Shown here: positions 1-41,429 of the stretch, in pieces
How the letters are laid out: each line of letters starts with the position of its first letter
Numbering within the stretch: the stretch's first letter is position 1
NCBI GenBank assembly: GCA_026388315.1
Contig: JAPLKA010000036.1
Coordinates: 1-41,429 of the forward strand
DNA from: Pseudomonadota bacterium
Lineage (GTDB): Bacteria > Desulfobacterota > Syntrophorhabdia > Syntrophorhabdales > Syntrophorhabdaceae
DNA: 41,429 bases
Direction of reading: 5' to 3'
Translations under genes and position numbers: made by a program
Notes under the pieces: generated by a model
What the model was told of the DNA's origin: nothing
Databases searched by the model: none
What the model saw: only the letters and a program-made list of their open reading frames with translations

Positions 1-2
1 CT

Positions 3-74
3 GCTCCTGGCATTTATCTCACTGAAGATGGAGATGAACTGGAGAACAACGAAAATAGGGAAGGTACGTCCTAA
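3..74 (+). other. possible C-terminal tail of a gene cut by the window edge
   Basis: An open frame enters from the left edge and ends at TAA 72-74. It encodes an acidic 23-residue tail (APGIYLTEDGDELENNENRE plus three residues). I recognise no family and only the end is visible, so this may be the 3' end of the upstream gene or simply a chance frame. No start can be judged. Confidence 0.25.
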
Positions 75-111
75 TTTGCCCCTCTATAAAAAATTTACAC
101 AATTATGTTGA

Positions 112-330
112 CAGTACCTAGACTACCGAGTTATTCCATATGTTGTAGATTCTAATCCGCGAAGACATAACACGTATATCCCGGTAGGCGGACAGGAGGT
201 TATAGCCCCTGAACTTTTGAAAGAAATACAACCAAGGTACATTCTGATCACCAATCCCAGCTATCGGAAAGAGATAGAGGATGTTTTACGTTCATTGAGT
301 ATCAAAACAGAAGTAATCGTTATCGTGTAA
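112..330 (+). pseudogene. 3' fragment of a SAM-dependent C-methyltransferase
   Basis: The frame opens just after an in-frame TGA (109-111), has no start codon and ends at TAA 328-330. The product reads YLDYRVIPYVVDSNPRRHNT, then a YIPVGGQEVIAPELL stretch, then LITNPSYRKEIEDVLRSL. This is the conserved C-terminal domain of the C-methyltransferase family (Pfam Methyltransf_14), which adds a C-methyl group to NDP-keto-deoxysugars. The N-terminal zinc-binding and SAM-binding domains, about 330 residues, are missing. It is best read as a decayed remnant. A frameshift or sequencing error is unlikely to explain it, because nothing in the preceding 110 bases looks like the missing part. Confidence 0.7.
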
Positions 331-357
331 TGCTAAAGAGAAGAGGGGATAGTTTAA

Positions 358-1125
358 ATGAAAATGATTGAGGAGTTTGAAAACGAAAGATTGCAACGAA
401 TGAAAGAACAGGGGAAAAATGTTTCTTTAAATAAGGCTGCGCGTCTTTTTAACAAGAAGTCCTTGTTGTCTCACTACTCGTATAACTTTTCCTGGTTGGG
501 GCGTCCCATATTTCAGTATCCACAGGATATCGTCGCAATGCAAGAGATTATTTGGGAAGTGAAACCGGATCTGGTTATTGAGACAGGTGTTGCGCACGGT
601 GGTGGACTTATTTTGTATGCTTCTATTTTGGAGTTAATTGGCAAAGGCCAGGTGCTTGGCATTGATATCGACATCCGGGAACATAATCGCCGTGCAATTG
701 AAACGCACTCGATGTTTAAACGGATATCTATGATCGAAGGTTCATCGGTTTCCGAGGAAGTAGTTGCGGAGGTCAGAAAGGTTGCCAAAGGGAAGGAAAC
801 GGTGCTCATTTGCCTCGATTCCAACCATACCCACGAACATGTTTTAGCTGAGCTTGAAGCTTATGCACCACTCACCAGTAGCGGGAGTTACTGCGTCGTC
901 TTCGATACTGTGGTTGAAGACTTACCCGAAGAAACGTCTTCTGACCGCCCATGGAACAAGGGTAATAATCCTAAGACTGCCGTCCGGGAGTATTTGCGCC
1001 GTTTAAAGGATGAGGGTCGCAAGGCAGCCGATGGAGCACAGCTCCATTTCGAGATCGACAAGATGATCGAAAACAAACTCCTCATCACCGTTGCTCCGGA
1101 TGGGTATCTCAAACGGATAAGTTGA
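358..1125 (+). CDS. CmcI-family (cephalosporin hydroxylase-like) methyltransferase
   Basis: This 255-residue protein resembles the CmcI/RhmT family (Pfam CmcI). Despite the name 'cephalosporin hydroxylase', the family is a class I SAM-dependent fold and is common in O-antigen loci, where members are thought to O-methylate sugars. Visible features are the nucleotide-binding loop ETGVAHGGG (residues 75-83), the acidic strand GIDIDIR (101-107), LDSNHTHEHV (153-162) and VVFDT (180-184), in the order typical of the family. Length is normal. The start has a purine-rich GAGGGGAT about 8 bases upstream. The gene begins 27 bases after the C-methyltransferase fragment and is followed by wzx remains. 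Sugar substrate and methylated position cannot be read from sequence. Confidence 0.85.
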   Translation: MKMIEEFENERLQRMKEQGKNVSLNKAARLFNKKSLLSHYSYNFSWLGRPIFQYPQDIVAMQEIIWEVKPDLVIETGVAHGGGLILYASILELIGKGQVLGIDIDIREHNRRAIETHSMFKRISMIEGSSVSEEVVAEVRKVAKGKETVLICLDSNHTHEHVLAELEAYAPLTSSGSYCVVFDTVVEDLPEETSSDRPWNKGNNPKTAVREYLRRLKDEGRKAADGAQLHFEIDKMIENKLLITVAPDGYLKRIS

Positions 1126-1183
1126 CACACAAATTTTCTGTCCAATCCTTATTTTTTCTTTTTATCCACTCCTCTAAATTGAT

Positions 1184-1340
1184 ATGAGAACTGTCAAGAA
1201 AAACATCATTGCCAACCACCTTGGCCAGGGTTGGAACGCCCTCATGGGACTTCGCGTGTGGCATGATGACAATAAACTTTCTGGCGCTCCTGCTGGCAAC
1301 TCAGGTCGATAAGCTTTTGAGATTGGGTGTATTGGATTGA
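1184..1340 (+). pseudogene. wzx: two-piece remnant of a Wzx-type oligosaccharide flippase
   Basis: From ATG 1184 the frame encodes MRTVKKNIIANHLGQGWNAL then MGL, the usual N-terminus of O-antigen flippases of the polysaccharide biosynthesis (Polysacc_synt/MatE) family. The similarity stops near 1252. In another frame from 1263 to TGA 1340 comes TINFLALLLATQVDKLL, matching an internal flippase segment that normally lies some 250-300 residues further on. The gene has therefore lost its interior and its end, and the surviving pieces are joined out of frame. The assignment rests on remembered family motifs. The ending TGA overlaps a TTG that could start the next ORF. Confidence 0.6.
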
Positions 1341-1351
1341 AGAACAAAGAA

Positions 1352-2254
1352 ATGATTGAGGTGAACAGAACGTTGGAGATGCACATTCCCAAAGTCAGCG
1401 TTGGCATGCCGGTTTACAACGGCGAAGATACCCTACGATGTGCGCTGAATTCATTGCTTGGCCAATCGTTCGCTGATTTCGAGTTGATCATTTCCGATAA
1501 CGCATCAACAGATGGCACAGAGTCGATTTGTCGGGAATATGCGGAGCAAGATCGCAGAATTCGTTACGTCCGCCAGTCGAAAAATGTGGGTGCGGTCACA
1601 AACTTCAAGCTTGTCCTTGACGAAGCACGGGGTGATTATTTTATGTGGGCTGCACATGACGACATAAGATCCGCTGATTATCTCGAAGTGAATGTCTCGT
1701 TTCTGGATCATAACCCGGATTTTGTCGCCTCAACATCGCCAACGAGGTTTGATAACGGTAAATTCAATGAAGTTTCGATGGGTGATGCAAGTCTTGAAGC
1801 AAACAGGATAAACCGTCTTATTAAATTTTTTGATACCTGGCACGCAAATGGTAGATTTTATTCTCTGATCAGACGGGATGTTCTTGAGGGATGTGGATTT
1901 GTATCCGATCATTTCCTGGCGGCTGATTGGGCTATTGTTTTGTTTCTTGCAAATCACGGAAAAATGCACAGAGACAAAGAAGGATACGTTGTGCTTGGCT
2001 CGCAAGGTCTAAGCAACAGCATGGATATATTTCGCGTATTTCGGAAAAACGCTATTGATTATTTCTTGCCGTTCCATAATCTCTTCAAGGTTACATTAAC
2101 AATGTTCGGCGATATCCCTCTTCCTGCGAGGATTCATATAACGTGGATACTTGTCAAGCTGAATTATAATGCCCATATTATTCAGACAATATTTTATTTA
2201 AGGAATAAAAAATGGTTAGTCAGAATAGTCCGATTATTTAGACGGAAAAAATAA
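1352..2254 (+). CDS. family 2 glycosyltransferase
   Basis: A GT-A fold inverting glycosyltransferase of about 300 residues, expected to add one sugar to the lipid-linked repeat unit on the inner membrane. Numbering from the ATG at 1352, the N-terminal domain shows VSVGMPVYNGE (15-25), IISDNASTDGT (46-56) and WAAHDD (99-104), the last standing in for the metal/nucleotide-binding DXD. The C-terminus is very basic (RIVRLFRRKK), consistent with membrane association. A TTG at 1337 is in frame but overlaps the stop of the wzx remnant and has no ribosome site; ATG 1352 is preferred, and ATG 1379 is also possible. Donor and acceptor are unknown. Confidence 0.85.
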   Translation: MIEVNRTLEMHIPKVSVGMPVYNGEDTLRCALNSLLGQSFADFELIISDNASTDGTESICREYAEQDRRIRYVRQSKNVGAVTNFKLVLDEARGDYFMWAAHDDIRSADYLEVNVSFLDHNPDFVASTSPTRFDNGKFNEVSMGDASLEANRINRLIKFFDTWHANGRFYSLIRRDVLEGCGFVSDHFLAADWAIVLFLANHGKMHRDKEGYVVLGSQGLSNSMDIFRVFRKNAIDYFLPFHNLFKVTLTMFGDIPLPARIHITWILVKLNYNAHIIQTIFYLRNKKWLVRIVRLFRRKK

Positions 2255-2264
2255 TTTATACATA

Positions 2265-2290
2265 ACCTACTTCGGGGCTCCGAAGTAGGT
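2265..2290. terminator. perfect 11-bp hairpin after the GT2 gene
   Basis: Bases 2265-2275 (ACCTACTTCGG) are exactly complementary to 2280-2290 with a 4-base loop (GGCT), 10 bases after the GT2 stop codon. The 3' side is followed by AGTTTAAAC rather than a clean T-run, so it would be a weak intrinsic terminator or a transcript-end hairpin. It lies at the boundary between the first block and the heptose operon. Confidence 0.4.
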
Positions 2291-2327
2291 AGTTTAAACG
2301 CCTGCTCACCGATAAAGTTTTTGCCAC

Positions 2328-2900
2328 ATGAAAGTCATAAAAGACAGAATTCAAACAACAATCCAGAATATGCAAAAAACTGATATCTGGTGACGACACA
2401 ATCAATCGGATAAATGAATCCGCCCGGATTATAATTAATGCTTTAAAATCCGGCAATAAACTCATGATTTGCAGAAACGGTGGAAGTGCTGCCGACGCCT
2501 AGCACATAGCAGGAGAATTTGTTTGTAGGTTTTACAAAAAACAGAGATCCATTGCCAGCTATTGCCATACACAACAGACACGTCCGTTGTGACCTCAATC
2601 TCTAATGACTATTCCTACGACCATATATTCAGCCGTCAGGTTAAGGCGCTTGGAAAAAGCGGTGATGTTCTTCTGGGCATCAGTACAAGCGACAGTTCCA
2701 GGAATGTGTTGGAAGCCGCCTTCAAGACAGCAAGAGAACTTGGAATAAATACGGTGTTCTTAAGCGGAGAGACAGAAAAAGAGATGGCGAAAATAAGCGA
2801 CATTGCAATCAAAGCTCCGTCCTTGGACACACCACGCATCCAGGAGATACACCTGCTTGTTGAGCATATAATTTGCGAAATAGTTGAAAACCAGTTTTGA
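2328..2900 (+). pseudogene. gmhA: decayed phosphoheptose isomerase GmhA
   Basis: GmhA (SIS domain) converts sedoheptulose 7-phosphate to D-glycero-D-manno-heptose 7-phosphate. The family sequence can be followed across the region, but only through several frames. ATG 2328 opens MKVIKDRIQTTIQ and stops at TGA 2391. A second frame carries TINRINESARIIINALKSG and KLMICRNGGSAADA followed by TAG (2500-2502), where the family has CAG in DAQHIAGEF. Another shift follows near 2570. The third frame (open from TTG 2562) holds TTDTSVVTSISNDYSYDHIF to the end. Two conserved glycines are also changed: CRNGGS for CGNGGS, and STSDSS for STSGSS. Several independent lesions make loss of function near certain. 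It is the first gene of the heptose operon. Confidence 0.85.
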
Positions 2901-2915
2901 TAAACCACTGGTTTT
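2887..2915. other. 8-bp hairpin over the gmhA stop
   Basis: AAAACCAG (2887-2894) and CTGGTTTT (2908-2915) form an inverted repeat with a 13-base loop that contains the gmhA stop codon. It sits immediately before the left inverted repeat of the IVS-like element. It may be a transcript hairpin or just part of the insertion boundary. Confidence 0.3.
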
Positions 2916-2920
2916 AGTTT

Positions 2921-3330
2921 TGAGTCATGAATTCTTGGTTTTGAGTTGATGGAAGACAAAAGCATAATAAAGAAAAGAACCTATGAATTTGCTTTGAAAA
3001 TTATTGATCTTTATAAAATACTCATATCAAAAAACGAATATGTGCTCTCAAAACAGCCATTAAAGGCTGGAACAAGCATTGGAGCAAACGTAGAAGAGGC
3101 ACTTGCAGGACAAAGCAGGGCAGATTTTCTTTCAAAAATGTCCATAGCCTCAAAGGAAACGCGAGAAACCAATCATTGGTTACGGCTAATCAGAGATAGC
3201 AAATTTCTTGAAGAACATCATACAAAACCCCTTATTGCCGAGTCATCCGAAATAATAAGAATGCTTACATCTATTGTAAAAACTACTGTTTCAAGTAACT
3301 CAAAACTCAAAACTAAGAATTCATGACTTA
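2921..3330 (+). mobile_element. IVS-like element: four-helix-bundle ORF between 27-bp inverted repeats
   Basis: Bases 2921-2947 and 3304-3330 are inverted repeats, 25 of 27 identical. Both mismatches are left-arm G opposite right-arm T, which would pair as G-U in RNA, so the transcript could fold into an unbroken 27-bp stem. The AACTCAAA motif of the right arm is repeated once more just before it (3297-3310). Between the arms lies one ORF of the 23S rRNA intervening-sequence protein family. This is the architecture of intervening sequences found in bacterial 23S rRNA genes, but here it sits between gmhA and gmhB. I see no clear target-site duplication. Confidence 0.65.
2949..3326 (+). CDS. 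four-helix bundle protein (23S rRNA intervening-sequence protein family)
   Basis: This protein of about 125 residues matches the S23/IVP family (four helix bundle protein, TIGR02436-type). It shows the early segment KRTYEFALKIIDLYKIL, the conserved LKAGTSIGANVEEALAGQSR and the SKMSIASKETRETNHWLRLI helix. Family members form small helical bundles and are encoded inside intervening sequences; their biochemical role is not established. The ATG at 2949 starts right after the left inverted repeat (a TTG at 2946 is also in frame), and the last codons (KTKNS, stop) lie inside the right inverted repeat, so ORF and repeats form one unit. It has no evident link to sugar metabolism. Confidence 0.85.
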   Translation: MEDKSIIKKRTYEFALKIIDLYKILISKNEYVLSKQPLKAGTSIGANVEEALAGQSRADFLSKMSIASKETRETNHWLRLIRDSKFLEEHHTKPLIAESSEIIRMLTSIVKTTVSSNSKLKTKNS

Positions 3331-3338
3331 TTAAATCT

Positions 3339-3899
3339 GTGGCTAAAATTAAAGCTGTTTTCATTGATCGTGATGGCACAATAAATGTTGATAAAAGCTA
3401 TGTTTACAAAATTGAAGATTTTGAACTGCTCCCAGGTTCACTTGAAGCCCTTAAATTACTTACCCGCCACAAAATAAAAATCTATATAGTTACAAATCAA
3501 GCAGGTATCGCAAAAGGGTTATACACAGAAAAGCAGTACCATGTTTTAACAGAATACATGTTGAATTTCTTCAAAAAGGGAGGCATTAAAATTGAAAAGG
3601 TATTGTATTGCCCTCACCATCCTGAAGGCATTGTTCCTGAATATACGAGAAACTGTAATTGTAGAAAGCCTAACACAAAACTTTTTGAAGATGTTATTCA
3701 GCAAAATGAATACCACAAAAGCGAGCTAATTTTGATTGGAGATAAAAATTCTGATATCGAAGCAGGAAATAGATTGGACATTATCACATATTTAGTCCAA
3801 ACTGGGTATGGCAGAGAGCATCAGACCGACATGAAAGCTACTTATATCGAAAAAGATTTATTGAGTGTGGTAAAGCATATCATATCAGCAACTTCATAA
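3339..3899 (+). CDS. gmhB: D-glycero-D-manno-heptose 1,7-bisphosphate phosphatase
   Basis: A 186-residue HAD-superfamily phosphatase that removes the C7 phosphate from heptose 1,7-bisphosphate in the cytoplasm. Visible are the nucleophile motif DRDGT (10-14), TNQAG (52-56), the zinc loop with C91, H93, C106 and C108 (CPHHPEG...CNCRKPN), and GDKNSD (134-139). This zinc loop is diagnostic of GmhB. The GTG start lies 8 bases beyond the right arm of the IVS-like element with no obvious Shine-Dalgarno, so the insertion may have displaced the original ribosome site. hddC follows after 6 bases. Confidence 0.92.
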   Translation: MAKIKAVFIDRDGTINVDKSYVYKIEDFELLPGSLEALKLLTRHKIKIYIVTNQAGIAKGLYTEKQYHVLTEYMLNFFKKGGIKIEKVLYCPHHPEGIVPEYTRNCNCRKPNTKLFEDVIQQNEYHKSELILIGDKNSDIEAGNRLDIITYLVQTGYGREHQTDMKATYIEKDLLSVVKHIISATS

Positions 3900-3905
3900 T
3901 TATCT

Positions 3906-4616
3906 ATGCAAATAGATACAATCATTCTCGCAGGTGGAAAAGGTACAAGACTAAGCGGCATCCTCCCGGATATTCCGAAACCAATGGCTCCGATTAATGG
4001 AATACCCTTTTTGGATATATTATTATCGCAGCTTAACCCTTACCCTTACATAACAAAAGTGATGCTTGCGGTTGGATACAAATCAGACGTAATAATAAAC
4101 AGATATAAAAATTCTGCTGCTTATAATTTTAAAATCCTGTTTTCTGAGGAAAAGGTGTTGTTAGGAACAGGTGGCGCAATAAAAAAGGCGCTATCTTTTG
4201 CAAACACGGACGATGTGCTTGTTTTAAATGGTGATTCATACATAGAAGTTGACATTAACAAATTAATAATTTTTCACAAAGCCAATAAGGCTTCAATAAC
4301 CATTGTTTTAAAAGAGATTAGCGATGCCAACAGATATGGTAGCGTAAAAATAGATGATCAGCTCAGAATACTTTTATTTGAAGAAAAGAACAGTTCAAAT
4401 CATACCGGCCTAATAAATGCTGGAGCTTACCTGATAAAAAAGAATCTTTTTGACAGCATCGACAAAGATCGGGAAATATCTTTTGAACGCGAGATATTAC
4501 CTGATTTAATAAAAGGTAATGCATACGGTTATATAACCAGCGGGATATTTATTGATATTGGCATTCCTGATGACTACAAAAGGGCGCAAGCAGAATTAGC
4601 GAATCACATCGTTTGA
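3906..4616 (+). CDS. hddC: D-glycero-alpha-D-manno-heptose 1-phosphate guanylyltransferase
   Basis: A nucleotidyltransferase of 236 residues that joins GTP and heptose 1-phosphate to give GDP-heptose. The N-terminal GGKGTRL signature (10-16), PKPMAPI (24-30), GTGGA (87-91) and LNGDS (107-111, metal-binding Asp) are all present. On its own the sequence would only say NTP-transferase. The position between gmhB and hddA, with both spacings short, makes HddC the best assignment. No left-handed beta-helix tail is present, in keeping with short HddC/RmlA-like enzymes. Confidence 0.88.
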   Translation: MQIDTIILAGGKGTRLSGILPDIPKPMAPINGIPFLDILLSQLNPYPYITKVMLAVGYKSDVIINRYKNSAAYNFKILFSEEKVLLGTGGAIKKALSFANTDDVLVLNGDSYIEVDINKLIIFHKANKASITIVLKEISDANRYGSVKIDDQLRILLFEEKNSSNHTGLINAGAYLIKKNLFDSIDKDREISFEREILPDLIKGNAYGYITSGIFIDIGIPDDYKRAQAELANHIV

Positions 4617-4640
4617 TAGAGTATTTGATAGAGTAAAATA

Positions 4641-5651
4641 ATGATCATTTCACGTACACCTCACAGAATATCTTTTTTTGGCGGCGGCACAGATTACCCG
4701 TCATGGTATCTTGAGTATGGTGGCAAAGTCTTAGGCGTTGCAATTGATAAATATTCTTATATAACCTGCAGGAAACTCCCCCCGTTTTTTACCCACAAAC
4801 ACAGGATTCTATATTCTAAAATTGAATCGGTTCAGACATTAGACGAGATTCAGCACCCTTCTGTAAGGGAAACTCTTAAATATATGAAAGTTGTTAATGG
4901 TTTGGAAATCCATCATGATGGTGATATTCCAGCTCGTTCTGGTATGGGTTCGAGCTCGGCCTTTACAGTCGGACTGTTAAAAACACTATACGCCCTTGAA
5001 GGTAAGCTTATTACAAAAGAAAATCTTTACAAAGAGGCAATACGTATCGAACAGGACTTGATACACGAAAACGTCGGCTCTCAAGACCAGGTATGGGCGG
5101 CATGTGGTGGTTTGAACACTATCGAATTTCTTCAAAATGGAGAAATTATTGTTGGGCCTATTATCATGAAAGAACCCAGTCTTCAGAGTTTTGAAAATAA
5201 ATTTATGCTTTTTTTTACAGGATTATCAAGATATGCTTCTGATATAGCGAAAGAGGAAATTGAGAACATACCGAAGAAAAAAGATGAATTATTAGAAATG
5301 AGACAATTAGTTGGCGACGCCCAAAAAATCTTAGCCTCTGGTAACGATAATTTTACTGATTTCGGAAAACTTTTGAATGAAACCTGGAAATTGAAAAGAA
5401 AATTATCTGACAAAATTAGTAATGAGGAGATAGATGATATGTATAAAACAGCTTTAGCTAATGGGGCGGTTGGAGGAAAACTCTTAGGAGCCGGCGGTGG
5501 GGGTTTTATGTTGTTTTATGTAGAGCCTGAAAACCAACCAAGGGTAAAAAAGTCATTAAAAAATTACCTGCATGTTCCCTTTAAGTTTGATTTTACAGGT
5601 TCGGAAATCATAGTTTATAAACCCGATTACCAGAATGACAAGAGGAGATAG
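4641..5651 (+). CDS. hddA: D-glycero-alpha-D-manno-heptose 7-phosphate kinase
   Basis: A GHMP-family kinase of 336 residues that phosphorylates heptose 7-phosphate at C1 with alpha configuration, committing the pathway to GDP- rather than ADP-heptose. Motif 1 RTPHRISFFGGGTDYP (5-20), the ATP-binding GMGSSSA (101-107) and motif 3 LGAGGGG (282-288) are intact and ordered as in HddA and related sugar kinases. The start ATG lies 24 bases after hddC and the gene ends 8 bases before the next SDR, with AGGAGATAGGAGG forming the next ribosome site. All four hdd/gmh steps are encoded here, but gmhA is broken. Confidence 0.92.
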   Translation: MIISRTPHRISFFGGGTDYPSWYLEYGGKVLGVAIDKYSYITCRKLPPFFTHKHRILYSKIESVQTLDEIQHPSVRETLKYMKVVNGLEIHHDGDIPARSGMGSSSAFTVGLLKTLYALEGKLITKENLYKEAIRIEQDLIHENVGSQDQVWAACGGLNTIEFLQNGEIIVGPIIMKEPSLQSFENKFMLFFTGLSRYASDIAKEEIENIPKKKDELLEMRQLVGDAQKILASGNDNFTDFGKLLNETWKLKRKLSDKISNEEIDDMYKTALANGAVGGKLLGAGGGGFMLFYVEPENQPRVKKSLKNYLHVPFKFDFTGSEIIVYKPDYQNDKRR

Positions 5652-5659
5652 GAGGATCC

Positions 5660-6595
5660 ATGTATAATATTTTAGTTACAGGCGGCGGCGGCTATATTGG
5701 TTCTATGCTTGCCCCTGAGTTATTAAAATTGGGCAACAAAGTCACGGTATTGGATAATTTTATGTACCAACAGAATTCTTTACTTGATTGTTGTGTGAAT
5801 GACAGTTTTGATGTGGTAAGAGGCGATGCAAGGGATGAAAACGTTTTAAAACCCCTTTTGCAAAAGGCTGATTATATAATTCCTTTAGCTGCATTGGTAG
5901 GCGCGCCGCTGTGCAATAAAGATAAAGTCGGGGCAGCAACTATCAACAGGGATGCAATAGCATCAATAACTAAGCTCATATCAAAAGAACAGCGAATTGT
6001 AATGCCTACGACAAATAGCGGGTATGGTGTTGGCCAAAAAGGCGTTTATTGCACAGAAAAAACTTCACTAAACCCTATTACTTTATACGGTGTAGTCAAA
6101 ATGGAAGCAGAAAAGATTATTCTTGATAGGGGAAATTCCATAAGCTTCAGGCTGGCGACTGTTTTCGGAACGTCTCCCCGGATGAGAATCGACCTTTTAG
6201 TAAATGATTTTACTTACAGGGCAGTTACAGACAGATTTGTGGTTGTCTTTGAAGGACACTTTAAGAGAAACTATATTCACATAAGGGATGTCGTAAGGGC
6301 ATTCATCCATGCAATAGACAACTTTGATAAAATGAAAAACGAAGCGTATAACGTTGGTCTATCCGATGCAAACCTTTCCAAATTAGAGCTCTGCGCAAAG
6401 ATTCAGGAACAGATCCCTGATTTTGTTTATCTTGAAGCCCCGGTTGGTGAAGACCCCGATAAACGTGATTACATAGTCTCAAACGAAAAGATAGAAAAAA
6501 CCGGCTTCAAACCAATTCATTCCCTTGAAATGGGTATCAAAGAGTTAATAAAGGGGTATAAAATAATCACGAACAGTAAATATGGTAATGTTTAA
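5660..6595 (+). CDS. NAD-dependent epimerase/dehydratase (extended SDR)
   Basis: This 311-residue extended short-chain dehydrogenase has the cofactor loop VTGGGGYIGS (6-15), TTNSGYG (117-123) and the catalytic pair Y143/K147 in LYGVVK. A strong Shine-Dalgarno (GGAGG) precedes the ATG. It lies directly after hddA and overlaps the Fcl-like gene, so a role in converting GDP-heptose (epimerisation, dehydration or reduction at C4/C6) is reasonable. The exact reaction cannot be set from sequence. Campylobacter and Yersinia modify GDP-heptose with similar SDR pairs, but those dehydratases are closer to GMD than this protein. Confidence 0.85.
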   Translation: MYNILVTGGGGYIGSMLAPELLKLGNKVTVLDNFMYQQNSLLDCCVNDSFDVVRGDARDENVLKPLLQKADYIIPLAALVGAPLCNKDKVGAATINRDAIASITKLISKEQRIVMPTTNSGYGVGQKGVYCTEKTSLNPITLYGVVKMEAEKIILDRGNSISFRLATVFGTSPRMRIDLLVNDFTYRAVTDRFVVVFEGHFKRNYIHIRDVVRAFIHAIDNFDKMKNEAYNVGLSDANLSKLELCAKIQEQIPDFVYLEAPVGEDPDKRDYIVSNEKIEKTGFKPIHSLEMGIKELIKGYKIITNSKYGNV

Positions 6596-7541
6596 AGACT
6601 CAAAGATTTACGTTGCCGGGCATACTGGACTTCTTGGCTCAGCGCTTTTAAAAAAACTGGAATCAGAAAGCTACCATAACGTAGTCACAAGAAGCCATGC
6701 TGAACTTGACTTGACAGACCAAAAACTGGTTGATGAGCTTTTTGAGAAAGAACGCCCCGAATATGTGTTTTTATGCGCAGGATTAACAGGCGGTATTATT
6801 GCTAACCAGACATATCCTGTAGATTTTTTGCATACCAACATTGCCATTCAGGACAATGTCTTTCAGGTAGCACAAAGGTATGAAGTAAAACATCTTGTTT
6901 TCTATGGTTCTTCATGTATATATCCAAAAAGTTGTCCACAACCAATCAAAGAGGAGTATTTGTTTACCGGCAAAATTGAAGAAACAAGCGAGGCTTATGC
7001 AATTGCAAAAACTGCTGGAATAATTGCATGCAGATCATACAATGCTCAGTTTAAAACAAACAGATTTATCGCATTGCTTCCGAATTCCATGTATGGCCCA
7101 AATGATAATTTTGACCTGGAAAACTCCCACGTACTATCTGCTCTAATCAGAAGGTTTCACGAAGCAAAGACTAACGGGCAGAAAAAGATTGTCCTCTGGG
7201 GAAGCGGCAGTCCCCGCAGAGAATTTATCTTCAGCGAGGATGTTGCTGATGCGTCTATTTTTGCAGTTCTTAATTTAGATAAGCTGGATAGCGCCCAACA
7301 TTATAATGTGGGTACAGGTATAGATTATTCGATTAAGGAGCTCGCTGAACAGATTGCTATCGTAGCAGGTTTTGAAGGCAAAATAGAATGGGATGCTACC
7401 AAGCCTGACGGGACGCCGCAAAAGCTTTTGGATAGTTCAAAGTTTTTGAAATTAGGGTGGAAATCATCAACTTCATTGAAAGAAGGATTAAAGACAACAT
7501 ATCAATGGCTTATAAATAATTTCAAAAAGCATTGCGAATGA
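6582..7541 (+). CDS. GDP-L-fucose synthase-like epimerase/reductase
   Basis: A 319-residue SDR of the Fcl/WcaG type, which epimerises C3/C5 and reduces C4 of GDP-4-keto-6-deoxy sugars. It has GHTGLLGS (13-20), FYGSSCIYP (107-115) with the family's conserved Cys, and Y139/K143 in YAIAK. The start overlaps the upstream stop by 14 bases, suggesting translational coupling; ATG 6588 is an equally good start. In this operon the natural substrate may be a GDP-6-deoxy-4-keto-heptose rather than the mannose form. A GMD-like 4,6-dehydratase is encoded 8 kb downstream. Confidence 0.85.
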   Translation: MVMFKDSKIYVAGHTGLLGSALLKKLESESYHNVVTRSHAELDLTDQKLVDELFEKERPEYVFLCAGLTGGIIANQTYPVDFLHTNIAIQDNVFQVAQRYEVKHLVFYGSSCIYPKSCPQPIKEEYLFTGKIEETSEAYAIAKTAGIIACRSYNAQFKTNRFIALLPNSMYGPNDNFDLENSHVLSALIRRFHEAKTNGQKKIVLWGSGSPRREFIFSEDVADASIFAVLNLDKLDSAQHYNVGTGIDYSIKELAEQIAIVAGFEGKIEWDATKPDGTPQKLLDSSKFLKLGWKSSTSLKEGLKTTYQWLINNFKKHCE

Positions 7542-7547
7542 CATTAT

Positions 7548-8375
7548 ATGGAAGAAATAGATAACACGATTCAATTATTAAAAGATAAAGCCCTGTGGGT
7601 TCGCAAAGAGACACTCAAAATCCATGGCGAAGCGCAAGAGACCCGGCTTGCGTCCTCTCTTTCGCCTGTTGAGATATTCGTTGCCTTGTTTTATGGAGGA
7701 ATTATAAAGTTTGATCCAATAAATCCAAAATGGGAAGGCAGAGACCGTTTTATTATCAGCAAAGGTCATGGGTCAATTTCGTTTTATCCTATATTGGCAG
7801 ATATTGGATATTTCGATAAAGGAGAACTCTCGAGAGTATGCAAGGAAGGTTCTTTTTTAGGAGGTATCCCTGATCCTATCATACCGGGATATGAAACTGT
7901 AAATGGTTCATTGGGGCACGGTCTCGGTGTTGCGTGCGGTATGGCGCTAGCCTTAAAAAGAAAAGGTAAAATGGAAAAGGTATTTGTCCTCATGGGAGAT
8001 GGCGAGCTATATGAGGGCGCTGTATGGGAAGCGATTATGATGGCAGGGGAATATAGGCTGGATAATTTGGTTTTGATTATTGATAACAACAAGGTTTGTA
8101 TGCTTGATTTTTGCAAAAACATTATTGACATAGAACCATTGGATGAAAAGTTTAGAATATTTAAGTGGTCGGTAAGCGCTATTGACGGACATGATATGAA
8201 ACAAACATATGAGTCTTTATTAAGATTAAAAAGTGAAGAAAAGGGCTTACCCAAGGCACTTATAGCCAACACCGTAAAAGGCAAAGGAGTTCCAAACTTA
8301 GAGGTTGATCCGCTGAGCCATATTAAAAATATAAGACCGGATGATATTGATGCAGCCATAGAGGGCTTACAGTGA
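7548..8375 (+). CDS. transketolase, N-terminal (TPP-binding) subunit
   Basis: This 275-residue protein is the N-terminal half of a split transketolase. SKGHGS (71-76), GSLGHGLG (120-127) and the TPP/Mg motif from GDGELYEG (150-157) to IDNNK (178-182) are intact. The partner subunit overlaps the stop by four bases (GTGA), which implies equimolar coupled translation. Transketolase makes sedoheptulose 7-phosphate, the GmhA substrate, so a dedicated copy inside a heptose operon makes metabolic sense. It could instead transfer a two-carbon unit to build a branched sugar. Confidence 0.9.
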   Translation: MEEIDNTIQLLKDKALWVRKETLKIHGEAQETRLASSLSPVEIFVALFYGGIIKFDPINPKWEGRDRFIISKGHGSISFYPILADIGYFDKGELSRVCKEGSFLGGIPDPIIPGYETVNGSLGHGLGVACGMALALKRKGKMEKVFVLMGDGELYEGAVWEAIMMAGEYRLDNLVLIIDNNKVCMLDFCKNIIDIEPLDEKFRIFKWSVSAIDGHDMKQTYESLLRLKSEEKGLPKALIANTVKGKGVPNLEVDPLSHIKNIRPDDIDAAIEGLQ

Positions 8376-9337
8376 GTGCGGTTAAAAAGGCAATGAGAGA
8401 TGTTTTTATTGAACAGATATATTATAAGATGTTTGAAAATAAATCATTGTTTTTTCTAACGGCTGATTTTGGCTCTCCTAAATTAGATGTGTTGAGAAAA
8501 GACTTTAATAACAGATTCATTAATGTTGGCATTGCAGAGCAAAACCTCGTCAATGTTGCAACCGGTTTAGCCTTAGAAGGGTTCATTGTTTATGCATATG
8601 CAATTGCACCTTTTTTGGTTATGAGGGCATATGAGCAAATAAGAAATAACCTTTCCCTTTTATCGCATGTTCATGACATAAATGTTAACTTGATTGGTGT
8701 GGGGGCAGGTTTGAGCTATGACGTTTCGGGTCCCACACATCATAGTTTAGAAGACATCAGCATTATTAGAACATTGCCCAATATCAGCTTGATATCTCCG
8801 AGCGATTGGGTCTTGGCTGAAAAATTTGTAGATTATTCAATAGAAAATAAAAAACCAAAATATATAAGATTTGATGGGAAACCATTGCCGAATATTTACA
8901 GCGACACAGATGATGTAAATTTGGATGATGGATTTTTTGAGTTGGCAAAAGGCGATGATGTTTGTTTGGTTTCAACGGGCCATATGACACATACTGCTTT
9001 AAATGTAGCCGAGAAACTGAACAGGGAAAGAATTCATATAGGGGTAATTGATGTCTTTATAATCAAGCCTATGAATGAAACAGTATTCTTTAGCTCATTG
9101 GTTAAATATAAATATATTCTAACACTTGAAGAGGCTTTTATAAATAAAGGTGGCTTGGATAGTTTTGTTATTAGTATTCTTAATAGAAAATCGTCAGACA
9201 CTAAAATTAAAAGCAAAGGGTTTAAGGATTCCTATGTATTTGATGTTGGCAGCAGAGATTACTTACACAAACTAAACAACCTTGATGAAGATAGCGTTGT
9301 GGCTGACATTAAAGAAATGTTAAGGGAATCTATATGA
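8372..9337 (+). CDS. transketolase, C-terminal (pyrimidine-binding) subunit
   Basis: At 321 residues this is the C-terminal half of the split transketolase. The catalytic Glu that activates TPP is E56 in NVGIAEQN, followed by the conserved ATGLALEGFIVYAYAIAPF region and GPTHHSLEDISIIRTLPN. It starts at GTG overlapping the N-terminal subunit stop. Its own stop overlaps the ATG of a truncated radical-SAM gene (ATGA). The two halves together make a complete active site at the subunit interface. Codon use is AT-rich, like the rest of the heptose operon. Confidence 0.9.
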   Translation: MSAVKKAMRDVFIEQIYYKMFENKSLFFLTADFGSPKLDVLRKDFNNRFINVGIAEQNLVNVATGLALEGFIVYAYAIAPFLVMRAYEQIRNNLSLLSHVHDINVNLIGVGAGLSYDVSGPTHHSLEDISIIRTLPNISLISPSDWVLAEKFVDYSIENKKPKYIRFDGKPLPNIYSDTDDVNLDDGFFELAKGDDVCLVSTGHMTHTALNVAEKLNRERIHIGVIDVFIIKPMNETVFFSSLVKYKYILTLEEAFINKGGLDSFVISILNRKSSDTKIKSKGFKDSYVFDVGSRDYLHKLNNLDEDSVVADIKEMLRESI

Positions 9338-9405
9338 GCAGGACAGATATAGTAATAATAAATCCTGGTGACAGAAGACAGGTTTATCAAATATTAGATG
9401 ATTAA
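9334..9405 (+). pseudogene. 5' stub of a B12-binding radical SAM protein
   Basis: A 23-codon frame starts at ATG 9334, overlapping the transketolase stop by four bases. It encodes MSRTDIVIINPGDRRQVYQI then LDD and stop. The INPG(D/N)RxQ(V/I)YQ segment is the characteristic start of B12-binding-domain radical SAM proteins found in polysaccharide and lipid loci. The rest, normally 450 or more residues, is gone, and the next gene is compositionally different. It is a truncation at a cassette joint. The assignment rests on this short match from memory. Confidence 0.5.
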
Positions 9406-9447
9406 CAGGATTATTCAAAATCTATTGACGATTAGGAACTATTGTAA

Positions 9448-10629
9448 ATGATAATCGAACCGAACCTTAATTTACCTTTGATGAAAAACAATATTACCCG
9501 CGCCGACATGGACGCAGTTATTGCCTACTTATCACAAGATGATCCGCCGTTGACCCACTCCAAGCAAACGCTTGCCTTTGAGCGCGAATGGTCCGAGTGG
9601 CTCGGTGTCAAATATAGTGTTTTTGTCAATTCAGGCGCCTCTGCTAACCTTCTGACCATGGCTGCGCTCAATGAGATGTTCGGGACAGGAGAGGTTATCG
9701 TCCCCCCCCTAACGTGGGTGTCCGATATTGCCGCAGTTCTCCAAAACGGTTTTACACCTGTTTTTGTAGATATTGACCGACGCACGTTTGGTATGGACAC
9801 AGCTCAGGTATTGACAAGACTCAACGCCAGTACCCGTGCGGTGTTTATTACGCATATCCTTGGCTACAATGCCCTCACACAGCAACTGCTGGACGAACTG
9901 GAGCGCCGCAACATTCCGTTGATTGAGGATGTGTGCGAGTCACATGGCGCTACCTTTAATGGGCGCAAACTCGGCACATTCGGACTTATATCTAATTTTT
10001 CATTCTACTATGCCCACCACATGAGCACCATCGAAGGCGGGGTGATCTGCACCAACAATCGTAATGTCTACGAAACTGTTCGCATGTTACGCTCACACGG
10101 CATGGTGCGTGAAGCGACATCAAACGAAATCAGGAACTCATACATAACAAATCATCCCGATCTGAATCCGGATTTTATTTTTGCCTTCCCTGCGTATAAT
10201 GTCCGTCCCAATGAGATTGGTGCGGTGATTGGCCGTTCACAGCTAAAGAGGCTGGACGAGAATAACAGGATACGAAGGCGAAATCTTGATCTGTTTCTCT
10301 CTCTTCTCGACCCGACCAAATATCGGACCGATTTTGCAGTCGAGGGCAGTTGTAATTATGCCTTTACTCTGGTACTCAACGAGCCCGACACGGTACTGCG
10401 TGATCGTGTTGAGCAATCGTTACAACAACGCGGGGTCGAATTTCGGCGCGGGCTTTCCGGCGGTGGCAACCAACTGCGCCAACCTTACTTACGAAAACTC
10501 ATGGGCAATGAATTTGAGCGCTATCCGAATGTGAATCACATCCACTTTTTCGGCTGGTATATCGGCAACTATCCAGGACTGGAACAAGAAAAAATAGAAG
10601 CACTCTGCCAATTGTTGAATCGTTTATAA
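9448..10629 (+). CDS. ColD-type PLP enzyme (GDP-4-keto-6-deoxymannose 3-dehydratase-like)
   Basis: A 393-residue DegT/DnrJ/EryC1/StrS-fold protein. The cofactor-pocket Asp is visible (IEDVCESHGA, D161), but the position of the usual PLP-binding lysine, six residues before EGG, is His190 in YYAHHMSTIEGG. A histidine there is the hallmark of ColD, which removes the 3-hydroxyl of GDP-4-keto-6-deoxy-D-mannose on the way to colitose; RfbH shows a similar substitution. A simple sugar aminotransferase is therefore unlikely. The likely substrate is the product of the GMD-like enzyme at 15.3 kb, or its heptose analogue. GC is clearly higher than in the operon before it, suggesting separate acquisition. 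Confidence 0.75.
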   Translation: MIIEPNLNLPLMKNNITRADMDAVIAYLSQDDPPLTHSKQTLAFEREWSEWLGVKYSVFVNSGASANLLTMAALNEMFGTGEVIVPPLTWVSDIAAVLQNGFTPVFVDIDRRTFGMDTAQVLTRLNASTRAVFITHILGYNALTQQLLDELERRNIPLIEDVCESHGATFNGRKLGTFGLISNFSFYYAHHMSTIEGGVICTNNRNVYETVRMLRSHGMVREATSNEIRNSYITNHPDLNPDFIFAFPAYNVRPNEIGAVIGRSQLKRLDENNRIRRRNLDLFLSLLDPTKYRTDFAVEGSCNYAFTLVLNEPDTVLRDRVEQSLQQRGVEFRRGLSGGGNQLRQPYLRKLMGNEFERYPNVNHIHFFGWYIGNYPGLEQEKIEALCQLLNRL

Positions 10630-10640
10630 TAGTCATTACA

Positions 10641-10685
10641 AGGGTTTTTAAGAGTATTACCGCACAAAAGATATTCAAAAACCCT
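10641..10685. other. 9-bp inverted repeat after the ColD-like gene
   Basis: AGGGTTTTT (10641-10649) and AAAAACCCT (10677-10685) are exact inverted repeats separated by 27 bases, shortly after the stop at 10629. The long loop and absence of a T-run on the + strand make it a weak terminator candidate. The rest of this 142-base gap, including a run of nine G at about 10700, shows nothing I recognise. Confidence 0.25.
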
Positions 10686-10771
10686 CCATTAAAAAAGATT
10701 TGTGGGGGGGGATTCTGTACCGATGAATTTTATGTCACAACAGTCAGAGAAAAAAGATTTCATTTTAAAAT

Positions 10772-11464
10772 ATGGCAATATTGAAAATCCTTGCATATAA
10801 GAAAAAGTTAATTTTTTTACTTCTTCTCATTACAATAATATTTATAGTATTTTTATTTAATAAATTTTGGACAATTAGTCCTGAGATAATTTTCACGTTT
10901 ATTCAAAACAATAAGATCCTTGCCCCTTTCCTATTTATTGTGTTTTACATAATAATGAGTATATCTGTTTTACCAACATTGCCAATGAATTTAGGCGCTG
11001 GTCTTCTCTGGGGACCTCTTTGGGGTACTTTGTTATCTGTTATTGGGGCAACTTGTGGCGCAAGCTGCTCGTTTATAATAGCGCGATATTTGGTACACGA
11101 TTACTGTAAAAGAAAGTTACAAAACCCTAAATGGCTTCGGTTGTTTAATGCAATAGAGGGGAATGGATGGAAAGTTGTTGCCTTTGTAAGACTTGACCCT
11201 ATCTTTGCATCAGGACCTCTCAACTACTTGTTTGGAATTACACCTATACCCTTTGGTACGTTTATATGGTCAACAGCCCTTTTTCTCATACCGCCAGCAA
11301 GTATTATTGCATCAATAGGGTATTTTATTGGGTGGAGCGTGCTGTCGGAGGAGAGCATAAAAGATGTAGGTCATTACATAGTCCTTGCAGGTACCCTTGT
11401 AACAATTGTATTGATCATTCTTTTTTTCATTATTAAATATTTTAGGGAAAGTATCAAACTATAA
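10772..11464 (+). CDS. TVP38/TMEM64 family inner-membrane protein
   Basis: A 230-residue integral membrane protein with about six hydrophobic segments. The core PMNLGAGLLWGPLWGTLLSV followed by GATCGASCSFIIARY, and the later FVRLDPIFASGPLNYLFG, match the VTT/SNARE-associated Golgi protein domain shared by TVP38, TMEM64 and the DedA superfamily. Bacterial DedA-type members have been linked to lipid-carrier (undecaprenyl phosphate) or phospholipid translocation, which would suit a polysaccharide locus; for this protein that is inference. No close neighbour shares its operon upstream. Confidence 0.85.
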   Translation: MAILKILAYKKKLIFLLLLITIIFIVFLFNKFWTISPEIIFTFIQNNKILAPFLFIVFYIIMSISVLPTLPMNLGAGLLWGPLWGTLLSVIGATCGASCSFIIARYLVHDYCKRKLQNPKWLRLFNAIEGNGWKVVAFVRLDPIFASGPLNYLFGITPIPFGTFIWSTALFLIPPASIIASIGYFIGWSVLSEESIKDVGHYIVLAGTLVTIVLIILFFIIKYFRESIKL

Positions 11465-11578
11465 TATATACAGACTTGTAGAAGTAGGAATTCGGAGCCT
11501 CTAAAAACAAAATAGATGCTTCATCAAGTGCGGAACGATAAAACAATTGTGTATAAACCAAATAGATTAGGAGGTCAA

Positions 11579-12283
11579 GTGACAACAACATTACTTGTAA
11601 TGACGTTAAATGAAATTGATGGTATGAAAAAAATAATGCCACAAATACAAAAAACATGGGTCGATCAGATCATTGTAGTTGATGGCGGATCTACCGATGG
11701 GACAGTAGAGTGGGCAAGAGAAAATGGATATACCGTTTATATTCAAAAGCAAAAGGGGTTCAGACATGCGTATGTTGAGGTAATGCCACAAGTTAAAGGT
11801 GACGTATTAATCACATTCAGTCCCGACGGAAATTCAATATCGGAGCTAATTCCCAAACTCATTGAAAAAATGAAGGAGGGCTATGATATGGTAATAGCAT
11901 CTCGTTATCTGGGGTCGGCAAAAAGTTATGATGATGACTTTCTGACGGGCTTTGGAAACTGGTTTTTTACAAGGACTGCGAATGTGCTGCATGGAGGCAA
12001 ATATACGGATGCAATGGTTATTTATAGAGCCTACAAAAAAAGTTTAATAGATGAATTGGAACTCGATCAAGACAGATGGTATTCAGTTCCGGAAAAGCTT
12101 TTTTCGTGCAAGGTGAGTTGGGAACCTCTCCTGTCAGTAAGAGCGGCAAGAAGGAAATTGAAAATAACTGAAATACCAGGGGATGAACCACCAAGAATCG
12201 GTGGAGAAAGAAAGTTAAAGATATGGCCGTGGGGCGCGACATTTTTGTATCAATTTATTAGAGATTTTATAGTTTGGAGATGA
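11579..12283 (+). CDS. family 2 glycosyltransferase (dolichol-phosphate mannosyltransferase-like)
   Basis: A compact GT2 enzyme of 234 residues. The GTG at 11579 is chosen because AGGAGGT (11569-11575) lies just before it and the GT2 domain begins immediately (TTLLVMTLNEIDGM). An in-frame ATG at 11516 would add 21 residues with no ribosome site. Motifs are IVVDGGSTDGTVEWA (32-46) and the DXD-like SPDGN (81-85), then MVIASRYLG (104-112). No membrane segments follow the domain, unlike DPM-GtrA types. It may charge a polyprenyl phosphate with a sugar for the GT-C-like protein encoded next, or add directly to the lipid-linked unit. Confidence 0.82.
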   Translation: MTTTLLVMTLNEIDGMKKIMPQIQKTWVDQIIVVDGGSTDGTVEWARENGYTVYIQKQKGFRHAYVEVMPQVKGDVLITFSPDGNSISELIPKLIEKMKEGYDMVIASRYLGSAKSYDDDFLTGFGNWFFTRTANVLHGGKYTDAMVIYRAYKKSLIDELELDQDRWYSVPEKLFSCKVSWEPLLSVRAARRKLKITEIPGDEPPRIGGERKLKIWPWGATFLYQFIRDFIVWR

Positions 12284-12333
12284 AGTTGATGAAAAAAATA
12301 CGAACGCAAAAAGGTCATTCGAAAAAATAATTT

Positions 12334-14262
12334 ATGACAAGAGGATTCATCAATAAAGTAACGGAACTGCAAAACTGGATTATCTCAGTTATTGTCACAG
12401 TGATCTTTGCATTCAGGTGGCGGACATGTCTGCCTTTTTCAGGCTATATGCCCTCAATTGCGGAGAATACCGACCAATTAGACGTCTGGGCAAGATACGT
12501 CATCTGGGCAAGAGATCCATTCAGTTGGCCTATAAGCGTCATCAACGGGCTAAATTTCCCCTTTTATGATGCAAGTATAGCGAGAGGTCCCCTTCCGTTT
12601 TTTGCCATTATATTCAAGGCATTGTCAAAAATAAACGGGATCTTCGCTAACTTTTATTACTTCCCGTTAGTAGAGATGATATTTGTCTTTTTTTCTGCAT
12701 ACTTCACTTGCTTAATGATGGATTCACTTAAATCAAAAGCTTGTTTATTAAAACTGTTGGGAGCCACTATGGTGGGACTTTCATTCCCTCTCTTATACAG
12801 AAGTTCAAATTATTATGGTGTTACTTATTTTGTGTCTTATATCCCATTCTATATGGGATTTGCATATTTCTACCTGAGATTATTTAATAATACCGACAGA
12901 AAATCACTTTTTATATTCATAATATTTATTGCAATCCTGACTTCAATTTTTGAGCATTACGTTTTATTCGGGATTTATTTTCTTTTAGGTGTATGTACAC
13001 TATGTTGTCTGGTTAATTGCATATATAATAATAATGTGAAAAATATGCTGAGACTGAAATATTCTGCCGCTGCCCTAACTTTAGGCTTTATCGCAACGCT
13101 ATCTGTCGTCTATATGCTGGGGGGGAATCAGGGAGATATTGATTATAATGTGATCAAATCTGCATCTCCGCTCTTGGGGAGATTTAGTACCGACTGGGGG
13201 TATGGGGGTGGTTATGGGGGAGGATTCCATGTCGCCGATGTTCTGACGTTAATCATTCCCCCCAATTACCAACCATTATTACCGGCTTATAAATGGTGTG
13301 GTCCAAGCGCCGTATTAACAGAGCTCGGTTTTCCACTTACGACAAATAATTTACAGGATGGGCAGTATGAGGGATTTAGCTATCTTGGCACGGCAGCGAT
13401 TCTGTTGGCTTGTACATTAGCGATTACAGGGATTTTTCTTTTTGTGAAAAAAAGAAATAAATATCTTAGTAAAATGAGTTTTGTGCACGATTCGTCCCTG
13501 ATTATGAAAAATGAATTGGTGAACTACCAACTAATGATGGGTCTATCATCAGTATTACTTTTTGTATTGAGCTGGGGCTATATTATCCACATCGGGGGAG
13601 TAAGAATTAATGAAATCTCGACGCCCAGTCTAATCATCGCAGAAATATGGCCTAAGTTTATGTTTGTAAGAACAATGGGGCGCTTGGCAATACCTTTCAT
13701 GCTGTTTGTGACAATTGCCATTGTTGTAATGTTTGGACGGCTGTTAAATAGACTTACCTCTAAAACCACAAAAGCTGGATTGGTTTATGGACTCGTAATT
13801 ATGATAGTGATTGGCTTTCATACTTATGAGATAAAAGGATACTTGGAACCACCTCAAACTGTAGTTTTTGGGAATCAGATTGCAAGTGAATTTGGAGACA
13901 GCGATGTTTTGATAATTAGAAAGGCGACGGCGAATAAGAAGGCCATTATGGCAGTGCCGGCGATCAGGGAAAACGAGCAATGGCTGAAAATATGCTATTC
14001 CCTTGCCTTTTTTGCCCAAGTGCCGATAAATGGTTTTTATAGCGGCCTTGCTGTAAATGAAGAGCATATAAAACGGAATAGATTAGATACGACTGCGATA
14101 ATATCAGGGAAAATCAAAAATATAAAAGAGAGGTATGGGAATGTTGTCATAGCGGCTCCTCCCCATGTTGCCGATAAGATAATGAAGTTGGCGGATATGC
14201 CTCTTAAGGGTCATAAGCTGAAGCATAAAGGCGTTGTGATTTTAACTTTAGAGGAATTTTAA
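12334..14262 (+). CDS. large polytopic membrane protein, probable GT-C glycosyltransferase
   Basis: 642 residues with roughly ten to twelve hydrophobic segments and a soluble C-terminal tail of about 130 residues. The first periplasmic loop after helix 1 contains acidic residues (AENTDQLDVWARYV, 43-56), as in GT-C enzymes where an acidic residue near helix 1 is catalytic. A glycine/tyrosine-rich loop (GYGGGYGGGFHVADVL) and QDGQYEGFSYLGTA resemble loops of DUF6311-type membrane proteins. I cannot place it in a named family with certainty. A polyprenyl-phosphate-sugar donor from the preceding GT2 would fit. A polymerase role is less likely, because a better Wzy candidate lies at 29.8 kb. Confidence 0.65.
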   Translation: MTRGFINKVTELQNWIISVIVTVIFAFRWRTCLPFSGYMPSIAENTDQLDVWARYVIWARDPFSWPISVINGLNFPFYDASIARGPLPFFAIIFKALSKINGIFANFYYFPLVEMIFVFFSAYFTCLMMDSLKSKACLLKLLGATMVGLSFPLLYRSSNYYGVTYFVSYIPFYMGFAYFYLRLFNNTDRKSLFIFIIFIAILTSIFEHYVLFGIYFLLGVCTLCCLVNCIYNNNVKNMLRLKYSAAALTLGFIATLSVVYMLGGNQGDIDYNVIKSASPLLGRFSTDWGYGGGYGGGFHVADVLTLIIPPNYQPLLPAYKWCGPSAVLTELGFPLTTNNLQDGQYEGFSYLGTAAILLACTLAITGIFLFVKKRNKYLSKMSFVHDSSLIMKNELVNYQLMMGLSSVLLFVLSWGYIIHIGGVRINEISTPSLIIAEIWPKFMFVRTMGRLAIPFMLFVTIAIVVMFGRLLNRLTSKTTKAGLVYGLVIMIVIGFHTYEIKGYLEPPQTVVFGNQIASEFGDSDVLIIRKATANKKAIMAVPAIRENEQWLKICYSLAFFAQVPINGFYSGLAVNEEHIKRNRLDTTAIISGKIKNIKERYGNVVIAAPPHVADKIMKLADMPLKGHKLKHKGVVILTLEEF

Positions 14263-14276
14263 TCACATTACGCATA

Positions 14277-14306
14277 TTGTTAAACATTAAAGCACGGGAA
14301 TATAAA
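14277..14306 (+). promoter_or_regulatory. possible sigma-70 promoter
   Basis: TTGTTA (14277-14282) and TATAAA (14301-14306) are separated by 18 bases and lie 27 bases before the ATG at 14333. The match is reasonable, but AT-rich DNA gives such matches often. It would separate the HicB-like gene from the upstream transcription unit. Confidence 0.25.
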
Positions 14307-14332
14307 TAACTTATGATCTGTGGGGTAATGCC

Positions 14333-14911
14333 ATGAGTAAAGAAAAAAATTATGATTATTTTATGAGTCTGAATTACGACGCGGTACTGAGAAAGAAAAA
14401 TGAGGACTATTGTCTGTTTATTCCCGAGCTGTCGATCATTGGGTGCGGAAGAAGTCTAGGAGAAGCAGATGAGAATTTACTGAAGGAAAAGGAGAACTAT
14501 TTCAGAAATATTATTGAATTTAACTTAGCGGAGACGGTTAACGAACCTGCCAGTGTCAAAATAAGAAAAAAACAGTATCAAGAGATCGGGCAGTATCTCT
14601 TGAAAATGTTGTTGGTGTTTCTTTTTATTGTCGTCCTCTCCACAGTTTTGTTTATTCCTGTGCTATCTTCCTTTGAAAAAGCCATAACTCGGACGGTAGT
14701 CGCTATGCCTGAAAAAGTATTACCCAAGATTGCTACCAAGATTGATAATAAACTGAGCATGATGACAGAAGCGGACAAAGAAGAAATGCGTCTGAGAATT
14801 AAAAATATAATCAGCAATATCAAACCTTATACGGATGAGATAAAAATACTCTTTGAAAGCGACGCTAAAGGTGTCAACAAACCAGCAATGAAAGATAAAA
14901 AGATCAATTAA
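14333..14911 (+). CDS. single-pass membrane protein with HicB-like N-terminal domain
   Basis: A 192-residue protein of unknown function. Residues about 15-62 (YDAVLRKKNEDYCLFIPELS, then GCGRSLGEADENLLKEK) follow the pattern of the HicB antitoxin fold: a strand with a basic/acidic pair, 'PEL...GxG', then a helix starting SLGEAxEN. There is no HicA toxin next to it. Residues about 89-110 form one hydrophobic helix, followed by a charged helical region (KEEMRLRIKNIISNIKPYTD). A membrane-tethered HicB-like domain suggests a sensor or scaffold rather than an antitoxin. The same fold is also seen in proteins unrelated to toxin-antitoxin systems. Confidence 0.6.
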   Translation: MSKEKNYDYFMSLNYDAVLRKKNEDYCLFIPELSIIGCGRSLGEADENLLKEKENYFRNIIEFNLAETVNEPASVKIRKKQYQEIGQYLLKMLLVFLFIVVLSTVLFIPVLSSFEKAITRTVVAMPEKVLPKIATKIDNKLSMMTEADKEEMRLRIKNIISNIKPYTDEIKILFESDAKGVNKPAMKDKKIN

Positions 14912-15292
14912 TCTTTGTGCAGAATTATTCATCGAGAAAAATAATTGCTTAGTACTACAACGTTAAGTCCTAAGAATCATCATGAATGACTCTGATGAAA
15001 CCGACTTTTATTTTGAGTACCTCCTATAACATGGCCACAAGATTTTCAATTGTGGTCGGTTGTGCCGTCTCCACCATCTTCTGGTGTTTCTGACGTTCTC
15101 TTTCTCTCATCTGCTGCTCATTGTAACGTTTGTAGCAATAATCTTTATATTCTGTTCATCCATCTCTTTTTGGATACGCTTAAGGCATGCTTACCCCCAA
15201 GAGAGGGGACAAGCAATTAAAGACTGCAGAAAAAAGCTACCGTTTCTGACAAACGGTCACTATGCAAATGAAGTAATGTCTGTTTATCGGAG
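14912..15292. other. 381-base gap without a convincing gene
   Basis: Between the HicB-like gene and the GMD-like gene no + strand frame looks like a protein. An ORF at 15060-15296 is hydrophobic, lacks a ribosome site and overlaps the next start. The minus strand carries a short protein-like fragment, listed separately. No strong promoter or terminator is evident. Confidence 0.5.
15024..15155 (-). pseudogene. possible remnant of an unidentified helical protein, minus strand
   Basis: Read on the minus strand, a 43-codon open frame without a start encodes EYKDYCYKRYNEQQMRERER followed by QKHQKMVETAQPTTIENLVAML and stop. Its charged, amphipathic character looks more like coding sequence than the + strand frames. 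In another frame just upstream is LKRIQKEMDEQNIK, which may be the same gene after a frameshift. I cannot name the family. It would be the only non-collinear coding trace in the window. Confidence 0.25.
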
Positions 15293-16264
15293 TTGAATGT
15301 GAAAAGAGCCCTAATATGTGGCGTGTCTGGGCAAGATGGTGCGTATCTTGCCCAGCTTCTTATTGAAAAAGGATACCAGGTTTGGGGTACCTCTCGGGAT
15401 GCGCAAGTAGCGAATTTTGGTAATTTAGCTATGCTGGGTATAAACGATCAGGTGAATTTGCTTTCCATGGCACAAACAGATTTTAGAAGTGTGCTTAACA
15501 GCTTAAGTCGAAGCGATCCCGATGAGGTTTATTTTTTGTCTGGCCAAAGTTCGGTAGGACTTTCATTTGGTCAACCCGCCGAGACGATTGAAAGTATTTC
15601 CTTTGGCATTCTGAATCTGTTGGAGGCCATTAGATTTATTGGAAAGCCTGTCAAGGTGTACAACTCCAGCTCAAGCGAATCATTTGGAGATGTTGGGTCA
15701 CAAAGGGCAACCGAAGTAACTCCATTCCGTCCACGTAGCCCCTATGGTGTCGCCAAAGCCTCTGCATACTGGCTGGTAACCAATTACCGTGAGGCTTATG
15801 GCCTATTTGCTTGCAACGGCATTCTTTTTAACCATGAATCTCCATTAAGACCTTCAAGATTTGTAACAAAGAAAATCATGTCATCTGCATGCCGCATCTC
15901 AAGAGGATCCGGGGAAAAGTTGAATCTTGGGCGCATAGACATCGTACGCGACTGGGGTTGGGCACCCGAGTATGTCGAAGCAATGTGGCGGATCTTACAA
16001 GCTGAGAAGCCGGATGATTTTGTAATTGCTACCGGTTACAGCGCAACGCTTGAAGAATTTGTTACGAGAGCTTTCGACCATGTAAATCTTGATTGGCGGA
16101 AGTACGTTGTAATTGATTCTGCCTATTTCCGTCCGTCTGACATTGCCTATAGTAGAGCAGACCCATCAAAGGCCGCTCATGTATTAAACTGGCGGGCAAC
16201 CACTAAGTTGCCCCAGCTCGTGGATTTGCTAATATCCGCCGAATTAACAAAATTAGAAAGTTAG
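15293..16264 (+). CDS. gmd: GDP-mannose 4,6-dehydratase-like enzyme
   Basis: A 323-residue SDR of the GMD type, forming GDP-4-keto-6-deoxy-D-mannose. It has the family-specific cofactor motif GVSGQDGAYL (10-19), NSSSSESFG (124-132), Y151/K155 in SPYGVAKASAYW and the GMD segment LFNHESPLRP followed by FVTKKI. The start is TTG 15293 or GTG 15299. It could feed the Fcl-like (6.6 kb) and ColD-like (9.4 kb) enzymes. Because GDP-heptose dehydratases (DmhA/DdahA) belong to the same family, the substrate could be GDP-mannose or the GDP-heptose made by the hdd genes. Confidence 0.85.
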   Translation: MNVKRALICGVSGQDGAYLAQLLIEKGYQVWGTSRDAQVANFGNLAMLGINDQVNLLSMAQTDFRSVLNSLSRSDPDEVYFLSGQSSVGLSFGQPAETIESISFGILNLLEAIRFIGKPVKVYNSSSSESFGDVGSQRATEVTPFRPRSPYGVAKASAYWLVTNYREAYGLFACNGILFNHESPLRPSRFVTKKIMSSACRISRGSGEKLNLGRIDIVRDWGWAPEYVEAMWRILQAEKPDDFVIATGYSATLEEFVTRAFDHVNLDWRKYVVIDSAYFRPSDIAYSRADPSKAAHVLNWRATTKLPQLVDLLISAELTKLES

Positions 16265-16287
16265 ACATATTGCAGGGGTAACCGTTT

Positions 16288-17403
16288 ATGCGCATTGCTT
16301 TCGACCATCAAATTTTCTGCAATCAACGTTTTGGCGGGATATCCCGATATTTTACTCGCTTAACCAAGCAACTTTCTGAATCTGAACATGATGTTCGGAT
16401 TTTTGCACCGCTGCACCAGAACCATTATGTTAAAGATCTTTCGTCTGGAATTGTTCAGGGATTTGGTTTAAAGCGATATCCGCCAAGAGGTGAGCGTCTA
16501 TTGCTGCCTATTAGCCGGTTCATTGCAAGGCATGTTGCAAGGCGTGCTATAAAGAAATGGCAGCCGAATATAGTGCATGAAACTTTCTATTCTCCTTATC
16601 GATCCGGCCCAGAGACAAGCTGCACCGTCATTACTGTATACGACATGATTCACGAACTCTTTAAGGAGAGTTTTGCTCCTGGAGATCCAACAACACATAT
16701 AAAAAGGATTGCAGTTAATCGTGCAGATCATGTGATTTGCATTTCTGAAAGCACGCGACGCGATCTAATTAGATTATTTAGCATACCAGAAGAAAATGTC
16801 TCATGTGTGCATCTTGGATTTGAGCAATTCCCGCCACTAAAAAAAAGGAACATTGCAAAGCCTAAGACAGGTCGTCCATTTTTACTTTATGTCGGTGGGC
16901 GCGCTGCTTATAAGAACTTTACCGGTTTTCTAAATAGCATCGCCGCTTCACCAAAATTGATGAGGGATTTTGACATTATCGCCTTCGGTGCCGGACGATT
17001 TTTGGCGGACCAGAAAGCATTGATTAAACAACTTGGTTTTCGCGATTCACAGGTGCAACACATAACCGGAGACGATGACTTGCTGAGTTTCTATTACCAA
17101 CAGGCACGCGCTTTTGTCTGTCCTTCTTTATACGAAGGCTTTGGCCTTCCGCTTCTTGAGGCAGCGGCCCATAATTGCCCGGTCATCAGCAGTAATACCA
17201 GTTCCATGCCGGAAGTTATCGGTGAGGCCGCCGAATATTTTGATCCTAATGATATTGAGGATATGACCCGCGCCATAGAGAGTGTTGTTTATTCAGATGA
17301 ACGTATAAAACAGTTAAAAATACTGGGGCAAGAGCGGCTTAAAAGCTTTTCTTGGCGCCAATGTGCTGAAGAAACGCTTGGTATTTATAAAAGGATAATT
17401 TAG
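16288..17403 (+). CDS. family 4 glycosyltransferase
   Basis: A GT-B fold retaining glycosyltransferase of 371 residues, a normal length. The N-terminal RFGGISRYFTRL (14-25) is the acceptor-side glycine loop. The nucleotide-binding half has YVGGRAAYKNF (201-211) and the E-x7-E motif EGFGLPLLEA (283-292) followed by CPVISSNTSSMPEVIG. This profile is common in mannosyltransferases of O-antigen clusters. The gene follows the GMD-like gene by 23 bases with GGGGTAACC upstream of its ATG, so the two probably form one unit. Confidence 0.9.
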   Translation: MRIAFDHQIFCNQRFGGISRYFTRLTKQLSESEHDVRIFAPLHQNHYVKDLSSGIVQGFGLKRYPPRGERLLLPISRFIARHVARRAIKKWQPNIVHETFYSPYRSGPETSCTVITVYDMIHELFKESFAPGDPTTHIKRIAVNRADHVICISESTRRDLIRLFSIPEENVSCVHLGFEQFPPLKKRNIAKPKTGRPFLLYVGGRAAYKNFTGFLNSIAASPKLMRDFDIIAFGAGRFLADQKALIKQLGFRDSQVQHITGDDDLLSFYYQQARAFVCPSLYEGFGLPLLEAAAHNCPVISSNTSSMPEVIGEAAEYFDPNDIEDMTRAIESVVYSDERIKQLKILGQERLKSFSWRQCAEETLGIYKRII

Positions 17404-17493
17404 TCCATGTGCTGCGTAAAATGCGAGGCACTTAGTGATCTTTTATAGACAAATAATTCGACAGACTGTACTTAGCTTTAGGGAACAATAACC

Positions 17494-18678
17494 TTGAGAG
17501 ACAAGCAGATAGCAATTATCGCCAAGGGAAGTGGGATTTCTTACTCATTTGACGCAGTAAACACCAAGTGTTATTACATGGCCAAAGCACTTAAATCTTA
17601 TGGCTTAAATGTGACTATTCTTTCAAGTATTTATTATCAGCCGGAGCTATTTGGTAAAAAAGTAGGAAAATATAAAGGCATAAAATATTATATACCATCC
17701 GTTTATCCAAAAGCGTCCTCAAAAATAAAACAAATTTATTATAAATTGGCACACACATGGAGAGTAACATGTTTTTTAATTTATCTAAAACTTAGATGGG
17801 GGAAAATCCATTATATTTTTGATGATAACTCAACTCCATTTCCTTTTTTGCTTTTCTTTAAATGGTTGGGGATCATTGACTTAATATTTAATCTCGAAGA
17901 ATGGCCATTAGCACACAACATTTCTTATAAAAGAAAAATGTATTCACATTATTTTACTGTTTGTGCCTTCAAAAATTGCAAAAAAATTGTTTGTATAAGT
18001 TCATATCTTATTGCCCAGGCCATTAAATACAATAATAAATCAAGAGTGTTTAAGCTGCCAGCGTTAACTGAGTTCAATGAATCAAACTGTGATACCCCGA
18101 TAAACACTGACAGTAAGCATGAAATAACAAGATTTTTATACTGCGGTAACGTCGTGTATTCTGAAGTAATAGATACCATCATTGGTGCCTATGAAAATAT
18201 ATGCCGGTTAAGAAAAAACGTGAAAGTTGAACTGCTTCTGATATTGCACGGCAATGAATTAAAACTACAAAAATTTTCTGATTATGCAAGGCAATTAGAA
18301 TACCCCATAGAGATAAAGAGCAATCTTTCAGAGTCAGATTTGCTTACAGAATATTCTCAGGCATCAGTTTTTTTGGCTCCTCTTCGGCTTACCGTTCAGG
18401 ACCAAGCCCGGTTTCCTCAAAAAATTGCTGAATACGTTTCTCTTTCGAAACCAATAATAACAACTTTCGTTGGGGATATCGGTCTATATTTTGAGTCTGA
18501 TAAAAACGCAATATTTATTGACGATTTTACGGTAGCCGAACTTGAAAAAAAAATGAATTATTCAATTGATAATAACGAAAGGGTAGTCGGCATAGGGGTA
18601 GAAGGAAATGCTGTTGGAAGAAAATATTTCAATTATAAAAAATATATTAACGAGTTTGGTGACTTTGTAACATCTTGA
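17494..18678 (+). CDS. family 4-type glycosyltransferase
   Basis: A 394-residue GT-B protein, strongly AT-rich and lysine-rich, unlike its upstream neighbour. Its C-terminal half carries FLYCGNVVYSEVIDTIIGAY and ASVFLAPLRL followed by ARFPQKIAEYVSLSKPIITT, the donor-binding region of GT4 enzymes; the E-x7-E motif is modified. The start is taken as TTG 17494 with TTTAGGGA about 10 bases upstream; no ATG occurs before residue 29, inside the first domain. Specificity is unknown. Confidence 0.78.
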   Translation: MRDKQIAIIAKGSGISYSFDAVNTKCYYMAKALKSYGLNVTILSSIYYQPELFGKKVGKYKGIKYYIPSVYPKASSKIKQIYYKLAHTWRVTCFLIYLKLRWGKIHYIFDDNSTPFPFLLFFKWLGIIDLIFNLEEWPLAHNISYKRKMYSHYFTVCAFKNCKKIVCISSYLIAQAIKYNNKSRVFKLPALTEFNESNCDTPINTDSKHEITRFLYCGNVVYSEVIDTIIGAYENICRLRKNVKVELLLILHGNELKLQKFSDYARQLEYPIEIKSNLSESDLLTEYSQASVFLAPLRLTVQDQARFPQKIAEYVSLSKPIITTFVGDIGLYFESDKNAIFIDDFTVAELEKKMNYSIDNNERVVGIGVEGNAVGRKYFNYKKYINEFGDFVTS

Positions 18679-18767
18679 ATATGAGACACCAAAGAAAATC
18701 CCAGAAGCCCCATACAAAAAAATGGCGGGAGAAATATCCAAAGTGATCCATTGTAAGCGGAGGCGTA

Positions 18768-20003
18768 GTGATAAGAAATGAAAAAATAAAAAATATCCTT
18801 GTACTGACCTACTGGAGCTATCGCGACGGGCTTATCCAGAGCTATACGCTCCCCTTTGTCCGCATGATCCGCAAAAATATTCCTGCAGAGGGGAAAATAT
18901 GGGTTCTTACGCAGGAACAGGACTCCATGAAGATGACTGAAGAAGAATGGGAAAAGGAGAAAAAACTGCATGAAGCCGAAGGCATCCACATACTCCGCTA
19001 CAAATATACATTCTTTAGCGGGAAAGCCTTATTCCGCACCCTCTGGTACCTGTTGCGCCTTACCCTGCTGATCTTCAGTAAACACATTTCAGTCATCCAC
19101 GCCTGGTGCACTCCGGCAGGTGCCTGGGGAACCATTCTTTCATTGCTCACCTTCCGGCCGCTGGTTATTGACAGCTACGAACCCCATGCCCAGTCTATGG
19201 TGGAAAATGGCAACTGGAAACCCGGCAGCCTTCCCTTCAGGATCCTTTTTAAACTTGAAAAATGGCAGACCCGCAGGGCAAAAGCCTTTATTTCAACAAC
19301 AGAAAGCATGCGCGACTATGCACTTACCAATTATGGAAAAAATCCTGTTCCATTCTATGTAAAACCTTCGTGCGTTGACCTTTCGCAGTTTGACCCCGCC
19401 AACATCCGGCATGATCTGCTTGAAGCCCTTGGCTGGAAAGATAAAATCATCTGTATCTATGCCGGAAAAATCGGAGGGCTCTATCTTGATAAGGAAATAT
19501 TTGAGTTTATAAAGGTAGCTGATACCTTCTGGAACCACCGACTGCGCATGCTATTCCTCACTACCACGCCGGAAACTGAAGTGCAGGGACACATTACCCG
19601 TGCAGCGCTGGATCCATCCATCTTTATGATAAAATTTGTTCCCCACAGGGAAATTTCAGGCTATATGAGCATTGCCTCATTTGCCCTTACTCCCGTGAGG
19701 CCGGTTCCCTCAAAACGCTACGGTACCTCAATAAAAGACGGGGAATACTGGGCAATGGGCCTGCCTGTAGTAATTACACCCGATATTTCAGATGATTCAA
19801 GCATCATCCAGTCACTCAAAATCGGATCGGTACTGAAAGGATTCACAGAAAATGATTATCTTTGCAGCGTAAAAGAGATAGACACCCTGCTTCACAGTGG
19901 AAAACGGGACGAAATCAGGCAAAAAATCCGCTCTGTTGCCGCAAATTATCGTAGTTACAGCATAGCAGAAAAAATATATCAGCAATTATATGGAAAGACA
20001 TAA
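18768..20003 (+). CDS. glycosyltransferase, family 4-like
   Basis: A 411-residue GT-B type protein. The start is GTG 18768, supported by GGAGG (18759-18763) four bases upstream. The N-terminus NILVLTYWSYRDGLIQSYTL and the donor-side KRYGTSIKDGEYWAMGLPVV then ITPDISDDS are seen in glycosyltransferases of Bacteroidetes-type polysaccharide loci. Codon use is richer in GC at third positions than the two neighbours, indicating a different source. The preceding 89 bases hold only a 21-codon ORF (18681-18746) that I do not recognise. Confidence 0.75.
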   Translation: MIRNEKIKNILVLTYWSYRDGLIQSYTLPFVRMIRKNIPAEGKIWVLTQEQDSMKMTEEEWEKEKKLHEAEGIHILRYKYTFFSGKALFRTLWYLLRLTLLIFSKHISVIHAWCTPAGAWGTILSLLTFRPLVIDSYEPHAQSMVENGNWKPGSLPFRILFKLEKWQTRRAKAFISTTESMRDYALTNYGKNPVPFYVKPSCVDLSQFDPANIRHDLLEALGWKDKIICIYAGKIGGLYLDKEIFEFIKVADTFWNHRLRMLFLTTTPETEVQGHITRAALDPSIFMIKFVPHREISGYMSIASFALTPVRPVPSKRYGTSIKDGEYWAMGLPVVITPDISDDSSIIQSLKIGSVLKGFTENDYLCSVKEIDTLLHSGKRDEIRQKIRSVAANYRSYSIAEKIYQQLYGKT

Positions 20004-20007
20004 TATT

Positions 20008-20160
20008 ATGATCACGAATAAACGGATCTTTGTTACCGGTGGAGGAGGATTTATCGGGAGCCAGCTGGTGGAAACACCGGTAAAGAACAACAACAAAGTG
20101 ATTGTTGCAGATACCTTCAAGCGCGGGAATAAAATCCCGAAGGACGTGTTCCGCTTATGA
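20008..20160 (+). pseudogene. 5' stub of an NAD-dependent epimerase/dehydratase
   Basis: ATG 20008 opens a 50-codon frame with MITNKRIFVTGGGGFIGSQL, the textbook first beta-alpha unit of an extended SDR with the GxxGxxG cofactor loop, then NKVIVADTFKRGNK. It stops at TGA 20158-20160, before any catalytic residue. The stop overlaps the ATG of the following gene (ATGA at 20157). About 270 residues are missing. Its base composition matches the upstream glycosyltransferase, so these two probably arrived together and were cut here. Confidence 0.7.
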
Positions 20161-21476
20161 AATCATATTTCTATAGTCTTTTATATCGATATATATCGAT
20201 ATACATTAGACCAGATAATACCGTTGTCGAAATTAACCCTCAGTCCAGTATGCTGAGTCGTTACTTCAAAAATATTAAGATGTTATTCCTTAGCAAACCT
20301 TCAAACAACAATTTTGAAGGCTGCGAAACAATTCCTGACTTGCAAGCATTAATACAAGCATTACCGGAATATATCCTTTTAAATGGCAATATACATTATG
20401 AAAGAGATTTGCAGTCCTTTATGGAAAAGCTACATGTGGCATGTAATGCATCAACAAGACTTGTGTTTACTTATTACAGCACGTTATGGAAACCATTATT
20501 CAAATTTGCTACATTGCTTGGTTTAAGGCTAAAAACAATGGAAGAAAACTGGATAACTCATGATGATATAGCTAATATCCTGATTCTTTCAGATTATGAA
20601 ACGGTGTCCTCCGAAAGCAAAATAATTGTCCCGTTTTACGTACCCTTTATCAGTAATTTAGTTAATCGTTACATTGCCCCACTACCTATTTTTAGAAATT
20701 TTTGTATTGTAAATATTTTAGTTGCAAGGCCTATTTATCGTCGAGAAAACAATAAACTATCTGTTTCGGTAGTGGTTCCAGCACGAAATGAGGCTGGCAA
20801 TATCGAAGCTATAATAAAGCGATTGCCCAAAATGGGGCCAGATGACGAGCTGATCTTTGTGGAAGGAAATTCCATAGATAATACCTGGGAAGTGATTAAT
20901 AACGTATGCGCAAAATATACTGACAAAATGAATATTAAGATAGCCAAACAAGATGGTAAGGGCAAGGGTGATGCAGTAAGAAAAGGCTTTATGGTTGCTT
21001 CAAAAGATATTTTAATGATTCTTGATGCAGACATGACTGTTCCACCTGAAACCCTTCCAATGTTTTATAAGGGGATTATGGAGGGTAAAGGGGAGTTTAT
21101 GAACGGGAGTAGGCTTGTCTATCCCATGGAAAAAGAAGCTATGAGATTTTTCAATATAATTGGGAATAAATTTTTTGCAGTAGCATTTTCATTCGTACTC
21201 GGCCAAAAATTCAAGGATACGCTTTGCGGCACTAAAGCCCTGACAAAAGAAAATTATAAGAGGATTGCAGCTAATAGAACATTTTTTGGAGATTTTGACC
21301 CTTTTGGAGATTTTGACCTCATATTTGGAGCTGCAAGATTGAATTTAAAGATTAGGGAAATTCCAATTTCATATAAGGAAAGAAAGTACGGAACAACTAA
21401 TATAAGCAGATGGACCCATGGATTGATATTGCTTCAAATGTTAATTTATGCTGCGCGAAAAATCAGGTTTGTCTGA
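20157..21476 (+). CDS. GT2 glycosyltransferase fused to a degenerate methyltransferase-like domain
   Basis: A 439-residue two-domain protein. Residues about 20-190 follow the layout of a class I methyltransferase (strand NTVVEINPQS, LLNGNIHYERDLQSF, TRLVFTYYSTLWKPLF, ENWITHDDIANILIL), but the glycine-rich SAM loop is absent (VVEINPQSS, 23-31). From about 200 a GT2 domain begins: VVVPARNEAGN (205-215), EGNSIDNTWE (236-245), LDADM (289-293). Methyltransferase-like/GT2 fusions are familiar in polysaccharide loci. The N-terminal half here is likely structural or regulatory, not catalytic. The GT2 half is dolichol-phosphate mannosyltransferase-like. Confidence 0.78.
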   Translation: MKSYFYSLLYRYISIYIRPDNTVVEINPQSSMLSRYFKNIKMLFLSKPSNNNFEGCETIPDLQALIQALPEYILLNGNIHYERDLQSFMEKLHVACNASTRLVFTYYSTLWKPLFKFATLLGLRLKTMEENWITHDDIANILILSDYETVSSESKIIVPFYVPFISNLVNRYIAPLPIFRNFCIVNILVARPIYRRENNKLSVSVVVPARNEAGNIEAIIKRLPKMGPDDELIFVEGNSIDNTWEVINNVCAKYTDKMNIKIAKQDGKGKGDAVRKGFMVASKDILMILDADMTVPPETLPMFYKGIMEGKGEFMNGSRLVYPMEKEAMRFFNIIGNKFFAVAFSFVLGQKFKDTLCGTKALTKENYKRIAANRTFFGDFDPFGDFDLIFGAARLNLKIREIPISYKERKYGTTNISRWTHGLILLQMLIYAARKIRFV

Positions 21477-21487
21477 GGGATATTGAC

Positions 21488-22258
21488 GTGGATAGCGATA
21501 ACATTTTTGAAAAAGACAAAGCGTGGACCAAATTTAACAGGACAAGGCTGTTCAATAACAAAAATTTGTTGTATTGGTATGAAAAACTTTATGAACGTCA
21601 ATTTAATGATGTTGATGATATTGAGAGCAAGAAAATTCTAGAGGTGGGTAGTGGCACATCTCCTTTAAAAATTTTTTATAATAATATAATTACTAGCGAT
21701 ATAATCGATTTGGAATATCTCGACTATAAGCTGGATTGTCACAAAATAGATGAGTTTGATTATATTGCAAATGAAAGTTTGGACATTGTTACATTAATAA
21801 ATGTTCTGCATCATCTAAGGGATCCACTGTCTTTTTTAACAAAGGCTTCGATAAAGCTTAAGCAAGGTGGTCAAATTATAATGGTTGAACCATATTTTTC
21901 TTCTTTGTCAAAACTGGTTTATAGATATCTTCATCATGAACCATCTGTGTTTGAGGTGGACGAACCGTTGCTTCAGGAGATAAAGGGGCCTTTGTCGTCA
22001 GCGAATATGGCTATTCCCTATATGATATTTTTTTCAAACAAAAATTGGAGTTCACGATTATCCTTAATTTACAATTTTTCACCTAAATCTGTTGCCTACT
22101 TTTCATCCTTATCCTATATGGCAACAGGGGGAATATCGAGAAAACTTCCGATACCCGGATTTTTGTATAAAAACCTATTCAAAATAGATTTGTGGCTTGC
22201 TAATATATTCCCTCGACTTTTAAGCTCATTTTTTATTATGAAATTAACAAAAAAATAA
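21488..22258 (+). CDS. class I SAM-dependent methyltransferase
   Basis: A 256-residue methyltransferase from GTG 21488, chosen because GAGGGA lies seven bases upstream and it clears the preceding stop by 11 bases; an ATG at 21410 would overlap the GT2 gene by 67 bases. ILEVGSGTSP (50-59) is the SAM-binding loop, followed by LDIVTLINVLHHLRDP and GGQIIMVEPYFSS, the usual motif order. The C-terminal half is hydrophobic and may touch the membrane. The target is probably a sugar or lipid-linked intermediate; the sequence does not say which. Confidence 0.8.
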   Translation: MDSDNIFEKDKAWTKFNRTRLFNNKNLLYWYEKLYERQFNDVDDIESKKILEVGSGTSPLKIFYNNIITSDIIDLEYLDYKLDCHKIDEFDYIANESLDIVTLINVLHHLRDPLSFLTKASIKLKQGGQIIMVEPYFSSLSKLVYRYLHHEPSVFEVDEPLLQEIKGPLSSANMAIPYMIFFSNKNWSSRLSLIYNFSPKSVAYFSSLSYMATGGISRKLPIPGFLYKNLFKIDLWLANIFPRLLSSFFIMKLTKK

Positions 22259-22337
22259 TAACGATCTTTATTGTTCGGAGATAAACAGTAAAGACTATCC
22301 GGCAACACCACAAAAGTCTTCTTTCCAACGGTAAGTA

Positions 22338-23399
22338 ATGCATATCGATAATTATAAGCCAATAGAAAATAAAAAAGCAGAGAAGCGTTACTGGAGTTGG
22401 GGCATTGTCAGGGGCGCTGTTACTATTTCAATTTTTGCCTATATTGGTTTCAAAATAAATTGGGCTGTTTTGAGCAGGCAATTTATGCAGAGTAATCTAT
22501 TCTGGTTATTCATTGCCTGCTTTCTTTTGGGGATATCTTTTCTCGTGGCAAGCGTTCGCTGGAGGGTACTATTGAGGGTACAGGATATTTTTTTGCCACT
22601 TAAAGTTGTTGTCGCGCTTACGCTCATTGGGCAGTTTTTTAATTCCTTTCTTCTTGGTTCAACGGGTGGAGATGTTGTCAAGGGATTATACATCTCCAGG
22701 TATTCCCCTTCAAGAAAGGCCCATGGAGCGATGACGATAATCATGGATAGAGCGATTGGTTTGTTTGTATTGGTATGCATTGCTTTATGCGCAACATCGT
22801 GGAAACTTAGTTCTTTAATCCAACAGCAAGATACCCGAAATATTGCTTTTGCCTTGTTGATTATATTTGGAATCATGTTGGGAGGCGCAGTAAGCCTCAC
22901 GTTTGTTCCTTTTAAACAGTTGCCATTCTTCCCCCATAAACTTTGGAACAAGATACCTAAACGGGACATAATTGAAACGCTTGTGGCGGCTTTTCGTCAG
23001 CACAAAAGCTCAGTACGCCAGACCTTGAAAGCAGTGGTGTGTAGCGTTGCCATCTGGTTTGTTGTTTTTAGTGCAGGTTACTGTATTGCATTAGCGATTC
23101 ACCTTAAAGTCGCCTACATACAAATGCTGGTTACCCTTTCTATCGTGTCTTTTATTATAAGCCTTCCCATCAGCATTGGTGGCCACGGAATTCGAGAGGG
23201 TGCCTTTGTTGCCATGTTTACAATATTGGGTATAATCACTATTGATAAGCAAACGGGAATGGGACGAGAACCAGCAGTGCTTTTTTCACTTCTTTATTAC
23301 GCGCTTCTTTTAATATGGAGTCTGGTGGGTGGCTTAGTCTATCTTACCTTTCAAAGCAAAGCTGGTCTGAAAAAACCGGACAACGACATATGTGATTAA
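22338..23399 (+). CDS. LPG synthase TM / UPF0104 family membrane protein (flippase-like)
   Basis: A 353-residue polytopic protein with about eight membrane segments and the family hallmarks LLGSTGGDVVKGLYISRYSP, IIMDRAIGLFVL and SLPISIGGHGIREGAFVAMF. These define the lysylphosphatidylglycerol synthase transmembrane region (AglD/MprF-N type). Such proteins are found in polysaccharide loci and are thought to act in lipid-linked substrate translocation or transfer. No synthase (aminoacyl transferase) domain is attached. It follows the methyltransferase by 79 bases. Confidence 0.85.
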   Translation: MHIDNYKPIENKKAEKRYWSWGIVRGAVTISIFAYIGFKINWAVLSRQFMQSNLFWLFIACFLLGISFLVASVRWRVLLRVQDIFLPLKVVVALTLIGQFFNSFLLGSTGGDVVKGLYISRYSPSRKAHGAMTIIMDRAIGLFVLVCIALCATSWKLSSLIQQQDTRNIAFALLIIFGIMLGGAVSLTFVPFKQLPFFPHKLWNKIPKRDIIETLVAAFRQHKSSVRQTLKAVVCSVAIWFVVFSAGYCIALAIHLKVAYIQMLVTLSIVSFIISLPISIGGHGIREGAFVAMFTILGIITIDKQTGMGREPAVLFSLLYYALLLIWSLVGGLVYLTFQSKAGLKKPDNDICD

Positions 23400-23613
23400 A
23401 CTAAAAGCAGCGAGAGGGAGCCGCGGCAACCGATGCCTGAAACTAACAACAATAATAAATGTTACAGTTGAACAGTGGAGTTTGGAGAAGAATCGGTGCT
23501 GAAAATCTTTCTGAAGTGGGAAAGAGCCAGAGACCGCTGACAAAAGCTCTGGGGAAAATAGACAAGGGTATAAGTGAAAAAGCTGCTTTAAGCTAACGGT
23601 GATGGAGGTACCA

Positions 23614-24729
23614 TTGGGTTTTCTAAGAATTATTCTGGCGCTGGCAATAGTAGTAGCACATTCCGGTTCATTTTTTGGGCTTAAGTTTACTGGAGGTATT
23701 GTAAGCGTTGAACTGTTTTATATGATATCTGGCTTTTACATGACATTAATTCTGAACAGAAAATATATCGGAAAAGAGAACTATATGTTATTTTTGTCAA
23801 ATAGATTTCTTAGAATTTATCCAATGTATTGGGTTATCCTTGGAATGACTCTAATAATATCAACACTTTCGTACGCGGTATTTAATAATTGGGGTATCCT
23901 TAATACCTATGCAACCTATTACGACGTAATTAGTACAGGAACACTTGTTTCTCTAATCGTAACGAATTTAGTTGTGTTTGGACAAGATGTCGTTATGTTC
24001 CTTGGATTAGACCCTGTGAAAGGAACAATGTTTTTTACTAGCAATTTCAGGAATACCGACCCGCAGTTGTGGCGATTTTTAATAGTTCCTCAAGCATGGA
24101 TGATGGGGCTGGAACTATTATTTTATCTTATTGCTCCTTTTGTTGTAAGAAGAAAAACTATTTCAATATTAACTTTAATCATTGCCAGCATGTTAATGAG
24201 ATTTTATGTTTATTTTTATATAGGATATGCCAATGATCCCTGGACATATAGATTTTTTCCCTCAGAGCTGGCATTATTCCTTTTAGGTACAATTTCGTAT
24301 AAATTGTTTTGCTTTTTTGAAAAAAAAGAAATCCAACGACTGAACTATTTTGTTGTAATAGTTTTTTTTGTTTTAGTGTTTTTCTGGCAATATATACCAC
24401 CTAGCACTGGTTCATACGCACATATAAAGAACTGGTTATTTTATTTCTTTGCATGCATTGCCTTACCTTTATTATTCCAGATAACTAAATCGTGGAAGAT
24501 TGATAAACATATCGGTGAGTTGTCGTACCCTATATATATTGTCCATATGCTTGTTATATCGTGCATTTCATTGGTTATCGATCGCTTTGGCTATCAAAGC
24601 TATATAGGGGAGTTTTCTGTTGCAATGTCAATTATTATAGCCTTCATACTTGTTAAATTAATTTCTGATCCTATCGAAAAAATTAGGCAGTCGCGAGTTG
24701 TTTTGCAAGGGGGGTCAAATAAAATTTGA
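23614..24729 (+). CDS. acyltransferase 3 family membrane protein
   Basis: An integral membrane O-acyltransferase of about 371 residues with roughly ten helices. It opens LGFLRIILALAIVVAHSGSF, with the catalytic His of helix 1, followed by FYMISGFYMTLILNRKY and NRFLRIYPMYWVI with the conserved Arg. Members acetylate or acylate sugars of surface glycans using cytoplasmic acyl-CoA. TTG 23614 is preferred because GGAGGT (23604-23609) sits four bases before it and the family motif starts at once; GTG 23599 and ATG 23602 are also in frame. The 200-base gap before it has only a 45-codon ORF (23459-23596) I cannot assign. Confidence 0.85.
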   Translation: MGFLRIILALAIVVAHSGSFFGLKFTGGIVSVELFYMISGFYMTLILNRKYIGKENYMLFLSNRFLRIYPMYWVILGMTLIISTLSYAVFNNWGILNTYATYYDVISTGTLVSLIVTNLVVFGQDVVMFLGLDPVKGTMFFTSNFRNTDPQLWRFLIVPQAWMMGLELLFYLIAPFVVRRKTISILTLIIASMLMRFYVYFYIGYANDPWTYRFFPSELALFLLGTISYKLFCFFEKKEIQRLNYFVVIVFFVLVFFWQYIPPSTGSYAHIKNWLFYFFACIALPLLFQITKSWKIDKHIGELSYPIYIVHMLVISCISLVIDRFGYQSYIGEFSVAMSIIIAFILVKLISDPIEKIRQSRVVLQGGSNKI

Positions 24730-24757
24730 TAACAAGTAAAACAGAAATCCCGGCTTG

Positions 24758-26668
24758 ATGAGAAATAACGTGAAGCAGCTATTGTTATTATTGCCTGCGA
24801 TCATCCTTTTATTAGCTGTTTATCCCATTGGGATTAACACAAATGTCAGTTCTATCAATCTAACCGCCCTCGAAATTGATGCGGTGGGACCCGAAATGCA
24901 ACTTAATGATATTTCGGAAGGATTTTTAAGGGTAAATCCACGCCGTCATGTTCCAATTTTCCATTCTATTGTTATCAGTTTTGCATATGTCCCATATATT
25001 TGGGTTCGAGGAGGTGGATTACCACCTTATAATTTGAATATACTTTCACATAAAATACCATCAATAGCAGAAGAGTTAATAATAATATCAAGAGCAATGA
25101 ATATTTTAGCTGCATTAGGGATTGTCATTCTTTCATTTTATATATTTCTGAGATTTTGTAATTCTAAATGGGGCGCTGCTTTTGTTGCCCTGAGCGTTAT
25201 ACTGAATGCAAATCTTATGTTTCAATCAAGCGTGACCTACTTTGAAAACTATTCTATTTTTTGGGTTTTTTTGTCATTATACTGCTTTGGAATGCTGTGG
25301 ACCTATGACAAAAAAAGTGTATTCTGGCTTTCCGGTTTTCTAATGTTTGCGGCTTTTGCTGTTTCAACACATGAACGCATGTCCGGCTATTTTGTTTTGA
25401 GTGCACCTGCAGCATTTTTTAGAGTTTGGCAAATAAAACGTAGTGATCATAACATAAGATATATTTTATGGGGTTTTTGTATTGCTATATTCTTTGGCTT
25501 ACTTTCCTTTTCTTTGGCGAATAATATTTTTGGTGCAGGAATCACACCCATTAAGGAATATGTTCAATATAAGGCTTCGGCGGTTGCTTCGTCAGATAGA
25601 TTTAGTAGTTTTGGGGAACTTATTTTAAATCAGGTGAGGTGCCATGGACATGCTGTTATTATTATCATATGTACATTTGCAGGCATAACTCCTTTATTCT
25701 CTTTTTTGGGTATTTGGAAGATTTGGAAATCAAGAAACTATATACCCCTTGTTTTATTGTTTTTCCCTCTGGGTTATGAGTTGGTGAGTGTCGGACTGCC
25801 AGGCTGGACTGCGGGACGCTACATACTTGGACAGATGATTTTTATAAGCTTGTTCGCAGGTTTTGGGGCTGTATGGCTCATGGATTGGGGTAATGCTATT
25901 AAACCGACATCGAATAGGAGGTTAATCCAAATAGCATTGCTCATATTCGCATTGTTGGCTCAAGGCAGTATTCTTGCGGCGGTTAAAGTTCTGGATTATT
26001 ACTATAATCCACGCAGAGTGGTTGAGATTATTGCAAAAAACAATGAAGGCGGAAAAATCGGGGTACAAAGTTTTGGGCATGGAGCTACTAATTTTTCAGA
26101 ACAAGACTTTAAATCACCGATAGCCTCGAAAGATCTTATCGACAGGATTCAAGCCGATAATTACGAATTACCCGTTAAGGTAAACAATGTTGATTCGCTC
26201 AATGGTATTATAGAAGAGTCTAATTTCTACGATAAAGTGGTCGAAAAAATGAGAAACAAAAAATTTTCACCAGATTTAATTGATTTAGCAAATAAAACAA
26301 AGGATGTTCGAGGCAAATTATTTTCAACCTTATTATTTGGCGACCAGAAAAATATCAAGAGGCTTAACCGCATGGTTTTGGAGGAGATATATCCGCTGGA
26401 AACCCCCAACGGTCTAACCCCCTTTTCAAATGACTGGGCGCGAAGCCATAACGTAGAAGTAATAATTATCCCGAATGGTATGAAAAAATGCAACAATGTG
26501 GATGTTTTAGTTACCAAATTTGGTGAGCAGGGATGCAGGTGTGAAAACATAAGAAAAGAGGTGTTTAGGAAGCCTCCAGATTGGATATTACGGTTGGTGT
26601 CCAGGGAAAGAGCTCAGTTGTATTTATACGAGACTCCATCAGCAATCAATATTCAGTACTGCAATTAA
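24758..26668 (+). CDS. large polytopic membrane protein, probable GT-C (ArnT/PMT-like) glycosyltransferase
   Basis: A 636-residue protein with about eleven membrane segments and a soluble C-terminal part of about 210 residues. After helix 1 the first loop carries acidic residues (ALEIDAVGPEMQ), as expected for a GT-C catalytic loop. STHERMSGYF and GLPGWTAGRYILGQM resemble loops in phospholipid carrier-dependent glycosyltransferases. I do not recognise the exact family. It would use a polyprenyl-phosphate sugar and act on the periplasmic face. TTG 24755 precedes the ATG in frame; no clear ribosome site favours either. Confidence 0.6.
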   Translation: MRNNVKQLLLLLPAIILLLAVYPIGINTNVSSINLTALEIDAVGPEMQLNDISEGFLRVNPRRHVPIFHSIVISFAYVPYIWVRGGGLPPYNLNILSHKIPSIAEELIIISRAMNILAALGIVILSFYIFLRFCNSKWGAAFVALSVILNANLMFQSSVTYFENYSIFWVFLSLYCFGMLWTYDKKSVFWLSGFLMFAAFAVSTHERMSGYFVLSAPAAFFRVWQIKRSDHNIRYILWGFCIAIFFGLLSFSLANNIFGAGITPIKEYVQYKASAVASSDRFSSFGELILNQVRCHGHAVIIIICTFAGITPLFSFLGIWKIWKSRNYIPLVLLFFPLGYELVSVGLPGWTAGRYILGQMIFISLFAGFGAVWLMDWGNAIKPTSNRRLIQIALLIFALLAQGSILAAVKVLDYYYNPRRVVEIIAKNNEGGKIGVQSFGHGATNFSEQDFKSPIASKDLIDRIQADNYELPVKVNNVDSLNGIIEESNFYDKVVEKMRNKKFSPDLIDLANKTKDVRGKLFSTLLFGDQKNIKRLNRMVLEEIYPLETPNGLTPFSNDWARSHNVEVIIIPNGMKKCNNVDVLVTKFGEQGCRCENIRKEVFRKPPDWILRLVSRERAQLYLYETPSAINIQYCN

Positions 26669-26700
26669 AAAGTATTGTTCTAAAAAGGGATTTTATTTTC

Positions 26701-26775
26701 ATGTTGCTATCATTTAAGTTGTTGTCGAGTAACATCGGATCGACGATCGTCATTTTGCTTAAGCATCCTACTTGA
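26701..26775 (+). other. 24-codon ORF of unknown origin before the GT4 gene
   Basis: ATG 26701 opens a frame encoding MLLSFKLLSSNIGSTIVILL then KHPT and TGA. It sits in the gap between the GT-C-like protein and the next glycosyltransferase, a position like that of the recognisable gene stubs elsewhere in this window. I cannot match it to a family, and it may be chance. Confidence 0.2.
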
Positions 26776-26783
26776 GATTTGTG

Positions 26784-27845
26784 ATGCGTGTTCTTTTTCT
26801 AACTCGCTACGCACGCCTGGCTGCAAGCAGTCGCTTGCGTGTGTATCAATATCTTCCCTATTTGATGGAGTCTGGGTTTGAGGTGACGGTCGTCCCATTG
26901 TTTGGCAATGATTATGTGAGCGGTTTATACAGCGGCAATATCTCAACAGTGGCGGTGTTTAAGGCATATATCGACCGGTTACGATTTATTCTGAAAGTGC
27001 GTTATTTTGATTTAGTGTGGGTGGAATATGAGATGTTGCCTTGGTTGCCAGATTGGATTGAACTCAGTTTGTTGCCAGGGGGAGCGCCTTTGGTTGTGGA
27101 TTACGACGACGCAATTTTCAATAGATACGACCAGCATCGCCTTGCTCTTGTTCGCAGAGTGCTGGGAAAGAAAATCGATGTCGTCATGTGCCGAGCCGCT
27201 TTGGTGATCGTAGGGAATGATTATCTTGGTGCGCACGCAAGGCAGGCAGGGGCAAAGCGTGTTGAGCTGTTACCGACCGTGGTTGACGGTACTCGTTACG
27301 CTGTAATAGAGAAAAATGATGCTTTGCCAGTGACGATCGGGTGGATTGGTTCGCCTACTACCGCTCAATATTTAAAGCTTGTGGCGCCTGCGCTTCGGAC
27401 AATGATTGCTTCATACAATGCTCGGCTTGTAGCGATAGGGGCTAATCCTTCGCAGTTGCAGGATTTGACCATCGAAATCCGTCGTTGGTCAGAAGATACC
27501 GAGGCTGCAGAGATTCAGCAATTTGACATAGGAATCATGCCGTTGCCTGACAATCTGTGGGAAAGAGGGAAGTGTGGTTACAAATTGATTCAGTATATGG
27601 CTTCTGGAAAGCCTGTTGTGGCTTCGCCGGTAGGGGTGAATAATGTGATTGTGCGCCGAGGAGTAAATGGGTTTCTGGCAAATACAGATTCGGAGTGGTA
27701 TAACTCACTTAGATTGCTCTGCGAGGATGCTGCACTTCGTAAGCGCATGGGTGATGCGGGGCGTAGCAGAATGGAACGGGATTATTCCCTGCAGGTTGCC
27801 GCGCCCAGATTGGCAGAACTGCTACGTTCGGTTGTGAACAAGTAA
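26784..27845 (+). CDS. family 4 glycosyltransferase
   Basis: A GT-B fold glycosyltransferase of 353 residues from ATG 26784. The N-terminal MRVLFLTRYARLAASSRLRV is the characteristic opening of a GT4 subgroup, and in-frame TTG 26772 and GTG 26781 would only add residues before it. The donor side reads GIMPLPDNLWERGKCGYKLI then QYMASGKPVVASPVG and VNGFLA, typical of GT4. GC is higher than in the AT-rich gene before it, and it shares composition with the overlapping asnB gene (TAATG junction), so this gene, asnB and the wzy-like gene look like one cassette. Confidence 0.88.
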   Translation: MRVLFLTRYARLAASSRLRVYQYLPYLMESGFEVTVVPLFGNDYVSGLYSGNISTVAVFKAYIDRLRFILKVRYFDLVWVEYEMLPWLPDWIELSLLPGGAPLVVDYDDAIFNRYDQHRLALVRRVLGKKIDVVMCRAALVIVGNDYLGAHARQAGAKRVELLPTVVDGTRYAVIEKNDALPVTIGWIGSPTTAQYLKLVAPALRTMIASYNARLVAIGANPSQLQDLTIEIRRWSEDTEAAEIQQFDIGIMPLPDNLWERGKCGYKLIQYMASGKPVVASPVGVNNVIVRRGVNGFLANTDSEWYNSLRLLCEDAALRKRMGDAGRSRMERDYSLQVAAPRLAELLRSVVNK

Positions 27846-29800
27846 TGTGCGGTATAACCGGATTTTGGCAACCAACTAATTTTTCTGCCAGCGCTGCTCA
27901 AGCGGTCGCAGTGAAAATGTCTGATTGCATTGCGCATCGTGGGCCGGATGATGCTGGTGTGTGGGTGGATAAAAATGCCGGTATTGCGCTGGCACATCGT
28001 CGCCTTTCCATCCTTGATCTTTCTCCGGCCGGTCATCAGCCTATGTTTTCTTCATCGGGGCGTTATGTGATTGTCTTTAATGGGGAAATTTATAATCATT
28101 TGGAAATGAGGCAGGAACTGGGGAATGTCGAGTGGCGCGGGCATTCGGATACGGAAACGCTATTGGCAGGGTTTGAAGCGTGGGATATAGAAGCGACACT
28201 AATAAAAGCTGCGGGGATGTTCGCGATTGCACTTTGGGATCACGAGAAAAAAATGCTTACCCTTGCGCGAGACCGTATTGGTGAAAAGCCGCTTTACTAT
28301 GGTTATCAGAAAGATACGTTTGTTTTTGGTTCAGAATTAAAAGCATTTAGTGCTCATCCAGATTTTATGGGCGAAATTGATCGGGATGTTCTTTGCCTGT
28401 ATCTCCGGCATTGCTACATTCCCGCGCCCTATTCCATTTACAGGGGGATACACAAACTCCTGCCGGGTACCTACATTCAGCTTCCAATCGGGCATGGTAC
28501 CAATGAGTTACGTTCGGTAACGCCTAAAGCCTACTGGAGTTTGGGTGAGGTTGCAAAAAAAGGAATTGCTCATCCATTTACCGGCAGTGATACGGATGCG
28601 ATTGCTGTTCTCGATGAGCAATTGAGACAGGTAATCGGTTTGCAAATGATTGCGGATGTGCCATTGGGCGCCTTTTTGTCAGGCGGGGTGGATTCTTCAA
28701 CAGTCGTCGCATTGATGCAATCTCAGTCTCCTCGTCCGATCAAGACGTTTTCTATTGGGTTCGATGAAACTGGCTACAACGAAGCTGAGAACGCAAAGGT
28801 TGTTGCGCAGCATCTCGGTACGGATCACACCGAGTACTATGTTTCGTCGGCAGAGGCGATGCAGGTTGTTCCTCGGTTGGGAAGTATGTACGACGAGCCG
28901 TTCGCAGATTCCTCTCAGATCCCTACCTTTCTGGTATCTCAGATGGCACGCAAGCATGTTGCTGTTTCTTTGTCCGGTGATGCTGGGGACGAGTTGTTTT
29001 GTGGATATAACCGTTACGCACTGACAGATATCTGGAGGAAGATTTCGAGGGTTCCGTTCGGAGTCAGGAGAGCGACGGGACGTTTGATAAAAATGGTTGC
29101 GCCGTCAACTTGGGATGGTATTTTTCAACATGCCGGTAAATTTCTTGCGTTGCCCTCTAATATGGGTGAAAAGATAGAAAAACTTTCTTCGCGTTTGGTG
29201 AGTGTTGATGGCGTTCAAGCTCTTTACTATAGCCTGGTGTCCGAGATCGCCAATCCAGATCGGGTAGCCATTGGCGCCAGGGAGCCTGATACCTGGCTGA
29301 CGAAAACAGGACTGAAGACACAATTCCCGGATACCAAGCTGCAGATGATGTTCATGGATTGCATGACTTATTTGCCGGATGACATCCTGGTCAAGGTGGA
29401 TCGCGCGGCCATGTTTAACAGTCTTGAAACAAGGGTTCCTTTCCTCGATCATAGAATCGTTGAGCTGGCATGGTCATTCCCATTGTCGATGAAAATCCGC
29501 AATGGACAGACCAAATGGATATTGCGACAGGTGTTATACAAATATATGCCCAAAGAGCTCATCGAACGACCCAAGATGGGTTTCGGCATTCCTATTGGCG
29601 ACTGGATGCGAGGCCCGCTTAGGGAGTGGGTGGAGGATTTGTTGAACGAATCACGTTTGCAGCAAGAAGGATTCTTTGATGTGCAGTTTATTCGCCTGCG
29701 CTGGCAAGAACATCTTTCTGGTAGAAGGAATTGGCAGCACTTTCTCTGGACCGTGTTGATGTTCCAGGTGTGGCTGGAAGAAAGAGGTAACAAAAGTTGA
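27845..29800 (+). CDS. asnB: asparagine synthase-type glutamine amidotransferase
   Basis: A 651-residue class II glutamine amidotransferase plus synthetase domain. Cys2 of MCGITGFW is the glutaminase nucleophile, which fixes the start at ATG 27845 overlapping the upstream TAA. FNGEIYNH (78-85), SDTETLL (101-107) and the ATP-binding PP-loop SGGVDSS (279-285) are intact. In surface-glycan loci such proteins (for example WbpS of Pseudomonas O6) are proposed to convert uronic acids into uronamides, which fits the TviB/TviC pair downstream. An unrelated role in free asparagine synthesis is less likely here. Confidence 0.9.
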   Translation: MCGITGFWQPTNFSASAAQAVAVKMSDCIAHRGPDDAGVWVDKNAGIALAHRRLSILDLSPAGHQPMFSSSGRYVIVFNGEIYNHLEMRQELGNVEWRGHSDTETLLAGFEAWDIEATLIKAAGMFAIALWDHEKKMLTLARDRIGEKPLYYGYQKDTFVFGSELKAFSAHPDFMGEIDRDVLCLYLRHCYIPAPYSIYRGIHKLLPGTYIQLPIGHGTNELRSVTPKAYWSLGEVAKKGIAHPFTGSDTDAIAVLDEQLRQVIGLQMIADVPLGAFLSGGVDSSTVVALMQSQSPRPIKTFSIGFDETGYNEAENAKVVAQHLGTDHTEYYVSSAEAMQVVPRLGSMYDEPFADSSQIPTFLVSQMARKHVAVSLSGDAGDELFCGYNRYALTDIWRKISRVPFGVRRATGRLIKMVAPSTWDGIFQHAGKFLALPSNMGEKIEKLSSRLVSVDGVQALYYSLVSEIANPDRVAIGAREPDTWLTKTGLKTQFPDTKLQMMFMDCMTYLPDDILVKVDRAAMFNSLETRVPFLDHRIVELAWSFPLSMKIRNGQTKWILRQVLYKYMPKELIERPKMGFGIPIGDWMRGPLREWVEDLLNESRLQQEGFFDVQFIRLRWQEHLSGRRNWQHFLWTVLMFQVWLEERGNKS

Positions 29801-31050
29801 TTGGCACTTTCTCGGGAATAATCATCACCATTATAGCTTTTGCGCTTGGGAATACCTTGCCGAGGTTTGCCAGAAAGGCTTTTCGCCTGGCAATGCTCGC
29901 ACGGCTTAGTATTAGTGTCTTGAATGTCATGATGGCCGGTGGGATGATTGGCGCTGGTCAAGATGCAAATTATTTGTATTCTCTTGCTATTGAAGGTTCC
30001 TCGAACATAGAGAATTTAGAATGGGGCCTTGGGGCACTTTTTGGTGGCCTCAACGGATTGCGGAATATACATGCGCTGATTCAGTGGGCATTGGGGGGTG
30101 AAAGTTTTTTCCTGGCACATGCTTTTTCTTTGCTGGGCGCCGCACTTTGCCTGATCATTATTTCTAAAATCTGGCTATTGCTCGTACCTACAGAATATAA
30201 AAAACTTCCATATGTCTTGCTTATCTACTCCCTTTTGCCAAGTGTTATTACCAATCAGAGCTACATTTTACGTGAAGTATGGCAATCTCTCTGTGTGTTA
30301 GGCATCGCCTGGCTGAGTCTACACATACAACGATATGGCTATAATGTGACTCGGATTATTGGTATATTAATATTTACTGTGGTCGGATGTTTTCTTCATG
30401 CGTATATGGTAATCATGATGATTCTAATGCTTTTGGTGGGATTGATGATCCAGTCTAAAATCAGCGTCACTCGGTTGTTTATGAGACCGGCCCGCTTGTT
30501 CAAATTTGGTTTTATCTTAGTTTTATTTCTTCTTATTGTTTCGCCACTTATTATCGAGTCAGCCCATTTTCAGCTACTCCTCGATGGGCAACTGATGCAG
30601 CACGCGGACTCATTTTCCGAAGGAGCCATGGCAGATGCGCAAGGTGCACGCGCTGAGTATGGAAGGCAATTTTATTCAGAGAGACCCTGGACGCTTCTGT
30701 CCGCATTTGCCGCATATCAGATGATGCCCTTACCATGGCGGTTCGGTGGTATTGCTGATCTGGTTCTGTTTGTGGAAAATATGTTCCGGGTATTATTGCT
30801 TCTGTCCTATTTATGCTATCGAAAAAAGCTGACGCAATTCCATAAAGATAACATGGATGCGCTCATTTTGATGTGGTTTCTGATGGAACTTGTTTGGTCA
30901 GTCGGGACGATTAATTGGGGTACTGCTGCCCGCCATCATGTTCCAGCGGTTGGTTTATTGCTGATTGTAGGGCTCGCAAGCCGTTATCTTGTGAAAACCG
31001 AACGTTTATATATTCGTAGGCGTCAACCAACCAAACAGCTTGGCGGCTAA
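29797..31050 (+). CDS. polytopic membrane protein, candidate O-antigen polymerase (Wzy-like)
   Basis: A 417-residue protein with about ten to eleven membrane helices and a central periplasmic loop (about residues 265-310, with LDGQLMQHADSF and GARAEYGRQFYSERPW). Near the C-terminus NWGTAARHHVPAVGLLLI resembles the conserved end of Wzy/EpsG-type polymerases. Polymerases diverge strongly, so the call rests on topology and position. It starts at TTG 29797 overlapping the asnB stop, indicating coupling. It is the best polymerase candidate in the window. Confidence 0.6.
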   Translation: MIGTFSGIIITIIAFALGNTLPRFARKAFRLAMLARLSISVLNVMMAGGMIGAGQDANYLYSLAIEGSSNIENLEWGLGALFGGLNGLRNIHALIQWALGGESFFLAHAFSLLGAALCLIIISKIWLLLVPTEYKKLPYVLLIYSLLPSVITNQSYILREVWQSLCVLGIAWLSLHIQRYGYNVTRIIGILIFTVVGCFLHAYMVIMMILMLLVGLMIQSKISVTRLFMRPARLFKFGFILVLFLLIVSPLIIESAHFQLLLDGQLMQHADSFSEGAMADAQGARAEYGRQFYSERPWTLLSAFAAYQMMPLPWRFGGIADLVLFVENMFRVLLLLSYLCYRKKLTQFHKDNMDALILMWFLMELVWSVGTINWGTAARHHVPAVGLLLIVGLASRYLVKTERLYIRRRQPTKQLGG

Positions 31051-31051
31051 T

Positions 31052-31114
31052 TGGCAATATCATCTGTGGGACATATTGATGTTTCAAGCTTGGCTTGAAA
31101 ATCAAAAAAATTAG
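31052..31114 (+). pseudogene. 3' stub of a second asnB gene
   Basis: Directly after the Wzy-like stop, 21 codons read WQYHLWDILMFQAWLENQKN and TAG. This aligns position by position with the end of the intact AsnB upstream (WQHFLWTVLMFQVWLEERGN). An Asn codon bridging 31049-31051 even preserves the preceding N of NWQ. Nothing else of the second gene remains. The stub sits just before tviB, where a natural partner asnB would be expected, so the present asnB-wzy segment appears to have replaced most of an older asnB. Confidence 0.75.
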
Positions 31115-31126
31115 GGAGATATATTA

Positions 31127-32416
31127 ATGCCTCAAAAAGACCGTGTAGTTTCAGTAATAGGATTAGGCTATGTAGGTTTACCTGTAGCCGTTGCATTTGG
31201 GAAAAAAATAAAAACTATTGGATTTGATATTAACCAAAAACGTATTCATGAGTTACAAGCAGGGGTTGATCTGACACATGAAGTCGAAGAAGACGACCTT
31301 AAGTCTACAAATATCTTATTCACTAATAACGTTGAGGACTTGACATTTGCCAATTTTCATATTATTGCAGTTCCGACGCCTGTAGATGATGTGCATCAAC
31401 CCGATTTAACGTTTTTATTAAAGGCTTCAGAGATAGTAGGCAGTATCGTGAAAAAAGGCGATATTGTGGTATATGAATCAACTGTATATCCCGGTGCTAC
31501 CGAAGATGAGTGCGTTCCCGTGCTGGAGGAGGCGTCAGGACTTAAATGTGGAAGCGATTTTAAAGTAGGCTATAGTCCAGAGCGTATTAATCCGGGAGAT
31601 AAGGAGCATACGTTTACAAAAATAAAAAAGATTGTTTCCGGCCAGGACAATGAAACGTTGGAAATTGTGGCACAAGTGTATGGTTTGGTAGTAACAGCGG
31701 GAATATACAAAGCAGAATCCATTAAAGTAGCTGAGGCGGCAAAAATAATTGAAAACACGCAGAGAGATCTAAATATTGCGCTCATGAATGAACTGGCAAT
31801 AATTTTTGATAAGCTTGGAATCAATACGCAGAAAGTATTAGAGGCAGCTGGAACAAAATGGAACTTTCTTCAATTTAAGCCGGGGCTTGTAGGTGGACAT
31901 TGTATAGGTGTAGATCCTTATTACTTGACATTTAAGGCGCAAAAAATTGGTTACACGCCCCAAGTTATTTTAGCTGGAAGAGGCATAAATGATAACATGG
32001 GCAAATTTATTGCACAACAAACTATTAAGGAAATGATACACGCTGGTCACCACATCCTTAACAGTGTTGTGACGGTTTTGGGGTTGACATTCAAGGAGAA
32101 TTGTCCTGATATACGTAATTCAAAAGTTATTGATATTATCGCTGAACTCGAAGAATACGGAATACATGTCCAGGTCAGCGATCCTTTAGCTGATTTTGAT
32201 GTTGTTAAAAGTGAATATGGATTATCTTTAACACCCATAGATCTGCTTAAACCGGCTTCGGCTGTGGTTATAGCAGTGGCTCACAATACCTACCGTAAAT
32301 TATCAATAACAGATCTAATTAAGTTAATGGACAACGACCCGGTCTTGGTGGATATAAAAGGAATCTGTGATTTAGAGAGTTGTAAAATCGCCGGAATACG
32401 TGTATGGCAATTATAA
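31127..32416 (+). CDS. tviB: UDP-N-acetylhexosamine 6-dehydrogenase (TviB/WbpO type)
   Basis: A 429-residue nucleotide-sugar dehydrogenase that oxidises C6 of UDP-GlcNAc or UDP-GalNAc to the uronic acid with two NAD+. GLGYVGLP (12-19) binds NAD, Cys259 in GGHCIGVDPYY is the catalytic thiol, and PTPVDDVHQPDL (83-94) plus LTFKAQKIGYTPQVILAGRG are typical of the TviB/WbpO subgroup. GGGAGA precedes the ATG by 8 bases. The adjacent tviC gene strongly supports the assignment. Confidence 0.88.
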   Translation: MPQKDRVVSVIGLGYVGLPVAVAFGKKIKTIGFDINQKRIHELQAGVDLTHEVEEDDLKSTNILFTNNVEDLTFANFHIIAVPTPVDDVHQPDLTFLLKASEIVGSIVKKGDIVVYESTVYPGATEDECVPVLEEASGLKCGSDFKVGYSPERINPGDKEHTFTKIKKIVSGQDNETLEIVAQVYGLVVTAGIYKAESIKVAEAAKIIENTQRDLNIALMNELAIIFDKLGINTQKVLEAAGTKWNFLQFKPGLVGGHCIGVDPYYLTFKAQKIGYTPQVILAGRGINDNMGKFIAQQTIKEMIHAGHHILNSVVTVLGLTFKENCPDIRNSKVIDIIAELEEYGIHVQVSDPLADFDVVKSEYGLSLTPIDLLKPASAVVIAVAHNTYRKLSITDLIKLMDNDPVLVDIKGICDLESCKIAGIRVWQL

Positions 32417-32438
32417 TGTCTCTCAAGGTGAAATTGTA

Positions 32439-33470
32439 ATGATTAATCCCTACGAAGAAATAAAAAAAGCTCTTTTGAAGAAACCAAACACTTGGTTAAT
32501 TACCGGGGTTGCAGGTTTTGTTGGATCAAATTTGTTGGAGGCTTTGTTAAATTTAAATCAGCATGTCGTTGGTCTTGATAATTTTTCCACAGGAACTATT
32601 GAAAATCTTGACGATGTGAGGAATTCGTTATACGGAGTTAAATGGCATAATTTTAAATTTATAGAAGGCGATATTCGCAATATAAAAGATTGTCGCACTG
32701 CTTGTGACGGAGTTGATTATATATTACACCAGGCAGCTATAGGCTCTGTGATACGATCTATTGAGGATCCAATTTATACAAATGAGAACAATATAACAGG
32801 TTTTCTAAATATGCTGATAGCTGCACGGGACGCAAGGGTTAAACGGTTTGTATATGCATCTTCGAGTTCTGTTTATGGTGATCATCCTGCTCTACCCAAG
32901 ATAGAGGAAATGACAGGAAAACCACTTTCGCCTTATGCAGTAACAAAATATGTGAATGAATTGTACGCGGATGTATTCATGCGTATTTACGGTTTAAAAG
33001 TGATTGGCTTGCGATACTTTAATGTTTTTGGGCCAAGACAAGATCCAAATAGTAGTTATGCGGCTGTTATTCCAAAATGGTTTAGCGCTTTATTGCACAG
33101 AAAACCTTTATATATTAACGGAGATGGAGAAACAACTCGAGATTTTTGTTTTGTTGATAATGTAGTTCAAGCTAATATATTGTCGGCTCGCGTTAGAAAT
33201 GAGAATGCTCTTGGACATGTTTATAATATAGCATTTTCAGAGCAAAATACATTAAATCAATTGTTTTATCTGGTTCGTGATGAAGTTTTAAAACAGAACC
33301 TTGGAGTTGTTGGTTCAGAGCCTATTTATCATGAATTCAGGGCAGGGGATATACGTTATTCACTTGCAGATATCAGTAAGGCAAAGGAACTGCTTGGTTA
33401 TTATCCAAAATATTCACTTAGAGATGGTATTGGCAAAGCTGCTGAGTGGTATATCACAAAATTGTCATAA
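32439..33470 (+). CDS. tviC: UDP-GlcNAc(A) 4-epimerase (TviC/WbpP type)
   Basis: A 343-residue extended SDR from ATG 32439, chosen over an in-frame GTG at 32400 because AAGGTG lies eight bases upstream and the length then matches WbpP/TviC. GVAGFVGS (23-30) binds NAD, SSSSVYG (141-147) holds the catalytic Ser, and Y166/K170 sit in LSPYAVTKYVNELYADVF, a sequence characteristic of this subgroup. It interconverts the gluco and galacto forms of UDP-HexNAc or its uronic acid. With tviB it supplies UDP-GalNAcA. Confidence 0.88.
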   Translation: MINPYEEIKKALLKKPNTWLITGVAGFVGSNLLEALLNLNQHVVGLDNFSTGTIENLDDVRNSLYGVKWHNFKFIEGDIRNIKDCRTACDGVDYILHQAAIGSVIRSIEDPIYTNENNITGFLNMLIAARDARVKRFVYASSSSVYGDHPALPKIEEMTGKPLSPYAVTKYVNELYADVFMRIYGLKVIGLRYFNVFGPRQDPNSSYAAVIPKWFSALLHRKPLYINGDGETTRDFCFVDNVVQANILSARVRNENALGHVYNIAFSEQNTLNQLFYLVRDEVLKQNLGVVGSEPIYHEFRAGDIRYSLADISKAKELLGYYPKYSLRDGIGKAAEWYITKLS

Positions 33471-33619
33471 AAACATTATCTCCGTTAAAAAGCTCTTTTT
33501 AGTATTTATATAATAGCTGCCATCGTGTTTAGTGCTGGACCATTTAGAATTGTTGTCCAAGCACAATTCGCTCTGCGCCAGTAGAAGGGCGATAAACATG
33601 AAACAATCCAGTATAACCC

Positions 33620-35386
33620 ATGACCACCACCCAAAAAATCCGATCCCTCCTCGCCCCCGCCGAACGACGTAGCGCGCTGGTGTTGTTGGGCCTCATGGTC
33701 ATTGGCATGGCGCTGGAGACACTTACTGTTGGTCTGGTAGTCCCGGCGATTGTGGTTTTATTGCAGGGCAACCTCACTACAAGCTACCCAGTCATCGCGC
33801 CCGCGCTCGCGGTATTGGGCAACCTCAGCCCGCATGTGCTGATCGTTGGCGGCATACTTACGCTGGCCGGTGCATATTTCATAAAATCACTATTCCTCGT
33901 CTTCCTCGTTTGGTGGCAGATGCGCTTTGCCTTTGGCGTACAGAGGCGGCTTTCGCAGTTACTCTTCACTACATACCTACGACAACCCTACACTTTCCAC
34001 CTGCAGCGCAACTCGGCACTGTTGATTCGCAATGCCACCACCGAAGTTACCGGATTTGCCGCCGTGCTTGTCCAGGCAATACTCTTCCTCACCGAATGCC
34101 TGGTTATGCTTGGCATCGGCAGCCTGCTGCTGGTGGTTGAACCTTTGGGTACTTTAATTGTGTTCCTGGTACTCGGTGGCACCGCCTGGGGCTTTCACCG
34201 TAGCACCAAGAGCCGCATTACCCGGTGGGGCGAGGCGCGTCAGTATCACGAAGGCCTGCGCATCCAGCACCTGCAACAGGGCTTGGGCGGAGCAAAGGAT
34301 GTAAAATTGCTTGGCCGCGAGGGTGATTTTCTGGCGCAATACAGTGTGCACAACGCCCAGAGTGCGCGGGTGGCGCAGTTCCAGTCCGTAATGCTGCATC
34401 TCCCACGCCTGTGGCTGGAACTGCTTGCCGTGGTGGGCATGGCACTCCTTGTGTTGTGCATGTTCGCCCAAGGGCGAGAAATGGACAGCATTGTGCCACT
34501 GCTGGCGCTTTTTTCCGTCGCTGCCTTTCGGCTGATACCTTCGGTGAATCGTATACTGAGCGCGATGTCGCTCCTTCGTTTCAGCCTGCCGATAATCAAT
34601 ACATTGCACGAAGAACTCAAGGTCGCCGCACCCGAACCTGCGGCAAAAAACGCAAATGGTGCCTCGATCTTCCAACAGGAGATCCGCCTCAATGGCATCA
34701 GCTACACCTACCCCGGTGCGTCGGCATCCGCGCTCAATGGCCTGTCCATCACTATCCAAAAAGGAGAATCGGTTGGCTTCATTGGCCCCAGTGGCTCGGG
34801 CAAGAGTACGCTGGTGGATGTCATTCTTGGGCTGCTCACCCCCAGCACCGGGCAGGTGGCAGTGGATGGGCAAGACATTCAGCAAAACCTTCGCTCCTGG
34901 CAAGACCAGATCGGCTATGTGCCGCAGTCGATTTATCTCACTGACGACACGCTTAGGCGCAATGTGGCCTTTGGCCTGTCCAATGAACAGATCGACGATG
35001 CAGCCGTCCGCCATGCTATCCAAGCCGCGCAACTTGAAGAGTTCGTGTCCAATCTGCCTGATAGATTAGAGACCCTTGTCGGTGAGCGCGGCATCAGGCT
35101 CTCGGGCGGTGAACGCCAGCGCATAGGCATCGCCCGGGCGCTCTACCATGACCCAGCTGTGCTGGTGCTGGACGAAGCTACCAGCGCGCTCGACATTGCC
35201 ACCGAAAGCGGAGTGATGAAGGCCGTTACGGCACTACAGGGCATCAAAACCATACTGATCGTGGCGCATCGCCTAAGCACCGTGGAGCACTGTGATCGGC
35301 TGTACCGGCTTCAGGAGGGGGGGGTGGTGGCAGAAGGTGTGACGGCAGAGATGCTCAACATCAAGAAGGTTGCTTCGTCAGCATGA
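33620..35386 (+). CDS. ABC half-transporter, MsbA/PglK-type lipid-linked oligosaccharide flippase
   Basis: A 588-residue half-transporter: six membrane helices within about residues 15-315, then an ATPase domain with Walker A GPSGSGKST (389-397), the Q-loop in YVPQSIYLTDDTLRRN (433-448), signature LSGGERQ (494-500) and Walker B VLVLDEA (514-520). PQSIYLTDDT is a recurring feature of PglK-like flippases. It could flip the completed lipid-linked repeat unit and so replace the destroyed Wzx. The gene is far richer in GC than its flanks, a sign of separate transfer. An ATG at 33598 with AAGGG upstream opens a 24-codon out-of-frame peptide across the start, possibly another joint remnant. Confidence 0.85.
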   Translation: MTTTQKIRSLLAPAERRSALVLLGLMVIGMALETLTVGLVVPAIVVLLQGNLTTSYPVIAPALAVLGNLSPHVLIVGGILTLAGAYFIKSLFLVFLVWWQMRFAFGVQRRLSQLLFTTYLRQPYTFHLQRNSALLIRNATTEVTGFAAVLVQAILFLTECLVMLGIGSLLLVVEPLGTLIVFLVLGGTAWGFHRSTKSRITRWGEARQYHEGLRIQHLQQGLGGAKDVKLLGREGDFLAQYSVHNAQSARVAQFQSVMLHLPRLWLELLAVVGMALLVLCMFAQGREMDSIVPLLALFSVAAFRLIPSVNRILSAMSLLRFSLPIINTLHEELKVAAPEPAAKNANGASIFQQEIRLNGISYTYPGASASALNGLSITIQKGESVGFIGPSGSGKSTLVDVILGLLTPSTGQVAVDGQDIQQNLRSWQDQIGYVPQSIYLTDDTLRRNVAFGLSNEQIDDAAVRHAIQAAQLEEFVSNLPDRLETLVGERGIRLSGGERQRIGIARALYHDPAVLVLDEATSALDIATESGVMKAVTALQGIKTILIVAHRLSTVEHCDRLYRLQEGGVVAEGVTAEMLNIKKVASSA

Positions 35387-35405
35387 CCAATTTCAACTTG
35401 AATCG

Positions 35406-35540
35406 ATGAAAAATCAAAGAATCCTTATCACCGGTGATAGTGGTTTCATATCCGTGATAGTTTTTCGCCCCCTTCATGAGAATCAAGCAACTGATGAAGC
35501 GGTATTTTTGTTTTTCCTGTTTTTGGAAAAGGAAATTTGA
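35406..35540 (+). pseudogene. 5' stub of an NAD-dependent epimerase (SDR)
   Basis: The frame from ATG 35406 begins MKNQRILITGDSGFIS, matching the first strand and cofactor loop of an extended SDR (usually LITGGSGFIGS). The similarity ends after about 16 residues, and the frame runs on to TGA 35538 with unrelated residues. The third loop glycine is also lost. It is 20 bases after the ABC transporter stop and runs into the coiled-coil stub. Confidence 0.6.
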
Positions 35541-35542
35541 CC

Positions 35543-35737
35543 ATGAAAAAAGATCATCTTGAAATATTGCTGGAAGATATTAAAGAGAAGTTTGACCTTG
35601 TCCTTGAGGGCCACGAAGTACTTCACAGGGGGATTCAGGATACCAGGCAGGAGCTTCGTGAAGAGATCGGCTTTGTGAACAATAAGGTTGATACCGTCGA
35701 AAACAACCTCTCGTCAAAGATCGATGCTGCCTTATAA
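35543..35737 (+). pseudogene. N-terminal part of a small coiled-coil protein, probably truncated
   Basis: A 64-residue product, MKKDHLEILLEDIKEKFDLV followed by a heptad-rich GIQDTRQELREEIGFVNNKV, is typical of the start of small hypothetical coiled-coil proteins seen in deltaproteobacteria-like genomes; function unknown. Such proteins are usually longer, and this one stops where neuA sequence begins in another frame. AAGGAA upstream would allow translation. It may be a functional short protein, but its position between two gene fragments favours a remnant. Confidence 0.5.
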
Positions 35738-36008
35738 AACATACAAGGTTATCGACAATGTAACAATGGAATATTTTATACCTTCAAATATTGGATATAT
35801 GTATCGGCAAGCTTTACCAAAAGTATATGAAGAAAACGGTGCAATTTATTTAAACAAGCGTTCATCGCTTCTTCAGGATCAAACATTTTTCCCGGAAGGA
35901 ACACTTGCCTATGTCATGCCACAGGAGCGATCTCTTGATATTGATACACCTTGGGATTTCTATGTTGCGGATTTAGTTTTAAGAAAGCAGGGCCATATAA
36001 AGGAATAA
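35738..36008 (+). pseudogene. neuA: 3' fragment of a CMP-nonulosonate cytidylyltransferase
   Basis: The frame ending at TAA 36006-36008 encodes YMYRQALPKVYEENGAIYLN, then FFPEGTLAYVMPQERSLDID and TPWDFYVADLV. This is the C-terminal third of the NeuA/PtmB family, which activates sialic or legionaminic acids with CTP. The N-terminal nucleotide-binding part (RxxSKxxPxKN region, about 140 residues) is absent. The frame is open back into the coiled-coil stub (an ORF could start at 35688), so the left edge is approximate. neuB follows two bases later, the normal gene order. Confidence 0.75.
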
Positions 36009-36010
36009 AT

Positions 36011-37042
36011 ATGAATTCGATAGCTATTGGGAACCGACGTGTTGGAGATAATTATCCGCCACTCGTGATCGCTGAAATCGGCATTAATCATGAAGGTGAT
36101 ATTCAAAAAGCCATCCAGATGGTTAACGACGCTTATGCGGTCGGATGTGAATGTGTCAAATTTCAATCCCATGTTGTTGAAGATGAAATGATTCCCAATA
36201 GGGTTATTCCCGGAAATACTACTGAAACAATATGGGATATTATGGTTCGCTGCGCACTCTCTGAAGAAGAAGAGTATCGCTTAAAAGAATATGTTGAATC
36301 TAAAGGAATGATATATCTATGCACGCCATTCTCACGTGCAGCGGCTGATCGTTTGGAAAGCATGAATGTTTGTGCTTACAAGATTGGCTCGGGTGAATGC
36401 AACAATTATCCATTGGTAAAACACATCGCTACTTGTGGGAAACCGGTTATTCTAAGCACTGGGATGAATGATATTGCTTCTATCGCACCAGCAGTAGATA
36501 TTCTTCGGACGGCACGTGTTCCATACGCGCTGCTGCATTGTACATCCATGTACCCGACGCCTTATGAAAAAGTACGCCTGAATGCTCTGGTAGAACTTTC
36601 ACGGCAATTTCCAGATGCAGTTACTGGCCTGAGCGATCATTCGATAGGTAACTATACGTGTCTTGCAGCAGTGGCATTAGGGGCACGAATATTGGAAAAA
36701 CATTTTACTTCTGATAAGACATGGCCAGGGCCAGATGTGCCTATTTCAATTGATCCGCTTGGGTTGAAAGAGCTAATAGATGGATCTCGGGCAATTTTTA
36801 TGGCTTTAGGGGGCAGAAAAGATATCTTGCCAGAGGAGCAACCGACGATAAATTTTGCATATGCATGCGTTGTAGCAATTCGAGATATTGCTTCTGGGGA
36901 GGTGCTTACACGTAATAATATATGGATTAAAAGACCTGGCACCGGAGATATTAAAGCGGTAGACTTTGAACATTTACTGGGAAAAGTTGTAAAACATGAT
37001 ATTTCTATCAATACTCAATTGAAGCGGTCAGACATTAAGTAA
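36011..37042 (+). CDS. neuB: nonulosonic acid synthase (NeuB family)
   Basis: A 343-residue enzyme that condenses phosphoenolpyruvate with a ManNAc-type sugar to give a nine-carbon sialic-acid-like sugar. A TIM-barrel domain begins at AEIGINHEGD (21-30), VKFQSH (49-54) and later TGLSDHSIGNYTCLAAVALG and EKHFTSDK. A C-terminal antifreeze-like SAF domain spans about 285-340. ATG 36011 with AAAGGA upstream is chosen; the frame extends further 5' only into the neuA fragment. Whether the product is Neu5Ac or legionaminic acid cannot be fixed; no UDP-sugar 4,6-dehydratase or aminotransferase of the leg/pse pathways is present here. Confidence 0.88.
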   Translation: MNSIAIGNRRVGDNYPPLVIAEIGINHEGDIQKAIQMVNDAYAVGCECVKFQSHVVEDEMIPNRVIPGNTTETIWDIMVRCALSEEEEYRLKEYVESKGMIYLCTPFSRAAADRLESMNVCAYKIGSGECNNYPLVKHIATCGKPVILSTGMNDIASIAPAVDILRTARVPYALLHCTSMYPTPYEKVRLNALVELSRQFPDAVTGLSDHSIGNYTCLAAVALGARILEKHFTSDKTWPGPDVPISIDPLGLKELIDGSRAIFMALGGRKDILPEEQPTINFAYACVVAIRDIASGEVLTRNNIWIKRPGTGDIKAVDFEHLLGKVVKHDISINTQLKRSDIK

Positions 37043-37175
37043 GCTATATTCCTTCTGCCACAACAAAAACATCAACAACCTACTCAACACAACATTCTTT
37101 CTAACGTCTATATTTTAGCTGTTGAAAAAAAGTAGAGTATTCTTTAACACCAAACAGCACATAGGAGAGCATCTA

Positions 37176-38024
37176 ATGAGTACAAAAAAAAATACCAGGA
37201 CAACCCGAGTGATACTACTAACTGGTGATGAAACGCGCCACCAATATTTTCGAAAGGTGATCGGAGGTGATCAGGGTATTGGTGTAATCGCCAGCTACTG
37301 CGAAGGAACAGAAAAAAGTTTAGAAGCCCGAGTTAATTCTGACTCAAGTTCAACAATTACTCTCAAAAGACACGTAGAAGCGAGAAATCAATCTGAGTAT
37401 GATTTTTTTCATAACTCTATACAGGCAATCACCGATCAATCAAATCCAATTAAGATAAAAAAGGGTGATATCAATAGCACCGAAATAATAAATCAAATAA
37501 TTTCTCTTAATCCAGATATTTTAGTTTGTTATGGTGCTTCATTAATAAAAGGTGAGTTGCTCAGACAGTTCAACGGAAGATTTCTTAATGTTCATTTGGG
37601 CTTATCGCCATACTACAGAGGTAGCGGCACAAATGTCTGGCCCCTAATAAACAACGAACCAGAATTTGTTGGAGCAACATTTATGTACATTGACGAAGGA
37701 ATCGACACTGGAGACATCATTCACCAGATAAGAGCAAAATTATATTTAGGTGATGGGCCACACTCAATCGGAAACCGCCTCATCACAGAAATGTGTGAAT
37801 GCTACAAAAAAATTATCAAAAATTTTCCACAGCTCAAAAAAATGACTCAGCCAACCAAACATAATGGAAAACTCTATTATGTTAAAGATTTTACCAGTGA
37901 TGCTTGCGCAAGTATGTATAAAAAAATTTCAGAAGGTCTTGTAGAGAATTACCTCAACAATCTAAGCGAGCGGAACGCCCGAGCACCCATTATTGAGAAT
38001 CCGAAAATTTTAGAGGCAACGTAA
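37176..38024 (+). CDS. formyltransferase-like enzyme (Formyl_trans_N fold)
   Basis: A 282-residue protein with the catalytic triad of 10-formyl-tetrahydrofolate-dependent formyltransferases: Asn138 and His140 in FLNVHLGLSPYYRGSGTN and Asp177 in YIDEGIDTGDII. It lacks the extended methionyl-tRNA-specific C-terminal domain, so it most likely formylates an amino sugar or a biosynthetic intermediate. ATG 37176 is supported by AGGAGAG about 6 bases upstream; an in-frame TTG 37122 is not. The stop overlaps the next ATG (TAATG), so formyltransferase and deacetylase are probably produced together. Confidence 0.82.
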   Translation: MSTKKNTRTTRVILLTGDETRHQYFRKVIGGDQGIGVIASYCEGTEKSLEARVNSDSSSTITLKRHVEARNQSEYDFFHNSIQAITDQSNPIKIKKGDINSTEIINQIISLNPDILVCYGASLIKGELLRQFNGRFLNVHLGLSPYYRGSGTNVWPLINNEPEFVGATFMYIDEGIDTGDIIHQIRAKLYLGDGPHSIGNRLITEMCECYKKIIKNFPQLKKMTQPTKHNGKLYYVKDFTSDACASMYKKISEGLVENYLNNLSERNARAPIIENPKILEAT

Positions 38025-38983
38025 TGAAAGCAGTTATGTACCATTACGTCAGGCGATTCAAGCCGACCCTCCCATACTTCCGTTATTTAGATTTTGAAAA
38101 TTTTTCGAAACAATTGGATTTTTTTCAGAACGAATATAATTTTATTAGCTTAGATGAATATGAGCGGGTGATAAATCAAAAGTTAGAGCCACCTAAAAAT
38201 AAAATTATCCTAACGTTTGATGATGGCCTGATTGACCACTATGAATTTGTTTACCCAGAACTAAAAAAAAGGGGGCTTTGGGGCATTTTTTATGTACCTA
38301 CAATGCCGCTCTCTCTACGAAAGTTTCTTGGAGTACATCTTATACATCTTCTGACTGGCTCAATCGCTGCTGATGTCCTGATTAAACAACTTGATTCAAT
38401 CATTAAAGAGGAAATGATTCCAGATATAAAGATTAAGGAATTCAGGGATGAAACATACACAAATCAAATCAATCCCCCAACAATTGATAGATTCAAAAAG
38501 ACCTTGAACTACTTTATTGACTACAAATACCAAGCTGAAATATTAGATCAGTTCATTGAAATAAATCACATTAATGTTTATGTCGATGACTATTATCTGA
38601 ATGATGAAAAAATTAACGTGATGGCGAGCAATGGAATGGTTATCGGCTCGCACTCCGTGAGTCATCCTGTATTTAGTAAGCTGACATATGACGAGCAAAA
38701 GTCTGAAATATCAAGTTCTTTTCATATTCTTGAACAGATTATCGGGACTTTCAAACTTAAAAGTTTTTGCTTTCCATACGGAGGATTTCACACATTCAAC
38801 AATGACACAATCAATATATTAGAAGAGCAAAATTGTTCGTTTTCGTTTAATGTTGAATCTCGGGATATCACCCAACAGGATGTGAATCATAAAAGACAAT
38901 CATTACCTCGGTATGATTGCAATGAATTTCCATATGGGGCAGTGGAACTCTCCCCGGAAACTGGACAAGGCAATACATTTTGA
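38024..38983 (+). CDS. polysaccharide deacetylase (NodB domain), 3' end rearranged
   Basis: A 319-residue carbohydrate esterase family 4 type protein. TFDDG (64-68) supplies the catalytic and metal-binding Asp, and HSVSH (210-214) the His-x3-His metal site; FCFPYGG follows. No signal peptide is visible, so it likely acts in the cytoplasm, perhaps on a nucleotide- or lipid-linked sugar. The last residues (AVELSPETGQGNTF) overlap a different frame that encodes the tail of another protein, so the native C-terminus was probably replaced at a recombination joint near 38940. Confidence 0.82.
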   Translation: MKAVMYHYVRRFKPTLPYFRYLDFENFSKQLDFFQNEYNFISLDEYERVINQKLEPPKNKIILTFDDGLIDHYEFVYPELKKRGLWGIFYVPTMPLSLRKFLGVHLIHLLTGSIAADVLIKQLDSIIKEEMIPDIKIKEFRDETYTNQINPPTIDRFKKTLNYFIDYKYQAEILDQFIEINHINVYVDDYYLNDEKINVMASNGMVIGSHSVSHPVFSKLTYDEQKSEISSSFHILEQIIGTFKLKSFCFPYGGFHTFNNDTINILEEQNCSFSFNVESRDITQQDVNHKRQSLPRYDCNEFPYGAVELSPETGQGNTF

Positions 38984-39059
38984 GGAACTGTTTGGCAAAA
39001 GAGCTATATCGGATATTGCGCTAAATGAGCAAATTAAATGGAGCCAGGTTGATGAGTAA
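38938..39059 (+). pseudogene. 3' fragment of an unidentified gene, overlapping the deacetylase end
   Basis: In the +1 frame relative to the deacetylase, bases 38938-39059 read GQWNSPRKLDKAIHFEELFG then KRAISDIALNEQIKWSQVDE and TAA. Composition and charge pattern look coding, and the stop overlaps the neuC start, as a genuine upstream neighbour would. I do not recognise the family. It appears to be the tail of a gene formerly upstream of neuC, joined to the deacetylase. Confidence 0.45.
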
Positions 39060-40179
39060 AAAGATCCTATTCTTGACAGGGACACGAGCTGATTTTGGAA
39101 AGTTGAAATCTCTTATTAATGCACTTGAGAGGGAAGAGGGCTTTGAGGCGCATATATTTGTCACAGGCATGCATATGTTTCCGAAGTATGGTACTACAGG
39201 GGGTGAAATAGAAAAGAGTGGATTCAAGAGAATCTATTGCTTTATTAATCAGAAACCGAATGATTCTATGGATGCAATTTTGGCGAATACTATATATGGG
39301 CTTAGCAACTATCTCTCTTTATTAAAGCCGGATTTGGTGGTTGTGCATGGAGATAGGGTAGAAGCTTTAGCTGGCGCGATTGTTTGTGCTCTGAATAATA
39401 TTCTGGTAGCCCATATAGAAGGCGGAGAGATTTCGGGAGCAATCGATGAATCTATTCGACATGCAGTGTCAAAGTTATCACATCTGCATTTTGTTGCAAA
39501 CAACGAAGCAAAGCGAAGATTGGTTCAGATGGGGGAAGCCGAATCAAGAATTTTTGTTATCGGTTCGCCAGATATAGATCTGATGTCGTCCGAAAAACTT
39601 CCGAAGCTCGCTGAAGTAAAGGATTATTATGAGATTCCTTTCAACAAGTATGCTATTCTAATTTATCATCCGGTAACAACAAATTTACATGATGTGTTTG
39701 TAAACATCCAGGAAACTCTGTATGCTGTTCTCGAATCCGGAAGGAATTATATTGTTATTTATCCAAATAATGATACCGGCTCCGATATCATTATTGAGGA
39801 ATATGAGCAGCTTCGTGACAATCCTCGCTTTAGAATATTCCCCTCCATCCGTTTTGAAGCATTCCTCGCTTTGTTAAGGCATTGTGAATTTATTATAGGC
39901 AACTCAAGTGCTGGCATTAGGGAGGCCCCATTTTATGCCGTCCCGACTATTAATATCGGAATGAGGCAGAATGGCCGCTTTGCATGTAAGACTATTCTCA
40001 ATGTAAATCAATCCAAAAGTGAGATTTTAAATGCAATATGGAAAGTTTCAGAAATACCGAGAGTGAAATCTGACCATTTCGGCGACGGTAAAAGTACCGA
40101 ACGATTTATCGACGTTCTGAAGAGTCCAAAGATGTTTGATGAGATAAGCATTCAAAAAAAATTCATTGATAAGGAGTGA
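39052..40179 (+). CDS. neuC: UDP-N-acetylglucosamine 2-epimerase, hydrolysing (NeuC/LegG type)
   Basis: A 375-residue GT-B-like epimerase that releases ManNAc or its derivative for NeuB. TRADFGKL (11-18), VVVHGDRVEALAGA (96-109), HIEGGEISGAIDESIRHAVS (121-140) and the later IGNSSAGIREAP are conserved in this family. ATG 39052 is chosen because the protein then starts MSKKILFLTGTRADFGKL as usual; ATG 39025 would add nine unrelated residues from the preceding fragment. It lies two genes downstream of neuB with the formyltransferase and deacetylase between them. Confidence 0.88.
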   Translation: MSKKILFLTGTRADFGKLKSLINALEREEGFEAHIFVTGMHMFPKYGTTGGEIEKSGFKRIYCFINQKPNDSMDAILANTIYGLSNYLSLLKPDLVVVHGDRVEALAGAIVCALNNILVAHIEGGEISGAIDESIRHAVSKLSHLHFVANNEAKRRLVQMGEAESRIFVIGSPDIDLMSSEKLPKLAEVKDYYEIPFNKYAILIYHPVTTNLHDVFVNIQETLYAVLESGRNYIVIYPNNDTGSDIIIEEYEQLRDNPRFRIFPSIRFEAFLALLRHCEFIIGNSSAGIREAPFYAVPTINIGMRQNGRFACKTILNVNQSKSEILNAIWKVSEIPRVKSDHFGDGKSTERFIDVLKSPKMFDEISIQKKFIDKE

Positions 40180-40182
40180 ACT

Positions 40183-41337
40183 GTGAATAGGCAGTTTTCT
40201 GCACCCACAGTAGTCAATCTGGAGATAACAGATATTTGTAATGAAAAATGTAGGCATTGTTACAATTTCTGGAGGCAGGAGAATGTTCTATCTACATCAT
40301 TGACTAAGGAGAGGATGGATCAGCTTGTTGATATGTTTGTTGACGCCAGAGTTTTTCATGTTGTTTTGAGCGGAGGAGAACCTTTCGCGCGTTTTGATAT
40401 TTTAGAATACGGTTTCAAGAGGCTTATAGACAATAACATAACTATAAGTTGCAATTCGAATTTGACAATGGCGACTGAGGAAAAAATAAAACGGCTGAGA
40501 GATATTGGATTGGATCATATTCTAACAAGTTTGAATTCGTATGATCCTGAATTAAGCGACCATATTGTCAATCATAAAGGGGCGTTCGAGAAAATTGTCA
40601 GTGGGATCAAATTGGCTGTCAAGAACGGCATTAGGGTAAGCGCGAATATGATCGTATCACAGCTTAATAAAAACCATGTGCATAAAACTGGGAAATTGGC
40701 CGCTGAACTGGGGTGTCAGAAGATTTTTGGGACACGGGTAGTTCCTTCAGTTAACGAGAAGAATCCTGCGGAATCTATTTTCAAGCTGACAAAAGAGGAT
40801 GCATTGCATACGCTTGAGCAATTGGTGAAGGTCAAAGAAGAAACCGGTATCATGATCGGCACTCTTGTAAGCTATCCTTTGTGCTTCTTGAGCGATCTTG
40901 AGAAATTCAGGGATTTTGTAGGGAGAGGGTGTCCGGCACAATCCGGCCATATAATGAGCATAAATGCCAATGGAGAGACACATGCGTGTGTTCATCAGGA
41001 AGAGGGATACGGGAATGTATTTGAGTTGGGTATTTTTAAAACATACCAGAATATGCGCGAATGGCATTCAGAGAAATATCTGCATAAAGGGTGCGAGGGA
41101 TGTGAATACATCAATATTTGCAGGTCGGGATGCAGGATGTCTGCGCACAGTTATTTTGCAAAGCATGATGAAAAGGACAATCTGATGGTCAGCAAGACCA
41201 ATTTTGTTAAGCCCTATAGGATTGTGTATGATGAAAGTATTTATGGGAGATTGAATAGAGAGCTCAGATTTACTGTTCCACAAAGACTACGTTTCAGGAA
41301 AGAGAATGGTTTTTATCTTGTTAACATAAGATGGTAG
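40183..41337 (+). CDS. radical SAM protein with SPASM domain
   Basis: A 384-residue iron-sulfur protein. Cys19, Cys23 and Cys26 (CNEKCRHC) bind the radical SAM cluster, with VLSGGEPFARFD (61-72) as the SAM-binding GGE motif. The C-terminal SPASM region carries cysteines at 250, 269, 304, 307, 313 and 317 for auxiliary clusters. GTG 40183 is preceded by AAGGAG and lies three bases after neuC, so the two are co-transcribed. SPASM proteins usually modify peptides, but many lie in glycan loci where they may carry out sugar dehydrogenation or epimerisation. No precursor peptide is visible in the 92 bases that remain. Confidence 0.88.
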   Translation: MNRQFSAPTVVNLEITDICNEKCRHCYNFWRQENVLSTSLTKERMDQLVDMFVDARVFHVVLSGGEPFARFDILEYGFKRLIDNNITISCNSNLTMATEEKIKRLRDIGLDHILTSLNSYDPELSDHIVNHKGAFEKIVSGIKLAVKNGIRVSANMIVSQLNKNHVHKTGKLAAELGCQKIFGTRVVPSVNEKNPAESIFKLTKEDALHTLEQLVKVKEETGIMIGTLVSYPLCFLSDLEKFRDFVGRGCPAQSGHIMSINANGETHACVHQEEGYGNVFELGIFKTYQNMREWHSEKYLHKGCEGCEYINICRSGCRMSAHSYFAKHDEKDNLMVSKTNFVKPYRIVYDESIYGRLNRELRFTVPQRLRFRKENGFYLVNIRW

Positions 41338-41429
41338 TGTAAACTCTCTTGTGTAAATTCATAAGGAGTGACAAAAAGGATGTACCTCCTATAAAATAGG
41401 TGATGACGAATCACAAATCTATTTTAGGA

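Follow-up and report, generated by a model that had tools for sequence, protein, structure and literature searches.

An intervening sequence (IVS) with an S23p ORF was reportedly described in the 23S rRNA of Leptospira by Ralph and McClelland in 1993, and the origin of rRNA IVSs, their mobility and the function of their ORF have been standing questions since about 1990. The 23S IVS of Coxiella burnetii is ∼430 nt in length, carries an S23p ORF and forms an inverted stem of 28 bp; heptamers lie where RNase III cuts it, and its 5′ part holds tandem heptamers, (GACAGAT)3, of varying copy number; the S23p of Xanthomonas, solved as Xcc0516, is a pentamer (PMC4990558). Heptameric repeats are also described, in the available portions of the relevant reports, as the STRR of cyanobacteria (Nostoc), as GGGAATC in Xanthomonas and as TAACTGA in Beggiatoaceae (PMC4692102, PMC4679880), and the source of such dispersed repeats in cyanobacteria and other bacteria is so far unexplained. 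A published survey counts 18 IVP genes within cas loci, in a passage that makes no mention of the repeats (PMC3936711).

Anatomy of the element in the heptose operon

The window (the whole stretch of DNA analysed, 41,429 bp, to whose positions all element coordinates refer) carries a 125-aa ORF of the IVP/S23 ‘four helix bundle protein’ family on the forward strand at 2949–3326 (PF05635, E 3.6e-24; TIGR02436, E 7.8e-28), flanked by two heptamer arrays. The left (upstream) array occupies 2914–2947 on the forward strand, and the right (downstream) array, an inverted copy of the left, lies on the reverse strand at 3297–3330, where TRF detects AACTCAA in 2.6 copies (3297–3314). Within these arrays, the arm at 2921–2947 pairs with 3304–3330 over 27 nt through 25 Watson–Crick and two G-U pairs (2922/3329 and 2937/3314). 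No second 27-mer pair with at least 22 Watson–Crick matches is present in the entire window at spacings of up to ∼700 nt, and the best pairs in three shuffled windows reach 19–20 matches. In agreement with this pairing, RNA fold prediction of 2900–3345 joins exactly the two arms (−107 kcal/mol, z = −4.4, equalled by 0 of 100 shuffles). The ATG at 2949 is situated one base past the left arm, and the TGA stop (3324–3326) falls within the right arm, whose sequence supplies the C-terminal residues SKLKTKNS. Arm pairing and profile matches thus bear out the original prediction of a four-helix-bundle ORF that is enclosed by 27-bp arms, begins at one arm and stops in the other; the long perfect stem that it foresaw is recovered by folding as 27 nt, but is imperfect at the two G-U pairs. 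The main point was overlooked, namely that the arms are period-7 arrays with a sequence private to each locus. The left arm reads as the heptamers AGTCATG, AATTCTT and GGTTTTG followed by AGTT, and the reverse complement of the right arm as GTCATGA, ATTCTTA, GTTTTGA and GTTTTGA.

The host gene just 5′ of the element is a gmhA copy (2328–2900, forward strand), and the genes 3′ of it, all on the forward strand, are gmhB of the heptose bisphosphate phosphatase family (3339–3899), a nucleotidyltransferase (3906–4616) and a GHMP kinase (4641–5651) of the heptose operon. The order of gmhA, element and gmhB is as originally stated, but the adjoining gmhA copy is disrupted, with frameshifts as well as a TAG codon in frame (AADA*H), and an intact gmhA is present in the same genome on contig C68. 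Further upstream, a terminator-like palindrome without a T run, CCTACTTCGGggctCCGAAGTAGG, lies at 2260–2296 between a glycosyltransferase gene and the gmhA remnant.

The window element possesses both the PF05635/TIGR02436 protein and terminal inverted repeats of the ∼28-bp size (27 nt here) that typify an IVS, yet it resides in a heptose operon and not at helix 25/45 of 23S rRNA. The single 23S rRNA gene of the genome is full-length and free of an insert, and a pattern search allowing up to two mismatches finds the window's arm variant at the window alone; the originally suggested search for these arms elsewhere in the genome and in its 23S rRNA genes thus came out negative. As Coxiella combines a stem, an S23p ORF and heptamers and the genome's own 23S gene is uninserted, the window element shares the anatomy of a 23S IVS but not its rRNA location, and it is, strictly, no 23S IVS; lying between gmhA and gmhB, it belongs to a broad family of which it is an IVS-like member, and the observation is both real and broader than had been thought. 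Tandem 7-nt units in intergenic DNA also give it the defining trait of heptameric short tandem repeats (STRR). It does not have the traits of a DDE, HUH or serine transposon, as the arms vary by locus and profile search of the ORF recognises PF05635 only, with no nuclease or transposase domain; nor is it a diversity-generating retroelement (DGR; reverse transcriptase with TR/VR), and a reverse-transcriptase route was rejected, as the genome is without an RVT_1 match. We consider that the feature is a ∼400–450-bp selfish mobile DNA element, in which an IVP/S23 gene sits between inverted iteron arrays that form its ends, and assign this reading a probability of roughly 0.65.

Arm matching, clade consensus and repeat period

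The genome harbours 14 PF05635 matches, most of which are flanked by inverted arrays with a unit that differs per copy. Across 90 full-length loci from relatives, the inverted flank score has a median of 16.2 within loci versus 8.5 between loci (p 5e-36), with repeat periods of 7, 8 or 9 and with weak or absent arms in ∼20% of the loci in this set. Matching inverted arrays are found at all 13 plasmid loci (13/13) from Cyanobacteriota, Spirochaetota, Bacteroidota, Chloroflexota and Bacillota, and at a plasmid locus of Nostoc sp. C052 the arms match at 39/39 bp. When 84,980 species genomes were scanned with the IVP clade of the window, 80 named loci from many phyla were recovered, 77 of them testable for arms, and here the median arm score is 18 within a locus versus 10 across loci, with far flanks above threshold in 0/65. 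Only 10/77 singly exceed the cross-locus 99th percentile, which is high (26.5) because the clade shares a consensus, and the strength of the evidence in these loci is in the distribution of scores and not in single loci. Two IVP elements (L066, L067) have a different end arrangement, with ∼100-bp direct repeats on both sides that each contain an inverted heptamer hairpin.

The clade of the window has the unit A-R-T-K-N-N-N, with an information content of 5.8 bits against a null maximum of 4.1, and the left-array units AGTCATG, AATTCTT and GGTTTTG conform to it at nearly all positions. When arms were placed by the conserved positions alone before the three variable positions were compared, the latter agree between the arms of one locus at 0.75, as opposed to 0.41 for permuted partners (maximum 0.506 in 2000 permutations). 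The array period of 7, 8 or 9 likewise tracks the IVP protein tree, with 8 changes versus 13.5 on shuffling and 0/200 shuffles as low, in a tree of 143 IVPs that is built from few columns and in which near-copies add to the clustering of periods. For the mixed clades of relatives, the idea of a tightly specific sequence was considered and dropped, the consensus there being barely above the null (2.68 versus a maximum of 2.64 bits).

The original prediction took the arms to form a stem that RNase III cleaves in the operon mRNA, and the corresponding explanation is that the arms are kept for an RNase III-cut stem that frees the host mRNA of the insert, as in 23S rRNA. The window transcript does fold into such a 27-bp stem, RNase III cuts the 28-bp stem of the Coxiella IVS at a site where heptamers lie (PMC4990558), and most elements are oriented in sense with their operons. 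Selection for a sense-strand stem should however favour G-U pairs, and arm mismatches at 151 loci comprise 158 that are G-U-compatible versus 199 that are A-C. No G-U excess is seen; the mismatches thus do not support the view that arm matching stems from RNA pairing, or that the arms are kept for RNase III cleavage. A stem requirement also leaves the tandem period-7/8/9 units and the clade consensus unexplained, and two copies in cas loci are antisense to the operon. This explanation is consequently unlikely, although it survives better than the other alternatives, and a DNA-level role of the arrays as iterons at the element ends fits better.

Discrete copies, empty sites and solitary arrays

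Near-identical copies share 82–95% identity over ∼380–445 bp, i.e. the ORF plus arrays, in mostly unrelated contexts. The shared DNA, confined to ORF and arrays, spans 445 bp in L018/L024, 440 bp in L007/L098, which pairs the window's own genome with another genus, and 407 bp at 94.6% identity in L119/L006. Some flanking DNA is common to the pair as well in L118/L113, L024/L073 and L019/L070, and L001/L071 and L106/L122 are vertical orthologues. The dN/dS of the IVP ORF is 0.05–0.43, hence the protein is under purifying selection.

Filled and empty sites were compared among relatives. At one locus (L046), gmhA directly adjoins gmhB with no IVP, and an IVP is present within ∼1.5 kb of gmhB at 0 of the other 19 gmhB loci examined; this supplies the operon without insertion that had been sought, but no target duplication was found at this or the other filled/empty site comparisons. 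In a congener (L045, G002:C2), AGTTTTG-type arrays of the window's unit lie at 58–150, ∼200 bp 5′ of gmhB, with no IVP in the 325 bp before the contig end. The cytosine methyltransferase gene is intact in Nostoc UHCC 0302, whereas N6 and ATCC 53789 have an element in place of ∼310 bp of it (L219, L235 versus L232), and plasmid A of Nostoc C052 has an element in place of ∼230 bp found on sister plasmids. These replaced lengths are comparisons between relatives and not recorded events, and the element ends they imply are uncertain because the empty-site relatives are only ∼75–95% identical and host DNA may have gone after insertion; transposition as such was not observed. In two Nostoc, cas2 and cas1 are adjacent, and on plasmids of Nostoc TCL26-01 and Anabaena cylindrica PCC 7122 an element lies between them in antisense (L215, L216). 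Elements also occur within defence operons of the DISARM/BREX, helicase-methylase and hsdS-hsdR types (L221, L224, L226). At the left junction of the methyltransferase insertion, the host sequence CAATTCG equals the array unit, which is possibly microhomology. This junction prompted the notion of a target-derived unit, which was discarded: near-identical IVPs keep their unit in different contexts, and the unit therefore travels with the element, with microhomology at insertion a possibility. A strong operon or strand preference was likewise discarded (sense strand in 57/66 triples versus 32/43 neighbouring genes, p = 0.13).

That the ORF and its inverted arms form one unit able to enter protein-coding operons, as originally proposed, is upheld by its recurrence in many such operons and by relatives that have gmhA–gmhB and, in Nostoc, cas2-cas1, the methyltransferase gene and a further plasmid ORF without it; the same gene order with the ORF kept and the arms absent was not seen in relatives. 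If the IVP were instead an ordinary operon member serving the host in regulation, surface sugar or defence loci, and the arrays its regulatory operator, this would accord with purifying selection, with the presence of elements in restriction, cas and DISARM/BREX operons and with the 18 cas-locus genes of PMC3936711, but host operons are highly dissimilar, orthologous operons are without the IVP, a methyltransferase gene is interrupted by an element and near-identical copies lie in unrelated contexts, which renders this the least probable reading.

Arrays also occur away from IVP genes. In 20-kb samples of genomes, solitary period-7/8/9 arrays number 63 in 933 kb from 12 IVP-bearing genomes and 1 in 534 kb from seven IVP-free genomes, where some stretches of the window's genome were chosen for IVPs or arrays, the other IVP genomes were sampled mostly from IVP-carrying contigs and several IVP-free genomes come from different families within the order or phylum. 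The window's genome contributes 34 in 441 kb (0 when shuffled) and the remaining IVP-bearing genomes 29 in 491 kb, and at the genome level the association with IVP gives p 0.009 by rank test and a Spearman coefficient of 0.68. Solitary AGTTTTG arrays without an IVP occur in the window's genome, where a pattern search gave 50 matches, some overlapping, for which a reversed-pattern control is uninformative with tandem arrays. The solitary array L136:3201–3243 (contig C110) is common to the congener G002 and absent in G001.

Such arrays could be independent short tandem repeats, as cyanobacterial STRR, with IVP genes as passengers that insert into array hairpins or are tolerated there. The many arrays without an IVP, the existence of ORF-less hairpins (e.g. 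L150:9047) and the solitary array common to a congener all speak for this. However, solitary arrays are mostly without an inverted partner, whereas IVP-flanking arrays have one; arrays are nearly absent from IVP-free genomes; and the arrays, whose consensus and period go with the clade of the IVP, travel with the ORF. We regard independent repeats as improbable, and slightly more so than an RNA-level role.

Proposed mechanism and comparison with known systems

The structure model of the IVP (pLDDT 92.5) has its best fold match in 2rld, the solved structure of BT_0352, followed by 2gsc and the Avd structure 4dwl, and the five chains of 2rld suggest a pentamer. For a mobile element bounded by iterons, the following scheme may be proposed. 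The arrays would be the element ends, with a unit usually of 7 bp and sometimes of 8 or 9, in which a few positions are typical of the IVP clade and the rest are private to the locus and kept alike in both arms. The IVP, a relative of Avd from DGRs and putatively a ring of five four-helix-bundle subunits, most likely binds these iterons and, together with host enzymes, may promote insertion, expansion or homogenisation of arrays. The element would settle for the most part between operon genes or at their ends, usually reading in the same direction, and could replace some host DNA in doing so; 23S rRNA IVSs may be specialised members of the family. The recurrence in many phyla of the gene-plus-arrays unit, whose short gene has so far been familiar chiefly from rRNA gene inserts, points to a widespread, largely unrecognised mobile element. 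The full extension of this scheme is held tentatively, at somewhat less than even odds: IVPs with private iteron arrays may constitute a cross-phylum mobile class without a recognised transposase, in which the IVP ring acts in trans to make or spread STRRs, and 23S IVSs would be one branch.

A report of a link between IVP genes and heptamer arrays was not found in the literature searched, whose coverage is incomplete and does not prove priority. Tying IVSs and heptamer repeats to a single gene family whose ends can be measured makes the questions attached to each testable, now that candidates for array binding can be named together with their substrates, the units particular to each clade and naturally occurring filled/empty sites. 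In the annotation of MAGs, such units would then no longer be labelled ordinary operon genes.

MITE and REP-RAYT elements are small units with inverted ends, whose ORF-less relatives are dispersed in genomes that carry the gene. The IVP unit resembles them in its small size, inverted ends and ORF-less relatives in genomes carrying the gene, but has no transposase domain, and its ends vary by copy with no single fixed TIR. By structure comparison, the protein shares the four-helix-bundle fold of Avd of diversity-generating retroelements (4DWL, 8UB7; PMC10053308), whereas reverse transcriptase, TR and VR are all absent here. As in the STRR, Xanthomonas and Beggiatoaceae heptamers, period-7 tandem arrays are dispersed in intergenic DNA, and the Xanthomonas repeats also form convergent inverted pairs; in contrast to those repeats, which are described without an IVP in the available portions of the reports (PMC4692102, PMC4679880), inverted pairs here flank IVP genes and solitary arrays co-occur with IVP-bearing genomes. 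The closest likeness in anatomy is to the 23S rRNA IVS, as in both an IVP/S23 ORF lies inside terminal inverted repeats of ∼28 bp and the total length is ∼430 nt. Unlike the 23S IVS, the window element is inserted in a protein-coding operon, many different copies exist per genome and each of the two arms is an array of heptamers that share a clade consensus; the ORF family here is under purifying selection, in contrast to the decay described for the Coxiella ORF (PMC4990558).
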